The notes under the pieces were generated by a model. It was not told the origin of the DNA. It saw nothing but the letters and a program-made list of their open reading frames with translations, and searched no databases. From NCBI RefSeq assembly GCF_000484535.1, contig NC_022600.1, positions 186,001 through 250,000 of the forward strand: DNA of 64,000 bases, written 5' to 3'. Position numbers and translations under genes: made by a program. Positions 1-64,000 of the stretch are shown here, one piece after another; within the stretch, counting starts at the first letter, position 1, and each line of letters opens with the position of its first letter. The stretch is from Gloeobacter kilaueensis JS1 (lineage in GTDB: Bacteria; Cyanobacteriota; Cyanobacteriia; Gloeobacterales; Gloeobacteraceae).

Positions 1-276
1 GTAGAGCGCTTCGCCGTTGTCTGGCTGGAGGGAGACGACTCGCTTAAAAAGGTGCCGCGCCTGCTCCAACTGGCCTGTCTGGGCAGCGATGCCCCCCAGA
101 CCCAGCAGCGCTTCGGGCTGATTGGGCTGCAACTGCAAGATCTGGCGAAACAACCCTTCCGCCTGTTGCCGGTGCCCAGCCCGGTAGCAGTACACCGCCT
201 GATCGAGAAGTTGTTTGATGCCTGGCCTGGGGGGCTGCCTGTTTGCGGCTGCGTCGAATCCCTTGCCCTTTTTCAT
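1..276 (-). CDS. TPR-repeat protein, 3' end cut off by the window
   Basis: Read on the minus strand from the ATG at 276-274, the frame stays open to the edge (92 codons). After a short basic N-terminus it shows helical TPR-type segments, with residues such as AVYCYRAGHRQQAEGLF and ALLGLGGIAAQTGQLEQA that carry the usual TPR spacing of small and aromatic residues. TPR arrays are protein-protein interaction scaffolds; in cyanobacteria such N-termini often precede sulfotransferase, glycosyltransferase or further TPR domains, none of which can be seen here. The gene is divergent from the Dps-like gene across about 140 bp. The fold is well supported; the full function is unknown. Confidence 0.75.
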   Translation of the reverse strand, partial: MKKGKGFDAAANRQPPRPGIKQLLDQAVYCYRAGHRQQAEGLFRQILQLQPNQPEALLGLGGIAAQTGQLEQARHLFKRVVSLQPDNGEALY

Positions 277-413
277 GCCGTCTCCGCGACCGTGGCTCCC
301 AAATCGTAACCGCTCGATCCGCAGGGAAGGCCAGCCCATCGAACCTTTCTGAAGGCAGATGCCTGTGAGTGGCGCTGGCCCCTACGTTGAGGACGCCGTT
401 ACCCAGGATCTCG

Positions 414-530
414 ATGAAATTTCCGGCCCTTATTCTGGTGATTGTTGTCCTCGCTACCGGTTCCGCCGCCTGGGCGCAGGAGAGCGGGCGGGCCACCGGT
501 TCCCCCCAGAGCAACCAGATTCTTCCCTAG
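414..530 (+). other. Sec signal-peptide leader ending in an in-frame TAG, upstream of the Dps-like gene
   Basis: The ATG at 414 opens a frame that encodes a classical Sec signal peptide (MKFPALILVIVVLATGSAAW, then AQES) and reaches a TAG at 528-530, codon 39. The same frame continues without another stop into the Dps-like protein at 579. The simplest reading is that the ancestral gene was one exported ferritin-like protein and that a nonsense change, or a sequencing error, now separates leader from body. Confidence 0.55.
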
Positions 531-578
531 GGCCGTCAGGTCGTTCAGAGTTATCCTCTGCCGCCCCAACGGCGGGAT

Positions 579-1052
579 GTGGCGGTGAGCGAACTGCAGG
601 GTGAGCTGAGCGAACTGGTCGATCTGACCTTGCAGACCAAGCAGGCCCACTGGAATGTGTCCGGACCCCTCTATCTGCCCCTGCACGAGCAATTTGAAGA
701 GCAGGTCAAAGAATATCGCGAGTTCTCCGACCGGGTGGCAGAGCGCATCCTCAGCCTGGGCGCATCGGCGGATGGCAGGCCCCAGACGGTCGTGCGCACC
801 TCGCCTCTGGGCGAATACCCGGCAGGCTACGTGAGCGACGAGCAGGCGATCCGCATCGAGGTCGATCGCTTGAGCAAGATCACCAAAAACACCCTGGCCC
901 GGATCGAGCGGCTGGCAGAGCCGGACCCGGTGGGCCAGAACCTGCTGCAAGAAATCGAGTACACCCTTGAGAAGCACCTCTGGCAGATGCGTATCCACTT
1001 CGCCCGGCCAGGTGGCACCGGCGACGGTTTGCCCTACACCTCTACGAAGTAA
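579..1052 (+). CDS. Dps-family ferritin-like protein (DNA starvation/iron storage), possibly truncated at its N-terminus
   Basis: The 157 residues match the Dps four-helix bundle. TKQAHWNVSGPLYLPLHEQF followed by SDRVAERILSLGA is the family signature, with the two His and the Asp/Glu that form the inter-subunit ferroxidase site, and the C-terminal DPVGQNLLQEIEYTLEKHLW helix is typical. Dps proteins oxidise and store iron with hydrogen peroxide and protect cells from oxidative damage. The GTG at 579 is the first start listed downstream of the in-frame TAG at 528. Translation from it would give a cytoplasmic protein; readthrough from 414 would give an exported one. No clear ribosome-binding site precedes the GTG, so the gene may be impaired. 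Confidence 0.8.
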   Translation: MAVSELQGELSELVDLTLQTKQAHWNVSGPLYLPLHEQFEEQVKEYREFSDRVAERILSLGASADGRPQTVVRTSPLGEYPAGYVSDEQAIRIEVDRLSKITKNTLARIERLAEPDPVGQNLLQEIEYTLEKHLWQMRIHFARPGGTGDGLPYTSTK

Positions 1053-1132
1053 ACCTTGCCGGACGATCAGGCGATCTGCACCCGCCGGATCGCTGTGGGG
1101 GATTTTTGGTTATCGGCGATGGAGCTGTCCTC

Positions 1133-1690
1133 TCAAGGCTTGCCTGCGGGAGCAGTGGGCAGCTTGAAGGTGACCGAGCGGGTAAAACCGCCCTCGGCGT
1201 ACTCGATCGCGAAGGTGCCATCGGTAGGAGCCACTGCGCCCAGATCGAGCGTGTCCCCAGCCGCATCCCGGTTGCACTGGCCCTGGCCCTGGGCACAGGC
1301 GCTCGGGGTAAAGGCGACGTGGGTGACCGGGTGATCGTACCAGCTATAAAAGGGCGGAAAGGGAGTCAGCAGGCGCGTGATCTCGCTCTGGAGGCAGCGA
1401 CTGTGGATCAGGTGATAGAGATTGCCCTGTTTCTCGACGCGCACCCACTCGGAGGAACCCGGCAGCGCGTGCAGCATGATCTTGAATTGCTGTTGGGCCG
1501 GAACCTCAGCTGCAGGAGCAGAAGCCGACAATTGCTGTCTGCCCCCATTGCAGCGCGAGTTGAGTGGAAAATCGCGGCATAGCCCTTCTGGGTCGGCACT
1601 GGCTTGAAGCGGGACAATGGCTGCCATCAGGGCAAAGCCGGACGCTGCGACGGCGGACAGTAGGAGCGCACGAAACGGAGTATCGGACAT
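1133..1690 (-). CDS. Exported protein of unknown function
   Basis: This 185-residue protein begins with a Sec signal peptide (hydrophobic residues about 8-30, cleavage near QASA-DP). The mature part starts with a Cys-containing motif, GLCRDFPLNSRCNG, a pattern I associate with exported cyanobacterial proteins; further Cys pairs (SRCLQSE, SACAQGQGQCN) suggest disulfides. The C-terminal half is rich in short beta segments (THVAFTPSACA, GTFAIEYAEGGFTRSVTFKL). An AGGAG ribosome-binding site lies just upstream of the ATG at 1690. It follows the gene at 1728-2375 by 37 bp and is probably co-transcribed with it. I do not recognise an enzyme family. Confidence 0.7.
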   Translation of the reverse strand: MSDTPFRALLLSAVAASGFALMAAIVPLQASADPEGLCRDFPLNSRCNGGRQQLSASAPAAEVPAQQQFKIMLHALPGSSEWVRVEKQGNLYHLIHSRCLQSEITRLLTPFPPFYSWYDHPVTHVAFTPSACAQGQGQCNRDAAGDTLDLGAVAPTDGTFAIEYAEGGFTRSVTFKLPTAPAGKP

Positions 1691-1727
1691 GTTCTTCTCC
1701 TGAGCGAATGGGATAAAACGCAGCTAT

Positions 1728-2375
1728 TTACCACAAGGAGCGGACCTTGGAGACAACTTCTTCTGCCCTTCCTGCACCCAGATAGTGGGCCTGAACCTCT
1801 CCTTTTGCATCGATAACGAAGATATGAACGTTGCTCTTGAGCCGCTGTTGTTGGCGCTGCAGCCGCTCGCGATCGAAGCGCGACTTGTGGCCTTCATCTT
1901 CTTGAAAGGCGCTAAATTCAGCCAGGGGGCTGCTCCGCCAGATCTTGAAGGAGAGCCCTTCATCCCAGTCAGGAATGAGCAGAGGCGATTGGGGCGCAGC
2001 GGTTTCAGAAGAACGATTTTCTTTCTGAAATTCTTTGAGTGCAATCTCTTCATCTTCGCGCATAATCTCTTTGATTTTGCCCGCGATCATGCCGTGGGCA
2101 ATGGCAGGTGCATCCTTGAGATCGAAGACGACGACGTACAGGTAGCGCGGGTCGCCTCCGAGTTTTGCGCGGACCTGCCGTCCCGTTGCGGTGGCGGTTT
2201 CGACGTTTGCTTTGTCGGTTACAACAAGGACACTCACTTTGTTGCGAAAGCGCTCTATTGAGATGGGTTTGCCATCGAGATCTAGATATTGGACAAGTGA
2301 CTGGAGGACGTTTGCCCCAGCTGGAGCAGCCAGAGCGATCAGCGATAGAGTTGCAAGCATGAGGCATCGGCGCAT
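1728..2375 (-). CDS. Exported thioredoxin-fold-like protein without a CxxC motif
   Basis: The 215-residue product has a signal peptide (residues 1-21, cleavage near AGA-N). The mature part alternates hydrophobic strands and helices in thioredoxin-fold order: VSVLVVTDKANVETATATGR, then LYVVVFDLKD, and a C-terminal strand pair VHIFVIDAKGEVQAHYLG before a last helix. No CxxC active site is present, so a disulfide oxidoreductase role is unlikely; the layout recalls the YtfJ-like exported group, but that is only structural resemblance read by eye. The centre (about 85-150) is charged and less conserved-looking. It is the first gene of a likely two-gene transcript with 1133-1690. Confidence 0.6.
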   Translation of the reverse strand: MRRCLMLATLSLIALAAPAGANVLQSLVQYLDLDGKPISIERFRNKVSVLVVTDKANVETATATGRQVRAKLGGDPRYLYVVVFDLKDAPAIAHGMIAGKIKEIMREDEEIALKEFQKENRSSETAAPQSPLLIPDWDEGLSFKIWRSSPLAEFSAFQEDEGHKSRFDRERLQRQQQRLKSNVHIFVIDAKGEVQAHYLGAGRAEEVVSKVRSLW

Positions 2376-2462
2376 GGTTATCTATCCTCGTAAAATGATC
2401 GACATCAGCACAATCTAAAATGCGAGCGGGCGTTCCTCCTGTATGCGTGTTTCTGGTCAATC

Positions 2463-2508
2463 AAAAACTTCCCGCCTGCAATTGCTGCCGGAGGCCGATG
2501 GGCGGGAA
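2463..2508 (-). terminator. Rho-independent terminator of the dev operon
   Basis: Read on the minus strand, the stem TTCCCGCC (2501-2508) pairs with GGCGGGAA (2469-2476) and is followed by GTTTTTG. It sits about 20 bp downstream of the devA stop, where a terminator for the tetR-devB-devC-devA transcript is expected. Confidence 0.7.
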
Positions 2509-2526
2509 TCACTGGTTGCGGGGCTT

Positions 2527-3249
2527 TCAGGTTTTTGGGACAGTAGAACTGAGAATCCTGCCGTCCTCCATTTCGATGATCCGGTCGGCGATATCGAGGA
2601 TGCGGTTGTCGTGGGTGACCATCAAGATTGTGCTGCCCTGGCGTCTGGTCAGATCCTGCAGCAGATCGACTACCTGGCGTCCGGTGGTCCTGTCGAGGGC
2701 CGACGTCGGCTCGTCGGCGAGAATGAGCGGCGGGCAGGCCACCAGGGCGCGGGCGATGGCGACGCGCTGCTTCTGGCCGACCGACAGTCTGGCTGGATAA
2801 GACCGCCCGTAATCGGCCAGACCCACATCGCGCAGGATCGCCGTAATCTGGTCTTCGGCCTCCTGCAATCGATCGATGCCGTGTACCTCCAGTCCCATGC
2901 GGACGTTGCCGCAGGCGGTGAGGCTCGCGTGCAGATTGTGGGCCTGGTAGATAAAGCCGATCCGGCGGCGCAGGGCGATGCGCGTCGCCTGGCTGGCACC
3001 TGCCAGCTCGACACCGAGGGTCTGAACGCTCCCTGCCTGCACGCTGCGCAGGGCTCCGACCAGGGTCAAGATCGTGGTCTTGCCGCAGCCGGATGGACCC
3101 ATCAAAATCACCAGCTCCCCCCAACCTACTTCCAGATCGAGGTCGAATAGAACCTGCCTGGCGGCAGCACCGGAGCCCATCCGGTGGCTCAAACCGCGCA
3201 CCTGGATGGCGCGGGGGACGGTAACGGGGGTAAAGGGTACTTCTGGCAT
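2527..3249 (-). CDS. devA: DevA-type ABC exporter ATP-binding protein
   Basis: This 240-residue ATPase has the complete ABC set: Walker A GPSGCGKTT (about 52-60), Q-loop IGFIYQAHNL, signature LSVGQKQRVAIARAL, Walker B LILADEPTSALD and the H-loop MVTHD. It belongs to the MacB/LolD/DevA group that energises tripartite export, here with the DevC permease 10 bp upstream and the DevB adaptor before that. In filamentous cyanobacteria DevBCA moves heterocyst glycolipids with TolC; unicellular relatives carry DevBCA-like pumps for other hydrophobic or toxic compounds. The TetR gene in the same operon favours an inducible efflux role. It is the last gene before the terminator. Confidence 0.92.
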   Translation of the reverse strand: MPEVPFTPVTVPRAIQVRGLSHRMGSGAAARQVLFDLDLEVGWGELVILMGPSGCGKTTILTLVGALRSVQAGSVQTLGVELAGASQATRIALRRRIGFIYQAHNLHASLTACGNVRMGLEVHGIDRLQEAEDQITAILRDVGLADYGRSYPARLSVGQKQRVAIARALVACPPLILADEPTSALDRTTGRQVVDLLQDLTRRQGSTILMVTHDNRILDIADRIIEMEDGRILSSTVPKT

Positions 3250-3259
3250 GGCAGCAACC

Positions 3260-4441
3260 TCAAAAGATATCCGCCGGATCGGCGGCGCTCAAGCGTCGAG
3301 TGGCGATGGCACCGGAGGCGGCGCACATGCCAAAACTCAGGGCAAACACCAGTGCGATCCGGGCGGCATCCATCGCGATCGGCAGGTGGGTGACGAGCCG
3401 GGTGATTTCATAAAAGCCAAGGGTAATGGCAAATCCTGGTACAAAGCCCAGGACGGCGAGGAGCAGCGCCTCCTCGAAGACGACGCTCAGTAAGAAGCCG
3501 TCCGTGTAACCCATCGCCTTGAAGGTGGCGTACTCAGCGAGGTGATCGTTCACGTCGGCAAAAAGAATCTGATAGACGATCACAAAGCCGATGAATAGAC
3601 CGACCGTTACCCCGAAGGTAAAGACAAAGCCGATCGGGGTCTCCTTTGCCAGGTAGTCCTGGATAAACCGGATCCAGGCTGCCTTCGTGATCACCTGCGT
3701 ATCCTGAGGGGGAAGCACCAGGTGCAGGGTAGCGGCTATCTGCTCCGGATCGGTGCCGAGGTTGACCTTCAGCAGGGCGGCGGTAATCGCACTCAGGCTG
3801 CGGCGCGGCGCAACGTGCAAAAAAGTCTGGTCGCTCATCACCAGAGTGCCGTCGTTCTCAAAGGATGCCCCCACCGAGAACAGTCCTGCAAAAGTGATTT
3901 CCCGTCCGAGGATCTCCGTGCGCACCCGCTCGCCGCGCCTCATAGCAGCGAGGGTGGCAGCAAAATCGCCGCGCGTGCGCTGGTCGAACAACGCCGTATC
4001 GATTAATTTCAGCGTCGGCAACTGGGCGTTGATCTGCGGGTCGTTAAAGGCGTGGGCGTTCGGATCGACGGCGAAGACCATCGCACTTATCAGCTTATGG
4101 GTCGCAGGATTGCGGTAGCTCAGGGTGCCGAACTGAAAGGTGATGCCGCTTTTAATGCCCTTGACGCCTAGAGCCTGGTAGAGCCGCCGCCTGGGGATGG
4201 TGCCGAGATTAGCCAGGCCGCGCGCCTCGGGGCTCATCAGCACCACGTCGGCGTCGAGCAGTCGGATCGGAATGACGCTCGATTCAAAGAGCGCCCCCAG
4301 AAACCCGAGTTGCATAAAGATCAAGATATTCGCGAAGGCGACACCTGCTACGGCGACGATGAGCCGCCGCCGGTTGTGCAGGAGCTGGTACCATCCCAGG
4401 GGTGTGCGGGTCCATAACCGGGCAACGAGCTGCGGGATCAT
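3260..4441 (-). CDS. devC: DevC-type ABC exporter permease
   Basis: The 393-residue protein has the FtsX/MacB layout: one membrane helix near the N-terminus (about 27-50, LIVAVAGVAFANILIFMQLG), a long periplasmic domain (about 55-260), then three C-terminal membrane helices (IGFVFTFGVTVGLFIGFVIV, the AVLGFVPGFAITLGFYEI region and ARIALVFALSFGMCAASGAI). This is the membrane component of a tripartite pump. Its ATG overlaps the devB stop by 4 bp, and devA starts 10 bp after its stop, so the three subunits are probably translated in a coupled way. Confidence 0.9.
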   Translation of the reverse strand: MIPQLVARLWTRTPLGWYQLLHNRRRLIVAVAGVAFANILIFMQLGFLGALFESSVIPIRLLDADVVLMSPEARGLANLGTIPRRRLYQALGVKGIKSGITFQFGTLSYRNPATHKLISAMVFAVDPNAHAFNDPQINAQLPTLKLIDTALFDQRTRGDFAATLAAMRRGERVRTEILGREITFAGLFSVGASFENDGTLVMSDQTFLHVAPRRSLSAITAALLKVNLGTDPEQIAATLHLVLPPQDTQVITKAAWIRFIQDYLAKETPIGFVFTFGVTVGLFIGFVIVYQILFADVNDHLAEYATFKAMGYTDGFLLSVVFEEALLLAVLGFVPGFAITLGFYEITRLVTHLPIAMDAARIALVFALSFGMCAASGAIATRRLSAADPADIF

Positions 4442-5550
4442 GGCAGGAACTCCGCCCGCACCTGGAGGTTGGTATAGTCGGCAAGAGCGCGGCTGGCCGC
4501 TAAATCGAACCGGATGCGCACCTCGACGACGCGCGCATCGGTGTCGGTTGCCGGGTCGTTGTTGATGACACTCTGGCGTCTGACGTAGCTGCCGATGCGC
4601 TCGATTGTGCCCAGCACCGGCACCTTGAGACTCTCGCCGGTGATCTTTACTCGCTGGCCGGGTTTGAGGCGAGCGACATCGCTCTGATAGACCTCGACGA
4701 CGGCCCGCATCCTGGTCGTCCCGCCCATATCGAGCAGGCCCTCCTGGCCAATCCGCTCGCCCTGGTGCGCGTGGACGGCAAGAATTTTTCCGGCGATCGG
4801 AGCGCGGATTGTCGCTTGATCGAGGTTCGCCCGTGCCACTGCAAGGTCGGCTCTGGCGGCGTTGAGCTGCTGCTCGCTTAGAGCAACATCGATCTGGCTA
4901 TTGCCTGTCGGTGCAGCAGCGTGGGCTTCCATGCGTTTGAGCGCCGCCTGCGCCTGGGCAAACGAGGCTTCAGCCGAAAGATAATCCCTGCGCTTCGATT
5001 CGACGCTGGCCGCTGTAACCGCGCCCTGGGCAAAAAGTGCCTCCTGCCGGCTGTAGTCGGTGGAGGCAAGGTCCACCTGCGCCCTGGCGCGCGCAAGATC
5101 CGCCTCGCGCGCAGCAAGGGTCGAGGCAATCTCAAAGCGCTGCTGCGATAGGGCCAATTGTTTCAGCCGCACCTGGATAGCGGCAGCGGCGAATTGCGCC
5201 TTCAGCCTGTCTTCAGTATCGAGAACCGCCAGACGCTCACCCGCTTCAACCGTATCGCCCTCCTCGACGGTGAGCAATTTGAGGCGCGCCGAGTCCGTCT
5301 GGAGGGGCGCGGCAACGTGGATGACGCGGCTTTCAGGTTCGACAAAACCCAGGGCCACAACCAGGGTGGATCGAGCAGCGGCTCTGGCTTTGCTCTCGGC
5401 TTCATGGGCGCGCATCACCTCGGTGCGCTGCTTGAAACCCAGTCCCACCGCCCCCAGGGCAGCCAACGCGCTGAAGGCTGCAACCCAGAAAAAGCGGCTC
5501 GCTCCCGGCCTGGGTTGGGTGGTTGACACAGTACCCTCGTGCCTAAGCAT
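4438..5550 (-). CDS. devB: DevB-type HlyD-family membrane-fusion adaptor
   Basis: The 370-residue product has an N-terminal anchor helix (FFWVAAFSALAALGAVGLGF, about 20-39), a lipoyl half-motif near LKLLTVEEGDTVEAGERLAV, a long coiled-coil hairpin rich in Ala, Gln and Arg (about 115-235), the second lipoyl half near IRAPIAGKILAVHAHQGERI and a beta-barrel segment to the end. It would bridge DevC and a TolC-like outer-membrane channel encoded elsewhere. Its start overlaps the tetR stop by 8 bp, which places the regulator first in the operon. Confidence 0.9.
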   Translation of the reverse strand: MLRHEGTVSTTQPRPGASRFFWVAAFSALAALGAVGLGFKQRTEVMRAHEAESKARAAARSTLVVALGFVEPESRVIHVAAPLQTDSARLKLLTVEEGDTVEAGERLAVLDTEDRLKAQFAAAAIQVRLKQLALSQQRFEIASTLAAREADLARARAQVDLASTDYSRQEALFAQGAVTAASVESKRRDYLSAEASFAQAQAALKRMEAHAAAPTGNSQIDVALSEQQLNAARADLAVARANLDQATIRAPIAGKILAVHAHQGERIGQEGLLDMGGTTRMRAVVEVYQSDVARLKPGQRVKITGESLKVPVLGTIERIGSYVRRQSVINNDPATDTDARVVEVRIRFDLAASRALADYTNLQVRAEFLP

Positions 5551-6190
5551 CGCGAGTGTCCCCGCGTGCTCCCAACAGGGCCACCACCGACTGCGCCCAG
5601 ACGGCCAGGTAGCGCTCCACCTCGTGGGGATCCTCGCTGTACTGCCCCATCGTCCGGTTCCAGAGCATCAACTGCATCAGACCCCCGACGGCAAACCGCG
5701 CCACGTAGTCCGGGTCGGCGCAGGAAAATTCCCCCGCGTCGAGCCCGCGCTGAATCAAGCGCCGCAGCAAAGCCTGGGCCGTATCGGCCACCCGTTCTTT
5801 GAAGTAACGGGCAAGCTCCGGAAAGTTACCTGCCTCGCGAAAGATGAGCAGTGCCAGGTTGTCCATCTTCGGCTGGGCCGCCGCCTGCGGAAAAATTCTG
5901 GCAATCACAAAAAAGGCATCGGCAAAGGGAGGCTCAAGGTTATCGATGAGCCCCGTGACCAGGGCAAGGGGCGGCGTCTGGGTCGCCTCGATCACCGCCC
6001 GAAAGAGCGCTTCCTTGCTGTCGAAGTAAAGAAAGATCGTCCCCTTGGTCACACCGGCCACCTCAGCGATGTCGTCGAGCCGCGCCGCCGCATAGCCACG
6101 ACTTTCAAAGACCACCCGCGCCGCCTCGATGATTTCGGCGGGGCGAGCGTCCTTGCGGCGACGGCGGCTGGGCCTGGCGTTCAAGTTCAC
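5543..6190 (-). CDS. TetR-family transcriptional regulator of the dev operon
   Basis: This 215-residue protein has the TetR N-terminal helix-turn-helix (IIEAARVVFESRGYAAARLD, then IAEVAGVTKGTIFLYFDSKE) and a helical ligand-binding C-terminal domain with the long form of linker seen in AcrR-like drug-efflux repressors (LALLIFREAGNFPELARYF). It is the first gene of tetR-devB-devC-devA, overlapping devB by 8 bp. A perfect 22-bp palindrome starts 4 bp upstream of the ATG, so autoregulated repression of the pump, relieved by a pump substrate, is the natural model. The ligand is unknown. Confidence 0.88.
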   Translation of the reverse strand: MNLNARPSRRRRKDARPAEIIEAARVVFESRGYAAARLDDIAEVAGVTKGTIFLYFDSKEALFRAVIEATQTPPLALVTGLIDNLEPPFADAFFVIARIFPQAAAQPKMDNLALLIFREAGNFPELARYFKERVADTAQALLRRLIQRGLDAGEFSCADPDYVARFAVGGLMQLMLWNRTMGQYSEDPHEVERYLAVWAQSVVALLGARGDTRDA

Positions 6191-6193
6191 GCT

Positions 6194-6215
6194 AATAACT
6201 TACCAGTAAGTTATT
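6194..6215. promoter_or_regulatory. Palindromic operator for the TetR regulator
   Basis: AATAACTTAC and GTAAGTTATT are perfect 10-bp inverted arms separated by CA. Size and symmetry fit a TetR dimer site. Because the palindrome ends 4 bp before the start codon, bound repressor would cover the start region of the operon. Confidence 0.75.
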
Positions 6216-6296
6216 AAAAGTGCAAGACCTGGATTCAGAAAGTTGGTCACTGGCCTGGGCTTGACCGGGAGGTCCCTCCGCTAGCCGACTAGATAA

Positions 6297-6356
6297 GCTT
6301 CAGCGGCTGATATCGGGCGGACGGGCAAATAGACGCTGGAGGGTGCGCACGTCGCG
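6297..6356. repeat. 60-bp direct repeat, left copy (duplicated 3' end of the metallopeptidase gene)
   Basis: This segment matches 7364-7423 at 55 of 60 positions by eye. Read on the minus strand it encodes the last residues of the neighbouring peptidase (RDVRTLQRLFARPPDISR then stop), with only Ser-to-Ala and Val-to-Ile differences. Upstream in the same frame a further stretch stays open (DALQ before RDVRT). It is therefore a gene 3'-end remnant lying beyond the nucleotidyltransferase/XRE pair. Confidence 0.8.
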
Positions 6357-6389
6357 CTGAAGTGCGTCCAAAAAAATAGTCTCCGCCTT

Positions 6390-6821
6390 TCAAGCGATGG
6401 CCAGGTGAATAGCAGCGTCTACTTCTAGAGCACGGGCTACTGCCATCAACTCTCCCAGTGAAGCGTTCTGATATTCCGATCGCTCATTTGTGAGTACCTG
6501 TGCTTCCGACCATCCGAGCTTGCCTGCCAGTTGCTCGTGGGTCCAACCGGCTACGATCCGCGCCTTGATCAAAGCGATGCCAAGCTCTTCCAGAGAAGCG
6601 ATCTGCAAGGAAAACACCTGGCTGGAGCGCAGGTGGTCGTACTCGTCGAGTTGCTCCTGCAACTGCTGGATTTGGCTCTCGAGCGCGCCTTTTCGTGACT
6701 CGAAGAGTTTCTCCGATAGAAGGGTAGTATCAGGGACTCTGCCTTGTAACTCCGTCAATTCTTTTTGGAAGCGCTTGAGCCACTCTCCAGTAAGCTGATA
6801 CTGCTGGTCGTCGATGATCAT
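6390..6821 (-). CDS. XRE-type helix-turn-helix protein, candidate antitoxin
   Basis: The 143-residue product has an N-terminal helical coiled-coil part (LESQIQQLQEQLDEYDHLRS, about 48-67) and a C-terminal XRE helix-turn-helix (about 75-135, with ALIKARIVAGWTHEQLAGKL, LGWSEAQVLTNERSEY and LGELMAVARALEV). Its start overlaps the stop of the upstream nucleotidyltransferase-like gene by 4 bp, so the two are co-translated. A small NTase-fold protein followed by a DNA-binding partner is a toxin-antitoxin-like arrangement; activity has not been shown. The pair lies between two copies of a 60-bp repeat, consistent with a mobile cassette. Confidence 0.7.
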   Translation of the reverse strand: MIIDDQQYQLTGEWLKRFQKELTELQGRVPDTTLLSEKLFESRKGALESQIQQLQEQLDEYDHLRSSQVFSLQIASLEELGIALIKARIVAGWTHEQLAGKLGWSEAQVLTNERSEYQNASLGELMAVARALEVDAAIHLAIA

Positions 6822-7261
6822 GACTCTTTGACCTGTAAATCGATAGCAACAATCCCTTTTGCTTCTCCTGTAGCTTTGTCGGCCTGAAAAAAGTCAAACA
6901 TTGTTTCTGAACGTCCAGCATCCTGGAGACGAAAGAAGAACAGCTCTCCGCCAAAGCGCAGCTTCTGTAATTGAGAGCGATTTTCGTTGCGCAGCAGCAA
7001 TGGATCTAGTACTTCCAGATTAACGCCATCCAATTCCCAGCAGGCATCGAAGTCAGCGGGCATCTGCTTGTTGCTCACGAAGCTGCCGTCGATGTAGACG
7101 GTTGGACAACCCGCCGCCCTCAGCAGTTCCATCGCCTCCTGCAACCCAGCAGCCAGTTGTCTGCGTCGCGTGTTGCTGGCAAAGCGTGCCAGAAATTCTG
7201 ACCATGAGCAGTAGTGGATGCCCGGCGGGAGATTGCCTCTTTTATCGAAAGGTGGAAGCAC
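6818..7261 (-). CDS. DUF6932-like nucleotidyltransferase-fold protein, candidate toxin
   Basis: This 147-residue protein starts with LPPGIHYCSWSEFLARFASN and carries the minimal nucleotidyltransferase motif: YIDGSF followed, at the right spacing, by PADFDACW (G-S, then D-x-D). It resembles the DUF6932 family as I know it. NTase-fold proteins of this size paired with a helix-turn-helix gene are often toxin or immunity modules that modify RNA or protein. The downstream XRE gene overlaps it by 4 bp. Whether it is catalytically active is unknown; the two acidic residues needed for metal binding are visible. Confidence 0.65.
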   Translation of the reverse strand: MLPPFDKRGNLPPGIHYCSWSEFLARFASNTRRRQLAAGLQEAMELLRAAGCPTVYIDGSFVSNKQMPADFDACWELDGVNLEVLDPLLLRNENRSQLQKLRFGGELFFFRLQDAGRSETMFDFFQADKATGEAKGIVAIDLQVKES

Positions 7262-7363
7262 TGCCTGCCTTGCCTTACTTGAGTGGTCCTAGAGAAATTG
7301 GGTTCTGCTCCAAACAATAGCGGGCACTGGCAGCGAAGGATGGCCTGCGGCAACGGCGGGCAC

Positions 7364-7423
7364 GCTTCAGCGGCTGACATCGGGTGGTCGAGAAAATAGA
7401 CGCTGGAGGGTGCGCACGTCGCG
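7364..7423. repeat. 60-bp direct repeat, right copy (native 3' end of the metallopeptidase gene)
   Basis: Partner of 6297-6356. It contains the stop codon and last 18 codons of the peptidase gene. The two copies bracket the 0.87-kb NTase/XRE pair. Confidence 0.8.
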
Positions 7424-9814
7424 CCCTGAAGGAACCGTTGCGCCGCTCACCTCGGGGAACATGATGTCTTCGCTGTTGTCGCTGTGGCCCCAGAGGCCCA
7501 GGACGTGGCCGAACTCGTGGACGGCGACCGCCTCGACGAAGCGCGTCCGCTCCGGTAGACGCAGATCGAGCATCGGCTCGAGGTTCAAGCGGATGAGCAG
7601 GGCAGGCATCCGATCGCCCAGGGTCTGCATTTCGGCGCGGCCTGCATCTTCGGCTTTCTTGACGGCGTTGAAGGTCACTTCGATATCGGCCTGGTCAGGA
7701 TTTTCGACCCTGACAAATTCCACCAGACCATCGGAAGCGCGCTGCCAGCGCTGGGCTCCCTGCCAGGCGGCATCGGCGAGGGCCACTTCAGGGGCGGCGG
7801 CGATGTAGACGCCGATGGGCATTCGCGAAAGGCGCATCACCCGGTTTTTCTCTAGAACTGCCGACAGATAGTCGTCGGTCACTGCCGCCGCCGGTTGCTC
7901 TGAATACAGGAGCCCACGCTCGCCCACCCAGTCCTTTACCGCCAGACCGTAGCGGGCGGCGGCGTTGCGGTAATAGCTCAGTTGCTCGGCGGTGGGGTGG
8001 GCGGTTTCGGTGAACTGGGCGTAGGCGCAGGCGAGCAGGGCGGGGGTGTCCGCGAGCTGGGATCGAAGTTGCATCGACCGCTCCAGCCAGGTGATCGCCT
8101 GATCCGGTTGGTCAATGGCCAGTTGCTCGCGCCCCAACTGTCCGTAGGCCAGGCCCAGTGCCTCGCGCCCCTGCCGGGAGGGCTGGGCTGTGAGGGAAGC
8201 GGCCCAGAGATCCGCCGCCCTTTGCCATTGTTTTTCGCCTGCTGCTGCTACGCCCTGATTAAAAAGGCGCACGGCCAGAGCCGGGTTGGTTGTCGTGGGC
8301 ACAACTGGCGGGGGGGGCAGCGGCAAGGAGGCCACTGGGGTGGCGGATGGAACCACAGGCAGGCGGGCATTCTGCTCCAGCCGCACACCGATCACCTGAT
8401 GGGCAAAGAGCATCGGCTGACGGATCGCAGCGATGCGATAGCCCGATTCTTCGAGAACCTCGCGATTCGGCAGCACCTCGGAGCGGGCAACGACCGGCAC
8501 CCCGGCCAGGTTGTCTATCTGCAGGCGGTAGCTGGTGGCCGAGGCGGGAACGAGCTGGCCGCTCACCGCCGCTCCAGCCTCAATAAGCGGCACACCGTTG
8601 CTGTCGCGCAACGCGTAGAGCACCTGGCCCTTTACCGGTTCGCTTGCACTGCCGGAAAGAACTTTGTCGCCGTCGATATCGACGAGCACCGGCAGGTCAG
8701 TCCCGGCTTTGATCTCAACAGCCAGCTCCGCCGGGTCGGTCGGGCGGGCCGCACCCGTTCCACTCACCGCCTGCCAGGAGCGCCTGCGCTCGGGCGCTTC
8801 GACCTGGACGCTCAATCGGGCGACCTGCAACTGCCCGGCCAGTTGGGCAGTGCGTTGCTGTAGCGTCGCTTCGTCTGCAAAAGGACCGATAGTCAGGGCA
8901 ACGCCGTCCGGGCGCGTCTGAGCAGCAAGCACGTTGCCCCAGCCAAAAGCCTGCTCCGCCAGGCTCAGCGTCGAGCGGGGCAGGGGGGTGAGGCGGTTCA
9001 CCGCCACCGGGAGGGGCAAAGCTACCTCCGGCGGCAGGGGAACGAGCGAATCGGAGAGGATGAGCGGCACGCTCAGCATCTGCTTGCCGCGCTGGATGCG
9101 CAAATCGACGCGATCGCCAGGTTCGTGCCGGGCGAGGAGTGGCCTTAGATCGGTGGTGTCGTTCACGGATTGCTGGTCGATCGCCACGAGCCGATCGCCT
9201 GTGCGCAGTCCGGAGGTACGGGCCTGCTCGGTGAACCAGCCGTAAATCTTCAAGCCGGGTTCGTTGGTTTCGCGGGAGACGCCGAAGGACAGACCCAGAG
9301 CGGTGACGGTTTTCCTGGTCGTGCTGGTGGGAAGCGACGAGAGCACCTGGGAGGTTTCGATTTGTTCGATCTGTTCTTGAATTTGCCGCCCGAGCGCACT
9401 GTCGCGGGAGCGCCGGGCCAGTTGAGCGGCCTGACGCAGGTCGCTTAGCGCCCCTTCGCGGTCAGCGAGGGTCAGGCGCAGACTTGCCCGGTTGTAGTAA
9501 CCCACCGGGTCGGTCGGGCTGCGGCGAATGTACTCCGAAAAATCGAGTAAAGCCCCCGGCTGATCGGTGAGTTTCACTCGGGCCAGGGCGCGGTTGTAAT
9601 AGAAGCGCGCCTCGTCCGGCAGCAACTTCAGGAGCTGGGTATAGGAGTCGGCAGATCCCTGGTAGTCCTGACGGTTGTACTGGGTCGTCGCCTGGCTAAC
9701 AAGGCGCGTTACCTGCTGGTAGAGGGCGGGCGGCAATGCGCGCGGCGGGGCTGCCTGAACGGGTAGCGCGACAAAAAACAGAGCGAGGGACACAGCCCAA
9801 CGTGCGCGGATCAC
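7367..9814 (-). CDS. Exported TPR-PDZ protein with a C-terminal matrixin-like zinc metallopeptidase domain
   Basis: The 815-residue product has a signal peptide (cleavage near QAA-PP), TPR repeats (about 30-150), a PDZ-like domain (about 165-250, SGLRTGDRLVAIDQQSVNDT), a long mixed region, a Pro-rich linker (LPLPPPPVVP), a second TPR block (about 505-610) and a peptidase domain ending with HEFGHVLGLWGHSDNSEDIM. That HExxHxxGxxH-type motif with a following Met-turn is the metzincin/matrixin active site. It should act in the periplasm or outside the cell; the substrate is unknown. The GTG start at 9814 has a strong AGGAGG site. The last codons are duplicated at 6297-6356. Confidence 0.85.
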   Translation of the reverse strand: MIRARWAVSLALFFVALPVQAAPPRALPPALYQQVTRLVSQATTQYNRQDYQGSADSYTQLLKLLPDEARFYYNRALARVKLTDQPGALLDFSEYIRRSPTDPVGYYNRASLRLTLADREGALSDLRQAAQLARRSRDSALGRQIQEQIEQIETSQVLSSLPTSTTRKTVTALGLSFGVSRETNEPGLKIYGWFTEQARTSGLRTGDRLVAIDQQSVNDTTDLRPLLARHEPGDRVDLRIQRGKQMLSVPLILSDSLVPLPPEVALPLPVAVNRLTPLPRSTLSLAEQAFGWGNVLAAQTRPDGVALTIGPFADEATLQQRTAQLAGQLQVARLSVQVEAPERRRSWQAVSGTGAARPTDPAELAVEIKAGTDLPVLVDIDGDKVLSGSASEPVKGQVLYALRDSNGVPLIEAGAAVSGQLVPASATSYRLQIDNLAGVPVVARSEVLPNREVLEESGYRIAAIRQPMLFAHQVIGVRLEQNARLPVVPSATPVASLPLPPPPVVPTTTNPALAVRLFNQGVAAAGEKQWQRAADLWAASLTAQPSRQGREALGLAYGQLGREQLAIDQPDQAITWLERSMQLRSQLADTPALLACAYAQFTETAHPTAEQLSYYRNAAARYGLAVKDWVGERGLLYSEQPAAAVTDDYLSAVLEKNRVMRLSRMPIGVYIAAAPEVALADAAWQGAQRWQRASDGLVEFVRVENPDQADIEVTFNAVKKAEDAGRAEMQTLGDRMPALLIRLNLEPMLDLRLPERTRFVEAVAVHEFGHVLGLWGHSDNSEDIMFPEVSGATVPSGRDVRTLQRLFSRPPDVSR

Positions 9815-10053
9815 CGGGATTCCCTCCTGGAAACTTTAGAATCTGGTTCCGGGTAGCAAAGAGAGGCCAACGGATTTTGATGCGTCGTCTCTCGCCGGCG
9901 GCACTGCCTGAACACACAGGTGGCGACCATCTCCGAAAGGCCCTACTCCATCTCAAAGCCAGTATCTCTAAATAGTTGCTGCGTTACCGGTATATGTAGA
10001 AGTGTCCAAATCAATCCGGCTGCGCCGGGCATCGCCCCCAGCGGGGAAGGGTG

Positions 10054-11376
10054 TTAGAGCCCGGCTTCCACCATCAAGTAGGCGAGCGCTTCCATCGCCG
10101 TGACAAAGCGGCGCAGGCCGGAGCGGGCCTCGTGCTCGAAGACCGGTTTTCTTACCGTTGTCCGCCGTACTGCAAGGCGCACCCACTGTCTTTGAAAGTT
10201 GGCGTAGGGCTGGGGACCGTTCCAGAGGGGCAGCAGCGCTTCTTCCATGCCATCTATTGCGATCGGTTCGCCGTAGGGAACGCGCATGTGCTGGTTGATA
10301 TTGAACGGTTCGCCGCTCTCCAGGCAGTAGAGCAAAAATTCTTTGAGGCGCGGGGTGGCGAGCTGCGGGTGCAGGTGCAGGGTCGAAGCTGTAAGTTGGG
10401 CGTCGCTCCAGCGGGTGAGTGGAACGAAGGGCTGGGCCTCGCCCCGGTGGCCGCACCAGAAATCGAGCAGGCGGTGGGAACTGTTGATGAGCTCGGTGAG
10501 CTGCAGTCGTTCTTCGAGGCTCATCCTGTCGTAGCGCTCCACGAGCAGTTGGGGCAGTTCGCCCTCCTTGAACAGGCGGCGCGGATCCCAGGTGGGCCAG
10601 AGCAACATATTGACCAGTTCCAGGTTGCTCTGCGCCAGCATTCGGAACATGTCAGGAACGGTAAAGCCCTTGTCGCCCCGGAGCAGATAGTTCATCCGGT
10701 ACCATTCGGTGTTGTCGTGCAGGCTCGAAAAAGGTGTCCAGGCGAGTTTTTTAAGCTGTGCGCCGTCGATCATCTTTTCCATCGTCTCGCGGGAGAGGGC
10801 AACTTCTTCTTCTTCGCTGCGGCTGCCGTCGAGGCCCAGGATCGTAAACATCTTTTGGGCATGCAACAGCGGTGCGCGGACGATCTCGCTGTGGAGGTTG
10901 GCCCGCACGATCCCGTCGGGGGCGAGCACGGCGGTAAGGGAGGCAAGGCCCGCCACCGGGTCCGGCAGGATGTAAATGACCTCGTCGCAGTTGATGTAGT
11001 CGAACTTTTCACCCAATTGCGCCAGTTCTTCGACGCCGATCACATGAAACTGGGCATCGGGAAAACCGTGGTGGGCGAGCCGCTCGCGGGCCACTTCCAC
11101 CGAGCGGGGCGAAAGGTCGATGCCGGTTATTTGCGCCCCCGGATTGGCCTCCGCCAGGGCCAGGGTCGAAAAGCCACTGCCGCAGCCGACATCGAGGATG
11201 CGCTTGCCCGCCGTCTCGATGCGTCGCCGGTTGCGCAGGTAGTAAGGCGTCTGCAGGTTGTGCAGATAGAGCATACTCGTATCTTCCCGGTGCGAGTGGT
11301 GCAGCGGGATATTCGGGTAGGGCGTCGTGTCGTACTGGCGCAGCAGTTGCTGGAGGTAGTCGGCTTCAAGGCTCAT
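10054..11376 (-). CDS. Class I SAM-dependent methyltransferase, paralogue 1 of 4
   Basis: The 440-residue protein has a Rossmann methyltransferase domain (about 55-200): motif I ILDVGCGSGFSTLALAEANP, then ITGIDLSPRSVEVARERLAH and an INCDEVIYILPDP motif. A C-terminal helical domain of about 230 residues follows (LLDFWCGHRGE, LLPLWNGP), shared with its three neighbours. The substrate is unknown. It is the last of four same-strand paralogues; its ATG overlaps the stop of paralogue 2 by 4 bp. The linker TPYYLRNRRRIETAG before motif I is identical in paralogue 4, which argues for tandem duplication. Confidence 0.85.
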   Translation of the reverse strand: MSLEADYLQQLLRQYDTTPYPNIPLHHSHREDTSMLYLHNLQTPYYLRNRRRIETAGKRILDVGCGSGFSTLALAEANPGAQITGIDLSPRSVEVARERLAHHGFPDAQFHVIGVEELAQLGEKFDYINCDEVIYILPDPVAGLASLTAVLAPDGIVRANLHSEIVRAPLLHAQKMFTILGLDGSRSEEEEVALSRETMEKMIDGAQLKKLAWTPFSSLHDNTEWYRMNYLLRGDKGFTVPDMFRMLAQSNLELVNMLLWPTWDPRRLFKEGELPQLLVERYDRMSLEERLQLTELINSSHRLLDFWCGHRGEAQPFVPLTRWSDAQLTASTLHLHPQLATPRLKEFLLYCLESGEPFNINQHMRVPYGEPIAIDGMEEALLPLWNGPQPYANFQRQWVRLAVRRTTVRKPVFEHEARSGLRRFVTAMEALAYLMVEAGL

Positions 11377-12674
11377 AGGGCACTTGTGGAGATGGGTTCA
11401 AAGAGGAGATAAAGCAGTCGCTCGGCAGCGCTCAGGTACTGCCGGGCCACCTCGGGAGCAGCAGTTGCCTCGGGGTGGCCGTGGGTGCGGGCAAAGCCTG
11501 CCCAGTGCTGCTCGAACTGGGCAATCGAAAGTGGACCATCCCACAGAGGCAGCAGCGCTCCCGCCATCGCAGGTGTGGGCAGCGCTTCACCGTAGGGATA
11601 GTGGATGTGGTGCTGCAGCTCGAAGGGCTGCTCTGCCGGGGCTGAGACGAGGGCAGTGCGCAACTTTTCGCTGCGCAGGGACGGGTGCAGGTGAATGCGA
11701 CCGTTCTCCCAGACGGGAGACCCGGACCAGTCGGCTTCTATTCTCGGATGGCCGCACCAGAAGTCGATGAGGCGGTGGGGGCTATGGATGAGTTCGTAGA
11801 GGTGCAGCCGCTCCTCAAGGGACCTCTCCGCCAGTCCTCGCGCAAACAAGGGCGGAAGCTCATCTGGATCTTGAAATAGAACCGTCACATCCCAGGCGGG
11901 CCAGAGAGTCATGCTGATAAATGCAAGACCCGCCCCCTCCACCAGCCGGAAGGTCTGGGGGATGGTAAAGCCCCTGTCGCCCTGCAGCAGATAGTTCATC
12001 TGGTACCACTCCAGATCCTCGTGCAGGTGGATGCAGGGAATCCAGGTGTCGAGCTTGAGGTGGGTGCTGTTGTTGAGGGCGTCCATCGTCTCACGGGCCT
12101 GGGCCATCTCCTCTAGCCCCGGCGTCGGGCTGACAAGCCCCATGATCTGAAACAACTTCTGGGCGCGAAAGACGGCGGCGCGGGCAAAAGCACTGTGCAG
12201 GTTGGTGCGGATCAATCCATCGGGGGCGAGGACAGAACCCAGGGCGGCGAGGGCTGCCGCCGGGTCCGGTAAGAGATAGAGCACTTCGTCGCAGTTGATG
12301 AAGTCGAACGTTTCTCCCAGTTCCCCCGCCCGCTCGATGGGCAGGGCGTGGAAATTGGCGTCAGAAAAACCGTGGTGGGCGAGCCGCTCGCGGGCCACCT
12401 CCACCGAGCGGGGCGAAAGGTCGATGCCGGTTATCCGCGCCCCCGGATTGGCCTGGGCGAGGGCGAGGGTGGTGTAGCCGCTGCCGCAACCAGCATCGAG
12501 GATGCGCAGCTGCCGGGCCGGGGGCAACCGGCGGTGGCGGCGGTAAAAGCCGGTACTGAAACTGTGCAGCCAGAGAGAATTGAGGTCGTGGCCCTGGCCC
12601 AGGGCGACGCTCGGGTAGGGGTTGCAGTCGTACTGGCGCAACAGCGCTTCGAGCGGTGCTCCGTCCACGCTCAA
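11373..12674 (-). CDS. Class I SAM-dependent methyltransferase, paralogue 2 of 4
   Basis: It has the same architecture as its neighbours: ILDAGCGSGYTTLALAQANP, ITGIDLSPRSVEVARERLAH, INCDEVLYLLPDP, then the shared C-terminal domain with LIDFWCGHPR and LLPLWDGP. The longest open frame begins at 12743, but that would overlap paralogue 3 by 73 bp. I chose the TTG at 12674: from there the protein aligns residue for residue with the start of paralogue 1 (MSxxxxxLxxLLRQYD in both), and the TTG overlaps the TGA of paralogue 3. A GTG at 12668 is the alternative. This gives about 433 residues. Confidence 0.82.
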   Translation of the reverse strand: MSVDGAPLEALLRQYDCNPYPSVALGQGHDLNSLWLHSFSTGFYRRHRRLPPARQLRILDAGCGSGYTTLALAQANPGARITGIDLSPRSVEVARERLAHHGFSDANFHALPIERAGELGETFDFINCDEVLYLLPDPAAALAALGSVLAPDGLIRTNLHSAFARAAVFRAQKLFQIMGLVSPTPGLEEMAQARETMDALNNSTHLKLDTWIPCIHLHEDLEWYQMNYLLQGDRGFTIPQTFRLVEGAGLAFISMTLWPAWDVTVLFQDPDELPPLFARGLAERSLEERLHLYELIHSPHRLIDFWCGHPRIEADWSGSPVWENGRIHLHPSLRSEKLRTALVSAPAEQPFELQHHIHYPYGEALPTPAMAGALLPLWDGPLSIAQFEQHWAGFARTHGHPEATAAPEVARQYLSAAERLLYLLFEPISTSAL

Positions 12675-14002
12675 CTCCCGCGCCCAACAAGGGTATAGGC
12701 GAACATCTCGGTCTGCAGAATAAACATCTTCAGATCCTGGCACATCGACTCGAAGGCCAGATCGATGCCGTCAGCGGCAGCGAGGGCCAGAGTCTGGGTG
12801 GTCCAGGCGTCAAGAAAAGGGCCAAGGAGCTGAGGACCATCCCAGAGCGGCAACAGACCGCGAGCGATCTTGTTCATCATCACAAAGTCGGCACCGCCCG
12901 GCTCGTGCAAAAAGGCGTTGAGATGAAATTCGCCGTTCGTCTCGATGCTGGCCAGCAGCTGGGCCTTGAGCGCCCCGGTGGTCAGTTGCGGATGCAGCCG
13001 CACGCTGCAGCGATCGAGTTCCGCATCGCTCCAGTGCCGGAAGGGAGCGTGCAGTTGCCCTTCGCCAGGGTGGCCGCACCAGAAATCGAGCAGGCGGTGC
13101 TTGCCCTGGATCAGTTCGTACAGGTGCAGCCGCTGCGGTAAGGGCAGTGCCCGGTAGATGCGCTCGAACTCGCTTGGCACACTCTCCGGATCTTGAAACA
13201 GATCCAATAATTCCCACTGCGGCCACTGCACCATGCCGATAAATTCCAGTTCCGTCCGCTCCAGTAGCTCGAACATCTCCGGCACCGTAAAGCCCTTGTC
13301 GCCCTCCAATAGATAGTTCATCTCGATCCACTCGCTGCGCTCCTTCTGGTCGGACTGGCCGTTCCAGCAGACGTGCTTGAGATAGACGCTGTCTTTGAGG
13401 TTGTTCATTACCTGGCGCACCAGATCCGCCTGGGCTTCTTCCTGCAGATCTCCTGCGGTGTTCATCAGCCGAAAGGCGCGCTGGGCGCGGTAGAGCGGTT
13501 CGCGCTGGTAGCGGTTGTGGAGGTTGGTGCGCAGAATGCCGCCGGGGGCGAGCACCGCCTTCAAAGCCCTGAGCGCCGCTTCCGGGTCCGGTAGCAGGTA
13601 GAGCACTTCGTCGCAGTTGATGTAGTCGAATGTCTCTCCCAGCTCTCCCACCCGCTCGACCGGCAGGGCAAAAAATTCTGTCTGCCCGTAGCCGTGGCGG
13701 ACGAGCCGCTGGCGAGCAATCTGCAGCGACATATCCGACAGGTCAATGCCCACGATGCGGGCATCCGGGTTGGCCTGGGCCAGCGCCAGGGTCTTGAAAC
13801 CGCTGCCACAACCGGCATCAAGTAGACGAAGGGGCCGGGTAGGGGGCAGGGCGCGGTTGCGCAGGTAGTAGGGCGTCAAAAAATTGTGGATATAAAGGAC
13901 GTCGGCGTTTTCGCTGAGCGTCTCGTCGATCGGGTTGGCCGGATAGGGCACCCGGTCGTAGTACTTGCGGAGGCTTTGCTCGGTACCGGAATTGCTCTCC
14001 AT
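12671..14002 (-). CDS. Class I SAM-dependent methyltransferase, paralogue 3 of 4
   Basis: The 443-residue product starts MESNSGTEQSLRKYYDRVPY and carries LLDAGCGSGFKTLALAQANP, IVGIDLSDMSLQIARQRLVR and INCDEVLYLLPDP, then the shared C-terminal domain (LLDFWCGHPGEG, LLPLWDGPQ). The ATG at 14002 is preferred over an upstream open extension to 14386, because that extension reads through the coding sequence of paralogue 4 and has no methyltransferase features. The gap to paralogue 4 is 34 bp. It is the only copy with Met-Ser (DMSLQIA) where the others read xRSVEVA, so its pocket may differ. Confidence 0.85.
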   Translation of the reverse strand: MESNSGTEQSLRKYYDRVPYPANPIDETLSENADVLYIHNFLTPYYLRNRALPPTRPLRLLDAGCGSGFKTLALAQANPDARIVGIDLSDMSLQIARQRLVRHGYGQTEFFALPVERVGELGETFDYINCDEVLYLLPDPEAALRALKAVLAPGGILRTNLHNRYQREPLYRAQRAFRLMNTAGDLQEEAQADLVRQVMNNLKDSVYLKHVCWNGQSDQKERSEWIEMNYLLEGDKGFTVPEMFELLERTELEFIGMVQWPQWELLDLFQDPESVPSEFERIYRALPLPQRLHLYELIQGKHRLLDFWCGHPGEGQLHAPFRHWSDAELDRCSVRLHPQLTTGALKAQLLASIETNGEFHLNAFLHEPGGADFVMMNKIARGLLPLWDGPQLLGPFLDAWTTQTLALAAADGIDLAFESMCQDLKMFILQTEMFAYTLVGRGS

Positions 14003-14036
14003 GACACATCGGGCCTCGCTCGGATCGTCGCAGGTT

Positions 14037-15413
14037 CTAGGGAGTTTGCTGGTGGACCAGCAGGTAGGCAAAGTTTTCGGTGAGGGCGATAAATCGCAGC
14101 AGCTCGAAGGCGAGCCGCTCCGGGTCCGCTCCTGGATTCGCCGTGCAGATAAGCGCCACCCAGCGATCGACAAGTTCGCTGAGGGGCAGCGGCCCATCCC
14201 AGAGGGGCAAAAGCCCCCGCGCAATCGCACTGTCAAGCACGATCTCGCCGTCGCAGGGTCCGCGCAGACCGCGATTGAGGTCAAAGGGCAGATTGGAGGC
14301 AATCGCTTCCTCCAGCTCCTGCCGCCTTTGGGCAGTGCCGATCTGCGGATGCAGGCTGACCTGTGCTTTTTCTCGCTGGACGGCATTCAACTGCTCGATG
14401 GGCAACCAGGGCAAGGTTTCACCCGACCGCCCACACCAGAAGTCGATGAGCCGCTCGCCGCCTTGAAATAGCTCCACCAGCTGCAACTGTTCTTTGATGC
14501 TCAGACTGCGCAGCAACTGCTCGATATCCCCATCCAGACTTGCCGGATCCGCAAAGAGCCGGGCCAGCTCCCAGGCCGGGGCGTTCACCATCGCGATCCC
14601 TTCGAGGCCCGCCTGCTCGATCAGGGCAAAGGTTTCGGCAATCGTAAAACCCCTGTCCCCTTCCAGTAGATAATTCACCGCCACCCACTCCGGCGAGCGC
14701 TGCGCTTCGGGCGTGGGCAGCCAGATGCGCTCTTTGAGGTGAACGTTCTCCCGCAGGGCGGCCATCACCCGGTAGACCAGATCCACCCGTTTCTCAGCGG
14801 CGATCCCGCCCCGCTCAGCCACCAGCGAGAATGCCTCCTGGGCGCGGAAGACCATCGCCCGCTGGTGCCGGTCGTGGAGATTCACCCGCAGGATGCCGCC
14901 GGGAGCGAGCACTGCCGCCAGCACCTCCAGCGCCGCTTGCGGATCCGGCAGCAGGTAGAGCACTTCGTCGCAGTTGATGGAGTCGAATTGCTGTCCCAAC
15001 TGCCGCAGATCTTCGATACCCAGGACGTGAAATTCTGCGTCTGGAAACCCCTGGTGGGCGAGGCGGCCCCTCGCCACCTCCACCGATCTCGCCGAAGGAT
15101 CGATGCCGACGATGTGCGCCCCCGGATTGGCCTGGGCGAGAGCCAGGGTCTTGAAGCCACTGCCGCAGCCCGCATCCAGGATCCATCGGCCCGCCGTCTC
15201 GATGCGCCGCCGATTGCGCAGGTAGTAGGGCGTCACCAGATTGTGTTGATAGAGCACCTCCAGATTGCCCCGGTGTGAAATCGCGTAGGGCATGTTGCCG
15301 TAGGGCACCCGGTCGAAGTAGCTGTCACTCTCCTGCACGATCCGCGCCTGAAACCACCCGAGAGATCTCGCCCATCCTACCTTGAGCCACCTGCGGGAAG
15401 GCTGGGCCATCAA
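14037..15413 (-). CDS. Class I SAM-dependent methyltransferase, paralogue 4 of 4 (first in the operon)
   Basis: The open frame gives 458 residues. Homology to the neighbours begins only around residue 30 (SDSYFDRVPYGNMPY), so the true start may be the GTG at 15338 rather than the ATG at 15413. Motifs are ILDAGCGSGFKTLALAQANP, IVGIDPSARSVEVARGRLAH and INCDEVLYLLPDP; the C-terminal domain shows LIDFWCGRSGE (Arg where the other copies have His) and LLPLWDGP. It is upstream-most of the four-gene array and is divergent from the small membrane-protein gene at 15472, with which it must share a short promoter region. Confidence 0.83.
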   Translation of the reverse strand: MMAQPSRRWLKVGWARSLGWFQARIVQESDSYFDRVPYGNMPYAISHRGNLEVLYQHNLVTPYYLRNRRRIETAGRWILDAGCGSGFKTLALAQANPGAHIVGIDPSARSVEVARGRLAHQGFPDAEFHVLGIEDLRQLGQQFDSINCDEVLYLLPDPQAALEVLAAVLAPGGILRVNLHDRHQRAMVFRAQEAFSLVAERGGIAAEKRVDLVYRVMAALRENVHLKERIWLPTPEAQRSPEWVAVNYLLEGDRGFTIAETFALIEQAGLEGIAMVNAPAWELARLFADPASLDGDIEQLLRSLSIKEQLQLVELFQGGERLIDFWCGRSGETLPWLPIEQLNAVQREKAQVSLHPQIGTAQRRQELEEAIASNLPFDLNRGLRGPCDGEIVLDSAIARGLLPLWDGPLPLSELVDRWVALICTANPGADPERLAFELLRFIALTENFAYLLVHQQTP

Positions 15414-15471
15414 ACCTCCCGCAACAGCGCTTCAAAATCTGGGCATCGCCTCTGCAGGTACACTTGGAAGA

Positions 15472-15744
15472 ATGCAGGAAAGTTGGTTCGACCGTATCTT
15501 TCGGGACAACGCAGGCAACATCGTCGTCGCTCAGCCACCAAATCCCCCGCTCATCGCCTGGGGAATTGCGACCTTGCTGCAGTTCATCTTCACGACGGGC
15601 CAGCTCCACAGCCTTCTAGATCTCATTGCCTTTGGCTCCCTGTTCACCTGGGCCTGGCTGGAATTATTTGATGGAGTCAATTATTTTCGCAGAGCCCTTG
15701 GCCTTATCGTGCTGATTGTGTCGCTCTGGGTCAGACTGCAGTAG
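15472..15744 (+). CDS. Small three-helix membrane protein conserved in cyanobacteria
   Basis: The 90-residue product has a polar start (MQESWFDRIFRDNAGNIVV) followed by three hydrophobic segments: about 29-46, 50-68 and 73-87. The start is the ATG at 15472, preceded by a GGAAG-like site; an upstream open extension to 15382 overlaps the methyltransferase start and is unlikely to be translated. The pattern of a short cytosolic head with KDxxGN-like residues and NPPLIAW before the first helix is one I associate with small cyanobacterial proteins of unknown role. Confidence 0.65.
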   Translation: MQESWFDRIFRDNAGNIVVAQPPNPPLIAWGIATLLQFIFTTGQLHSLLDLIAFGSLFTWAWLELFDGVNYFRRALGLIVLIVSLWVRLQ

Positions 15745-15865
15745 CGCTCGACATTTCAAGATCAGGCATATGAATTTCCTGGCAGAGCTGCGGTGGGGCT
15801 TGAGACGAACGGACGTTTTTTTAGATATGGCCAGCATCGGTGGAGGCTGGTAGTCTATCTGTCCC

Positions 15866-16843
15866 CTAGCCCAGGCAACCAGCAAGGCGGGCGCGCTGGC
15901 GCACCAGGCCGAGTACGGTGTCGATCGCAGGCGTGGGAACATCTACGAGGCGGCCCAATTCCTGAACAGCACCCACCAGGGCGTCGATCTCTAAGGTGCG
16001 GCCCGCTTCGAGATCCTGGAGCATCGAGGTCTTGTGGGGACCGACGGCAGCCGCTCCGGCGATGCGCTTGTCGAGGTCGATAGCAAAGGTGACCCCGAGG
16101 CGCTCGGCGATCGCCTGCGCTTCGCCCATCATCCGGCGGACCACCGGCTGGGTGTCGGGGGAGGTGGCAATTTCTTCGAGGGTGGCACCGGTGAGGGCGC
16201 TGATCGGATTAAAGGAGAGGTTGCCCCAGAGCTTTACCCAGATCTCGTTGCGAATCTCGGTGCGCACCGGCGCTTTGAAACCGGCCTTACCCAGGGCCGT
16301 GCTCAAGGTGAGACAGCGCTCGGAGCGGCTGCCATCCGGCTCGCCCAACAAGAAGCGATCGCCGTACTCGTGGGCGATCACACCGGGAGCGATCACCGTG
16401 CAGGCCGGGTAGACGACGCAGCCGATCGCCCGCTCGGGGCCAATCGTCTCCCAGATGCAGCCATCGGGATCGACGCTCGCCACCCGCTTATCCTGCCAGG
16501 GACCAGACAACTTGTAAAAGTACCACCAGGGCACGCCGTTCATCGCGTTGACCACGGCAGTCCCCTCTCCCAGTAAAGGCCGCATCTGGGAGACAATCGG
16601 CGGCAGGGAATGGGCCTTGAGGGTGACAATCACAAAGTCCTGTACTCCCACTGCCTCTGGATCGTCGGTGCAGTGCGGATGGGCAACAAAAGTTTCACCG
16701 CCGCTGTGCAGGGTGACGCCATTTTTGCGCATCGCCTCCAGGTGAGGACCGCGAGCGATGAGCGTCACCTCCTCGCCCGCTTTGGCGAGCCGCACCCCGA
16801 GCAAGCCGCCGATTGCCCCAGCACCGTAGATGCAGATTTTCAT
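15866..16843 (-). CDS. panE: Ketopantoate reductase family protein (PanE/ApbA)
   Basis: This 325-residue protein has the NADP-binding GxGxxG motif at the start (MKICIYGAGAIGGLLGVRLA), the catalytic Lys region (LWGNLSFNPISALTGATLEE) and the C-terminal helical domain with KTSMLQDLEAGRTLEIDALV, all typical of 2-dehydropantoate 2-reductases. The reaction would reduce 2-dehydropantoate to pantoate for coenzyme A synthesis. It overlaps the acyl-CoA ligase gene by 4 bp, so a specialised role in a CoA-linked pathway is possible, and paralogues of this family reduce other 2-oxo acids. Family assignment is firm; the exact substrate is not. Confidence 0.82.
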   Translation of the reverse strand: MKICIYGAGAIGGLLGVRLAKAGEEVTLIARGPHLEAMRKNGVTLHSGGETFVAHPHCTDDPEAVGVQDFVIVTLKAHSLPPIVSQMRPLLGEGTAVVNAMNGVPWWYFYKLSGPWQDKRVASVDPDGCIWETIGPERAIGCVVYPACTVIAPGVIAHEYGDRFLLGEPDGSRSERCLTLSTALGKAGFKAPVRTEIRNEIWVKLWGNLSFNPISALTGATLEEIATSPDTQPVVRRMMGEAQAIAERLGVTFAIDLDKRIAGAAAVGPHKTSMLQDLEAGRTLEIDALVGAVQELGRLVDVPTPAIDTVLGLVRQRARLAGCLG

Positions 16844-18378
16844 GTCATTCCTAACTTTTGAGCGAGTCCGATGCGCTGGAGTTTGCCGGTGGGGCCGGTG
16901 GGAATCTGTTCGACAAAGACCACCCGGCGCGGCACCTTAAAGTCAGCCAGCCGCCCGGCGGCGTAGGCGCGAATCGCCTGCTCGTCGGCGCTGTAGCCGG
17001 GCTTGAGCACGATCGCCGCTGCCACCTCCTCGCCCAGTTTGGCGTGGGGCAGGGCGAAGGTGAGGGCGAGGGCGACCGCCGGATGATCGAGCAACACCTC
17101 GTCCACCTCGCGCGGCGACACCTTCTCGCCGCCCCGGTTGATGATCTCCTTGAGGCGGCCTGTGATCCGCAGGTAGCCACTGGTATCGAGCGTGCCCTGA
17201 TCGCCGGTGCGGAACCAGCCGTTCGTAAAGGCGGCGGCGTTGGCAGCCGGGTTATTGAGGTAGCCCGCCATCACGTTTGGCCCCCGAATCGCTACCTCCC
17301 CCACCTCGCCCGCCGGCAGAGGCCCGCCATCGTCGCCTAAGACGGTGACCTCGGGACCGGCGGCGATACCGACGCTGCCGGGTTTGCGTTCTTCAGGGGG
17401 CAGGGGGTTGCTCGTCATCTGGTGGGCGGCTTCGGTCATGCTGTACGCCTCGATCACCGGAGCCTCGAAGGTGGCCTCCAGTTGGGCGATCACCTGGGGC
17501 GGCAGCGAGGCCGAACTGGAACGAATAAACCGCAGCGAGGTGCTTTCGACGATCTCGCGGTTGCGCTCGGCGCGATCGAGGATCGCTTGATGCATCGTCG
17601 GTACTGCCGTGTACCAGGAGGGACGGGCTTCTGCCAGCCAGCCAAAGAACTTGAGGGCGCTGAAGCCGGGTGGGCAAAAGACACTGCCCCCGGCGGCAAG
17701 CGGTGCGAGCAAACCCGCCACCAATCCGTGGATATGAAAGAGGGGCATGACATTCAAACAGCGATCCGCACCGCTCAACTGCAGCGTGCCGACGATGTGG
17801 CGGGCGGAGGCGCACAGGTTGTCGTGGGTCAGGGGCACAATCTTGGGCCTGGAGGTCGTCCCGGAGGTATGCAACAGCAGAGCCACATCGGACGCCTGGG
17901 CGCGACTGGCCGCTACTGGATCTTTGCCTTCGCCCCGCAACAAGAAAGCGCCTGCCGCTCCTCCCGGTTCCTCCACCAGCTCGATCACCGCGATCCCCTG
18001 CTCGCGGGCCACCGTGACGGCGGGCGAAGCCGAACCGGCAGGGGCGATCAAAGCGCGGATCTGCAGATCTCTTAGATAAAAGTCAAATTCTTCGGCCCGG
18101 TAAGCCGGGTTGAGGGGAGCTGCCACCGCTGCCGCCGCTGCCGCTAAAAAGGCCACTGCCAGAGAAGGACCGTTGGGCAGGACCAGCGCCACCCGGTCGC
18201 CGCGACCAATCCCCAGGGCTCCCAAGGCACGAACGGCAGCATCCAGATGATCGTTTAGAGCGCGGTAGCTAAGCGAGTCCTGGGCCGGAGCGGCGAGGGC
18301 GATCGCTTCTAACTCTCCCAGCGCGAGCAAATCGAGAATGTTCACAGGTGTCGGACCATCCTGGGCTCCAGGTTGCAT
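16840..18378 (-). CDS. AMP-forming acyl-CoA synthetase, oxalyl-CoA-synthetase-like
   Basis: About 512 residues from the ATG at 18378 (a longer frame begins at 18432). All ANL motifs are present: the phosphate loop LLLHTSGTTSRPKIVPLTHD, AYSMTEAAHQMTSNPL, WFRTGDQGTLD, LRITGRLKEIINRGGEKVSP and the catalytic Lys in PTGKLQR. The enzyme would activate a carboxylate as acyl-AMP and pass it to CoA. Overall pattern and length resemble the plant/fungal/bacterial oxalate-CoA ligase group more than fatty-acid ligases, but the substrate is not readable from sequence. It is upstream of, and overlaps, the PanE-like gene. Confidence 0.85.
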   Translation of the reverse strand: MQPGAQDGPTPVNILDLLALGELEAIALAAPAQDSLSYRALNDHLDAAVRALGALGIGRGDRVALVLPNGPSLAVAFLAAAAAAVAAPLNPAYRAEEFDFYLRDLQIRALIAPAGSASPAVTVAREQGIAVIELVEEPGGAAGAFLLRGEGKDPVAASRAQASDVALLLHTSGTTSRPKIVPLTHDNLCASARHIVGTLQLSGADRCLNVMPLFHIHGLVAGLLAPLAAGGSVFCPPGFSALKFFGWLAEARPSWYTAVPTMHQAILDRAERNREIVESTSLRFIRSSSASLPPQVIAQLEATFEAPVIEAYSMTEAAHQMTSNPLPPEERKPGSVGIAAGPEVTVLGDDGGPLPAGEVGEVAIRGPNVMAGYLNNPAANAAAFTNGWFRTGDQGTLDTSGYLRITGRLKEIINRGGEKVSPREVDEVLLDHPAVALALTFALPHAKLGEEVAAAIVLKPGYSADEQAIRAYAAGRLADFKVPRRVVFVEQIPTGPTGKLQRIGLAQKLGMT

Positions 18379-18451
18379 TCTGGCACGTTCTGCCCACTGC
18401 CTGCGGGGGAGCCGGAGAGGGGGAGCACCCAAGCCGTTCTAGTATGGTGAG

Positions 18452-18472
18452 AAGCGGTGCGTACCGCTTTTT
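18452..18472 (+). terminator. Terminator-like hairpin in a divergent promoter region
   Basis: AAGCGGT (18452-18458) and ACCGCTT (18463-18469) form a 7-bp stem with a GCGT loop, followed by a short T run. It faces the glycosyltransferase gene at 18554 rather than following a gene, so it could be a leader attenuator or a barrier against upstream transcription. Confidence 0.35.
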
Positions 18473-18553
18473 GCAGGATTAACTTCCTGGTGTAGTAGTG
18501 GTATTGTGTGCGACAGGGCAGATATCAATGGGGCGAGGAGAGGGCATGGATCG

Positions 18554-19759
18554 ATGAAAGTCTGCATCGTTACGCCGTTTTGCCTTTCTAACAGCCACGG
18601 AACCGGCGTTCAATTGCTCAGACTCTTCGCTGACGACGACTACTCTCATCTCTACTGGTCCTCCGCCTCCGGTTTCAGCGAGTGCGACAATTCGCTTCTG
18701 CTCGAAGAACAGTTCAACTGGTGGAAATTTTCGCGCGGCAAAGGCCGACTCGAACAACTGATGGGCCTGATGGGCCTCAGTTCTGTCTGGCGGCACAACG
18801 AGTTGATTAGCGATTCGTACCGAAATTTACTTGCCGAGCAGTACCGCCCCGACCTCGCCTACGTCGTCGTCATCGACGAGACGAGCGCCCAGAAGGCAGT
18901 TTCGCTGCTGGAGGTACTCGGGTGTCCCTACATCGTCCACATCATGGATCTGATGCATCCGGGCGGCCTGCAGCCGCAGATGAGCGGCTTTCGCCGGTTG
19001 TTCGCCGGGGCGAGCGGCGTGTTTGCTTTGAGCGAGAATATCCGCCAGGAAGTGCTCAAATTTCCGGCACCGGCCTGCCGCGTCTTTCCGATCGTCCGCA
19101 GCATCGGCAGGGCGGTCCAACTTCCGCCAGGGCCTGACGCGCCCCTGCGCATCGTCATGGTCGGATCCCTGTACTACCAGGCGGGGCTACAGTGCCTGGC
19201 GCAGGCGTGGGACAGCCTGATCGAGCGCTATCCGCGCCTTGAGCTGGTCTATGCCGGTCCCCAGTCGCAGATTCACAACTATCTACCGGCCAGACTCAAA
19301 AAGATCCTCGATTATCGGGGTTATCTGCGCAACGAAGAGGTCGAGGCCATTTTGCTCGATTGCCACCTGGCGTACCTGCCCGGCCCCTGCCTGCCCACCC
19401 ATAAAGACAAATACAGCAAATATTCGATTCCTTCCCGCCTCACCGACTACCTGATGGCCGGTCTGCCGATCGTCGCCTACCTCGCCTCCGGATCGGCCAC
19501 CGAGCAATTTTTGACGCCGCTGATGCCCCTGGCGGTGCGTCGGACGATGACTCCTGGGGCGCTCGCCCAGGCGGTGCAGGAGTTTGTCGAGCGCCCCGAG
19601 CGCTGGCAGGCGGCGAGCCGGGCCGCCCACACCTTTGCCTGTGAGCAGTGCTCGGTGGAGGGCGTGCGCGAGACGCTGATGAACGAACTGCAGCGGGCAG
19701 CGGGGATCGCCGATAGTAGAAAGCGGGTTTCTGCCCATACCCCGACTCCCGATCTTTGA
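18554..19759 (+). CDS. GT-B fold glycosyltransferase (GT4-like)
   Basis: The 401-residue product starts MKVCIVTPFCLSNSHGTGVQ, the usual first strand and Gly-rich loop of GT-B enzymes, and its C-terminal half has the donor-binding fold: PLRIVMVGSLYYQAG, LVYAGPQ, LDYRGYLRNEEVEAILLDCH and SRLTDYLMAGLPIVAYLASG. The ATG at 18554 is preferred to an open extension at 18506 because a purine-rich GAGGAGAGG lies upstream and homology starts here. It precedes the glycosyltransferase-methyltransferase fusion by 10 bp, suggesting joint work on a cell-surface polysaccharide or glycolipid. Sugar donor and acceptor are unknown. Confidence 0.82.
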   Translation: MKVCIVTPFCLSNSHGTGVQLLRLFADDDYSHLYWSSASGFSECDNSLLLEEQFNWWKFSRGKGRLEQLMGLMGLSSVWRHNELISDSYRNLLAEQYRPDLAYVVVIDETSAQKAVSLLEVLGCPYIVHIMDLMHPGGLQPQMSGFRRLFAGASGVFALSENIRQEVLKFPAPACRVFPIVRSIGRAVQLPPGPDAPLRIVMVGSLYYQAGLQCLAQAWDSLIERYPRLELVYAGPQSQIHNYLPARLKKILDYRGYLRNEEVEAILLDCHLAYLPGPCLPTHKDKYSKYSIPSRLTDYLMAGLPIVAYLASGSATEQFLTPLMPLAVRRTMTPGALAQAVQEFVERPERWQAASRAAHTFACEQCSVEGVRETLMNELQRAAGIADSRKRVSAHTPTPDL

Positions 19760-19769
19760 GAAAACACCG

Positions 19770-21767
19770 ATGCAAACCCCCGACCCCCTCAGCATCTTCG
19801 TCGAACTCAAAGGCGAGACTGCCGAGGCGCGCGCCCGCGTCCAGGAGTTGCTCGGCAGCCAGATGGTACTCCCCGAAGATCCGCTTCCTGAGCAGTTGCG
19901 CGCCCTGATCACCCGCGATCTGCGCGTGCTCGAAGGAGCAAGTGTCGTGATCACGGGCAACGAGGTCAACGAGCGCCACGGCACCGGTGTGCTGGTGCGC
20001 CGCATCTTCGCAGGCTGCCCGAATATTCTCTCGGTGCGCTCGCGCGACGACTACGATGGTGCCCACGACTTCGGGGCGGTGAGCGTGCTGGTCAACCACC
20101 GCGACAGCCGGCGCTATCAGATTTTCTTCAATCTCATCCAGGCGCTGCGCGGCAGCACAATCTCGCGCATCGTCTGCATCCCGTACTACGCAAGCGACGT
20201 GCTGACGGCAATTGCCCTTAAAGATCTCTTTGGGGTGCCCCTCTGCACCTACATCATGGACGATCACAACCTCTACTCCGACGGCATCCCGGATGGGCTG
20301 ATGGAGGAGATGCTGCACAAGTCGGCTCTGCGCCTTGCGATCTCAGCTCCGATGCGCGACGCTTACGAGCGCAAGTACGGCCTCAAGTTCTGGCTGTTGC
20401 CGCCCATCGTCCAGGATGAACTGATTTGCTCCCGGCCACTGCCTCCCACCGAAGCGGTGCTGCGCTCGAAGCGGGGCATTTTAATCGGCAACGTCTGGGG
20501 CGAGAAGTGGCTTGAAAGGCTGCGCCGCACGGTCAAAAATTCGGGACTGACGCTGGACTGGTACGCCAGCCTGCCCCCGTGGCGCGCTCTGAGCGCAGCG
20601 GATCTGGAGCGCGATGGGCTGAGGCTGCAGGGGTTTTTGCCGGAGCCGGTGCTGGCGGAGCGGCTGCAAAATTATCCTTTTGCCGTATTGCCCTCCGGTA
20701 CCCTCGATGCGAGCGACGACAAGCAGGCAATTGCCCGGCTGAGCCTGCCGACGCGGGTGCTTTTTTTGATGGCCGCCGCCGGCTTGCCAATCCTGGTCCT
20801 GGGCAGCGCCAGAACGGCAGCAGCCAGTTTTATCGAGCGCTTTGGCATCGGGGTCGTCACCGACTACGATGGGGCGAGCTTCCGGCGGGCCGCCGAGCAG
20901 TTGAGCGATCCGGCGACCCAGCAGCAGATACGCGCCAGGGCCGCCGCCGCCGCCCCGGCTTTTGCTGCCGGGGGGGTGGGCGAGTGGCTGTGGCGCTCGC
21001 TGGAGATGGGCGAACCCTGCGATGGGCGCTTCGAGGAGCTGATGCCCCGGCAGGCGGCGGATCTGGTGCCCTACATCGAGCCGCCGATCCCGGCTGTCCA
21101 CAGCGACTATCGGGCGGACTATCGGACCCTCAGGCGACTGGGCCGCTACTTTACCCCCGATTTTGTCGTCGATGTCGGCGCTTCTTCCGGTGTCTGGTCC
21201 CACGTCGCTGCGCTAGTTTTTCCAAAGGCGCGCTTTGTTCTGGTCGAACCGCTGCACGACGCCCACGCTCAGGCGGACAACTTTGCCCACCGCCGCCAGC
21301 ATCCAGAATTCGAGTGGGTACAGGCTGCCGTCTCCAACCAGACCGGCACCGTCACCCTCCAGGCATCCGGCGACCTGTACGGCAGCTCGCTGCTGCCGAT
21401 TGCCGACGCTCGCTCGTACCAGCCCATCAAAGCCGAGGCGATCACCCTCGACGCTCTGGCCCGCCAGAAAAATCTCACCGGTCGGGGTCTGCTCAAGATC
21501 GACGTGCAGTGCGCCGAGCACCTGGTGCTCGAAGGAGCCGGCAAGATGCTCCAGCAGGTGGGGGCTCTACTTATCGAACTGTCCCTTGAACCGGCTGCTC
21601 CCGGCGCAAAATCTTTAAGCCAGATGGTGCAGCTCATCGAGCAGTTGGGGTTTACCTACTACGACGATGTGGGCCACTGGCGCTCTCCCGTCGATGGTGC
21701 GCTGCAGCAAAAGGATATTCTTTTTGTCAGAAAGTCGTTTTTAACCCCGACGACGGCGACGAACTGA
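19770..21767 (+). CDS. Glycosyltransferase fused to an FkbM-family methyltransferase
   Basis: The 665-residue protein has two modules. Residues about 55-420 resemble a GT-B glycosyltransferase (VVITGNEVNERHGTGVLVRR, IMDDHNLYSDGIPDGLME, VLPSGTLDASDDKQA, SLPTRVLFLMAAAGLPILVL). Residues about 455-660 are an FkbM-type SAM methyltransferase: FVVDVGASSGVWSHVAAL, RFVLVEPLHD, ITLDALARQK, LLKIDVQCAEHLVLEGAGKM. FkbM domains usually O-methylate sugars or polyketides, so one chain could transfer and cap a sugar. The fusion has no frameshift signs. It sits between a glycosyltransferase and a small coiled-coil gene on the same strand. Confidence 0.83.
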   Translation: MQTPDPLSIFVELKGETAEARARVQELLGSQMVLPEDPLPEQLRALITRDLRVLEGASVVITGNEVNERHGTGVLVRRIFAGCPNILSVRSRDDYDGAHDFGAVSVLVNHRDSRRYQIFFNLIQALRGSTISRIVCIPYYASDVLTAIALKDLFGVPLCTYIMDDHNLYSDGIPDGLMEEMLHKSALRLAISAPMRDAYERKYGLKFWLLPPIVQDELICSRPLPPTEAVLRSKRGILIGNVWGEKWLERLRRTVKNSGLTLDWYASLPPWRALSAADLERDGLRLQGFLPEPVLAERLQNYPFAVLPSGTLDASDDKQAIARLSLPTRVLFLMAAAGLPILVLGSARTAAASFIERFGIGVVTDYDGASFRRAAEQLSDPATQQQIRARAAAAAPAFAAGGVGEWLWRSLEMGEPCDGRFEELMPRQAADLVPYIEPPIPAVHSDYRADYRTLRRLGRYFTPDFVVDVGASSGVWSHVAALVFPKARFVLVEPLHDAHAQADNFAHRRQHPEFEWVQAAVSNQTGTVTLQASGDLYGSSLLPIADARSYQPIKAEAITLDALARQKNLTGRGLLKIDVQCAEHLVLEGAGKMLQQVGALLIELSLEPAAPGAKSLSQMVQLIEQLGFTYYDDVGHWRSPVDGALQQKDILFVRKSFLTPTTATN

Positions 21768-21794
21768 ACCTTTGACACTTCGAGGAGTTGACCC

Positions 21795-22106
21795 TTGCTC
21801 ACGGCCCTCATCGGCAGAATCAAGAGACTGAAAGACACGTTGCTGGCCTATCTGGAGTTGAGCAACCAGAACAACCTCTCGCTGCTGAAGTCGAGTGCTT
21901 ACATCATCGAAGTGCTGCAACTGCAGAACCGCGTCTTTCTCGACCAGCGCTCCCAGATGCTCGAACAGTTGAGCAGCCTCCAAAGTGGCGTCGAGCGGCT
22001 GCAGGTGCAGATCGAGCAGTTGCAGAAGCAACAGGACGAACTCCTTACCCGCTTGAACGAGCCAGTAGATGGCCATCCGCCGGGGGCGGGCCACTTCAAG
22101 TCCTGA
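21795..22106 (+). CDS. Small coiled-coil protein
   Basis: The 103 residues are mostly one amphipathic helix, with a heptad pattern from about 45 to 90 (LEQLSSLQSGVERLQVQIEQ). The TTG start at 21795 follows a GAGGAG site by 8-9 bp. It lies 27 bp after the fusion gene and is probably co-transcribed. No family is recognised; a scaffold or chain-length role for the neighbouring transferases would be speculation. Confidence 0.6.
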   Translation: MLTALIGRIKRLKDTLLAYLELSNQNNLSLLKSSAYIIEVLQLQNRVFLDQRSQMLEQLSSLQSGVERLQVQIEQLQKQQDELLTRLNEPVDGHPPGAGHFKS

Positions 22107-22176
22107 GCCGGATACCTTGATCCCGGCTGGGGGGCGGTAGTCGGCTACGATGTGATCGCCTGTAGCGGAGCTGGTG

Positions 22177-24687
22177 ATGGTGTCCTATCGCGAGTTTGCC
22201 CTTGCTGGTGCGAAGCCCCAGTACAATCCCGATCGACCCGGCAACGTCGAACACATTGCCCTCGATCTGGTGGTCGATCTAGAGGGCAAATCCCTCGCCG
22301 GTACCTGCCGGGTGCAGATGACTCTGGTCGCAGATTGGACCCGCAGCCTCAGCCTCGATGCTGTCGAGATGCAGATCGATCGGGTGCAGGTAGATGGCGC
22401 GCCCGCCAATTTTTTTCACGACGGCTCGGTTTTAACCGTACAGCTCGTCGAACCGGTTGCAGCCGGTAAGCCGCTGGAATTGGCGATCACCTACCGGGTC
22501 GCCCAGCCGCGCCGGGGCATCTACTTTGTCGGGCCAACTGCGGACTATCCGGACAAGCCTGTGCAGGTCTGGACCCAGGGCGAGGACGAGGATTCGCGCT
22601 TCTGGTTTCCCTGCTTCGACTATCCGGGACAGCTTGCCACCTCCGAAATCCGAGTACAGGTGCCGGGCCGCTACCGGAGCGTCTCCAACGGCCTGCTCGT
22701 CAGCAGCGAGGAGCACGGCCCCAGCAGAATCGATCACTGGCGGCAGGAGCAGGTGCATCCGTGCTATCTCATCAGCCTGGTGGTGGCCCAGCTGAGCGAA
22801 ATTCAAGATCGCTGGCAAGACGTTCCGGTACCGGTCTACGTTGCCCCCGGTCGCGAGGCAGAAGCAAAGCGCACCTTCGCCAGAACCGCCGAGATGGTCG
22901 GTTACTTCTCGAAACTTTTTGGGGTGCGCTATCCGTTTGCCAAGTACGCACAAACCTGCGCGGTCGATTTTATCTTTGGCGGCATGGAAAATACCAGCGC
23001 CACCACCCAGACCGACCGCTGCCTGCTCGATGAACAGGCGGCCAGAGAAATTCGCTGGCCCGAGGATCTGATCTCCCACGAGTTAATCCACCAGTGGTTC
23101 GGCGATCTGGTTGTCATCCATCACTGGTCCCACGCCTGGCTCAAGGAGGGGGCGGCTACCTACTTCGAATCGCTCTGGCGCGAGCACGCCCACGGGAGCG
23201 AGGATGCCATTTATTTTCGCTACCAGACAGCCCAGGCATACTTTGAAGAAGATAGCAGCCGCTACCGGCGGCCCATCGTCACCAACGTCTACAAGGAGGC
23301 GATCGAGCTGTATGACCGCCACCTCTACGAGAAGGGGGCGATGGTCTACCACATGCTGCGCCACTATCTGGGGGAGGCGGGCTTCTTTCGGGCCATCCAG
23401 CGCTTTTTGGCTGACAACGCCCACCGCACCGTCGAGACGATCGATCTGTTGCGCGCCATCGAGCGGGCCACCGGGCGCAACCTGCTGCCGCTATTCGAGC
23501 AGTACGTCTTCAAGGGCGGCCATCCCCAGTTCAAGGTGGCCTACGAGTGGGACAGCGAAGCCTCGATGGCAAAGATTACCGTCGAGCAGACCCAGGCGGT
23601 GGACGAGCGGACGGCGCTCTTCGATCTGGTGGTCCAGTTGGGTTTTGGCTTTGCCGATGGGGCGGCTATCCGCCTGCTGCCGGTGCGCCTTCAGCAAAAA
23701 CAGCAGACGATCTGCTTTGTCTTTGCCCAGCCGCCGCAGGTCTTCAGCTTCGATCCGGGCAACCACCTGCTTAAAACTGTCGAACTGGAGGTGCCGGTGG
23801 AGATGCTCAAGCACCAGCTGCTGCACGACCCGGATCTGATGGGCCGCATCTTTGCGGCCCAGACCCTGGCAAACAAGGCCACCCCCGAGATTGTCGCTGT
23901 TCTGGCGGGTGTCCTGGGGGATGAGGCCGCTTTTTGGGGACTGCGCGCCGAGGTGGCCCTTGCCCTGGGTAAGAGCAAAAAAGACTACGCCTACGCCGCC
24001 TTGCGCGGGGCAGCCGGCACCAAAAAAATTGAGGTGCGCGCCGCTATCTTGCGGGCGCTGGCGGAGGATCGCACTGACGAGACTTTTGCGCTGCTGCGCG
24101 CGTGGGTTTTCGATCCGAGCTACAGCGTCAGCGTCGAGGCTGCGAAGGCAATCGGCAAAGCCAGACACAGCGAGTCGCGGGCACTACTCATCGATGTACT
24201 GGAGCAGCGCGACTCCTGGAATGAGATCGTGCGCGGGGCGGCCCTTGCCGGGCTCGCCGAACTCAAGGACGACCCCGAGGCGGTCCAGGCGATTTTAGAT
24301 CGCACCCGCTCCGGCATCGTCCAGCCGCTGCGGCTGGCGGCAATCCGCGCCCTCGGGACCGCAGGCGAAGGCGGTGAGAACCAGTCCATCCTCGACGCCC
24401 TCACCCGCATCGCCCAGCAAAGCGAGTTCTCGGTCCGCCGGGCGGTGATCGCTGCTTTGAGCGCCCTCAAGTCCCCAAAGGCCCTGCCGCTGCTGGAGCA
24501 GATCGCAGGCGAAGACGCCGATGGCCGGATCCGGCGCGCCGCCCTCGAAGCGATCGAACAGATCCGCTCCGAACTGGGTCAAGACAAAGAGTTAAAAAAG
24601 CTGCGCGAGGCTGTCGAGAGCCTGCAGCAAGAAAACCGTTCCCTCAAAAGCCGACTGGACATCGTCGAGAGCCGCCCAAAAGCGTAG
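22177..24687 (+). CDS. M1-family zinc aminopeptidase with C-terminal HEAT-like repeats
   Basis: The 836-residue protein carries the M1 exopeptidase motif GGMENTSA and the zinc site HELIHQWFGD with the downstream Glu in WLKEGAATYFE (about 310-335). The N-terminal beta domain (WTQGEDEDSRFWFPCFDYPG) is typical of the family. After about residue 550 the sequence turns into helical repeats (EVRAAILRALAED, SVEAAKAIGKA, SVRRAVIAALSALKSPKAL) that look like HEAT/armadillo units, and ends in a short coiled coil (LREAVESLQQENRSLKSRL). It removes N-terminal amino acids from peptides. A GTG at 22174 directly precedes the chosen ATG; a CGGAG site lies upstream of both. No signal peptide is seen. Confidence 0.88.
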   Translation: MVSYREFALAGAKPQYNPDRPGNVEHIALDLVVDLEGKSLAGTCRVQMTLVADWTRSLSLDAVEMQIDRVQVDGAPANFFHDGSVLTVQLVEPVAAGKPLELAITYRVAQPRRGIYFVGPTADYPDKPVQVWTQGEDEDSRFWFPCFDYPGQLATSEIRVQVPGRYRSVSNGLLVSSEEHGPSRIDHWRQEQVHPCYLISLVVAQLSEIQDRWQDVPVPVYVAPGREAEAKRTFARTAEMVGYFSKLFGVRYPFAKYAQTCAVDFIFGGMENTSATTQTDRCLLDEQAAREIRWPEDLISHELIHQWFGDLVVIHHWSHAWLKEGAATYFESLWREHAHGSEDAIYFRYQTAQAYFEEDSSRYRRPIVTNVYKEAIELYDRHLYEKGAMVYHMLRHYLGEAGFFRAIQRFLADNAHRTVETIDLLRAIERATGRNLLPLFEQYVFKGGHPQFKVAYEWDSEASMAKITVEQTQAVDERTALFDLVVQLGFGFADGAAIRLLPVRLQQKQQTICFVFAQPPQVFSFDPGNHLLKTVELEVPVEMLKHQLLHDPDLMGRIFAAQTLANKATPEIVAVLAGVLGDEAAFWGLRAEVALALGKSKKDYAYAALRGAAGTKKIEVRAAILRALAEDRTDETFALLRAWVFDPSYSVSVEAAKAIGKARHSESRALLIDVLEQRDSWNEIVRGAALAGLAELKDDPEAVQAILDRTRSGIVQPLRLAAIRALGTAGEGGENQSILDALTRIAQQSEFSVRRAVIAALSALKSPKALPLLEQIAGEDADGRIRRAALEAIEQIRSELGQDKELKKLREAVESLQQENRSLKSRLDIVESRPKA

Positions 24688-24688
24688 C

Positions 24689-26911
24689 TCACTCGTCGTC
24701 AAAGTCTTCGACAAATCCCATCGGCAGACAGACGCTGATCGAAGTGCCCTGAAAAGGAACCGTGTCCATAATCAGCCTGCCACCGATCGAGCGCGCCCGC
24801 TCGGCGATACTGGCAAGACCCAGGCCGTTGCCGGATTTGCCCTCGCGGCTGCCGCTCAGTTCGAGTCCTTTGCCGTTGTCCATCACCTGCAAGACGATCT
24901 GTTGCGGCTCGAAGCTGAGTTTGACGGTGATCTTGGTGCCGCCCGAGTGCTTGACCGCGTTGGTGATCGCCTCGTAGGCGATGAGCGCCAGTTGCTTTTT
25001 GATCTGATCGTTTAGATGGGGCAGCTCGCCATTCTGGACAAAACTCGATTGAATGCGCGAATTGGTACACAGCCGCTCAAGGCAACCTTCGATGCACCGG
25101 GGCAGATCTTCGTAGTTGAGGCTGGTCGATAGCGTCCACAGCGACTGCTGCATCGTGCGCACCCCGTCAGCTGCCGTCTGGCGGGCGAGCGCTGCGATCT
25201 GTTTGAGGGCTTTTGGATCGAGCTGGGGCTGATCGAGGCTCTTGCACAGCGCTTCACACTGATAATGCAGCCCGGCAAAGAGATTGCCGAGGTTGTCGTG
25301 AATATCGGCGGCGATCCGATTTCTTTCGGCCAGCACCGCTGCATGGTGGCTTTCTTTTTCGGCTCGCTTCTGCTCGCTGAGATCGCTCAGGCTGATGATC
25401 GTCGCCACCCGCTTGTCCTGACTCGACGAGAGTTTTGCTGCCACGGGTAGCTGGGTACCATCGCGGCGCGTCAGCCAGGCTTCTTTTAGATGAGACGCTT
25501 CGCGCAACTGGATCGCATATTTCAGATCCGATTGGGCCTTGGCATCGCCGGAAGCAAGCAGCGACAGCACCGAGGAGAGGCAGTTGTGAGCGATCAGTTC
25601 CTGCCGGTCGCGCTCGAGCATCTCAAGGGCGGCAGAATTGACGAAAGTACAGATACCACGGCTATCAAAGCCGATGATGCCGTTACCAGCATTTTCAAGT
25701 GTCAGATCCTTTGAGCGCTGGAGGCTGACCATGCGGCCCTCAAGTAAGAGCACCAGCGCGATAGTAAGACCGCCAATTCCCACCAGGGCGAGCAAGCCAA
25801 ACAGGCTCACTCGCACAATGCCGGCTTTATTGTCATCGATGAGCCGCTCGAATCTGGCATAGGTCATACCGACTTCGAGCGCGCCAGTGGGCCGTGGATG
25901 GGGAAGCAGCCCGAGATTGTGATCATAAATAGGATTGGCACTGAATAGATAATCGCGATCCCCCTGCTTCACCCGCCCATAAAATGTGCCGGAATGCAAG
26001 ACAGTCTGGTCGTACACCTCATCACTCAGTCGGCCACCCAGGGAGCGCACACCATTGTCGTTACTAAGAGTCGTGCTTATTCTCTGGCCGCTCCTGGTAT
26101 AAATCGACATAATCCTGCCGCCGGAGAGAAAAGAAGCTTTATCGACGATCCTCGGATCTGAGTTCAGCAAAAAGCCGCCCATCAGCCAGTAGGAACCTGT
26201 CCGCTCGACGGTGACAGATGCCAGCCCCTGCAACTGCTGCTTGTCTTCTGGACGGGCACGATAAAAACCTGCCTGCTCGGCCAGGCCGAGAGTGTACAAG
26301 TCTTGCCCATCGAGTAACTCGAAACCGGAGAGGGTCTTGCCGTACTTTCTGCTGTCACGAACGATCGAGGCAAGCAATTTTTTACCCACCTGGACGCTGG
26401 ACAACCGGTAGGTAGAAGCACTGCCCGGTGCCGGCGGCTGATTGGTGGGCAACCACCATTGGCCGCCCGTGCCATCGTCCTGTGGCATGACGAACGGCTC
26501 CTTGACCTTGCTGCTTTGCCGGTCGAGTATCCGGCTTTGACCGGCAACGATCCGGCCCTCCGAATCAAGAAGAACCAGAAAATTAAAATGCAAGGGCCAT
26601 TTCGTATGTTCGAGCAACTCTCCTCTGGTGGCTGCCTCTGCGGCCAGATGGAGAATCTGCTTGCCTTCTTCCTGTTTTTCAAAAAGAGACTGTTCAGATT
26701 GAATCAAATTAGTCAGAAAAATATAGCTCTCGATATTATTGGTTATTGTTCGCATCTGTCGCTGGTTCCAGTCGGTCGCCAGCCAGCCAAGGGCAGAGGT
26801 GCATAACAACAGCAGAATGGTCAGTTTTGTAAAAGAGCGAGAATATTTATTTGACCACAAATTGTCTTTTAAGACGGATTTAAGACCAGATAGGCGTAAA
26901 TCGACCTGCAT
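24689..26911 (-). CDS. Membrane sensor histidine kinase (HisKA_3/LiaS-NarX type) with a PAS domain
   Basis: About 740 residues from the ATG at 26911, chosen because a strong GGAGAGGAG site precedes it. Order: membrane helix (LTILLLLCTSALGWLA), large extracytoplasmic sensor (cache-like, about 50-350), second helix (LFGLLALVGIGGLTIALVLL), PAS domain (NAGNGIIGFDSRGICTFVNS), dimerisation/phosphoacceptor motif AERNRIAADIHDNLGNLFAG with the His, and an ATPase domain with EAITNAVKHSGG, VMDNGKGL and GNGLGLASIAERA. No response regulator adjoins it, so its partner is encoded elsewhere. It is convergent with the M1 peptidase gene, one base apart. Confidence 0.88.
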   Translation of the reverse strand: MQVDLRLSGLKSVLKDNLWSNKYSRSFTKLTILLLLCTSALGWLATDWNQRQMRTITNNIESYIFLTNLIQSEQSLFEKQEEGKQILHLAAEAATRGELLEHTKWPLHFNFLVLLDSEGRIVAGQSRILDRQSSKVKEPFVMPQDDGTGGQWWLPTNQPPAPGSASTYRLSSVQVGKKLLASIVRDSRKYGKTLSGFELLDGQDLYTLGLAEQAGFYRARPEDKQQLQGLASVTVERTGSYWLMGGFLLNSDPRIVDKASFLSGGRIMSIYTRSGQRISTTLSNDNGVRSLGGRLSDEVYDQTVLHSGTFYGRVKQGDRDYLFSANPIYDHNLGLLPHPRPTGALEVGMTYARFERLIDDNKAGIVRVSLFGLLALVGIGGLTIALVLLLEGRMVSLQRSKDLTLENAGNGIIGFDSRGICTFVNSAALEMLERDRQELIAHNCLSSVLSLLASGDAKAQSDLKYAIQLREASHLKEAWLTRRDGTQLPVAAKLSSSQDKRVATIISLSDLSEQKRAEKESHHAAVLAERNRIAADIHDNLGNLFAGLHYQCEALCKSLDQPQLDPKALKQIAALARQTAADGVRTMQQSLWTLSTSLNYEDLPRCIEGCLERLCTNSRIQSSFVQNGELPHLNDQIKKQLALIAYEAITNAVKHSGGTKITVKLSFEPQQIVLQVMDNGKGLELSGSREGKSGNGLGLASIAERARSIGGRLIMDTVPFQGTSISVCLPMGFVEDFDDE

Positions 26912-26950
26912 TCGCTCCTCTCCTTCATCCTTTCGTAGGTTATAAGACAT

Positions 26951-27427
26951 GCACGGATGCTCAGCCCAAGAACAACCAGTAAGGATAGAGCCCGACCATC
27001 CCTGATCCTTGGCGTTGCTTTTGTCCGATTTACAAACTACTGGCTGCAGAGCGCTCTGGACATGAACAGCCGTTCACAAAACGAGAGGTTCGCACGGGAC
27101 ACTCAGCACAACAGAATGTGTAAATCTGCTAACTTGCTGGCAGTCCCCCTCTAGCAGAGAGTATAGCGCAAAAGCAATGCTATCGGCTTTAGCTGGCGGT
27201 CGTTGACATTAAAATCTCTCAGAAACAATCGTTCCTGAGAGATGGTCGCTGTACTAAAAGTTCGTCCGATAATCCAACCGGCCTACATCGCCCTCCCATA
27301 GAGACAGGCCAGCAGGTCCTGCTGCCTTCCCTTCGTAAGCTGTAGCCATAGGTAATCAGCTACCGAAAAATTTCAATGTTGATCCCAGGGGATTCGCGGA
27401 TGTCTTGTGCTCCCGGATAACTGTCGT
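26951..27427. other. Intergenic stretch without a supported gene
   Basis: Upstream of the kinase start the only open frames are short and have no ribosome-binding site or recognisable motif. The one clear structure is the inverted repeat at 27214-27243. The kinase promoter must lie here, but no convincing -35/-10 pair was found. Confidence 0.5.
27214..27243 (-). terminator. Hairpin, possible terminator of the small exported-peptide gene
   Basis: ATCTCTCAG and CTGAGAGAT are perfect 9-bp inverted arms around a 12-nt loop. On the minus strand the stem is followed by TTTTAA. It lies about 185 bp after the stop of the peptide gene at 27428, which is far for a dedicated terminator. Confidence 0.4.
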
Positions 27428-27607
27428 TCAAGCCCGCTGGGGACCCGGATCGATAGCTTTGATGAAGTTGGGCTGAACAGGACCGCTACTGGCGGCTGCC
27501 AGGTGCTCAAGCAGGAGGTTCTGCGGCGGTGCTGCCTCGGCACAGGTCAACAACATCGCAGTTAACAGAACTACACCCACCAGTTTTGCATCGTTGCGCT
27601 CAATCAT
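27428..27607 (-). CDS. 59-residue exported peptide of unknown function
   Basis: The minus-strand frame from the ATG at 27607 encodes 59 residues: a short charged start (MIERNDAKL), a hydrophobic core (VGVVLLTAMLLT), a cleavage-like CAEAA, and a mature tail of about 35 residues beginning PPQNLLLEHLAAAS. An AGGAG site sits 7 bases before the ATG, and a near-consensus sigma-70 promoter lies 48 bp upstream, so expression is likely. The mature tail has no Cys and no known motif. It is a stand-alone gene in an otherwise empty 1.1-kb region. Confidence 0.65.
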   Translation of the reverse strand: MIERNDAKLVGVVLLTAMLLTCAEAAPPQNLLLEHLAAASSGPVQPNFIKAIDPGPQRA

Positions 27608-27654
27608 TGTCTACTCCTGTGCAGGGCGGAAACGTTGTGTTGCCCCATATGCAA

Positions 27655-27683
27655 ATTTTAGACTTGCGGACAAATTTTGTAAA
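27655..27683 (-). promoter_or_regulatory. Near-consensus sigma-70 promoter
   Basis: On the minus strand TTTACA (27678-27683) is followed after exactly 17 bp by TAAAAT (27655-27660). Each hexamer differs from consensus at one position. It faces the 59-residue peptide gene. Confidence 0.7.
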
Positions 27684-28086
27684 TAGTTTCTAGAGGATTG
27701 TTTTTGAGCATAATTTCCTAGCTACTGCCCTAGACATAAGCAAAGAAAGGCTTTCAAGTTTTTGCGGCTAAAGAAAATAAATGCCGATTCTTGAAAAAGA
27801 TGTTTTATAAACGGAAAATAATAGTAGCTATAAATTATGATAATTTCTCAGAGATAAAAATTAGCTTTGCCGCTACAAGTACACAAGTCCAAAGCCGACG
27901 TTGTCGCTCCGGCGGGGCTTCACCGGGGGTAGTAGTGGTGGTTGTATGCCCTCCAAAAAACGTGGTGAGTTCCTCTGGAAGGGGGAGAAAATCGGAGTGT
28001 CCGGCCCGTGCAGCCACCGGTCAGGCGCACGAAGTACAGAAAAGAATACAGAGGATGTCCAGCCTTCTACTACTTTCGGCTCAAAA
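27684..28086. other. AT-rich intergenic stretch without a supported gene
   Basis: The first half is distinctly AT-rich compared with the surroundings. Open frames on both strands here have no ribosome-binding site, motif or plausible composition. A plus-strand hairpin with a T run near its right end hints at a short non-coding transcript, but no matching promoter is convincing. Confidence 0.4.
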
Positions 28087-28100
28087 TTAGTAGTTTTTTT
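28067..28100 (+). terminator. Weak plus-strand terminator-like structure
   Basis: CTACTA (28067-28072) pairs with TAGTAG (28088-28093) and is followed by seven T residues. The stem is short and the loop long. It overlaps the end of the minus-strand rqcH gene, so if real it terminates something transcribed rightward from 27.7-28.0 kb. Confidence 0.25.
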
Positions 28101-29859
28101 GTGACGGCGGATGCCGTAGTGCATCTACTTCCGGCTCTGGAGCTTGGGGAGGAAGCTGGTCGGGAGCTGCCCAGATGACCTTTTCGTCGCGGAAGGTGAC
28201 CAGACCAGGACGAGCGCCCCTGAGCTTACGCACGTGGCGGCGCTCGGTATAGATCACAGGGACGTGGGCGCTGTGGCGGGCGCGGCTATAGTAGGCGGCG
28301 AGGTTGGCTGCCAGTTGCACCGCTTCAGCTTCGGCGCGCTCGCCCGCCGGTACCTTGAGTACGACGTGGGAGCCGGGAATTTCCTGGGCATGAAACCAGA
28401 GGTCCGTCGGAGCGGCCACCTCAAAAGTCAGTTGCTCGTTCTGGCGGTTGTTGCGGCCTACCAGCACGACGGAGCCATTGGCGAGGGCGAACTGCTCGAA
28501 GGGTACTGGACCTGCGGTAGCGGCGGGCTTTTCTTTGGCGTCGAGATATTCCTGCTGTACCAGTTCGGTCTCGACTTCCAGCAGCGCACCGAGATCGCTG
28601 TGTTCGCTCAACAGCTCGACGGTAGCTGCTACCTGCTCAAGGTAAGCGATCTCCTCGCGGGTCTGGGCCAGTAGTGGTTCGACGCTCTGGCGGGTCCGCT
28701 TCGCCTTGCGGTGGCGGCGGTAGTAAGCCTGGGCGTTGCCCACCAGATCTTTTGTCGGGTCGAGGTCGATCCGCACCGGACAGCCCGTCTCGAAGTCCGC
28801 TAGCTGGATGTGCCTGGCACCGGGCACAGTCTGGTTGAGGTGGGCCATCAACAGGTCCGCCACCTGTTTGTAGCGCTCGACCTCCCCCGCCTGGACAATC
28901 ATCTGCTCCTGTTTGTGCTCTCGCTTCACGGCCCGTGCCAGGGCCACCTTGAGCGCCTGCTTGAGCCTTGAGCGCTTCGCATTCAGCAAGCCGGCCTGCA
29001 GCTGCTCGGTGTAGTAGTGCTCCAGCAGCAGATGCAGAGAAGGGACCGCTTCGCTGAGATTCCAGCCGAGCACGGTGTAGCCGCTGCCGCTCCAGCCAGG
29101 CTGGTAGCGGTTCTCTTCAAGGCAGGTGAGCCACTGCTGCCACAGTTGCCAGATCGCCTGCCAGTCCGCTTCGCTCAGCTCGTCGGTCCGAATCTGCGTG
29201 CCCAGCTTCGCCTGGGTTAATAGCTGGGAGGCGAGCACCTGGCTGACGCTGCGGTAGGTCTGCACCAACAATGGCCCCACCGGCTTCGGCACAATTTCCA
29301 GCCGCGAGCGCCACTGCAAAAAGCTCTCAGAGCGGCTCGGGGCAGGGCCGGTGAGGGGCGGCGGTGGCCTGTAAATCTCACCCAGTTGCACAGGCCGCAC
29401 CCGCGACTGGCTAGTAGAAACCGAATGGGCGACAGCGAGGATCTGGCCCTGCTGGTCGCACAGGACGATATTGCTGTACTTGCCCATCACCTCGACATAA
29501 AGCTGCACCTGCGGCGGCTCCTCCGGGCGGCGGGCAAACCCCAACTGCACCACCCGTTCCCAGGCGGGTTGCTCGCACCTGACCAGCACCTGTCCCACCA
29601 GATGCTGGTGCAGAGTAGAGGCAAAGGCAAAGCGGGTTGTACGCGAGCGGGCCGCTTCGCCGCCGGAATTGACAAAGTGCAGCCGGGCCGCCTGGGGATG
29701 GCAGCTTGCTAAAAGCCAGCGCTGGCCGCCCAGAGTCTTGAGTAACAACCGGATTGTCTGGTAATCGTCCTGGCGAATCTGCTCGATGCGCGCCGGCAGC
29801 CAGTTGTCTTTCAGTTCGACAACCGCTGCGCTCAACGTCGTAAAATCTACCGCCTGCAT
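28087..29859 (-). CDS. rqcH: RqcH/Rqc2-type ribosome quality-control protein (NFACT family)
   Basis: The 590-residue product has the NFACT order: N-terminal domain starting MQAVDFTTLSAAVVELKDNW, helix-hairpin-helix and coiled-coil centre (about 290-440), and the NFACT-R domain with FEVAAPTDLWFHAQEIPGSH and VPVIYTERRHVRKLRGARPG. RqcH binds 50S subunits blocked by peptidyl-tRNA and adds C-terminal alanine tails that mark the stalled chain for degradation. It is divergent from gmk. Older annotations call this family fibronectin-binding protein, which is unlikely here since no export signal exists. Confidence 0.9.
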   Translation of the reverse strand: MQAVDFTTLSAAVVELKDNWLPARIEQIRQDDYQTIRLLLKTLGGQRWLLASCHPQAARLHFVNSGGEAARSRTTRFAFASTLHQHLVGQVLVRCEQPAWERVVQLGFARRPEEPPQVQLYVEVMGKYSNIVLCDQQGQILAVAHSVSTSQSRVRPVQLGEIYRPPPPLTGPAPSRSESFLQWRSRLEIVPKPVGPLLVQTYRSVSQVLASQLLTQAKLGTQIRTDELSEADWQAIWQLWQQWLTCLEENRYQPGWSGSGYTVLGWNLSEAVPSLHLLLEHYYTEQLQAGLLNAKRSRLKQALKVALARAVKREHKQEQMIVQAGEVERYKQVADLLMAHLNQTVPGARHIQLADFETGCPVRIDLDPTKDLVGNAQAYYRRHRKAKRTRQSVEPLLAQTREEIAYLEQVAATVELLSEHSDLGALLEVETELVQQEYLDAKEKPAATAGPVPFEQFALANGSVVLVGRNNRQNEQLTFEVAAPTDLWFHAQEIPGSHVVLKVPAGERAEAEAVQLAANLAAYYSRARHSAHVPVIYTERRHVRKLRGARPGLVTFRDEKVIWAAPDQLPPQAPEPEVDALRHPPSQKNY

Positions 29860-29939
29860 CGCTCAGCCTCCCCCTCGCCTTGCTTGTAGCCGGCTGAGGC
29901 ACAGGATACGATAAAAATGAAGAAAAGTTGCGGCTCGCC

Positions 29940-30578
29940 GTGCCATCCTTTGACCTCTCCCAAGTGCATCCGGCGACATCTTCTCCTCCCTTAAAACCAC
30001 CAGCCGCTGGCCGGCTGGTGGTCCTCAGCGGCCCGAGCGGCGTCGGCAAGGGCACGATTCTGGCTCTAGTGCGCCGGCGGCATCCAGAACTCTACCTGTC
30101 CGTATCGGCCACCACCCGTGCTCCCCGCACCGGCGAGGTGGATGGCCGGGACTATTACTTTTTAACCCAGGCGGCCTTTGAGCAGCTCATCGCAGAGAAC
30201 GCCCTGCTGGAGTGGGCCTGCTACGTCGGCAACTACTACGGTACACCGGCGGCTCCGGTGCTCGCAGCGCTGGCGGCTGGCCGGTCGGTGGTGCTCGAAA
30301 TCGAAGTGCAGGGGGCGCTGCAGGTCAAAAACAACTACCCGGCGGCTATGCTGGTATTCGTTCTGCCGCCCTCGCTCGCGGTGCTCGCAGCGCGGCTACG
30401 CGCTCGCGGCACCGATGCGCCGGAGCTTATCGAGCGCCGTCTCGAACGGGCCGCCGAGGAGCTGGCCCTTGTTGGGCACTTCGACTACCGTGTGCTCAAC
30501 GACGACCTCGAGCGCGCCGTCGAGCAGGTAGAACGTCTGTTGTTTGAGGAACCGCTCCATGACCCAACCGGCTGTTGA
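29940..30578 (+). CDS. gmk: Guanylate kinase
   Basis: The 212-residue enzyme phosphorylates GMP to GDP with ATP. It has the P-loop [16 protein letters not shown], the GMP-binding [20 protein letters not shown] and [13 protein letters not shown], and [15 protein letters not shown]. The GTG at 29940 is my preferred start; a TTG at 29928 adds four residues. About 25 residues precede the P-loop, a longer head than in most gmk products. It overlaps rpoZ by 20 bp and heads gmk-rpoZ-HDAC-like; the gmk-rpoZ pairing is widespread in bacteria. Confidence 0.93.
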
Positions 30579-30780
30579 AACTGCGGACTTGATGCGCCGC
30601 GTCGAGCAACTGGTCGATGCCGCCGCCAACCGCTACCGGATCACCGTTCAGGTGGCCAACCGCGCCAAGCGCCGCCGCTACGAAGATCTAAGCGACGACG
30701 ACGGCAACTTCAAGCCGGTGCTCCGGGCCATCTTCGAGATGTCCGACGAACTCAACGAGCCTGAAATCATCGGCGACTGA
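30559..30780 (+). CDS. rpoZ: RNA polymerase omega subunit
   Basis: The 73 residues match cyanobacterial Rpo[21 protein letters not shown] followed by [15 protein letters not shown] and an acidic tail. Omega helps assemble beta-prime into RNA polymerase. The ATG at 30559 lies inside the end of gmk; the ribosome-binding site is in gmk codons (TTTGAGGA). The next gene begins at the base after its stop. Confidence 0.93.
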
Positions 30781-31692
30781 GTGGATTTGCCCCTTGTCTA
30801 CAGCCCCCGCTACGAGGCAGCGCTGCCGGTGGGCCACCGCTTTCCGATGGGCAAATTCGGCCACCTGTACCGCTATTTGCTCACCAGCGGCATTGCCCGA
30901 CCAGAACAGTTCTGGCTGCCGGAGCGCGCCGGCTGGGAATGGCTCACCCTGGTCCACGCGCCGTCCTACGTCGCCGATTTTTGTGCCGGCAGGCTGAGCG
31001 AGCGCGAATTTCGGCGCATCGGCCTGCCCTGGAGCCCGGCCATCGTCGAGCGCACCTGCACCGCCGTCGGGGGAACGGTGCTGAGCGCCCGGCTCGCCAT
31101 CAGCCACGGCCTCGCCTGCAACATTGCCGGAGGCACCCACCACGCCTTTGCTGATTTTGGCTCCGGCTTCTGCATCTTCAACGATCTGGCGGTGGCAGCG
31201 AGAGTGCTGCTCGCCGAGGGGCGGGTGAGCCGGGTGTTGATCGTCGATCTCGATGTCCATCAAGGCGACGGCACCGCCCGGATCTTTGCCCAGGAGCCGG
31301 CTGTCTTCACCTTCTCGATGCACTGCGAACAGAATTTCCCAGCCCGCAAGCAACAGAGCGATCTAGATGTGTCCTTGCCGATTGGTACGGGCGATGCCGT
31401 CTACTTGCGGACGCTGCGGGAGTACCTGCCGGACCTGCTCGATCGAGTCCGCCCCGATCTGGTGCTCTACGACGCCGGGGTGGACCCCCATCGCCGCGAC
31501 CGGCTGGGCAAACTCGATCTGAGCGACGAGGGGCTCTACGAGCGGGATCTGGAGGTGATCGGCAGTTGCCTGCGCCGCCGGGTGGCGGTGGCTGGGGTGA
31601 TCGGTGGCGGCTACGACGACGATCTCCAGGCACTGGTGCAGCGCCATTCTCTGCTGCACCGCGCCGCCAGTGCCCTCTACCGGACCCTTTGA
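30781..31692 (+). CDS. Histone-deacetylase family hydrolase (class IV-like, acetoin-utilisation/polyamine deacetylase superfamily)
   Basis: The 303-residue protein has the arginase/deacetylase fold motifs: the His pair in NIAGGTHHAFADFGSGF, the zinc ligands in IVDLDVHQGDGTA and DAGVDPH, and a Gly-rich GVIGGGYDDD near the end. In bacteria such enzymes remove acetyl groups from polyamines, acetoin-related compounds or lysines; the target here is unknown. The pattern is closest to the HDAC11-like group. The GTG start directly abuts the rpoZ stop with no spacer, so translation probably depends on rpoZ. Confidence 0.85.
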   Translation: MDLPLVYSPRYEAALPVGHRFPMGKFGHLYRYLLTSGIARPEQFWLPERAGWEWLTLVHAPSYVADFCAGRLSEREFRRIGLPWSPAIVERTCTAVGGTVLSARLAISHGLACNIAGGTHHAFADFGSGFCIFNDLAVAARVLLAEGRVSRVLIVDLDVHQGDGTARIFAQEPAVFTFSMHCEQNFPARKQQSDLDVSLPIGTGDAVYLRTLREYLPDLLDRVRPDLVLYDAGVDPHRRDRLGKLDLSDEGLYERDLEVIGSCLRRRVAVAGVIGGGYDDDLQALVQRHSLLHRAASALYRTL

Positions 31693-31742
31693 CGATCCTT
31701 TGTAAAGCTGTATAGCGAGTTGCGTGCCGTTGCGGCGGGATT

Positions 31743-31751
31743 TGCTATAAC
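31743..31751 (+). promoter_or_regulatory. Possible extended -10 promoter element
   Basis: TGCTATAAC is an extended -10 box (TGn plus a 5/6 TATAAT) about 75 bp upstream of the ATG at 31825. No good -35 hexamer sits at the usual distance, which extended -10 promoters tolerate. Confidence 0.3.
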
Positions 31752-31824
31752 CGACCCATGCTTCCCCTGTGCATCCTTCGGCTGTTGCCCTGTTCTTAGC
31801 AGTCAGTCATTCTTCTTTTTTGCG

Positions 31825-32199
31825 ATGCACCAGATCCACTTTCCTGCACGGTTTGATGCCGGAGTGCCCGACGAGCGTTCTGCCCACCGGCACCGCGATC
31901 TCTGGCAGCTTCAGCACCGCGTTCAGTCCGCTCCCGTCCTCGGAGCAGTAGCCTCGATGCGGGAGGGTTTCGCTACGCCTTTTAAGTTGCTGAGGCGGTC
32001 CGAAGGAGGACCACAGCTATGTTATCGAGGCTGGCACATCTCGGCGCGCTGGCTGATCAAAGGTTACGTCGCGGATCTTAAAGATCCGGAGGGCAAAGCG
32101 GTTGGTGAGCCGCTCCTGTGCTTTGCGACTCCCGAGCTGGCGCTGGTTCACGCCCAAAAATATGTGGACTGGCTCATTGCCAGAACGACCAGACGTTAA
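31825..32199 (+). CDS. Conserved hypothetical protein
   Basis: From the ATG at 31825 the product has 124 residues. The C-terminal half looks structured: LCYRGWHISARWLIKGYVAD, then GEPLLCFATPELALVHAQKY and DWLIARTTRR. The N-terminal part is low in hydrophobic residues and may not be translated; an internal ATG at 31957 (MREGFATPFKLL) is an alternative start. I do not recognise the family. Confidence 0.5.
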   Translation: MHQIHFPARFDAGVPDERSAHRHRDLWQLQHRVQSAPVLGAVASMREGFATPFKLLRRSEGGPQLCYRGWHISARWLIKGYVADLKDPEGKAVGEPLLCFATPELALVHAQKYVDWLIARTTRR

Positions 32200-32288
32200 C
32201 TGTCCCCATTGCTGCAAATTGCGTCGATCGCTTCCGGGGAAAGTGGGCCGCCGGATACAGTAGTTCAGTACGACTCGCAGTTCGGTTT

Positions 32289-34271
32289 GTGGACAAAGGT
32301 ACCCTGGTTGAATTTCGTCTGCACGGCAACCGCCACCTGGGGGTGGTCAGCGGCCCGGACGGTAAAAAGAACTTCAACCTGCAGACGCCGAATGGCCACA
32401 TCCAGACCGTTCATCCCCGCCAGATTACCTACACGGTTGCGGGCGGGCCCTACCGCAACAGCGAACTACCGGCCTTCGAGGCCCAGGCCGAAGCCCTGCT
32501 CGCCCAGGCCGATCTCGAACTGGCCTGGGAGTTGTTCCGCGAGACCCACGCGCTGGTGACGCCCGCAGAACTGGCGCAGTTGCTTTTTAGTAGTGAAGGC
32601 CCGGTGGCCGGCTACGCCGCCTTTCGCCTGCTGGCCGACGACAAGCTCTACTTCAAACAAAAAGGCGAGGGCTACGAGCCGCGTTCGCCTCTCCAGGTCG
32701 AGGAGTTGCGCCACCAGCAGGCGATCGAGCAGCGCCGGGCTTTTGAGCAGGCCCAGTTTCTTGAGCGCATCCAGGCTGCCCTGAGCGGTGCAATCGTCAG
32801 CTGGCAAAAAAGCGACCAGCAGCGCCTCGACGCCCTCGAGCGCTACGGGCTCTGGGGCGAGGAAGCGTCCGATCGCTCGCTCGCCCAGGATGTGCTGCAG
32901 CAGTTGGGCCGGGCCACCCGTCCGGAGGAAGCGACGGCGCTTTTGATTGCCCTGGGGATCTGGTCGGCCCACGAAAATCTCGCCCTGCGCCGCTCGAATA
33001 TTCCGGTCCACTTCAGCGAGGCGGTGCTCGACTATGCCCGGCGGGTGCTTACCAAAGCACCGCCTGACCGGGACGAGCGCCGCGATTTTGGCAGGCTTGC
33101 CGTCTATACGATCGACGACGAATCTACCCGCGAGATCGACGATGGCCTCAGCCTCGAACCCCTCGAAGGGGGGCGCGAAAAAGTCTGGATTCACATCGCG
33201 GATCCGAGCCGCTGGGTTTTTCTGGGCGACCCCCTCGATCTCGAAGCGAGAAGGCGGGCGACCAGCGTCTACCTGCCCACCGGTGCCATCCCGATGTTCC
33301 CCCCGCTGCTCGCGACAGGACCGATGAGTCTGTTGCCCGGCCAGATCAACTGTGCGCTGAGCTTCGGTGCTGTCATCGCTCCGGATGGAGCCCTCGAAAG
33401 CTTCGAGGTGACTCCCGCGCTGGTGCGCACGGTCTATCCGGTCAGCTACGACGAGGCCGACCCTTTGATCGCCAGCGGCGAGGAGCCAGTACTCGCCCGC
33501 CTGCACGAAATTGCCCTGCTGCGGCGCAACTATCGCCACGGCCACGGTGCGATCACCATCGAGCTGCCCGAAGCCCAAGTCAAAGTCAAAGGCGAACAGG
33601 TCAACCTCGAGATTTTGGGCGACTCCGCTGCCCGCGTGCTGGTCTCCGAGATGATGATTCTGGTCGGTGAGCTGACCGCCCGGCTGGCCCTCGATGCCGG
33701 TATCGCTGTACCCTTTCGGACCCAGGGGGCTCCCGACCTGCCGGGAGCCGACGAGTTGATGCGCCTGCCCGCCGGTCCGGTGCGCGAATTTGCGATCTGC
33801 CGCTGTATGCAGCGATCGGAGGTGAGCGTCTACGCTGCCCGCCACGGCGGGTTGGGGCTCGATGCCTACGTGCAGGCCACCTCGCCCATCCGCCGCTACT
33901 CCGACTTGCTGGTCCACTACCAGATCAAGGCCCACCTGCGCGGCGAGACGCCTCCCCTCAGCCTCGAAAGCCTCAAGGACCTGCTCGCGATGATCGACAG
34001 CGCCGGTTACGAAGTCACCCAGATCGAACGGCTCAGCGACCGCTACTGGACCTACGAGTACCTGCGCCACCGCCGCCAACAGTTGCAGCCGGGCCTGGTG
34101 CTCGACTACATGGGCGGCGATCCGCAGCGCGCCCTGGTACTGCTCGAAAATGTTGCCCTCCGGCTGCCGGTGCGCTTCGATCGGCCCGTCTCGCGGGGCG
34201 AAATGGTCGATTTGCAGATCACCCACGTCGATCCGCGCCAGGATCTGCTGGTGCTTAAAGAGGCGCGCTGA
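32289..34271 (+). CDS. RNase II/RNase R family 3'-5' exoribonuclease
   Basis: About 660 residues from the GTG at 32289. That start gives MDKGTLVEFRLHGNRHLGVV, the head expected for cyanobacterial members, whereas the open frame back to 32118 runs through the preceding gene. The catalytic RNB domain shows YTIDDESTREIDDGLSLEPL with the metal-binding Asp residues, and the late signature YVQATSPIRRYSDLLVH. The enzyme degrades single-stranded RNA hydrolytically from the 3' end in mRNA turnover and rRNA processing. The C-terminal S1-like part is short. Confidence 0.9.
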   Translation: MDKGTLVEFRLHGNRHLGVVSGPDGKKNFNLQTPNGHIQTVHPRQITYTVAGGPYRNSELPAFEAQAEALLAQADLELAWELFRETHALVTPAELAQLLFSSEGPVAGYAAFRLLADDKLYFKQKGEGYEPRSPLQVEELRHQQAIEQRRAFEQAQFLERIQAALSGAIVSWQKSDQQRLDALERYGLWGEEASDRSLAQDVLQQLGRATRPEEATALLIALGIWSAHENLALRRSNIPVHFSEAVLDYARRVLTKAPPDRDERRDFGRLAVYTIDDESTREIDDGLSLEPLEGGREKVWIHIADPSRWVFLGDPLDLEARRRATSVYLPTGAIPMFPPLLATGPMSLLPGQINCALSFGAVIAPDGALESFEVTPALVRTVYPVSYDEADPLIASGEEPVLARLHEIALLRRNYRHGHGAITIELPEAQVKVKGEQVNLEILGDSAARVLVSEMMILVGELTARLALDAGIAVPFRTQGAPDLPGADELMRLPAGPVREFAICRCMQRSEVSVYAARHGGLGLDAYVQATSPIRRYSDLLVHYQIKAHLRGETPPLSLESLKDLLAMIDSAGYEVTQIERLSDRYWTYEYLRHRRQQLQPGLVLDYMGGDPQRALVLLENVALRLPVRFDRPVSRGEMVDLQITHVDPRQDLLVLKEAR

Positions 34272-34348
34272 CAGGCTCTACCGCTCGCGGGGGAAGTCCA
34301 GGCGGCGGACGCTTGTTAGCCTGAGACGGGAGAGAGCGATCGAGGAGC

Positions 34349-35221
34349 ATGACGACGGCCTTCAGTTCTGTGAGCGAATTTTTTACCCGGCCCCTGTTTG
34401 CTGTCAATGGAACGGCTGTTTCGTTCACCTCGATCCTGGTATTTGTCCTGCTAACCTGGCTGTCGTTTTTTGTCGCCCGCCAGGGGCGAAAGCTGGTGCA
34501 GCGGCTGGTCAACGGCAGGCTGGAGGCGACCCTCGCCAACATCCTCGATCAGCTCGCCAACGTCGCGATTATCGTCGCCGGGCTCTACATCGCCCTGCGC
34601 TTTGTGGGCATCGACATCGGCGGCCTGGTGGTGCTGGCGAGTGCGCTGGGCGTCGGGATCGGCTTTGGCCTGCAGAACATTGCCTCCAACTTGATTTCGG
34701 GCATGATCATCCTGCTGGAGCGGCCTATCTCCGTGGGCGATCGGGTGACGGTGGGCGAGACGGTGGGCGATGTCACCCGCATCGGCCTGCGCTCCACCGA
34801 GGTCGTCACCCCCGACAACATCATGATCATCGTGCCCAACAGCGAATTTATCAGCAACCGCGTCACCAACTGGACTCGGGGCCGTCCCCAGACCCGGATT
34901 CACCTGCCGGTGGGCGTCGCCTACGGTAGCGACCTCGAAAAAACCAGACACATCCTGCTCGACATCGCCCGCGCCCAAAAAGGGGTGCTCCCAGAACCTG
35001 CTCCAGAAGTCTGGCTGGTGAATTTCGGCGACTCGTCGATCAACCTCGAATTGCTCGTCTGGGTCGAAGCGCCCAACTTGATCCCACGACTGCGCTCCGA
35101 ACTCAACTTTGCCGTCGAGGCGGCCCTGCGCGCCCACGCGATCTCGATTCCTTTTCCCCAGCGCGACGTGCGGGTCGTCTTCGATGGCCAGTCAAACGGC
35201 AGCGAGCGGCTGGGCGTCTAA
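34349..35221 (+). CDS. mscS: MscS-family mechanosensitive channel
   Basis: The 290-residue protein has three membrane helices (about 22-42, 68-86 and the pore helix 92-118). The pore-lining region GLVVLASALGVGIGFGLQNI followed by ASNLISGMIILLERPISVGD is the MscS signature, then the beta domain (VTPDNIMIIVPNSEFISNRV) and the alpha-beta C-terminal cage. It releases solutes during osmotic downshock. It is convergent with the bilin lyase gene, overlapping it by 4 bp. Confidence 0.9.
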   Translation: MTTAFSSVSEFFTRPLFAVNGTAVSFTSILVFVLLTWLSFFVARQGRKLVQRLVNGRLEATLANILDQLANVAIIVAGLYIALRFVGIDIGGLVVLASALGVGIGFGLQNIASNLISGMIILLERPISVGDRVTVGETVGDVTRIGLRSTEVVTPDNIMIIVPNSEFISNRVTNWTRGRPQTRIHLPVGVAYGSDLEKTRHILLDIARAQKGVLPEPAPEVWLVNFGDSSINLELLVWVEAPNLIPRLRSELNFAVEAALRAHAISIPFPQRDVRVVFDGQSNGSERLGV

Positions 35222-35781
35222 TCGGTTGTCTGGCTCTGGCTGCGTTCGCCCTTAGAAGCTGCCGCCTCCGCCCGGCGCACCTCCGAGCAAAAAGTCGTCA
35301 CCCGCGTGCCGTCCGGATAGCGGACGATCGCTGTGCGCAGGCGCAGGTTGGGGCTGGCAAACCAGAGCCGTTCCTCCGACTCGCCCTGGTTGCTCGTAGT
35401 GCTCAAAGTAAGCACATCGTCGTCGCCGACGCGATAGCGCGCAGGCAGCGGCTCGGTAGCGGGCTTATCCTGCAAGATGCTGCCCTGAGCTGGATCTTGA
35501 GCGTCCGGCACGACGACCAGGATCGTCCTGCCGGTGTGGGTTTTGCTGTCGCGGTCGATCGTGCCCTTCCACTCCACCAGCACCGCCCCGGCAACCCCGG
35601 CAGCTTCAAAGCGGTACAGACGGCAGATCTCGGCCACCCGGCCATCTTCTGGTGCCAGAGGGGTGATCTCCAGTTCGGAGCGTCCGCCCTCGAATCGCCG
35701 CCCGGCAGGGTGGTGGCTGTTGCGCTGCGAGAACCAGCGGCCCGCACTGGCGCGAAAAAAGTCCATCACATCCTTGGGCAT
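35218..35781 (-). CDS. cpcS: Phycobiliprotein bilin lyase, CpcS/CpeS family
   Basis: The 187-residue product starts MPKDVMDFFRASAGRWFSQR and continues with NSHHPAGRRFEGGRSELEIT, the head of CpcS/CpeS S-type lyases; the rest is a lipocalin-like beta-barrel (AVLVEWKGTIDRDS, EERLWFASPNLRLRTAIV). These enzymes attach phycocyanobilin or phycoerythrobilin to a conserved Cys of phycobiliproteins. The ATG at 35781 is chosen because homology begins there and a GGAG site lies upstream; the frame is open back to 35967 without family resemblance. Which subunit it serves cannot be told. Confidence 0.85.
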   Translation of the reverse strand: MPKDVMDFFRASAGRWFSQRNSHHPAGRRFEGGRSELEITPLAPEDGRVAEICRLYRFEAAGVAGAVLVEWKGTIDRDSKTHTGRTILVVVPDAQDPAQGSILQDKPATEPLPARYRVGDDDVLTLSTTSNQGESEERLWFASPNLRLRTAIVRYPDGTRVTTFCSEVRRAEAAASKGERSQSQTTD

Positions 35782-35911
35782 CGGTTCTCCGTCCTGGCGG
35801 TTGACGACGTTTCTCATTATATCGGGGGCAACGAAGGGCCCGGCGGTTGCGCATAAAACCCGTTGCCGGCTCCTACAGCAGTAACACCGGCTGTAAACAA
35901 GGAGCAATACG

Positions 35912-36238
35912 ATGCATCTCCTCCGGTTGCTATGGTTTCTCCTGCGGAACCTGCATTTTGAGAACAAGAACGACGAAGCGCACCTGTGGCTGCGCGGCCT
36001 GCACCTGGCTCTAGACGCTCAGGGGAACGTCCGGCTGTGGTCCGAACGGGATCTGCGCCTCAATGCCCGCTTCGTGATGACCCAGTGTACGTCCGACTTT
36101 GAGCCCGCCCAACCGGAGGCGCAGGCCGCTCCTCCGGTGGCGGGCACGATCGAACCGCTCTACCGGGCGCTGGTCCGTTGCCTCGAAGCGGAGGCGTCGA
36201 AAGCTCCTGTCGCCGGAGGCTGTGGCCATGACCGGTAG
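35912..36238 (+). CDS. Hypothetical protein preceding the PAAR gene
   Basis: The 108-residue product begins MHLLRLLWFLLRNLHFENKN and has a small beta-like core (GLHLALDAQGNVRLWSERDL). An AAGGAG site 7 bases before the ATG supports translation. Its last 11 bp overlap the start of the PAAR gene, so the two are coupled, and it is probably an adaptor or partner of the PAAR protein. I do not recognise a family. Confidence 0.6.
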   Translation: MHLLRLLWFLLRNLHFENKNDEAHLWLRGLHLALDAQGNVRLWSERDLRLNARFVMTQCTSDFEPAQPEAQAAPPVAGTIEPLYRALVRCLEAEASKAPVAGGCGHDR

Positions 36239-36713
36239 ACCCGCCGCCCGGCTGACGGACATGACCGCCCACGGGGGGCCGCTTGCTCCGGGTCCCGGCA
36301 GCCCCAACATCTTGATCGGGGGACTGCCAGCCTGGCGGGGGATCGGTGCCGCCCAGGTGGCTGCCCTGCTCGATACCTTTCAGCAGGGTGTCAAGGACAT
36401 CGGCAAGGCGACGGCGAAGGCAACCGCCGCTGCCGGAACGCCTGCGGGTCCGGCGGCGCAACTGCACCTGGAGGAGACGATCAAAGACTCGGCCCTCAAA
36501 GTTGCCAGGCTCATCGCGAGCTTTACCGCCGACATCCACGCCTGCGCCACGCCCTACGTCGTCATCCCCCACGGCACAGGAGTGGTCATCGACGGCAGCC
36601 AGACGGTCTTTCACAACAACCTGCCCGCCTGCCGCCTGGGCGACACGATCCAGGAAACCCTCTCCGTCAACAAGATCGTCATGGGCTGCTTCACCGTCCT
36701 CATCGGCGGCTAA
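36228..36713 (+). CDS. PAAR-domain protein (spike tip of a contractile injection system type), with a helical insertion
   Basis: The 161-residue protein has PAAR features at both ends: ARLTDMTAHGGPLAPGPGSP with NILIGGLPAWR at the start, and IPHGTGVVIDGSQTVFHNNL, PACRLGDTIQE and IVMGCFTVLIGG at the end. Between them about 70 Ala-rich residues look helical, an insertion not present in a minimal PAAR of about 95 residues. PAAR proteins cap VgrG-like spikes of type VI or extracellular contractile systems. No sheath, tube or baseplate genes lie nearby, so this is an orphan pair with the gene before it. Confidence 0.75.
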   Translation: MTGRPAARLTDMTAHGGPLAPGPGSPNILIGGLPAWRGIGAAQVAALLDTFQQGVKDIGKATAKATAAAGTPAGPAAQLHLEETIKDSALKVARLIASFTADIHACATPYVVIPHGTGVVIDGSQTVFHNNLPACRLGDTIQETLSVNKIVMGCFTVLIGG

Positions 36714-36772
36714 GACCTGGACAAATGTCTCGCGGGCTTCTAGGATAATGGTCGAAGCGCGGGCTGTTGCTG

Positions 36773-37480
36773 ATGCTTCTAAACGATTCGATCACCTATC
36801 CTGAGTCCGACGGTCGGCCCATGGCGGACAACACCGAGCAATTTCGCTGGATTGTCTACCTCAAAGAAAATCTCGAATGGCTCTTTGCCGCCGATCCGGC
36901 TGTGTTCGTTGCCGGAGATCTGCTCTGGTACCCGATCGAGGGCAAAGACAAACTCTGTCAGGCTCCCGACGTCCTCGTGGCCTTCGGACGAGCGAAGGGC
37001 CGCCGGGGCAGCTACCGGCAATGGCTCGAAGGCAATATTCCTCCCCAGGTTGTCATTGAAGTTATCTCCCCCGGCAACACGATCCCCGAGATGACCCGCA
37101 AGTTTCAGTTTTACGAGCGCTACGGCGTCGAAGAATACTACCTCTACGACCCGGATCGCGGCAGCCTCGATGGTTTTATCCGGCAGGACGAAGGTCTGGT
37201 CCCGCTCGAAACGGTCGAAGGCTGGGTGAGCCCGCGCCTCGGTATTCACTTCCTGCTCACCGGTGGAGGCGAATTGCAGATCTTGCGTCCGGACGGTCAG
37301 CCCTTCGAGAGCTTTCAGGTGCTGGCCGAGCGCGCCGAGCAAGAACGACAGCGGGCCGAGCAAGAACGGCAGCGCGCCGAGCAAGAACGACAGCGGGCCG
37401 AGCAAGAACGGCAGCGGGCGGAGAGGCTGGCAGAACGCCTGCGGCAGTTGGGCATCGATCCAGACAGCCCAGGCGAGTAG
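36773..37480 (+). CDS. Uma2-family (DUF820) putative restriction-endonuclease-fold protein
   Basis: The 235-residue product has the Uma2 core: VFVAGDLLWYPIEG, QAPDVLVAFG, PPQVVIEVISPGNTIPEMTR and YERYGVEEYYLYDPDRGSLD, which holds the PD-(D/E)xK-like acidic and Val-Ile-Glu residues. The family is greatly expanded in cyanobacteria and its biological role is unknown. The C-terminus is a heptad-repeat helix (RAEQERQ repeated four times, then RAERLAERLRQLGIDPDS) that should form a coiled coil. The ATG at 36773 follows a TTG at 36767 in the same frame. Confidence 0.85.
   Translation: MLLNDSITYPESDGRPMADNTEQFRWIVYLKENLEWLFAADPAVFVAGDLLWYPIEGKDKLCQAPDVLVAFGRAKGRRGSYRQWLEGNIPPQVVIEVISPGNTIPEMTRKFQFYERYGVEEYYLYDPDRGSLDGFIRQDEGLVPLETVEGWVSPRLGIHFLLTGGGELQILRPDGQPFESFQVLAERAEQERQRAEQERQRAEQERQRAEQERQRAERLAERLRQLGIDPDSPGE
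37331..37414 (+). repeat. Four 21-bp tandem repeats encoding RAEQERQ
   Basis: Units 1 and 3 are identical and units 2 and 4 are identical, so the array is also a 42-bp unit repeated twice. It encodes a coiled-coil tail of the Uma2 protein and could expand or contract by slippage. Confidence 0.9.
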
Positions 37481-37499
37481 TGCTCAAAGCCTGTCTACT

Positions 37500-38405
37500 C
37501 TAACGGGGCGGCCCAAAGACGACCTCGGGCCGCAAAAGTCCCTCCTGGCGGCAGGCGACTCCGAGAAATTGCCCCGTCGCCGCCTGCACCTGGACGGCTG
37601 CCTCCGGCCCTGGTGCTGCGATCTTCTGGCCCAACTGCCAGCGGGCAGCTTCCTCCGGCGGCAGGCGCACGATCTCCAGATGATCGAGGGCTGCCGCTGC
37701 CTCGATCATCGGCAATCTACCGGCGCTAAACTGCGGCTCTACCTGATCGAGTGGAAGGCTCTGCTCGATCCAAAAGCGCCCACTGCGGATACGGATCAGG
37801 TGAGCGAGGGCAGCCCCGCAGCCGAGGGCCGCCCCCAGATCGCGGGCGATCGAACGAATATAGGTACCGGCGGAGCAGAGCACTTCGACGGTGAGTTCCG
37901 CCCGTTCGCCCGGCTGCCAGCCCAGAATCTTGAGTTCATCGATCTCGACGGTGCGCGGCGCAATCGCCTCGATCGCCGCTCCCCGCCGGGCCAGATCGTA
38001 AAGGTGAACCCCCTGCTGGCGAATGGCGCTGTAGCGCGGCGGCACCTGCTGGATCGTTCCTTCAAAGCGCGCCAGTTGCGAGCGTACCTCGTCGAAGGCA
38101 ATCGCTCCGGCACTCGCCTCGGTGAGGATGCGGCCCTCCAGATCGTCGGTGTCGGTGGTGAGCCCCAGGCGAATCGTCGCCCGGTAGCCCTTGCGATCGG
38201 CCAGAAAGCGCAACAGCCGCGTCGCCCGTCCCACCGCTACCGGCAGTACCCCGGTGGCCGCCGGATCGAGGGTGCCGCCGTGGCCGATGCGCGGCTCGCC
38301 CAGGATCCGGCGCAACCTGGCGATACAATCGTGCGAGGTCCAGCCCGCCGGTTTGTCGAGGTTCAAAAACCCCTCCAGACCACTGCTTTTTGATCGCCTG
38401 CCCAT
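37500..38405 (-). CDS. truB: tRNA pseudouridine(55) synthase
   Basis: The 301-residue enzyme makes pseudouridine 55 in the T-loop of tRNAs. It has FLNLDKPAGWTSHDCIARLR, the catalytic Asp motif GHGGTLDPAATGVLPVAVGR, PRYSAIRQQGVHLYDLARRG and VLCSAGTYIRSIARDLG. The ATG at 38405 (MGRRSKSSGLEGFLNLDKP) is preferred to the open frame back to 38468 because homology starts there. It is convergent with the Uma2 gene. Confidence 0.93.
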   Translation of the reverse strand: MGRRSKSSGLEGFLNLDKPAGWTSHDCIARLRRILGEPRIGHGGTLDPAATGVLPVAVGRATRLLRFLADRKGYRATIRLGLTTDTDDLEGRILTEASAGAIAFDEVRSQLARFEGTIQQVPPRYSAIRQQGVHLYDLARRGAAIEAIAPRTVEIDELKILGWQPGERAELTVEVLCSAGTYIRSIARDLGAALGCGAALAHLIRIRSGRFWIEQSLPLDQVEPQFSAGRLPMIEAAAALDHLEIVRLPPEEAARWQLGQKIAAPGPEAAVQVQAATGQFLGVACRQEGLLRPEVVFGPPR

Positions 38406-38473
38406 CGGCCTCCCCTGCTCAAACCGCTTCTTTATTACATCCCGGCCCGCCCAGGCACTGCCAAACAATTTGG

Positions 38474-38502
38474 TTGCTCAACGGGGATCAGTGCTTTAGA
38501 AT
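38474..38502 (+). promoter_or_regulatory. Putative sigma-70 promoter of psbO
   Basis: TTGCTC (38474-38479) and TAGAAT (38497-38502) are separated by exactly 17 bp. The predicted transcript would have a leader of about 80 nt containing a TTGCAA repeat and a GGGGAGG ribosome-binding site before the ATG at 38591. Confidence 0.55.
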
Positions 38503-38590
38503 ATGAGAGCCATTGCAACCATTTGCAATATTTAGCAAACTTTCAACGCACTGCACGCCCTTGGACCGTACCAGCGGGGAGGATTATTGG

Positions 38591-39364
38591 ATGAGGCACT
38601 CAGTACTACTGTTGGGGTTGGCCGCTCTCGGCATCGTCTCGCTGGCGGGATGCTCCTCGGATCGCACGCCCGGTGCCACGGCGACCCAGTTTGGCAACAC
38701 CATCCAGTGTAAAAAGCCCGAAGGAAACCGGGCACCGCTCGAACTGAAGGCCGGCGAGGTGCGCCGGTCCTACGATCTGTGCTTCCAGCCCGAGAAGGCC
38801 GCCTACGAGGGCCGTCCGATCAAAATTATCTGGGGCCAGACCGCACCCCTCGGGCCGGTGATTGCCGATTTGAGCAAGGATGCCTCCGGCAAGCCGACCC
38901 TGCAGGTCACCGGTGGCCGCAACACTTTTCAGATGACAACCCAGGCACCGGGCACCGAGCGGATCGCCTTTAATTTCAGCACCAGCGGCCTTGACGCCAC
39001 CTCAGGGGCAGCCCGCGACGTGGTCGATACTTCCACCGACTTCAAAGGGGATCTGGTCGTACCGCCCCTGCGCGGCCTCGGGTACACCGACGCGCGGGGC
39101 CGGGGCACCGACGCGGGCTACGAAAGTTCTCAAGGGAGCTACGCCACCGGCGGCGAGCAGTTCGAGAAGGGCACCGAGGAGTCCCGCGCCCGCAAAGTCG
39201 GCAAGGGCGAGATGACCCTGAGTATCGAGAGCATCAACTCCGAGACAGGCGAAATTGCCGGTACCTTCAAGAGCACCCAGGACTCGGGTCTGGCGATCGT
39301 GCCGGGCGAGCTGGAGGTGGAGGGCCGCTTTATCGGCACCTTCAAGCCCAAGAAGACCAGTTAG
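38591..39364 (+). CDS. psbO: Photosystem II manganese-stabilising protein PsbO, predicted lipoprotein
   Basis: The 257-residue product matches PsbO in its C-terminal two thirds: VDTSTDFKGDLVVPPLRGLG, DARGRGTDAGYESS, KGEMTLSIESINSETGEIAG and TFKSTQDSG. The two Cys of the family disulfide appear in IQCKKPEG and YDLCFQPEK. PsbO shields and stabilises the Mn4Ca cluster on the lumenal side, which in a thylakoid-less cell would be the periplasmic side. Two oddities: the signal peptide ends in a lipobox (LGIVSLAGCSS), so the protein should be lipid-anchored, and the N-terminal part after it is short and divergent from typical PsbO. The start is supported by GGGAGG upstream. Confidence 0.88.
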   Translation: MRHSVLLLGLAALGIVSLAGCSSDRTPGATATQFGNTIQCKKPEGNRAPLELKAGEVRRSYDLCFQPEKAAYEGRPIKIIWGQTAPLGPVIADLSKDASGKPTLQVTGGRNTFQMTTQAPGTERIAFNFSTSGLDATSGAARDVVDTSTDFKGDLVVPPLRGLGYTDARGRGTDAGYESSQGSYATGGEQFEKGTEESRARKVGKGEMTLSIESINSETGEIAGTFKSTQDSGLAIVPGELEVEGRFIGTFKPKKTS

Positions 39365-39390
39365 GGCAAGCAATAAAACCTTGCTTAAAC

Positions 39391-39422
39391 GAGCCCGGCC
39401 CGGTCGGGCTCTCTTCTTTTTT
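39391..39422 (+). terminator. Rho-independent terminator of psbO
   Basis: GAGCCCG (39391-39397) and CGGGCTC (39405-39411) form a GC-rich stem with a 7-nt loop, followed by TCTTCTTTTTT. It lies 27 bp after the psbO stop. Confidence 0.85.
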
Positions 39423-39479
39423 GCCGAATCCAGCCGCCACTAATCGTATGATCGAAAAGATGTTGGACGGAGAAGACGC

Positions 39480-40469
39480 TTGCCTGGAGTACAGATAACA
39501 GGTGTGGGCGGGGCTGTGCCTGCCCAGGTCCTCACCAACGATCACCTCAGCCGACTGGTGGAGACCTCGGATGAGTGGATCAACACCCGCACCGGCATTC
39601 GCGAGCGCCGCCTCCTTGCCCCTGGCCAGTCCCTCGTCCAGCTCGCCGTCCAGGCTGCCAGTGAAGCGCTCGCCCAGGCCGGGCGCTCTGCCCTCGACGT
39701 CGAACTGCTGATTCTCGCCACCTCCACACCCGAAGATCTCTTTGGTTCTGCCGCCCAACTGCAGAGCGAACTGGGGGCAGTGCGCGCCGCCGCCTTCGAT
39801 CTGAGCGCCGCCTGCTCGGGTTTTGTCTTTGCCCTGGCCACTGCCAGCCAGTTCGTCCGGGCCGGTACCTACCGCACCGTGCTCGTCGTGGCAGCGGACG
39901 CCCTCTCTCGCTTTACCGACTGGAGCGACCGGGGTAGCTGCATTCTGTTTGGCGACGGTGCGGGGGCGGCACTCATCGAGGCGGGGGAGGCTGAAGGCAT
40001 CCTCGGTTTTGAATTGCGCTCCGACGGGGCGCGCTCCCGGCATCTGACCATCGACTGCGCCCAGGAACCGGTCGAGCTGGTGGACGGCCTGCGGGCGACG
40101 CGCTCGCGCTACACATCCATTACAATGAATGGCCGGGAGGTCTACCGCTTCGCCGTCGAGGCGCTGCCGGATCTGATCGAAAAGACCCTCACCCAGAGCG
40201 CTGTCAGTGCCCAGAGCGTCAGAGGCTACTTTCTGCACCAGGCCAACCAGCGCATCCTCGATGCTGTCGCCAACCGCCTGCACGTTCCCTCCACGCGGAT
40301 GGCCAGCAACCTCGAACGCTACGGCAACACTTCGAGCGCCTCGGTGCCGTTGATTCTGGCTGAATGGGCCGGCGACGGGCGACTGCAGACAGGAGATATG
40401 GTAGTAATGGTAGGCTTCGGTGCCGGTTTGAGTTGGGGAGTGTTGCTCGCACGTTGGGGACGGCTGTAG
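39480..40469 (+). CDS. fabH: 3-oxoacyl-ACP synthase III
   Basis: The 329-residue enzyme starts fatty-acid synthesis by condensing acetyl-CoA with malonyl-ACP. The catalytic triad is visible: Cys in FDLSAACSGFVFALA, His in YFLHQANQRILDAVANRL and Asn in YGNTSSASVPLILAEW; the head SDEWINTRTGIRERR is typical. The TTG start at 39480 follows a GGAGAAG site. The PgpH-like gene follows on the same strand after 77 bp. Confidence 0.93.
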   Translation: MPGVQITGVGGAVPAQVLTNDHLSRLVETSDEWINTRTGIRERRLLAPGQSLVQLAVQAASEALAQAGRSALDVELLILATSTPEDLFGSAAQLQSELGAVRAAAFDLSAACSGFVFALATASQFVRAGTYRTVLVVAADALSRFTDWSDRGSCILFGDGAGAALIEAGEAEGILGFELRSDGARSRHLTIDCAQEPVELVDGLRATRSRYTSITMNGREVYRFAVEALPDLIEKTLTQSAVSAQSVRGYFLHQANQRILDAVANRLHVPSTRMASNLERYGNTSSASVPLILAEWAGDGRLQTGDMVVMVGFGAGLSWGVLLARWGRL

Positions 40470-40546
40470 ACACCACAACAGCTGCAAAAGGCAGAGCACG
40501 ATGGCCAGAAGAAGCAATTGCAAAAAGCAGGCGGCAGTGACCGGCG

Positions 40547-42886
40547 ATGAGTAGTTCGCTTCCGGTTGCTGCGTCGTCCCGGCGCGCTGCGGGCAAACGG
40601 CCAGCTTTGCTGCAGCCGCTGCTCGATGCGCCCGTCTGGTTTGTGCTGGCTATTGTGCTTTTGACGAGTTTGCTGGGCCTGCGCTTTTATAGAGAGCCGC
40701 AGCTGGCGATCGGCAAGCGCATCGGCTACACGCTGCTCGCTCCTAAGACGATGGATGTCGAGGACCGCCTGGAGACCGAGAAGGCCAGACTCGATGCGCG
40801 CCGCAATGCCGTACAGATTTACTCGCTCGATCCCCAGATCGAGGCCCAGGTCCACGACAGCCTCGACGACCTGTTGACCGAGGGCGACCAGATCTTTGCC
40901 ACCGCCGGTAGCCTGCCCTACATCGACACCGGTATTCTCGCGAGCGAAGCCCAGCGCTACCTGCGGGCGATGCCCCAGGCCACCTGGCTGCAGATCAAGC
41001 AGCTTATCGGCAGCCCTACCCCCCCGGCTCAGCTCAGCGGCCTGACGCCCATCGAGCGCCAGATCTTTGGAAATTTGAACAAAAACCGCGCTGGCAACAG
41101 CGACGGTTTTGCTGCCCTCATCGAGCGCATCGAGCGGGCCCGGCTCGCCTACGGCCAGGCAATTGCCCGCCTGCGCACCGCTCCGCTGGTCTACCAGGAC
41201 CGCCTGCTCGACCTCAGCCCCGATCAATGGAAGCAGGTTACCCAGCAGGTACAACTGGTGACCCGCCGCCTGCTTGCGATGGGTGTCATCCCCGGCCTGC
41301 CGCAGCCCTTGCGCGAGTCGGGAGTGATGGCTCAATTGCCCACCAGCTTCAACGTCCTGCAGCGCCGACTGGCTACCGATCTGGTGCTCTCGGTGCTCAC
41401 GCCCAACTTAAAAGTGGACAGGCTCGAATCGTTCCAGCAGGCCGAGCGCACCGCCGAAAACGTCCCGACCGTGCGCCTCCACATCCAAAAAGGCCAGGTG
41501 CTGCTCAAAAAAGGCGAGATGATCACCCCGCGCTGGTTCGATATTCTCGATCGGCTCCAGCTTACCCAGCGCGGCGTGAACTGGCTGGAACTGCTGCTGC
41601 TGGTGGCGATCGAGGCGGTCGCCTTTGCGGCCTTTTTAATCATCGACAGGCGGCTGGGCAAAGCCTGCCTCTGCCGCAGGGACTACCTGCTCACCCTGGT
41701 GATCGCTCTATTTACCTCGGGCATCGGGGTCATCATCGGCGACAGCTGGGGCTGGGGCGGTTTTTTGCCCTTCATTGCCGCCGGTCTGTGGCTGGGCAAC
41801 TTCTACGGTTCAAAGCGGGGCAGCCTCGCGCTGCTGGCGCTGGCGGTGCCCTTCTGGTATGGCTTGAAGATTCCTTTTACGATCTTTTTGCCCGTCTTTA
41901 TCGGTGGGCTGGTGGCCGCTCTGCTGGTTGGTCGTCTGCGCTCGCGCGAGGAGATGGCTTTTTTGGGCGTCTTCGCCGCCGCCGTGCAGGGAGCGGTCTA
42001 CGCCCTGCTCACGGTTGTATTTAGCAATGGCTTCGAGTGGGGAGAACTCTTCGTTCACACCCTTGAGATGGCAGGCGGCGGTCTTGTCTGCAGCATCGTC
42101 GCCCTGGGGGCGAGCCCCTACCTGGAGCGGCTATTCGATGTGATCACCTCCGTTCGCCTCTCGGAGCTGGCCAATCCCAACCGGCCTCTTCTAAAGCGCC
42201 TCGCCACCGAAGCTCCCGGCACCTTCCAGCACACCCTGTTCGTCGCCAACCTGGCGGAGGCTGCCGCCCAATGCCTGGGAGACAACGCCGATCTGGTCCG
42301 GGCCGGTACGCTCTACCACGACATCGGCAAGATGGTCCGCCCCCGCTACTTCATCGAAAACCAGATGGGGCTGCCGAACCCCCACCTGCAGCTCGACGAT
42401 CCCTGGCGCTCGGCGGCGATCATCCGCGATCACGTCACCGACGGCCTGAAGCTGGCCCGCCGCTACGGCCTGCCCCAGGTCATTCAAAACTTTATCCCCG
42501 AGCACCAGGGCACCATCCAGATCGCTTACTTCCATCACCAGGCTTGTGAACTGGTCGGCTCCGACAACATTCGCGAAGAAGATTTCCGCTACCCCGGCCC
42601 GATTCCCCAGAGCCGGGAGACGGGCCTGGTCATGCTCGCCGACGCCTGCGAGGCGGCCCTGCGCTCATTAAAGGATGTCACCGAGGGTGAAGCGGTCGCG
42701 ATGGTCCAGCGCATCCTGGCGGCCCGCTGGCGCGAGGGCCAGCTCAAAGATTCTGGCCTCAAAGAAGAAGAACTGCCCCAGATCGCCCGCATCTTTGTCA
42801 AAGTCTGGAAAGAACAGAACCACCAGCGCATCCGCTATCCGTCCGCCAGCCCCAAGACCCCCGAGTACCAGGTCGCCCGGCGCTAG
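40547..42886 (+). CDS. Seven-helix membrane HD-domain phosphohydrolase (PgpH-like, 7TMR-HDED)
   Basis: The 779-residue protein has an N-terminal helix (WFVLAIVLLTSLLGLRFY), a long extracytoplasmic domain (about 55-350), a block of six to seven membrane helices (about 355-540) and a cytoplasmic HD domain: FQHTLFVANLAEAAAQ, GTLYHDIGKMVRPRYF, IIRDHVTDGLKLARR and FIPEHQGT supply the metal-binding His/Asp residues. In Listeria and relatives PgpH degrades cyclic di-AMP, so control of that messenger is the likely role. tRNA-Pro follows. Confidence 0.88.
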   Translation: MSSSLPVAASSRRAAGKRPALLQPLLDAPVWFVLAIVLLTSLLGLRFYREPQLAIGKRIGYTLLAPKTMDVEDRLETEKARLDARRNAVQIYSLDPQIEAQVHDSLDDLLTEGDQIFATAGSLPYIDTGILASEAQRYLRAMPQATWLQIKQLIGSPTPPAQLSGLTPIERQIFGNLNKNRAGNSDGFAALIERIERARLAYGQAIARLRTAPLVYQDRLLDLSPDQWKQVTQQVQLVTRRLLAMGVIPGLPQPLRESGVMAQLPTSFNVLQRRLATDLVLSVLTPNLKVDRLESFQQAERTAENVPTVRLHIQKGQVLLKKGEMITPRWFDILDRLQLTQRGVNWLELLLLVAIEAVAFAAFLIIDRRLGKACLCRRDYLLTLVIALFTSGIGVIIGDSWGWGGFLPFIAAGLWLGNFYGSKRGSLALLALAVPFWYGLKIPFTIFLPVFIGGLVAALLVGRLRSREEMAFLGVFAAAVQGAVYALLTVVFSNGFEWGELFVHTLEMAGGGLVCSIVALGASPYLERLFDVITSVRLSELANPNRPLLKRLATEAPGTFQHTLFVANLAEAAAQCLGDNADLVRAGTLYHDIGKMVRPRYFIENQMGLPNPHLQLDDPWRSAAIIRDHVTDGLKLARRYGLPQVIQNFIPEHQGTIQIAYFHHQACELVGSDNIREEDFRYPGPIPQSRETGLVMLADACEAALRSLKDVTEGEAVAMVQRILAARWREGQLKDSGLKEEELPQIARIFVKVWKEQNHQRIRYPSASPKTPEYQVARR

Positions 42887-42920
42887 CTGAGGAGGGCTGT
42901 GATAGTCTGGTTAAGCGCAA

Positions 42921-42994
<74 letters not shown>

Positions 42995-43135
42995 TAGCAA
43001 CCGTAACAGCTCAAGCCTGCTTCTATAGCGACTTTTGAGGTATTCCACCTTGCCAGGATGTCGCTCTTTGGGCCGGGACTTTGGCTCCGGAGGCAGAGAT
43101 TTTGAAGGTATTTCGGGGTATCTTTGGGAGCAATT

Positions 43136-43174
43136 GGGTCCGGTTTGGGTCCGGTTCACCAAATTTGGGTCCGG
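43136..43174. repeat. Three short direct repeats of GGGTCCGG
   Basis: GGGTCCGG occurs at 43136, 43147 and 43167, each preceded by TTG or TTT. They lie in the non-coding gap between tRNA-Pro and the membrane-fusion gene, which otherwise holds no recognisable gene. Confidence 0.5.
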
Positions 43175-43283
43175 AGGTTGTATGTCCACAAACCGATTAT
43201 ATACACATCACCGTCGATAATACGTTGTAGGATTTTTCTAGCGTAATTTGACCGGAAGCAGTTTCTGGCGAAAGGGCTAAGAT

Positions 43284-44801
43284 ATGGAATCACCTGATAC
43301 AGCAAGCAAGGGTCAGATAGCCGCACAACCGGATACACAGAATCCAGAATCCACCGTAGGACCTCAGGATAAGCGCAAATTTGATCAGTCTGGAGAAACG
43401 TATTCGCCTGAAACAGGGCTGCAAGAGCCAAACACAATTGAAAAGAACCGGGAAATTAGACTCCGGTTAGTCCCAGTTGGCGTGTTATTAATTGCCTTTG
43501 CGCTTTGGGGAGTGTTCGGCAAAATCCCCAATCGGGCTGAAGGACGGGCAGCAATTTTGATTCCTCGCTCCAGTGTTGCAATCCAACCGCGTGAAGGGGG
43601 TCGGGTATTGGCGTTGAATATTCGACCGGGTGATGCGGTTAAGAAAGGACAGGTATTGGCAACAATGGAGTTTCCTGAACTGGAAACCGAATTACAGGAC
43701 AAGCGCGATCGCCTCACAGACCTCAAAGCCCAGAATCGTCAAATTGGCTCGGTTCAAACAAATCGCAGTCAACTTAATTCAAGCGCTGTAGAACAGAAGA
43801 GTCAGGCAAACTTGTATCAGGTTGAATCGCTGCGCGTGCAACTGGCAAGCAATCAGAGCCAGCGAGAAGCGTATCTCGACCACCTCAAGTACCTGCGTGA
43901 CTTTAAAACGTCCACAAGCGAGAGATTGTCCGCATACGACAATCTGGCAAAAGAGGGTGCGGTTCCTCGGATCGGCTTCCAGTCTTATTTCTTTCAATTC
44001 AGTCAGCAGGAAGTTGCCAATTCGGTGAATCAGACACAAGTGGAGCTCGCTCGCCTCAAAGGAGAGGATGAGAGTTTGAGGGCACAGATGCAAACTCTGC
44101 GGGCAGCGAATCGGGCATTGGCGACCGAGAAGCGCGGCGTAGACCTTCAAGATACTATTAGTGATGTTGTTCGGTATAACGCGATTGCCGACCAGCAACG
44201 AGACATCAACACCTTACAAGCTAGAATTCGTGCCAGTAGCCGGGTTGTCAGTCTTTACAATGGCAAAGTGGAGGAAATTTCGGTCAATCCAGGGGAAGTA
44301 TTGCTTCCCAGTGGTCGCATTGGCAGGTTGGCAGTCGAAAACGCCAACGCCAAAGTGAATGTAGTGGCGCTGTTCAAAGTAGGCGATGCCAAGCAATTAA
44401 CAACCGGAATGGCAGTAGAAGTGATTCCAGATCTGTACGATCGCGAACGGTATGGCGGCATCGTTGCAAAGGTCGTCCAAGTGGCTCAAAATCCAGTCAC
44501 TGCATATGAATTATCCAGTTTGGTAGGCAGCCAGGATCTTGCAGAGAAGCTGTTATTAGGACGAGATAAGGACGATCGCGATAAGCCCCAGCCCATCAAC
44601 GCGAGTGTTACGAAGGTCATCCTGGAACTCCAAACTGACCCTCATGTTCCCAGTGGTTTTAAGTGGACTGAAGGCAAAGGAGCACCCAGGGCGATTACAG
44701 ATGGAACCACTGCTGATGTCCAGGCTGTGACTGAGGAGCGATCGCTCTTCAGTTACTTAACACCCGCTTTTCGTTGGATTACAGGCGTATACGGACACTA
44801 A
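43284..44801 (+). CDS. HlyD-like membrane-fusion protein of an efflux cassette
   Basis: The 505-residue product has a long hydrophilic N-terminus (about 55 residues), a membrane helix (LRLVPVGVLLIAFALWGVFG), the lipoyl/barrel segment SVAIQPREGGRVLALNIRPG, a long coiled-coil hairpin (about 130-330) and a second barrel segment (VSLYNGKVEEISVNPGEVLL). It resembles the adaptors of bacteriocin/NHLM-type and type I export. The small membrane gene and the FUSC gene that follow suggest a tripartite efflux pump. Its DNA is more AT-rich than the surroundings and contains GCGATCGC palindromes, so I infer acquisition from another cyanobacterium. Confidence 0.83.
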   Translation: MESPDTASKGQIAAQPDTQNPESTVGPQDKRKFDQSGETYSPETGLQEPNTIEKNREIRLRLVPVGVLLIAFALWGVFGKIPNRAEGRAAILIPRSSVAIQPREGGRVLALNIRPGDAVKKGQVLATMEFPELETELQDKRDRLTDLKAQNRQIGSVQTNRSQLNSSAVEQKSQANLYQVESLRVQLASNQSQREAYLDHLKYLRDFKTSTSERLSAYDNLAKEGAVPRIGFQSYFFQFSQQEVANSVNQTQVELARLKGEDESLRAQMQTLRAANRALATEKRGVDLQDTISDVVRYNAIADQQRDINTLQARIRASSRVVSLYNGKVEEISVNPGEVLLPSGRIGRLAVENANAKVNVVALFKVGDAKQLTTGMAVEVIPDLYDRERYGGIVAKVVQVAQNPVTAYELSSLVGSQDLAEKLLLGRDKDDRDKPQPINASVTKVILELQTDPHVPSGFKWTEGKGAPRAITDGTTADVQAVTEERSLFSYLTPAFRWITGVYGH

Positions 44802-44810
44802 GACTTACGC

Positions 44811-44825
44811 AGAAACCGGGTTTCT
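44811..44825. repeat. Short palindrome AGAAACCGGGTTTCT
   Basis: Seven-base arms AGAAACC/GGTTTCT flank one G, 10 bp after the membrane-fusion gene. I recall this kind of palindrome as common between genes in filamentous cyanobacteria, which would agree with a foreign origin of the cassette. Confidence 0.5.
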
Positions 44826-44873
44826 CTCAAAGTGGTAACGCGCAACTCATTTTTTTATTGGAGCCTCACAACC

Positions 44874-45050
44874 ATGCAATATTCTAAAAGACGCACAAGA
44901 TGGTGGGTTTGGTGGCTGAAGTGGTGGGTGGTTGCCGGCGCGATCGTGTTTATCTTGATGGTTTTTAGTGAACCGCCCCAGCTTTGGTTCTGGTTAGTCA
45001 CATTTTTCGCACTGCTTATATATTCCATTGAACGCGCTATCAATGAGTAA
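44874..45050 (+). CDS. Small two-helix membrane protein (AaeX/DUF1656-like position)
   Basis: The 58-residue product has a basic, Trp-rich head (MQYSKRRTRWWVWWLKWW) and two hydrophobic segments split by SEPPQ. The ATG at 44874 has a GGAG site 10 bases upstream; the frame is open back to 44832. It lies between the adaptor and the FUSC gene, the context in which small AaeX-type proteins occur, although sequence similarity to AaeX cannot be confirmed by eye. Confidence 0.6.
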   Translation: MQYSKRRTRWWVWWLKWWVVAGAIVFILMVFSEPPQLWFWLVTFFALLIYSIERAINE

Positions 45051-45053
45051 GGT

Positions 45054-47288
45054 TTGGATACTCAACGCTCACTGATAATCAAACAGGGACTGAAATTTTC
45101 CCTCGGTGCTGCTCTGCTAGGGAGCTTCTTTTGGCATCGGGGAGATGTACTGGATAACTATGTTTATCCTACTTTTGGCTATGTCTCTGTCCTGATTGAA
45201 CCTGCCGCTGGAGGCGCAATTATTGCAGGCTTGGGGCGGGTTGGCGGCAGTGCCCTGGGGGGATTCATCGCTGCTATCTTACTGAATTCCTTTGGTCTCT
45301 ATGGTTCAGGCTTGTTTATCATTCCATCAATCACCTACATCCTATCTGCTTTCATTTGTGAAACCTATCGCTGGCAGGCAGCCTATTCTCAAGCAACATT
45401 GATTGGAACGCTGATTGCAATGAGAGCCGTTGGCACATCCGATCAGCAAGATATATGGTTGTATCTAAAATCGCGTCTCATTGATAACTCGATTGGTGTT
45501 GCTGTCGGAATTGCCGTAGCACTATTGTTTTGGCGGCAGGATACGCGCACTGAGTTAAACAAAAACTTGAAACAATTTTTGCAAAGTGTACCCCGTTTGT
45601 TTCAAGGCATCGTGAATCAGTATGCCATGCCTCTCCAGTTGAAGAGTACGGAAAACAATCATTCTCCCGTTCTTCCCGCCGACCTGCCGCTGTCCTCTCT
45701 GCTCAACCAGCTGACAAAATCCACTCAAGCCAGCCTTGCGACTTTAACAAAAGCAGCATCTGAATTTCAGAGTCAGAGATTGGATGAGGAGAATTGGAGT
45801 GCTATCTTGGCAAGTCAAAATCAACTTTCTCGGCAGTTGGGAGATATGTTGGCGCTGGCTGATCAAGATCAGCAAACATTAACGCGTCAGTTTAGGACTG
45901 AACTGAATCAGTTTGCTCAGCATCTGACAGAAAGCTGCAATCGCTTAAGCACGATCGCCAATACATCCCATGATTCTGATGACGCTCTTGCTGATCTGGA
46001 GCAAGACTTAGCCATTATCAAAGATAAACTCAATCACCTGCGCTCCACTGGAGAAATTAGCCAATACAGCACCGCCGAAACATTGCAATTCTTTCAATCG
46101 CTCCAGCTTCTCACCCAATTTATCCAGGGGTTGCGATCGTTGCAAAATCGACTCCTCCATAAACAGACTGTTGCTACCCACCATCAGCGAAGGAAATTAT
46201 TGACCTTTCCGAAGCGCACGCCTATATCGATGAGGCGAGTGATTGAAATTGTGGGTTTGGGCATGGCGATCGGTATGATAATCGCGATTATTCACCATAT
46301 CGATTTTCCCTATCCTTCTGCCTATGAGCAAGCGTCTAAAGTGATTACTGTTGCCCTAGTTATAACACTCGTTCAACCGACACGGGGACGGGCGATCGCG
46401 CTCAGTCTGGTTGCCGTCATTGGTTTTTGGCTCAGCCTTTTCTTGATCTATCTCCTGGGGATTTCCTTTGGCTATAATCCCATCACTGCCTGTGTGGTTT
46501 ACTTTTTCATTTATGTTTGCTGTGCCACACTGGGATTTACCCCGATTGCTCGCGTGGGTGCCATTATTGCAGCCGATTGGCTCTCAAAAGACATTTTCCC
46601 TTTCTTTTATCAGGGACTGGCAGCGGTGGCAATTGCCATTCCCTGTGGCGTGTTGATTGCCTTATTGATTACAACCGTGTTCATGGGTGGCTCTGCTGCC
46701 AATGAATTAGAAAAGAGTTTTGCTCAAACCTTTAAGCAACTTGGACAACTGTACCAGTCTCTGTTGACAACGTATCTTCAAGGTGTAACCCCATCCCCAG
46801 AAACCACTCAACTAAAAGCAACCCTTGCAAAGACGCTTGCCCAACATCCAATGGGTTTAAAGATCGCGGGTCTTGAGGAAGGTTCAGGTGGATTGGCGAC
46901 CAGGCATAAAAATCTGTGGAACTTCTTGCTGGGTTGCGAACAAACGCTTTTTGCCCAACTGGGAACGTTGGCAGATGAGTTGCAACAACCGATGCCAGAT
47001 GCAATTCGACAACAGTATTCATCAGAACTCCAGGCGATCGCCCAACAAACGGTCAATGCGTTTGATCAACTATCGGCAATGATTACGGCTCCAATGCTCC
47101 TACAATCTTCTCAGACAGCATCCTTAGTCCAGAAAATTGAGTCGATTGAACAGCAGCTTTTGAGTCAACGGGTTGAAAGTCGCAGCTATCCCCTGGAGCA
47201 ATTAATCGCGTTCAGTTCAGCCTTTATGACGATGAAAGCGATCGCCAGTAATCTGAACCAAATCAGCCATACGTTGCCGGTCTACTAA
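45054..47288 (+). CDS. FUSC-family (aromatic-acid-exporter-like) inner-membrane transporter
   Basis: The 744-residue protein shows two membrane blocks separated by a long helical cytoplasmic region, the FUSC layout. The first block covers about 10-160 (ALLGSFFWHRGDV, GGSALGGFIAAILLNSFGLY, NSIGVAVGIAVALLFW), the second about 400-545 (VIEIVGLGMAIGMIIAII, VVAVIGFWLSLF-like helices, AIPCGVLIALLITTVF). It would export aromatic acids or similar toxic compounds together with the adaptor. The TTG at 45054 follows the preceding stop by 3 bp, indicating coupled translation. Codon use and base composition match the adaptor rather than the host. Confidence 0.83.
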   Translation: MDTQRSLIIKQGLKFSLGAALLGSFFWHRGDVLDNYVYPTFGYVSVLIEPAAGGAIIAGLGRVGGSALGGFIAAILLNSFGLYGSGLFIIPSITYILSAFICETYRWQAAYSQATLIGTLIAMRAVGTSDQQDIWLYLKSRLIDNSIGVAVGIAVALLFWRQDTRTELNKNLKQFLQSVPRLFQGIVNQYAMPLQLKSTENNHSPVLPADLPLSSLLNQLTKSTQASLATLTKAASEFQSQRLDEENWSAILASQNQLSRQLGDMLALADQDQQTLTRQFRTELNQFAQHLTESCNRLSTIANTSHDSDDALADLEQDLAIIKDKLNHLRSTGEISQYSTAETLQFFQSLQLLTQFIQGLRSLQNRLLHKQTVATHHQRRKLLTFPKRTPISMRRVIEIVGLGMAIGMIIAIIHHIDFPYPSAYEQASKVITVALVITLVQPTRGRAIALSLVAVIGFWLSLFLIYLLGISFGYNPITACVVYFFIYVCCATLGFTPIARVGAIIAADWLSKDIFPFFYQGLAAVAIAIPCGVLIALLITTVFMGGSAANELEKSFAQTFKQLGQLYQSLLTTYLQGVTPSPETTQLKATLAKTLAQHPMGLKIAGLEEGSGGLATRHKNLWNFLLGCEQTLFAQLGTLADELQQPMPDAIRQQYSSELQAIAQQTVNAFDQLSAMITAPMLLQSSQTASLVQKIESIEQQLLSQRVESRSYPLEQLIAFSSAFMTMKAIASNLNQISHTLPVY

Positions 47289-47488
47289 AGAAGGATATTG
47301 AATGGTGTCCAACTACTTCGTATCAAAGCATCACTCTTCGGGAAGGCAGCAAACCGCCAAATTTTGGGCTCATTAGGATGGGTTGGATTCTAGATAGGTA
47401 GAACACCACCCAGAGAGATTACCATAGAAATTCAGTCTAAGATGCATAACGGATAATGCACCCAAGGAGGTGAGATTGCCCGAGTTTC

Positions 47489-47677
47489 GTGGCTACCCTT
47501 AGTAGACTTGGAACCGAGGAGGAGTCCATACCACCTAAATCTCATCAGCAATACACCGACGAACAAAAACAACAGGCCATCCGGATCGCTCTCGAATCCG
47601 ACAAATCAGTCTCCCAGGTCGCTCAAGACCCCGGTATCAGGCAGACCGCCCTCTGCCGCTCGTTGCGTATCCCATGA
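47489..47677 (+). pseudogene. Remnant of an IS3/IS911-type transposase OrfA
   Basis: The frame encodes PKSHQQYTDEQKQQAIRIAL and ESDKSVSQVAQDPGIRQTAL, the helix-turn-helix start of IS3-family OrfA proteins, then stops after about 45 recognisable residues. A GAGGAGGAG ribosome-binding site is followed by ATA where an ATG would be expected (ATA-CCA-CCT-AAA), as if the start codon had mutated. No OrfB or inverted repeats were found. It marks past transposition at the right edge of the efflux cassette. Confidence 0.7.
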
Positions 47678-47717
47678 GCTAGACAGGGGCAGCATCATTC
47701 AGGATGTAATGAATGGG

Positions 47718-49175
47718 TCATGCTAAGCCCTCTTTTGATTTCTGCTGTGCGGCATACGCCTTGCCAGCCGACGTGAGCCGATATTTCTGCAAGCGGCTGT
47801 TTGGGCTATTGGGGATGGTCATTTCCACTAATCCCGTAGTCACTGCTCCCTGTTGATAGTTCTTACGAAAGTGCTTTTCGTCTTTTAGCCCGAGTACAGC
47901 CATGATTTCCCTCCGACTCATTTCGCCATTCAATACGGACAAGAGCCTAGCTACTTCGGGGGTGACTTCGGGGGTGACTTCGGGGGTGACTTCGGGGGTG
48001 ACTTCCCCGATGGGGTTCTTGGATGTTAACCGCTGAATGACCACACGGAATTGGTTGGCGGCCACATCGTCAATCAGTTCAATTGCAGGCCAGTCATGCA
48101 AGGCGCGGGGGATGCCCGTACCCAGCCCGCGATAAGGCAGAATGTGTACAGCGTGTCCGGTGAGCGTCGGGTTGCGGCGGTTAGCGGCTCCATGGCGAAT
48201 AGCTTCAGTATTCAAGCTGTCGGGCAAGTGGCCGGGACTGATGATTTCCACCCGGTCGGCAAATATCATCAAGCGGATCGAGGCGCTGGTGAAATAGTCA
48301 CGGTGGATCAGCGCGTTGACCAGCAACTCTTCCAGCGCCTGTTCCGGGATTTCCAACTGCCCCGATGTGTTGAAGCCCCGCTTGCCCTGCACATGATGCA
48401 GGTTGCGGCGGATGAAGGCAAAGCTGCGCCGGTATTGCTCCAGCAGCGTGCCATCGATGTCTTCGTTGTCCAAGTAGTGCGTATCGTGCAGCACTGTGCC
48501 GGGGAAGGCCACGGCCTTCACTTCAAAAGCCGGACGGTAGCGTTGCGGGTGCTTGCCGAACAGCAGCAACCCGGCCAGGTTCAGCTCATGCCCGTTGCCC
48601 AGACTGAGGTTTTGCAGCACCTGCTCCAGCGTCTGCCTGGTGAATTCCGTGCTTTGGCCAGAGCGGCTGCTCAGATAGGTTTGGAATACCCTCTCGTCAA
48701 TGTCCGCCGCCGAACTGCCGGCAACCGGTACCACGTCGGCATAAACCAGCCCGGCACGCTGGAATATACGTTGAAGTTCCTCATGGGCCGTCACGTGCCG
48801 TTTGTCAGACCCGTTCTTCACCCACACCCGCCCTTGCAAGTCCATGTAGGGTTTGTTTAGGCCATCAGGTACCGTCATCACAATTACGATGCCATGCTTC
48901 GCCGTCTGTATGTTCTCGGTCAGCGGATGTACGGACGGGCGTACATTCTGACTAGCGGCGTTGCTGAGCAACTGGTTTATTCGCCGCACCGCTGCGGCAT
49001 CTAATCCTGTGATGCTGCCGTCATCGGCCACGCCGATAAACACCTGACCGCCGCCACTGTTAGCAAGGGCAGCGAGTTCGGCGGCTACACTGTCAGCATT
49101 GGTAATATCGCGCTTAAATTGCTGGCAGCTATCTTCGCCGCGCACTAGCACTTGCTGCAGTTCTGCCTCATTCAT
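47718..49175 (-). CDS. AlbA_2/Schlafen-type ATP-binding regulator with a winged-helix C-terminus
   Basis: The 485-residue protein has an AlbA_2 domain (about 10-120: CQQFKRDITNADSVAAELAA, ALANSGGGQVFIGVADDGSI), a GHKL-type ATPase-like segment (EELLVNALIHRDYFTSASIR, FADRVEIISPGHLPDSL), four VTPE repeats and a C-terminal winged helix (ARLLSVLNGEMSRREIMAVL). Such proteins are predicted transcriptional regulators or defence-associated factors and are often horizontally spread. It lies next to an IS remnant on the opposite strand and looks like island cargo. Confidence 0.8.
   Translation of the reverse strand: MNEAELQQVLVRGEDSCQQFKRDITNADSVAAELAALANSGGGQVFIGVADDGSITGLDAAAVRRINQLLSNAASQNVRPSVHPLTENIQTAKHGIVIVMTVPDGLNKPYMDLQGRVWVKNGSDKRHVTAHEELQRIFQRAGLVYADVVPVAGSSAADIDERVFQTYLSSRSGQSTEFTRQTLEQVLQNLSLGNGHELNLAGLLLFGKHPQRYRPAFEVKAVAFPGTVLHDTHYLDNEDIDGTLLEQYRRSFAFIRRNLHHVQGKRGFNTSGQLEIPEQALEELLVNALIHRDYFTSASIRLMIFADRVEIISPGHLPDSLNTEAIRHGAANRRNPTLTGHAVHILPYRGLGTGIPRALHDWPAIELIDDVAANQFRVVIQRLTSKNPIGEVTPEVTPEVTPEVTPEVARLLSVLNGEMSRREIMAVLGLKDEKHFRKNYQQGAVTTGLVEMTIPNSPNSRLQKYRLTSAGKAYAAQQKSKEGLA
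47955..48002 (-). repeat. Four perfect 12-bp tandem repeats encoding VTPE
   Basis: The unit TTCGGGGGTGAC is repeated four times without change and encodes a Val-Thr-Pro-Glu linker between the ATPase-like and winged-helix parts. The frame is preserved by any whole-unit change in copy number. Confidence 0.92.
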
Positions 49176-49979
49176 TGTGCTTATAACAGCTGCGCCGTTC
49201 CGGTCGGCACTCCTGCATCATGGCTCATAAGTAGCGAAGGTACGGTATTGGAAGTCAAACGGGCTTCTCAACTCTGATAGCGGGCCACTACCCAGCCAGG
49301 CACGTCCTCCCATGCTCCGGGTCGAAGCGCTCACCCTTTCTCACCACTGCCCAGGGTCGTTAGCCCCAACGACACCCAGACGATGTGTAGCAGTCTGCGT
49401 GCCGCTCCTCGCTGTCTTCCTGGTGGTGACCGTTCCCATTGTCGGAGTGCGCGCCGCTATGGTTGGAGTCGATCACGATCGCCATGCTGGTGGTGCTCGC
49501 CGCCGGTAGCGGCCTCCGGCCTATTCGTCGGTCCCTGGCCCGCTTCCCGCCCCCCGCCGCAGTCTGCCTGCTTGCTACCGGCACCACCGGGCGATCACGC
49601 CTACCCTTGAGCTGCTCACCCTGCTCGTCCTGCGCACGCGTGGCCAGCCAGATTGCCCCCGTCGCTCTGCTCATCATCTTTCGCTGTCATGATCGAAGCG
49701 GATTTTGATCGACGCTGCAGCTCGTCCACGTCGCTGCCCTGGATCTGGCCGCCGGCCCCCGGCCCGCTACTCGTCGTCTCCCAGCTGTTGACGGTCGCCG
49801 TCTTCGCGGTGCTCGCCACCGTCGATTCGGATCTGCCCGGTCCTGCTGGCCGACTTCCTGTCCCGCTGCTCACTGGTCTGCTCCCTACAAGTTGGTCCAA
49901 AAATTTGGAGGCAGACCAGGAGCACTATCCGATGAGAACCCCAGATTTTTCTACGATGAGCGCTGCCCACCGTCTGTCC
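49176..49979. other. About 0.8 kb without a recognisable gene
   Basis: Several overlapping open frames exist on both strands, but each is interrupted, lacks a ribosome-binding site and has the biased composition expected from GC-rich non-coding DNA. Hydrophobic plus-strand frames near 49.4-49.9 kb could be decayed membrane-protein fragments, but no family can be named. It forms the right part of the presumed island. Confidence 0.45.
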
Positions 49980-50873
49980 TCAGGGATTACAGACCGGGCA
50001 ATGCATCGGTTGAGCAAATTCCTGGCCTCCCGGAAAGTGTTCTTCCTGCTCGAAACCACAGCCTTTACAGCCATAAATGTCAGTTAAAAGCAGCCCGGTC
50101 GGCGTGAGGCACCACTCGCAGGGCAGCCCCTGCCGCCTGCGGACAACCCTAAAGCCCGGCAGACCGCAGCGCGGGCAGCAGGAGCGGACCTTTGCGATCA
50201 GATCGTGGGTGGCCTGGGCAATGTTGGCCATGCGCGTCGGATTGTAGAGTGCCCGCATGTCTGTCTCCAGGCGCACCTTGATCCTGCGCTGCAGTTTCTG
50301 CTGGAGTACTGTCAGCAGATGCTCTGTCTCGACGATGCCCTTGACGCACTCAGATTCACCGAAGACGACCAGGCCATGCTCTGGGAAACCCGCTTTGTTC
50401 GCAAACAGCAGCGCTTCTTTGAGGCTTGTGATTTCCTGCTGGGCGTAGTTGGTCTGCGTCGTCAAAGACTCGCCCACGATCTCGATGCTGTTCTCGGCGT
50501 CCAATAGCAGCACCATCTCGAGATTGGCCGCGAGAAACGGGCACTCCGGATGGGGGCCAAAGCTCCCCTCGCTCGCCACCGCCAGCGTTGCGCCCGTGAC
50601 TGTCAGGGCTTTTTGCGCTTTGAGGCGGGCGGTCTCCCGCTGCGAGCCGGGGCGGTTGACTTCGCGGGTGAACGTTCCCAGCCAATCGGTGTCGAAGTCC
50701 GGAGGCACGACGACGTCGATGCCCAGCTCTTGCTTGAGGATTGGCTGGATGACCTGCTCCTTGCGATGCATCGTGGCGAGCACCGCCAGCCTGTCTTTGA
50801 AGAGGTTCTGATCGTGGCCCATCGCTGCGCGCCGCAAGTCGTCCAGAACCCAGTTTATGTCACAAGATTGCAT
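49980..50873 (-). CDS. DUF6671-like protein with a C-terminal zinc-ribbon region
   Basis: The 297-residue product contains LAVLATMHRKEQVIQPILKQ, DTDWLGTFTREVNRPGSQRE and VASEGSFGPHPECPFLAANL, a pattern I associate with DUF6671, and a Cys-rich tail with CPRCGLPGF, CEWC, GCKGCGFEQ and CPVC that should bind zinc. Function is unknown. The gene overlaps the NERD gene by 14 bp; a later ATG at 50822 (MGHDQNLFKDRL) is a possible alternative start and would remove the overlap. Confidence 0.7.
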   Translation of the reverse strand: MQSCDINWVLDDLRRAAMGHDQNLFKDRLAVLATMHRKEQVIQPILKQELGIDVVVPPDFDTDWLGTFTREVNRPGSQRETARLKAQKALTVTGATLAVASEGSFGPHPECPFLAANLEMVLLLDAENSIEIVGESLTTQTNYAQQEITSLKEALLFANKAGFPEHGLVVFGESECVKGIVETEHLLTVLQQKLQRRIKVRLETDMRALYNPTRMANIAQATHDLIAKVRSCCPRCGLPGFRVVRRRQGLPCEWCLTPTGLLLTDIYGCKGCGFEQEEHFPGGQEFAQPMHCPVCNP

Positions 50874-51987
50874 CGGCCATGCGCGTTAACTGCGCTCTTG
50901 AAAGCGATCTGCCAGGTGGCCTGAACGTGTTGATCGCCTCGATCAGTTGCTGCTCGTGAAATACAGGCACAGCGGTGCTGTAGGCCAGAACATCGACGCC
51001 AGCGCCTTCGATCGCAAAGCGGGCCCGGTCGGGAAAGAGCACAATGCCCTTGATAAAAACCTCGAAGCCCTGTTTGGCAAAAAAGTTCTTGAGGGCCAGC
51101 ACCTGAGCGTCGCACTGCTGGAGTGGATTGTTGCCACGGCTGGATTTGATCGGATCGCCGGTGCTGGTGCGCCAGACATTGTTGAGATTGCCCTCGATCG
51201 TACCGGTGTAGCTTTTGCCCTCGATCACAAAGACGCCCCGGTCGCACAGCAGCACATTGTCCAGGCGCAGGATGTCGTTCTTGTAAGGAACGCTCACGCC
51301 GGTCAGTAGAATGCCCTCGACGGTGAGCTGGCTCACGAGCAACCTGCCAACCTGGGCATCGTAGGGATCGGGATTGCTCACCCGGTGCTCAAGGCGGACC
51401 TGTTCGCGGTTACGGTTGTCAGGCCGCCAGGCCGGATTTTTAATCGCGACGGTTTTCCACTGCCAGCGATATGCCTCTTGAAACCATTCAAACGGACCTC
51501 CCAGAAGACAGACCGCCAGCACTAGCCCCACCACAGTCAGGTAGAGGTAGGCGACGGGCAGCGGCGGGACGGCGGTTTTCAAAAACAAACGAATCCCCCC
51601 AGCGGTGGCAGCGATCAAGGCTGCTCCACCCAGATTTAAGAGATACAACCGCAAAAAGAGCTTCGAGGGCTGCAGCAGCGTCGCCCCTACACCGAGGAGA
51701 AATACCCCCCCTGCCAGCGGAGCAAGCGGCAACCTGAAGCCGGAGGGAAAGGTATAAAAACCATTCAAATTCAGCAGCAAAGCGCTGATGCGCGTACCGC
51801 CCTGCCAGGCCAGTGCCCCCCACTCCTTGAGGTAGACCGCCTGAAACCACCCGGCAATCCAGAGCAACAATCCGCCGTACAGCGACAGGATGGCTGCCAG
51901 AAAGACCAGTGCCATCGAAAAGCGGGCCAGAGCAACCAGCGACTGCCCCAGAACGTCGCGCAATCGCCCAACGAAGCGCCTCAGCAT
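50860..51987 (-). CDS. Membrane protein with a C-terminal NERD (nuclease-related) domain
   Basis: The 375-residue protein has four to five membrane helices in its first half (about 22-45, 85-103, 118-132, 145-165) and a NERD domain from about 205: VGRLLVSQLTVEGILLTGVS, DNVLLCDRGVFVIEGKSYTG and ALKNFFAKQGFEVFIKGIVL. NERD domains have a restriction-endonuclease-like fold and the Asp, Glu and Lys in DNVLL and VIEGKS are at the expected places. It is 120 bp downstream of the beta-propeller gene and could be the tail of the same transcript. Confidence 0.8.
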   Translation of the reverse strand: MLRRFVGRLRDVLGQSLVALARFSMALVFLAAILSLYGGLLLWIAGWFQAVYLKEWGALAWQGGTRISALLLNLNGFYTFPSGFRLPLAPLAGGVFLLGVGATLLQPSKLFLRLYLLNLGGAALIAATAGGIRLFLKTAVPPLPVAYLYLTVVGLVLAVCLLGGPFEWFQEAYRWQWKTVAIKNPAWRPDNRNREQVRLEHRVSNPDPYDAQVGRLLVSQLTVEGILLTGVSVPYKNDILRLDNVLLCDRGVFVIEGKSYTGTIEGNLNNVWRTSTGDPIKSSRGNNPLQQCDAQVLALKNFFAKQGFEVFIKGIVLFPDRARFAIEGAGVDVLAYSTAVPVFHEQQLIEAINTFRPPGRSLSRAQLTRMADAIL

Positions 51988-52107
51988 CGCTCCTACCTTG
52001 CGTGCGTGCGATCCAGCAGCATCTGCACTGCTCGTCTTGAACTCTGCCTCACTTTAGACGATGGTGCGGTCGAACGGCAAAATGTGCCTGCATACCGCGA
52101 CATGATC

Positions 52108-53754
52108 TCAATATTTGATTGGGCGCGGGGAGACACAGGGATTGGAGAGGCGCGCCACAGGCCATCCCCCGCGAAAAATATCCGTATCGGAGAACACGTA
52201 GGTGGCCCGGCGGCCCCCCAGGCATTGCCAGGATCTTTGAGTGAGGTAGCGCACCCGGTCCACCTGCCAGCCTGCTGCCACCGCAACGACATCGAGCACC
52301 GCCTCCAGGGAGGTGCGGTTGTGTAGCCGCAGCTGCAGATGCACTTCTCGCCTTCCAGCCGCCGCTGGGCGGATGATCCGTCCTGGCTCGATGCGCTCGA
52401 AGTTGCCCTGGTAAAGAAGAATTTCTGAACGGTTGCCGATATTGTCGCGCAGCCTCGCGGTGCTCACGGCCTCGTCCAGATGGCCTTCGCGGTTGATGGT
52501 TCGATAAAATGTCTCGATCGTCCTGTCGATAGCCTGAGCGGTGCTCAGGCGATTGGCCGGGGGCCGGGCGGGCCGCCTGGAGGATAGAGCCTGCTGCTGC
52601 AAGGCTGGCAGGCTTTGGGAAAGGGGCTGCTGCGGCCACCAGGCTACCGTCACCACCACTACCAGCGCTACTGCCGTCACAAGCCAGTTCAATGTGTCGG
52701 CGGTCGGCAGCGCGAGCTGCCAGTGCGTCCTGCGCGCGTACCAGGGCAGTGGGCGCGTTGCTGGGACAGACATTTCCGGAGCGTTTGGGGGCAGTACTGA
52801 GCTGCGCTCGGACGTATTGCTGCTGCTGGTTTTGCTGATGACCGTCTTTTGTCTGGCTGCCGGTGTCGGGCCAGGTACGAGTTCTTTGGCAGGGGTGGGC
52901 GTCGAGGATGCGGGGACAGTTGGAGTGGCTGCCGGTGCAGGGGCCGCCTCGATCGTCGGAGCCGGTGCCTGGGGGAGCCGCGCTTGCAGACGGGTATAGC
53001 CTTTGATTCTGCCGCACCAGATCTGGCCTGTGCGGTCTTCGAGCAGACACTGCACGCCCTCTGCCAGTTCCGGCTCCTCCAGCTTCTGCCAGCTCGCGCC
53101 CTTGGAGCGATATAAACCGGCCTCGGTTCCGCAAAGCACGTCACCCGCCCGGTCAGCCAGGAGAGCCTGAATGCGCTCTTTGATCGCCGTTTTTTCCCAG
53201 TGGCCACCGCTGCTGGGCCGGCGCAGCAGACCACCGCTGGTACCGCACCAGAGATCGTCCTCAGAATCCAGGAGCAGGCAGGTAACGTTGATATCAAGAT
53301 AAATACTTTCGTAGCGATGACCGTCGAAGCTGGCCAGCCCCGCCTCGCTGCCGCACCAGAGCAACAGTTCCTGACCCGGCTCCTGCCGCAGAGCGTTTAT
53401 CGGCAGATCGATGGTTGCCTCGATTGTGCGCCACGCGCCTGCCGTGCCTCGTACCAGACCGCGATTGGTGCCGCACCAGAGATCGTCCCTTTGCTGGAGC
53501 AGGCAGCGCACATCCTGGCCCGCCAGCTTTTCTACCGCCTGCCAGCTACCATTGTTCCATTGCAAAAGACCGATGCTTGTCCCGCACAAGGGTTTGGTGG
53601 ATTGTTCGCTGGCAAGCAGGCAGTGAATGTTATCGGCGGGAAAATCGTCTTCGCGCACGAATGCCGAGTCTTGCCAGTAAAAAAGCCCGTTGTCTGTCCC
53701 GCACCAGATCTGGCCTGTGTGGTCTTCGAGCAGGCACTGCAGGTTTTTGATCAT
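52108..53754 (-). CDS. Membrane-anchored seven-bladed beta-propeller (Reg_prop) protein
   Basis: The first 260 of 548 residues contain seven repeats around a (W/L)CG motif (IWCGTDNGL, LCGTSIGL, LWCGTNRGL, LWCGSEAGL, LWCGTSGGL, LCGTEAGL, IWCGRIKG), as in the propellers of hybrid two-component sensors. A Pro/Ala/Thr-rich linker, a membrane helix (LNWLVTAVALVVVVTVAWWP) and a C-terminal domain of about 140 residues that may be NTF2-like follow. No signal peptide precedes the propeller, so it is probably cytoplasmic with the C-terminus outside. Its ATG overlaps the stop of the upstream coiled-coil gene by 4 bp. Confidence 0.8.
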   Translation of the reverse strand: MIKNLQCLLEDHTGQIWCGTDNGLFYWQDSAFVREDDFPADNIHCLLASEQSTKPLCGTSIGLLQWNNGSWQAVEKLAGQDVRCLLQQRDDLWCGTNRGLVRGTAGAWRTIEATIDLPINALRQEPGQELLLWCGSEAGLASFDGHRYESIYLDINVTCLLLDSEDDLWCGTSGGLLRRPSSGGHWEKTAIKERIQALLADRAGDVLCGTEAGLYRSKGASWQKLEEPELAEGVQCLLEDRTGQIWCGRIKGYTRLQARLPQAPAPTIEAAPAPAATPTVPASSTPTPAKELVPGPTPAARQKTVISKTSSSNTSERSSVLPPNAPEMSVPATRPLPWYARRTHWQLALPTADTLNWLVTAVALVVVVTVAWWPQQPLSQSLPALQQQALSSRRPARPPANRLSTAQAIDRTIETFYRTINREGHLDEAVSTARLRDNIGNRSEILLYQGNFERIEPGRIIRPAAAGRREVHLQLRLHNRTSLEAVLDVVAVAAGWQVDRVRYLTQRSWQCLGGRRATYVFSDTDIFRGGWPVARLSNPCVSPRPIKY

Positions 53755-54620
53755 GTTGCTACGAGCTTCCCTTTCTGGTGGATCTTCAACCGTCCCCCCG
53801 CTCCATCGCTGACAAACAGCGCTGGCCGGACCAGACTCGTAATGTAGGAACCACTCCCTTCGATCTCAAAGGCTGCCTCCACCATCTCAGTTTCGACCGA
53901 GAAGCTGGGATCAAGATAAATCTCGTACAGCCCCTCTTCTGGAACGGCATAGAAAATACCATTCGTATTTGCATAAAGAAAAACCTGTTCGCGAACCCGG
54001 TACACTTCGATATCCAGGGACATCTCGATGAGCGAAGGCCAGCGCTTTTGTATTTCTTCTTTGATGACGGTATTATTTCCTAGTGCGAGAGTTCGATTAT
54101 AAAATCCCACCCGTTCGCGGGTGGCGGGTTTGATCGGCGCGCTATCCTGGCGGCTCACAAAAGCGGGAGGCGCAAAGCTGCTGGAGGGGCGCTGGGGAGG
54201 CAGGGCCGTCGGTGGTGGGTAACTTGTCTGGGTTGGAGAATTGCGCAGGCTTTCTACCTGGGCCTGCACCTGCTGCAAACCCTGCTGGAGTGTCCGGAGC
54301 TGCTGATTGAGCCCGTCGATGTCCAGCTCCTGCCTTTTGGTGACGCCTAGAGCCTGTTGCCCCTGGGCAGCTAGCCTTTCACCCTGCTTGTTGAGCCGCT
54401 CGCTGGAGCGTTTGAGCGCCTCCAGGCGTACGAGGGCGACGACCAGAGCAATGCCCAGGAGCGCTTCCACCCCAAACGCGATGTAGATGAGCCAGTCTGG
54501 AGCGCGGCTGAGGGCCGTCTCGGGGGCTGTTGGTTTGGCAAGCACTGCCTGGATGGCAGCGCTCATCAGTAGCAGGCTCCCGGCGACAACGAGGACTTTG
54601 CCGTTGCTGGGTTTAATCAT
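53751..54620 (-). CDS. Two-helix membrane coiled-coil protein with a C-terminal beta domain
   Basis: The 289-residue product has two membrane helices (about 9-28 and 43-65), a coiled coil (about 68-128, LNQQLRTLQQGLQQVQAQVE), a Pro-rich linker and a C-terminal domain (about 165-289) with beta-type sequence such as REQVFLYANTNGIFYAVPEE and GLYEIYLDPSFSVETEMVEA. It overlaps both neighbours by 4 bp, with its GGGAGGAGG ribosome-binding site formed by the last codons of the actin-like gene. I recognise no family; context suggests a membrane platform for the NTPases. Confidence 0.7.
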   Translation of the reverse strand: MIKPSNGKVLVVAGSLLLMSAAIQAVLAKPTAPETALSRAPDWLIYIAFGVEALLGIALVVALVRLEALKRSSERLNKQGERLAAQGQQALGVTKRQELDIDGLNQQLRTLQQGLQQVQAQVESLRNSPTQTSYPPPTALPPQRPSSSFAPPAFVSRQDSAPIKPATRERVGFYNRTLALGNNTVIKEEIQKRWPSLIEMSLDIEVYRVREQVFLYANTNGIFYAVPEEGLYEIYLDPSFSVETEMVEAAFEIEGSGSYITSLVRPALFVSDGAGGRLKIHQKGKLVAT

Positions 54621-57600
54621 CTTCCTCCTCCCAGCCAGCGCTCCGCTTCGACTTTTAACAGTGCCTTCAATGCCGTGATAAACAGCGGTTTGACGACGAT
54701 CGAGTGAGGGTCTTGCTCCTTGTATTCGTTCAGTTCGTCCTGCACAATGTCGCGAATCGACTGGGCAACCTCGTTGAAATTCACCGGGCTTGCCAGGCTT
54801 TCTTTGGTGGCTGCATAGGCGTTATAGGCCGCGACAAAGCTGCGCAGATGGGTAAAGTCCTCGGGAACGCTCAAGCCGGCAGCGAGAACTTCGGGCTTGA
54901 GATTGCTGCTCCAACCGACGATGGTGCCGGAGCCATCGATGCTATCTTCACCCGCCAGTTCGATAATCGCCTCCTCTTCTTTTTTGAGGGGGCGCTCGGA
55001 CTTTAATAGCCCGTAGGCCACTTCCGCCTTGGGCTGGGAGCTGATGCGCAGATCCAGCCTGCCCTGGCCGCCAATCTCAGCTGCTGTGCGCAGCACACTG
55101 GTAAAAAGTTCGGTCTGCTTTGTGTTTTTGTTAAAAGCTCTTCCCAAACTCAACCAGTTGAAGATCCGCGCCCCATTGCCACCTACGCAAAGATAGGGCA
55201 ACTCGTCGCTCGTCCATTTTTCTTCCTGTCGCAGGCGTCTCAATAACAATCCTGCGTAAAAAACCAGCCCTGACAGTCCCAAAGCAAGCAGATGAATAAA
55301 TTGATACAGCGGTTCGCCAGGGCGCGAGGACGCAAGCAAGATCGGTAGCTTCTTAAACAGATCCTCCCGCTGTGAGGCGCGGAAGAGGGAGACTGCCTCG
55401 GCATAGAAACTGCGATCTTTGTTGACATTGGAAAGTTGCTGCGTCCACTCGGAACCAAAAGCACCTAATGTCGCCGGGTAATGGCGCAGTAGATCAAGAA
55501 AGATGCTTTCTCCAGCGAACTTGATCGAAGATTGCTGCAGAAGCACACTATTGTTCCAGATCGAGATATCGGAAGTCCCACCGCCGATATCGATGCAAAC
55601 GGTGCGCACCAGTGAAACGCGCTCTCCGTGTTGAAAGTAGCGTGCGGCTGCCTCGCTCTCGGTCTGGTAGCGCAGGTCGGCAACAGGCACGTTCAACCGC
55701 TCCGTTATCTCCTCCCAGATATTCCTCAAGGAGGCTTCTGAGAAGCTGGAGAACGCACTCGGATAAGAGATAGACCAGCGGATAGCCGAGGCTCCCCGCT
55801 CAACGGCGTAGGCCGCGCTCTGAGCGGCAAGCTGGATGAGAAAGCCACCGATCAATGCCTGATCTTCTGACCATTTGAAGCCGGAAGCAATGCCGTTGCG
55901 CTTGAGATCGTTGAGCATGGCCAGTGCCGGCTTGACGTAGCGAATGTTGCCCTGCCAGAAGGGCCAGTTCTGCGAAGCTCCGCTGTCGGGCCGAAACAGG
56001 GTCGGGAAGGGCCGCTCCGGCAAGAACGGCGGCAAGAAAAAATTCGTGAGTCGATCGCGCTCCGAGTCACCGATAGGAGTGATCTGGAGAAGCTGGTCCG
56101 ACCAGGGAAGTGGACTCGGTTCATCGCCGGGGGCGGCTTGAACGTAGACGTGGGTGGCGGAGGTGCCAAAATCGACGCCCAGCGACCAGATGCTGCCGTT
56201 CGATTCTTTAAATTCCAGCTCCTGCAGCAGCAGGCAGCCTACTTCCAGTTCCTCGCGCCGCTCCGGCAAATAGGCGCTGCAGACAAAAGCGGTGGGCGGT
56301 GCCTCCAGGCGCGTCACCTCCCGACGGTCGCTCTCGCCGCGCTGGAAACTGCGGCAGTTTGCTTCTAGATCCAGCGGCACACCGGCAATACGGGGCCGGG
56401 CAACAAAGATGTCCTGGGGGCGGCGCAGGGCTGCGTCGTAGTAAGTGTAGTACAGATGCCAGTGTTCCGAGCGAAAGTGGGGCCAGATCTCCAGCACCGG
56501 AAAGTTGGAGCGGCGGTCGATCGAGTTGGCGTCGTAGGTATGGCGCACCGGAAAATCTCGCGCCTGCCCATCGGGACCGGCCAGCGGCAGGCGCAACTCG
56601 ACGGTGATCGCGTTGTTTTTTTCTGGAAAGAAACTGAGGCGCTTCTCCAGTTCAGGAGCGCTCAGATAATCGAGCAGTTCGCTCGCGATAGGCAGAATCG
56701 GGATGACCGGACGCTGCTCGTAGGTGAGGTTGCGCTGCCCCTCGACTTCGCGGACGCCTCGAAATGGCTGGTTTGAGCTAATCAGTAACAGCCGTTCGCT
56801 AAAGAGCATCGCTGCGGTGCGCCACTCAGCGTTGCGCAGCACCTCCTGGCCCAACTGGCGCAGTTTGTCTTTGTCGCCCCGGCGCACCTCCTGCAGGGCA
56901 GCAAAGTCGATGCTCGCTAAAGTTTCACGGCCAAAGAGGGGAACTTCGCTGGGTTTGACGCGCCAGTACTCGGCGATGGTCGGATCGACGATGAGCAGGC
57001 CAATCGGCGCTTTGAGGCCCGGAGTGGTCACCAGTCGGGCGGCGGACTCCTCCAGGCTCACCTCCCGCGCCCGCAAGGGTTTATCAAGATAGGTATAAAA
57101 TCCTGTGTTCAGGCCCAGAAAACGATTGCTGAACTCGTGGTTGACCGGCGGCGAATTCAGGCTTTCGGCAAATTTTGAAAGTTGACCGCCCAGCCGATTG
57201 AGCAAATCCCCGGCCTCTCGACCACTGATCGCCGGGTGGGCGTTCAAGTTGGTCACCAAAATCACCAGCCAGTGGGCCAGGGCCGCTTTCTCGGTGGCGG
57301 TCAAAAAGGGCACCGGATCTTGCAGCCCTGCTTCGGTGGCCCAACTGACCCGACTGTCGAAGCGGCCCCGGCAATCGGCGGCAGTGCAGACGAGGGTAGT
57401 CGGCGAGGTGATGCCCACTGCCCTGCCCCTGTAAGTAAAGATATACAGGTTCGTCCAGGGGGTATCTTCTGAGAGCTGTCTGCGCGGAAGCAGGCGGGTG
57501 GCCGCCTGCACGAACGCCGGTGCCCGGCCCAGGTTGGCCGCACTCGCCGGCAGTTCGAGCGCCTCGGCCTTAAAATCGAGGCCGCGCACTTCCCGCAGAG

Positions 57601-57904
57601 CAAGCAGGGCCAAAAGCCCCCGCCACTCGCCCTGGACCTGTTTGTGCAGCGGGTGTCTGCTATCCAGCAACGCCAGCTCAAACAGCAGTGGCCTGGCCCA
57701 CAGATCCGGAATCGAGTCGATCGAATGCTCACCGGTAAGAAGGCCAGGTACCTTGATGCTGGTGGCCACCTGGCCCAGCAGACCGTCGGTGGTGGCTGAC
57801 CATTGGGCCGGAGGCACCGCCGGTACTCTGCCGGTGGCGCTGTCCAGTTCCGGTAGCAGGGGAACCGCGTCCCCAGGAGTGGTGTTGTTGGCTTGCATCG
57901 TCAT
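54617..57904 (-). CDS. Actin/Hsp70-like ATPase fused to a large N-terminal region
   Basis: The 1095-residue protein ends in an actin/Hsp70-fold ATPase: phosphate-1 motif SLGVDFGTSATHVYVQ (about 573-588), phosphate-2 motif VCIDIGGGTSDISIW (about 772) and adenosine motif CVGGNGARIFNWLS (about 909). The first 560 residues match nothing I know; they contain mixed alpha/beta sequence (IGLLIVDPTIAEYWRVKPSE). No membrane helix or signal peptide is apparent. It is encoded 9 bp after the tubulin-like gene and overlaps the coiled-coil gene by 4 bp, so all three are likely made together. A filament-forming or chaperone-type ATPase are both possible. Confidence 0.82.
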   Translation of the reverse strand: MTMQANNTTPGDAVPLLPELDSATGRVPAVPPAQWSATTDGLLGQVATSIKVPGLLTGEHSIDSIPDLWARPLLFELALLDSRHPLHKQVQGEWRGLLALLALREVRGLDFKAEALELPASAANLGRAPAFVQAATRLLPRRQLSEDTPWTNLYIFTYRGRAVGITSPTTLVCTAADCRGRFDSRVSWATEAGLQDPVPFLTATEKAALAHWLVILVTNLNAHPAISGREAGDLLNRLGGQLSKFAESLNSPPVNHEFSNRFLGLNTGFYTYLDKPLRAREVSLEESAARLVTTPGLKAPIGLLIVDPTIAEYWRVKPSEVPLFGRETLASIDFAALQEVRRGDKDKLRQLGQEVLRNAEWRTAAMLFSERLLLISSNQPFRGVREVEGQRNLTYEQRPVIPILPIASELLDYLSAPELEKRLSFFPEKNNAITVELRLPLAGPDGQARDFPVRHTYDANSIDRRSNFPVLEIWPHFRSEHWHLYYTYYDAALRRPQDIFVARPRIAGVPLDLEANCRSFQRGESDRREVTRLEAPPTAFVCSAYLPERREELEVGCLLLQELEFKESNGSIWSLGVDFGTSATHVYVQAAPGDEPSPLPWSDQLLQITPIGDSERDRLTNFFLPPFLPERPFPTLFRPDSGASQNWPFWQGNIRYVKPALAMLNDLKRNGIASGFKWSEDQALIGGFLIQLAAQSAAYAVERGASAIRWSISYPSAFSSFSEASLRNIWEEITERLNVPVADLRYQTESEAAARYFQHGERVSLVRTVCIDIGGGTSDISIWNNSVLLQQSSIKFAGESIFLDLLRHYPATLGAFGSEWTQQLSNVNKDRSFYAEAVSLFRASQREDLFKKLPILLASSRPGEPLYQFIHLLALGLSGLVFYAGLLLRRLRQEEKWTSDELPYLCVGGNGARIFNWLSLGRAFNKNTKQTELFTSVLRTAAEIGGQGRLDLRISSQPKAEVAYGLLKSERPLKKEEEAIIELAGEDSIDGSGTIVGWSSNLKPEVLAAGLSVPEDFTHLRSFVAAYNAYAATKESLASPVNFNEVAQSIRDIVQDELNEYKEQDPHSIVVKPLFITALKALLKVEAERWLGGGR

Positions 57905-57913
57905 TTCTTTTTG

Positions 57914-59323
57914 CTAGCTGGGACGGCATTCGTAGTACAGAGCGTGCAAAAAGCGGCTAAGACCGCTAAGCGAATCGCTGCCCGGTCGCGGGCGGTTGCG
58001 CTGATCGAGGGCACCTGAGAGGCTGTCGAGGGTCGGGTTGGGGGCATTGAGACCCGGATAGACCGTAAAGTTGCCGGTGTTGAGCAGGTCGATGCGCAGG
58101 CCGCCTTCGAGCTTCTGCAGATCCCTCAGCCAGACCAGCAGGAGATCGCAGTAGGAGCGCACCAGCTTCGCTGTCCGTTCGTCTTCTTGAGAAAGGCCCC
58201 TGGCAAAAAATTCTTTGCTGTACCAGCGCGTCCAGCGCAACTCTCCGTTGCCTAAGATCTGCCGCTCGAGCTTTGGATAAAAGTAGCTCGAATAGGCATA
58301 AGCAAAGCGCAACAGGTTGGCAAGTTTTGCGCGCAACTGCTCACCGTCCGGGATGCTGTTCCACGACAGGCCGGTACCGGGAGCACGGGCGGTTATATAC
58401 GTCTGGCCATTCGCTTCTGCTGCATTACTAAAAAAGTGCAGGGCTGCCGCTGCCGCGTACAGCTCTAAAAAGTGGGGAGGATTGCGCTGCTCTTTGGAGC
58501 CTAATCGGTTGAAGCCCACCGACGGCTGATCGTCGCTGCCCAGCAGGTAGAGCGCATCGTAGACAGGTTGAGTCGTATCGCCCAGTCGCGCCTGGTAGTA
58601 GTTGAGGGCAGCCTGGGAGCGCAGCAAAAATTCGTCCGCCCGCGCCTGCAATCGCGTCGGATCTTCGCCCGGCGGAAAAGAAAAGTACGGCAAAAGCAGC
58701 CCGCAGCCGAGGCGGTACTGCCGCCGCCGGTCCGCCAGAGCATCCGCCAGTAGCCGCGCCAGGGTCGGCAACCCAGCCGCCCCAGTGCCACCAAAGATCG
58801 ATCCGACCAGAAAGATCCGCGCCTGGTTGTCGTTGCGCAGCCGCTCGCCAAAAAACTCGCGCCAGGGCGGCTCGCCTAATAGATCGACCGCATCCGCCAG
58901 CACCGCTACGCCGATCGAAGGCCGGCCCAAAAACCCCTGATCGAGGGGAGCGGTCTTTTCTTGCTCACTGTAGAGCACATCCATCAACCGGGCCGCTGCC
59001 GGATGCTGCTGGCTCAGGTATTCATACTGAAACAGGTCGCGCAAGACAGGCCGCTGCTCGCTACTGAAGGGCGACCAGACGCGGGGGGTGGCAGGGCGAA
59101 TCTGGGTCTGCAACAACTGGGCAGTGCTGGATTTAAGCGGCGCGGCGGCGGCCAGGTACGCTTCGAGGGTTTGCAGCGTGCGCTCAAGACTGCCGTTGGC
59201 CGTGTCCGGATCGACCAGCAAAACATTGAGCGGCTGATCGAGGGGAATGGCTGCCGCCAGATGGATGAGCGCTTCGACGCACTTGGCTCCTGTGCCGCCG
59301 ATACCGACAATGTAATAGCTCAA
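57914..59323 (-). CDS. Tubulin/FtsZ-like GTPase (Tubulin_2-like)
   Basis: The 469-residue protein opens with MSYYIVGIGGTGAKCVEALI, a T1-type Gly-rich loop, then LNVLLVDPDTANGS, and has the tubulin signature-like loop FLVGSIFGGTGAAGLPTLAR (about 173-192). This matches FtsZ-like proteins outside cell division, which are known from various bacteria and archaea in putative membrane-remodelling clusters. The C-terminal 200 residues are helical and lack the FtsZ tail. The TTG start at 59323 has a strong AAGGAGG site 6 bp upstream. GTP binding is likely; polymerisation is not shown. Confidence 0.78.
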   Translation of the reverse strand: MSYYIVGIGGTGAKCVEALIHLAAAIPLDQPLNVLLVDPDTANGSLERTLQTLEAYLAAAAPLKSSTAQLLQTQIRPATPRVWSPFSSEQRPVLRDLFQYEYLSQQHPAAARLMDVLYSEQEKTAPLDQGFLGRPSIGVAVLADAVDLLGEPPWREFFGERLRNDNQARIFLVGSIFGGTGAAGLPTLARLLADALADRRRQYRLGCGLLLPYFSFPPGEDPTRLQARADEFLLRSQAALNYYQARLGDTTQPVYDALYLLGSDDQPSVGFNRLGSKEQRNPPHFLELYAAAAALHFFSNAAEANGQTYITARAPGTGLSWNSIPDGEQLRAKLANLLRFAYAYSSYFYPKLERQILGNGELRWTRWYSKEFFARGLSQEDERTAKLVRSYCDLLLVWLRDLQKLEGGLRIDLLNTGNFTVYPGLNAPNPTLDSLSGALDQRNRPRPGSDSLSGLSRFLHALYYECRPS

Positions 59324-59333
59324 ATCGCCCTCC

Positions 59334-59789
59334 TTACTTGCGCATCAGTTGCCAGCCCGGCGGTATGCAGGCCAGAGTTGCCGGTGGACCAAACAGTGTG
59401 GGTGCATAATAGACCAGCAAAAAATTCAGAAAGTACAACCCATAAGCGCCCCACTGATTTTGCGCGGCGGGCAACAAAAATACCGCAGGCACGATCCCAG
59501 CCGCGAGAGCCAGCAGCGCCAGGATGTACCAGAGGGCGACGATGCCGCCGGTGACAATCTTCCAGACAAACTCGCCCATCAGATACCAGAACAGGGCGAG
59601 GCTGGAACCCACGAACACTCCGACCAGCCCCCAGGTGCGAAAATCCTTCAGCCAGCCTGCGAGAGTAACGCGGCCCGAAGGTCGGATCCAGGCGGACGAT
59701 TCGAGAAGCGACGGCCAGAGCAGGGCGGTGAGAAACACGGCCACAGCCGCACCGCCGATGATCCAGATCAAGCCCGAAACCTTGTTCAC
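59334..59789 (-). CDS. Four-helix membrane protein
   Basis: From the GTG at 59789 the product has 151 residues and four hydrophobic segments (about 4-22, 51-69, 75-95 and 103-135), with little sequence outside the membrane. The frame is open back to 59918, but that part overlaps the lipoprotein gene and looks unlike protein. It is 7 bp after the vWA-like lipoprotein gene and 10 bp before the tubulin-like gene, so it is an obvious candidate membrane anchor of this system. No family recognised. Confidence 0.7.
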   Translation of the reverse strand: MNKVSGLIWIIGGAAVAVFLTALLWPSLLESSAWIRPSGRVTLAGWLKDFRTWGLVGVFVGSSLALFWYLMGEFVWKIVTGGIVALWYILALLALAAGIVPAVFLLPAAQNQWGAYGLYFLNFLLVYYAPTLFGPPATLACIPPGWQLMRK

Positions 59790-59796
59790 CTGCCCT

Positions 59797-61182
59797 TTAC
59801 CTCCGGATGTAAAAGTACATTGAGAGATCGCTGCCGGCATTTTCGTTGAGCGCCACCGCCGCCAGACTGCGCAGAAATTGTTTGAGATGGAGGGTGCGGC
59901 TGGGTTCGTTGACGGCATCGTCGGTGTTCCAGCTATCCCACCAGCGCGGAAAAGTGTTCAGTTCTGGATGGGCAGCAAGGGCAAAAAAATAGTCAGCGCT
60001 CTGCTCAGAATTTAAAGCTTTTGTCTCAACCTGCACCGCCACTCCGAGGGGCCGGCTGGGTGGGTTGTCCTTCGCAGCGGTCTCACAGCTGCCCGCATCG
60101 GTGCGCACCTGGACCACTTCCGCCGGTAGTGGCCTCGGTTTGGTACCGGTGGGCACGGCGAGAACCTGAGCGCGCCAGTCGCCTCCCACCTCGGCTGCCA
60201 GCGCGTAAGGCAGCGGTTCCACCTGCCCACAGGCTTTGAAGGTGGCAGTTGGTGGTTCTCCCTGCAGCCGAAACCAGTAGGTGCGCTCGTCTTCGAGCAA
60301 TCCCATGTCGATGAGACCGCCGTCGCCAGCTTCCACCGCCGGTGCTTCGCTAAAAAAATTGACTCGCGAGCGAAAGGGCCGGGCCGTAAAGATCAAAAAC
60401 TGGGCCTGCTTTTGAAGGTTGCTGTCGGCCTGGTTGATCCCATCGAAGTAGTGGGCCACATCGACGTAGCTCCCGAGTACCAGGGCGTAGACGGGCCGGT
60501 TGGCACGAATGGACTTTTTGGCTTGCTCGGTGTCGAGATCGAAGACCACCCCGTCGAAGGCACTTTCGACGCCGACGATGCCCACGACCCAGCCTTTTTG
60601 GAGATAGCGGTTCTTCAAAAGACGAATCAGGCTCGTGACGTCGGTGTCGCGCTGGAACAAGTCCGTAACGATCACCCCCAGTTGACCTGATCTGGACGGC
60701 AGGTAGCGGTCGTTGAGCACCTGCTCAAGCTCAGTGTATAGACCAACACCTTTATAAAAATCCTGGTTTTTCCCGGCCAGGACGTTCAATCGCCGCTCGG
60801 AGGGAACCGCCGCAACACTGGTTCCGAACTTAAAGCTCTGTCTTTGGACCTGGGGAAACTGCTGCAGGCCGTCTTCGAGGGCGCGCAGCAACTGCTGATA
60901 GCGGGTAGTGGCCCCGGTGGCATTCACAAAGCCGCGCATCGAATCGGTGCCATCCACAAATAAACGGGCCTGCAGATTCTGGGAGGCTTCTGCCCTTTGA
61001 AAACTGGCTAAAGCCTGACAGGCACTGCCGCCGATTAAGCCCTGGGCACAGGGGGCTGGGGGCGGCGGCGGGCTGGAGCAGGCGGCAAGCAGAGTAAGCA
61101 GGGCAAGCGGCACAATTGGAATTTTCAAGTGGACAGGTGCGAGCGCAGCAAAGTAGTCCAGGTATAACTTTCGCCGCTGCAT
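59797..61182 (-). CDS. Lipoprotein with a von Willebrand A-like domain
   Basis: From the ATG at 61182 the product has 461 residues. The signal peptide ends in a lipobox (LALLTLLAACSS, Cys about 35). A vWA-like domain follows: LFVDGTDSMRGFV (about 74-86) resembles the first MIDAS strand, and QLGVIVTDLFQRDTDVTSLI the later strand with its metal-site Asp. The MIDAS is not canonical (DGTDS instead of DxSxS). The rest has beta-rich sequence of unknown type. It should face the periplasm, anchored to a membrane. It heads the tightly packed gene series with the tubulin- and actin-like NTPases. Confidence 0.75.
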   Translation of the reverse strand: MQRRKLYLDYFAALAPVHLKIPIVPLALLTLLAACSSPPPPPAPCAQGLIGGSACQALASFQRAEASQNLQARLFVDGTDSMRGFVNATGATTRYQQLLRALEDGLQQFPQVQRQSFKFGTSVAAVPSERRLNVLAGKNQDFYKGVGLYTELEQVLNDRYLPSRSGQLGVIVTDLFQRDTDVTSLIRLLKNRYLQKGWVVGIVGVESAFDGVVFDLDTEQAKKSIRANRPVYALVLGSYVDVAHYFDGINQADSNLQKQAQFLIFTARPFRSRVNFFSEAPAVEAGDGGLIDMGLLEDERTYWFRLQGEPPTATFKACGQVEPLPYALAAEVGGDWRAQVLAVPTGTKPRPLPAEVVQVRTDAGSCETAAKDNPPSRPLGVAVQVETKALNSEQSADYFFALAAHPELNTFPRWWDSWNTDDAVNEPSRTLHLKQFLRSLAAVALNENAGSDLSMYFYIRR

Positions 61183-61311
61183 CGCTGACAGAATTTTAGA
61201 AAGGATTAACAAAAATATGTATCTCGTCGCCGCTCTGGCAGGTGTGCCATCTCGCTTTCAAGCCTGCCGGAAGTCTTCAAGCAGAGCTTTGGAGACGAGA
61301 AACATGCAATT

Positions 61312-62253
61312 TTATGGCAAAGAGCTGTCCAGCAGTTTAGGGTCAAAATAATCCAGCGCATCGATGAGCATCTCCTGCCCGGTCACAGTCAAAAAAGCAG
61401 CCCCCCGAAAAAGCTCCCCCTGCCCGTCGCGCAGTTCGATGCGCACCATCGCTCCGCCGATCTCCCCCGGCACCACCCGCAGCGTCCCAAGGTTGCCGAC
61501 TTTGAGCAGTCGATCAAAGTCGGCATCGCTATGCAGCCGGGCGCGCATTCTGGGGCCGAACCACAATTGCAGCCGGGCAGTATCCCGGTCTGGATCATCG
61601 AGCATCTGGTACAACTCGACGATGCGTTTGCGGGCAGCTTGCAGCGCGTCGGTGCTGAGGGGCGGCAGCTTCAGCAGGCGGACGGTGTTGAACAAACGGT
61701 CGCTGCTGGTGGGCAGGCCCGTATCGGTGCGGTAGGAACGCCGATCCGACTGGTGCATACTTGCCGAATCGAAGCCGTCGATCTGCCACTGGTTGAGTAC
61801 GGGAATCAGGCGCAGGCGCAGGATGCGGGGGAGGGTGCTGCTGGCAGGGCGAGTCTCGACAGCATAATTAAAATCCTCGCCCGGCAAATAGCGCCCGTTG
61901 AGCAGTTTTCCCAGGCCGCCGGGAGCGATGGGAGCGCTGCGGCCTGCGACAAATTCGTTCTCGATTTCGTCTCGAAATTCGGCACTGAGCAGTCCCGCCG
62001 CCCAGCGGCCTTGATCGAGCTGCAGGAGAAACTGTTTGACCAGCGCATACTTTGGATCGCCAGCTTGAGCAGCGCCAGGTCGAGGCGAAGACGCCCGTCT
62101 GGGGGTGCGGCGGGTTGTAATGGGGAGGGCCGTGCGGCGAGTGGCAGCCGGGCGCGACGGCGCGTAGTCAGGCGCGATCGGAGCCGCAATCTGTGCCTGG
62201 CCAGGCTGGACGAGCGCCACAATCCACAACAGCACCAGCAGCCATCTTCCCAT
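61312..62253 (-). CDS. Exported protein of unknown function
   Basis: The 313-residue product has a Sec signal peptide (LLVLLWIVALVQPGQAQ) and a Pro/Arg-rich low-complexity stretch (about 25-65), then a folded part with YALVKQFLLQLDQGRWAAGL and a C-terminal beta-type end GQGELFRGAAFLTVTGQEML. The layout (linker followed by a domain tracking 'remaining' and 'total' helices) gives no family. It is 130 bp upstream of the lipoprotein gene on the same strand, so it may be the first gene of the cytoskeletal-like operon. Confidence 0.65.
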   Translation of the reverse strand: MGRWLLVLLWIVALVQPGQAQIAAPIAPDYAPSRPAATRRTALPITTRRTPRRASSPRPGAAQAGDPKYALVKQFLLQLDQGRWAAGLLSAEFRDEIENEFVAGRSAPIAPGGLGKLLNGRYLPGEDFNYAVETRPASSTLPRILRLRLIPVLNQWQIDGFDSASMHQSDRRSYRTDTGLPTSSDRLFNTVRLLKLPPLSTDALQAARKRIVELYQMLDDPDRDTARLQLWFGPRMRARLHSDADFDRLLKVGNLGTLRVVPGEIGGAMVRIELRDGQGELFRGAAFLTVTGQEMLIDALDYFDPKLLDSSLP

Positions 62254-62409
62254 CGCGCCTTGACTTCCTGCCTGCGGCTTGCTCTGATAATTGGAGAAAT
62301 ACAGAGACTACCAGCCGTTACGATAACCCTGATGGTTGTCTGTTCGTCAGGGCGTAGACCACGGATTTTTTGCAGGTCCGGTTCTCTATCTTCGCGATCA
62401 AGGCGCACG

Positions 62410-62718
62410 GTGAAAGTTGTCCTCGAACCCAGTGTCTACGTCGGTAACGTTCCTGTGCGCTGCACCGTCTGCAGCGGTCGGGTTCACCCCCTGCGCCTGC
62501 GCGGCAGGCAGCATCTTCTGGCGATTATCTACAACGACCGGGGCAAAGTCTGCGGTGAGCTGTGCCGCGACTGCCTTGCTGCCGGCCCGGAGGCGATTCG
62601 CCAACAGTTGCAGGAGCGCCTGAATGCTCTGCAGGCGAGTGTGCAACAGCTGCAGGAACTGGTAGCGGAACCGATCGATCTGCCCACGGTCGAGCAGGAA
62701 TTTCGGCAATATATGTGA
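62410..62718 (+). CDS. Small Cys-rich, probably zinc-binding protein with a helical tail
   Basis: From the GTG at 62410 the product has 102 residues. The first half has RCTVCSGRVHPLRLRGRQH and KVCGELCRDCLAAG, two Cys pairs spaced as in a zinc finger; the second half is a helical coiled-coil-like segment (LNALQASVQQLQELVAEPID). The frame is open far upstream, but that part overlaps the opposite-strand exported-protein gene and is a shadow. It is divergent from the cytoskeletal-like operon. Function is unknown. Confidence 0.6.
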   Translation: MKVVLEPSVYVGNVPVRCTVCSGRVHPLRLRGRQHLLAIIYNDRGKVCGELCRDCLAAGPEAIRQQLQERLNALQASVQQLQELVAEPIDLPTVEQEFRQYM

Positions 62719-62762
62719 CAGCTGGTCTTTATAATCAGCGGTACAGGTCAATCACACCTGTG

Positions 62763-62900
62763 ATGTTTTGCTCGCCCACTCCCTGGGCAAGTGCGCTGCT
62801 CTACCCGAGCCGGGCCTATCTACCCGGCAAGGTGCGTGCGGCCATCAATTTTTTGCGCCAGCACCTGGGGCAGGGCAAGTATGTGGACGAAGCTCAATAA
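62763..62900 (+). pseudogene. Possible C-terminal remnant of a LysR-family regulator
   Basis: The 45-residue frame contains ALLYPSRAYLPGKVRAAINF followed by LRQHLGQ. This resembles the end of LysR-type effector domains, where a tyrosine-proline strand is followed by a K-x-R-x-F-I-D-F-L helix. Nothing upstream continues the domain. It could also be a short unrelated protein. Confidence 0.4.
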
Positions 62901-63465
62901 GCAGCAGGTTTTGGGCTGGAGTTTTGAGTACTTCTAAAACCGTCCCCACCCCTCCACACCCCCCCTGCCCCCCGCTCTCCTCCCCTGCCCCGCCGGGCAG
63001 AGGAGAAGAGGGGGGGTTCACTGTCACTGGGCTGCAGGGGGGATAAGCGAGGACAATCACGGAGTCTGGCAGGAGCAGTGGCAGGCGGGATGGGTGGAGT
63101 CAGTTGCAGCCTCGTCTTGTTTTTCTTTTGCTGCAAGGGACGTAGGGCTGCTTGGAGCTGACGTTTAATGGCCTTCGGCTACTTAGCTCTTCGCAAAGGT
63201 TCGAGAAAGCAATTATTTTTATGGGCTTAAGCAGGTGGCAGCGAAGCCTACATGGTCGCGGCGAAATTAACAGCAGCCGGGTTGATCGCTGAAGCAACCG
63301 CGAACAGCTTTGTCTGGAACTGCAGCCAGCGCTGAAGAGATTGTCCCAGCCCGGTCCCACCTGTTTTGCATAAGTTTCGACGCTCAAATCCATGATCTTT
63401 CAGGCGCTGACTCCATTGAGAGTCAAGCCCGAAAGGATACCCCCACACTTGGAAAGGAAATTGAC
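62901..63465. other. Intergenic stretch without a supported gene
   Basis: Apart from the pyrimidine/purine hairpin at 62968-63016 no gene or known motif is visible. The frame of the acidic protein at 63466 is open upstream to about 63285 but offers no ATG there. Confidence 0.5.
62968..63016. repeat. Long imperfect hairpin in a pyrimidine/purine-biased tract
   Basis: A C/T-rich arm (62968-62990, ending CTGCCC) faces a G/A-rich arm (62995-63016, starting GGGCAG) across a 4-nt loop. The preceding 30 bases are also almost pure pyrimidine. This may be a dispersed intergenic repeat or a transcription end structure. Confidence 0.55.
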
Positions 63466-64000
63466 GTGGAAGACGAAGAAGAACAGCAAAGCTGGAGCAA
63501 CCTGGATGAGGAGGAATCGGCCAGCGATTGGCAGGCAAAAGCGAGTGCGACCGCTGGTGAATCTGAAGCGGATTCGCAAATAGAACCATCAGCTCAGGAG
63601 TACGAAGACGAAACCTGTTGCGAAGAAGGTTATGCCGCCGGGTACGGGTACGAACAGACTGCGCAAGATTGGGACGGCGACAGTGAGGCGGATCCGACTG
63701 GCTTCTGGGAAGGAGAAAGTGTAGCGGCAAGTGAATCAGATGCCGGTTACGAGGAGCCATACCAGGCAGATGGGTACTCAGCGGATGTCTGTTATGAGCA
63801 AGAAGACGATCCCGGCCAGGATGTATACGGACAAAGCGAGCGAACAAGTTGGTCTGAGCCGAGCGCATCGCAAAGCAGTGAATCGGGCGATACGTTCGAC
63901 ACCGTGAGCAGTGAGGAGACAACTGCCTACGAGGCGGATTCTGCCTCCGAAAGCGAACCTCACGAGGAAGGTAGCTGGTGGGATCGGCTGGTCGATTCGG
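63466..64000 (+). CDS. Highly acidic low-complexity protein, 3' end cut off by the window
   Basis: From the GTG at 63466, preceded by AAAGGA at 7-8 bases, 178 codons stay open to the edge. The product is dominated by Glu, Asp and Ser with scattered Trp and Tyr (start VEDEEEQQSWSNLDEEESAS; end SEPHEEGSWWDRLVDS). There is no hydrophobic segment. Such a stretch is probably a disordered N-terminal region of a larger protein whose folded part lies outside. The antisense frame over it is Arg/Pro/His-rich and is a shadow. Confidence 0.65.
   Translation, partial: MEDEEEQQSWSNLDEEESASDWQAKASATAGESEADSQIEPSAQEYEDETCCEEGYAAGYGYEQTAQDWDGDSEADPTGFWEGESVAASESDAGYEEPYQADGYSADVCYEQEDDPGQDVYGQSERTSWSEPSASQSSESGDTFDTVSSEETTAYEADSASESEPHEEGSWWDRLVDS

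Follow-up and report, generated by a model that had tools for sequence, protein, structure and literature searches.

A conserved gene module joining tubulin-type and actin/Hsp70-type NTPases in Gloeobacter kilaueensis and other diderm bacteria, with a possible role at the cell envelope

Bacterial tubulin-type and actin-type NTPases normally work in different machines, and a locus of Gloeobacter kilaueensis JS1 that appears to encode one of each, next to a lipoprotein and membrane proteins, raises the question of whether the two belong to a single system and what such a system might do. The window (the whole stretch of DNA that was analysed, 64,000 nucleotides) comprises positions 186001-250000 of a single 4,724,791-bp contig. 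Six minus-strand open reading frames (ORFs), here called A to F, run from 61212 down to 52108 and are either spaced by 10 bp or less (7 bp for A-B, counted from an inferred GTG start of B, 10 bp for B-C and 9 bp for C-D) or overlap by 4 bp (D-E and E-F). B as listed overlaps A, the conserved start of its family being an internal GTG at 59789. The ORF coordinates confirm the tight packing of six genes described in the initial annotation; the interval quoted there, 53751-61212, holds for A to E but leaves out the propeller gene F (52108-53754), which its text had counted. The features of the locus are as follows:

61312-62253, minus strand: probable accessory gene upstream of A, exported 313-aa protein, no Pfam match
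59797-61212 (likely start 61182), minus strand: gene A, vWA-like lipoprotein, assigned from motifs
about 61078-61080, minus strand: lipobox Cys codon of A (lipobox LLAAC)
about 60937-60954, minus strand: DGTDSM of A, a MIDAS-like motif
about 60658-60666, minus strand: TDL of A (VTDL in the window protein)
59334-59789, minus strand: gene B, small inner-membrane protein with three to four TM helices predicted from hydropathy
57914-59323, minus strand: gene C, tubulin-superfamily GTPase-like protein of 469 aa (Tubulin_2 profile, AlphaFold2 model, PDB fold matches)
about 59279-59302, minus strand: T1-like loop of C
about 58772-58795, minus strand: T4-like loop of C
54617-57904, minus strand: gene D, 1095-aa ATPase of the actin/Hsp70 superfamily whose N-terminal region is large (AlphaFold2 model, PDB folds, invariant residues)
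55025-56197, minus strand: predicted ATPase domain of D, residues about 570-960, placed from motifs and secondary structure
53751-54620, minus strand: gene E, signal/TM segment, coiled coil and predicted cytosolic C-terminal adaptor domain (two hydrophobic segments)
about 53757-54128, minus strand: C-terminal domain of E, no Pfam entry
52108-53754, minus strand: gene F, Reg_prop-type propeller with seven WCGT-type repeats, a TM helix and a C-terminal domain (Pfam Reg_prop, E 1.2e-14)
50860-51987, minus strand: probable accessory gene, membrane protein with a NERD domain (E 3.5e-15)

The Pfam family Tubulin_2 was matched by all 23 C homologues (best E 3.4e-10), the match of the window protein itself being weak (E 2.4e-6, just over the curated cut-off). 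An AlphaFold2 model of C (pLDDT 82.8, pTM 0.89) retrieved almost only tubulins from the PDB, with E down to 1.3e-4, over ~270-300 columns and at TM-scores of ~0.3, which are low because the common part is the GTPase core; no counterpart of the T7 loop or the polymerising C-terminal domain was identified in these matches. Sequence-profile matches of C to dynein stalk constructs in the PDB were set aside as a helical artefact. Profile, model and fold search agree on a GTPase-domain fold with T1- and T4-type glycine loops, which C shares with FtsZ, tubulin and TubZ, whereas its similarity to these proteins is concentrated around the T4 loop, the rest having diverged, and it has no recognised FtsZ/tubulin C-terminal domain. 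As modelled, C is a tubulin-type GTPase core that might possibly polymerise. The tubulin fold proposed earlier for this product is thereby borne out, and the motifs quoted for it (GIGGTGAK and SIFGGTGAAG) are present.

A tubulin-like GTPase beside a vWA protein brings to mind the FtsZl1/vWA operons for which Makarova and Koonin predicted a role in membrane remodelling in 2010 (PMC2875224), and the initial annotation had taken the locus for a different version of that system. Tubulin_2 homology, a vWA-like protein and membrane proteins are indeed common to both, and hhalign aligned C with FtsZl1 at E 1.5e-7, in the T4 region only. The G. kilaueensis JS1 genome, however, carries a bona fide FtsZl1 elsewhere, at about 610-614 kb (L015:6697-10107), with 1136 aa against the 469 of C and a Tubulin_2 match (E about 4.5e-101 to 4e-100) that covers all 356 positions of the profile, as opposed to positions 155-221 for C. 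FtsZl1 moreover has a long coiled coil and a helical C-terminal domain, the former lacking in C, which belongs to a separate family of 470-500 aa; the window operon shows none of the P-loop GTPase, OmpA-domain and kinase genes associated with FtsZl1, and the text consulted names no protein of type D as a partner. We thus rejected C as an FtsZl1 and, with it, the earlier placement of the locus, and we regard a merely divergent form of that system as very improbable. Among the neighbours of the genuine FtsZl1 that were scanned, no published vWA, GTPase or OmpA partner was recognised, and a zinc-ribbon/PBP-like gene lies directly downstream of it (L015:5533-6684).

For D, the AlphaFold2 model (pLDDT 83.8, pTM 0.71) matched the folds of DnaK, BiP, Mbl, MreB and BeeR (E 5e-9 to 2e-7), with only Hsp70/MreB-type proteins among the PDB fold matches listed. 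The phosphate-1, phosphate-2 and adenosine motifs were all invariant over 22 D homologues (D578, D772, G774, G776, D779 and G909), which supports a two-lobed nucleotide-binding fold, and the sequences DFGTSAT, DIGGGTSD and GGNGARIF are found as quoted in the initial annotation, whose call of an actin/Hsp70 fold agrees with the model. None of the 22 members matched the Pfam family of SrfB-type ATPases, an assignment that we discarded. The model shows D as an Hsp70/actin ATPase domain behind an N-terminal region of ~500 residues, which had no match in Pfam or in a PDB sequence search. D thus resembles MreB/FtsA and Hsp70 in ATPase fold and nucleotide motifs, but differs from them in this N-terminal region, in an extra C-terminal segment and in a fusion to the E domain in a subset of Selenomonadales (see below). 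Some relatives depart from the window arrangement: several cyanobacteria carry a second D-like gene beside their E genes (L020:14883-17108, L069:13443-15641 and L074:4949-7879), whose match to the D profile starts at about position 330; at L078:6542-11491, D is split into parts of 947 and 107 aa, separated by a 430-aa ORF, perhaps through a transposon insertion; and at L082:4910-8879 three ORFs (603, 321 and 404 aa) lie between C and D, the D frame being longer (1353 aa).

These features also fit a chaperone or switch that forms no filaments, in which the Hsp70-type ATPase activity of D and a GTPase switch in C would serve the assembly or export of envelope proteins, A for instance. The best fold matches of D include DnaK and BiP beside the MreB types, its large extra N-terminal region could bind substrate, and C has no evident tubulin C-terminal domain, as its fold-match scores indicate; on the other hand, the core showed neither a J-domain nor a GrpE partner, and the scores of D against MreB, Mbl and BeeR, a filament protein, are close to those against Hsp70. 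We consider such a chaperone improbable, if well worth keeping in mind.

The remaining core genes encode a predicted lipoprotein and predicted membrane proteins. The lipobox Cys of A was invariant in all 20 homologues, and 19 of these have the MIDAS-type pattern D-x-[ST]-x-S-M, nearly all with the downstream TDL. Since no Pfam match was obtained for the 20 members and no PDB sequence match for A, its vWA assignment is motif-based; the C-terminal part faintly resembles FNIII-type cytokine receptors in the PDB sequence search (E 0.17-0.46), a likeness that we set aside. By the sorting rule of E. coli, which is not established for the bacteria studied here, a lipoprotein without Asp at +2 is directed to the outer membrane; the signal of A lacks this Asp, so A is probably an outer-membrane lipoprotein. 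B homologues occupy the same place at 20 loci, and hydrophobic segments in B and E support the membrane partners of the initial annotation, as the invariant lipobox Cys supports its lipoprotein arm.

E homologues are present in 1-4 copies at most loci, often two to four, and E-domain proteins carry the domain in tandem and differ at the N-terminus, where they may have a zinc ribbon, a WD40 or Reg_prop propeller, or a lipoprotein part plus TM, so that, judging from their sequences, they look like a set of interchangeable adaptors. The propeller gene F adjoins the core only in Gloeobacterales; it had been counted as part of the module, and we treat it instead as a lineage-specific partner, the conserved core being A-B-C-D-E. 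Other flanking genes are probably accessory as well: the NERD gene has a homologue after F in two other Gloeobacter-lineage genomes, and in L009 and L010 a homologue of the exported 313-aa protein precedes A. By eye, the part of F that follows its TM helix (within 52108-53754) resembles this 313-aa protein (61312-62253), both possibly being NTF2-like domains. Further along, a DUF6671 protein (49980-50873, E 2.3e-64) follows the NERD gene with a 14-bp overlap, and 47718-49175 encodes, again by eye, a Schlafen/AlbA_2-like ATP-binding protein that carries a tandem VTPE repeat close to the C-terminus.

The core, or most of it, was found in cyanobacteria, Negativicutes, Ignavibacteria and Bacteroidota, in a sample that includes draft genomes and mechanically called ORFs without curated annotation. 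The order A-B-C-D-E is identical across Gloeobacterales (gene E at L013, missed by tblastn, was recovered by profile) and is kept in other cyanobacteria, barring contig ends, missed genes or an A on the opposite strand, while Bacteroidota keep A-C-D, and nearly all of their loci have an ORF about as long as B at the position of B. The neighbourhood survey thus upholds the linkage in related genomes anticipated earlier, from Gloeobacterales to distant phyla; taken with the Tubulin_2 matches of all C homologues and the fold matches of C and D, this cross-phylum gene order makes the operon more than a chance grouping. A to D were carried together by 35 loci, and their tree distances correlated at r 0.91-0.96 (label-shuffled maximum 0.29), a mirror-tree correlation that includes shared species history; the agreement of the four trees implies that the genes travel together. 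D was detected in 27 of 386 cyanobacterial genomes, in 54 of 189 genomes of the order of a Selenomonadaceae genome and in 11 of 396 of the phylum of a Bacteroidales genome. All lineages with the module are diderm, a range that may be incomplete, as the genome-wide scan relied on two short peptide patterns.

Five cyanobacterial plasmids also carry D, some of these copies near parA, and no copy was found in phage records; in Picosynechococcus strains the module is plasmid-borne. A pair of tubulin- and actin-type NTPases near parA could be read as a plasmid- or DNA-segregation system of the TubZ or ParM type; the copies in complete genomes, however, lie mostly on a chromosome-sized contig, and most core products are either membrane proteins or the lipoprotein, which leaves segregation extremely improbable.

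One group of Selenomonadales has a different arrangement, with D lying apart from A, B and C. Here D measures 1235-1292 aa because the C-terminal domain of E is fused to its end, as found in all four cases checked (L142, L146, L147 and L148; E 1e-11 to 1e-15), where A and B-C are on contigs other than that of D. The fusion suggests, on sequence grounds, that the E domain contacts D. Among unlinked Selenomonadales genomes, C was present in 6/6 and A in 5/6, on other contigs; that the genes are kept although unlinked speaks for a shared function rather than for a simple mobile cassette. At six loci of these genomes (L150-L155), B-C comes after a YrbL-like kinase gene (PF10707) throughout and after an LCP protein gene (PF03816) in five, the sixth contig ending before the LCP position. 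Both matches are over the Pfam cut-off, and this one Selenomonadales subset is the only place where B-C was found linked to LCP. LCP proteins (LytR-CpsA-Psr family) attach glycopolymers to the cell wall. In two of these Selenomonadales genomes, A adjoins by eye a membrane-bound phosphoethanolamine-transferase-like gene. The envelope association put forward in the initial annotation gains from the LCP gene beside B-C and from the restriction to diderm lineages.

The nearest published relatives appear, by analogy, to be the GAP1-N2 GTPase systems, which are nearer than FtsZl1, went unmentioned in the initial annotation and were described by Kaur et al. in 2020 as predicted conflict systems (PMC7159879). 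These are membrane-associated, about half include tubulin and vWA proteins, 14% include HSP70 and GrpE, and zinc ribbons and adaptor domains are also among their parts (PMC7159879). The A-E module could accordingly be an anti-phage or cell-suicide system of this kind, in which the NTPases would set a threshold, A- or E-type proteins would sense invasion, and variable E-domain proteins would act as effectors or sensors. Its patchy cyanobacterial range (27/386) and plasmid carriage would also be in keeping with an accessory system or one for conflict, the exchangeable N-termini of the E-domain copies recall adaptor modules, and an Ignavibacteria locus (L035:1891-15023) reads trypsin-like, A-B-C-D-E, HSP70 (E 1.5e-83), second E, FGE-sulfatase. 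This last gene makes a weak conflict-type partner, as FGE matches number 18 across the same genome. The DO-GTPase, GAP1 and FNIII proteins that define GAP1-N2 systems were found neither in any core protein nor in the distant-locus flank proteins scanned, nor among the 25 commonest of the 212 families in 100 cyanobacterial flank proteins. The core proteins had no PADLOC match, and a defence-island enrichment of the flanks was unconvincing, with PADLOC matches to 281 families against 210 in a control that was drawn from some of the same genomes, is inflated by reverse transcriptases and is compared by family totals only. No toxic effector was recognised in the core, and the scattered genes that Selenomonadales retain are unlike a mobile cassette. 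In addition, GTPase-centric systems are reported to be nearly absent from cyanobacteria, and the tubulin and HSP70 themes do not overlap in GAP1-N2 systems (PMC7159879), whereas the module always has one protein of each. The module may work like these systems, which need not make it a member of them, and a conflict function seems to us unlikely, though a serious contender.

The reading that we prefer, to which we give about even credence, is that A-B-C-D-E form an NTP-driven, envelope-spanning complex of diderms that organises cell-surface assembly. Direct support comes from the linkage and co-inheritance of the genes, the predicted folds of C and D, the lipobox and MIDAS-like motifs, the D-E fusion and the LCP and YrbL-like genes beside B-C; the topology, physical contacts, polymerisation and surface task of the module are inferred. 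The tubulin-type GTPase C and the actin/Hsp70-type ATPase D would act together in the cytosol as an assembly or a switch. The signal/TM segment and coiled coil of E would anchor it to the inner membrane, and its C-terminal domain, most likely touching D, would dock the assembly there, with B as a partner that completes the inner-membrane part. On the other side, the metal-dependent vWA-like domain of A, probably in the outer membrane, would bind a periplasmic or cell-wall ligand. GTP/ATP cycling in C and D would alter their assembly state or force, and the altered state might then position or activate surface assembly, for example the attachment of glycopolymers or the tethering of the outer membrane; any particular surface task of this kind is a far more doubtful proposition than the complex itself. 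That the two NTPases co-assemble, coupled across both membranes to the outer-membrane vWA lipoprotein, and so control surface assembly as an envelope machine of a distinct kind, we put forward tentatively, as a possibility that falls short of an even chance.

A literature search of open-licence papers, preprints excluded, returned no paper describing the A-E module. Nothing in the family libraries that were searched matches the large N-terminal region of D or at least three of the protein families (A, B and the E domain). The module is compact, holds one NTPase of each type, has stayed together in four diderm lineages and is tied to a lipoprotein; if our reading is true, it would offer a tractable new case of cytoskeleton-type NTPases working on the envelope.
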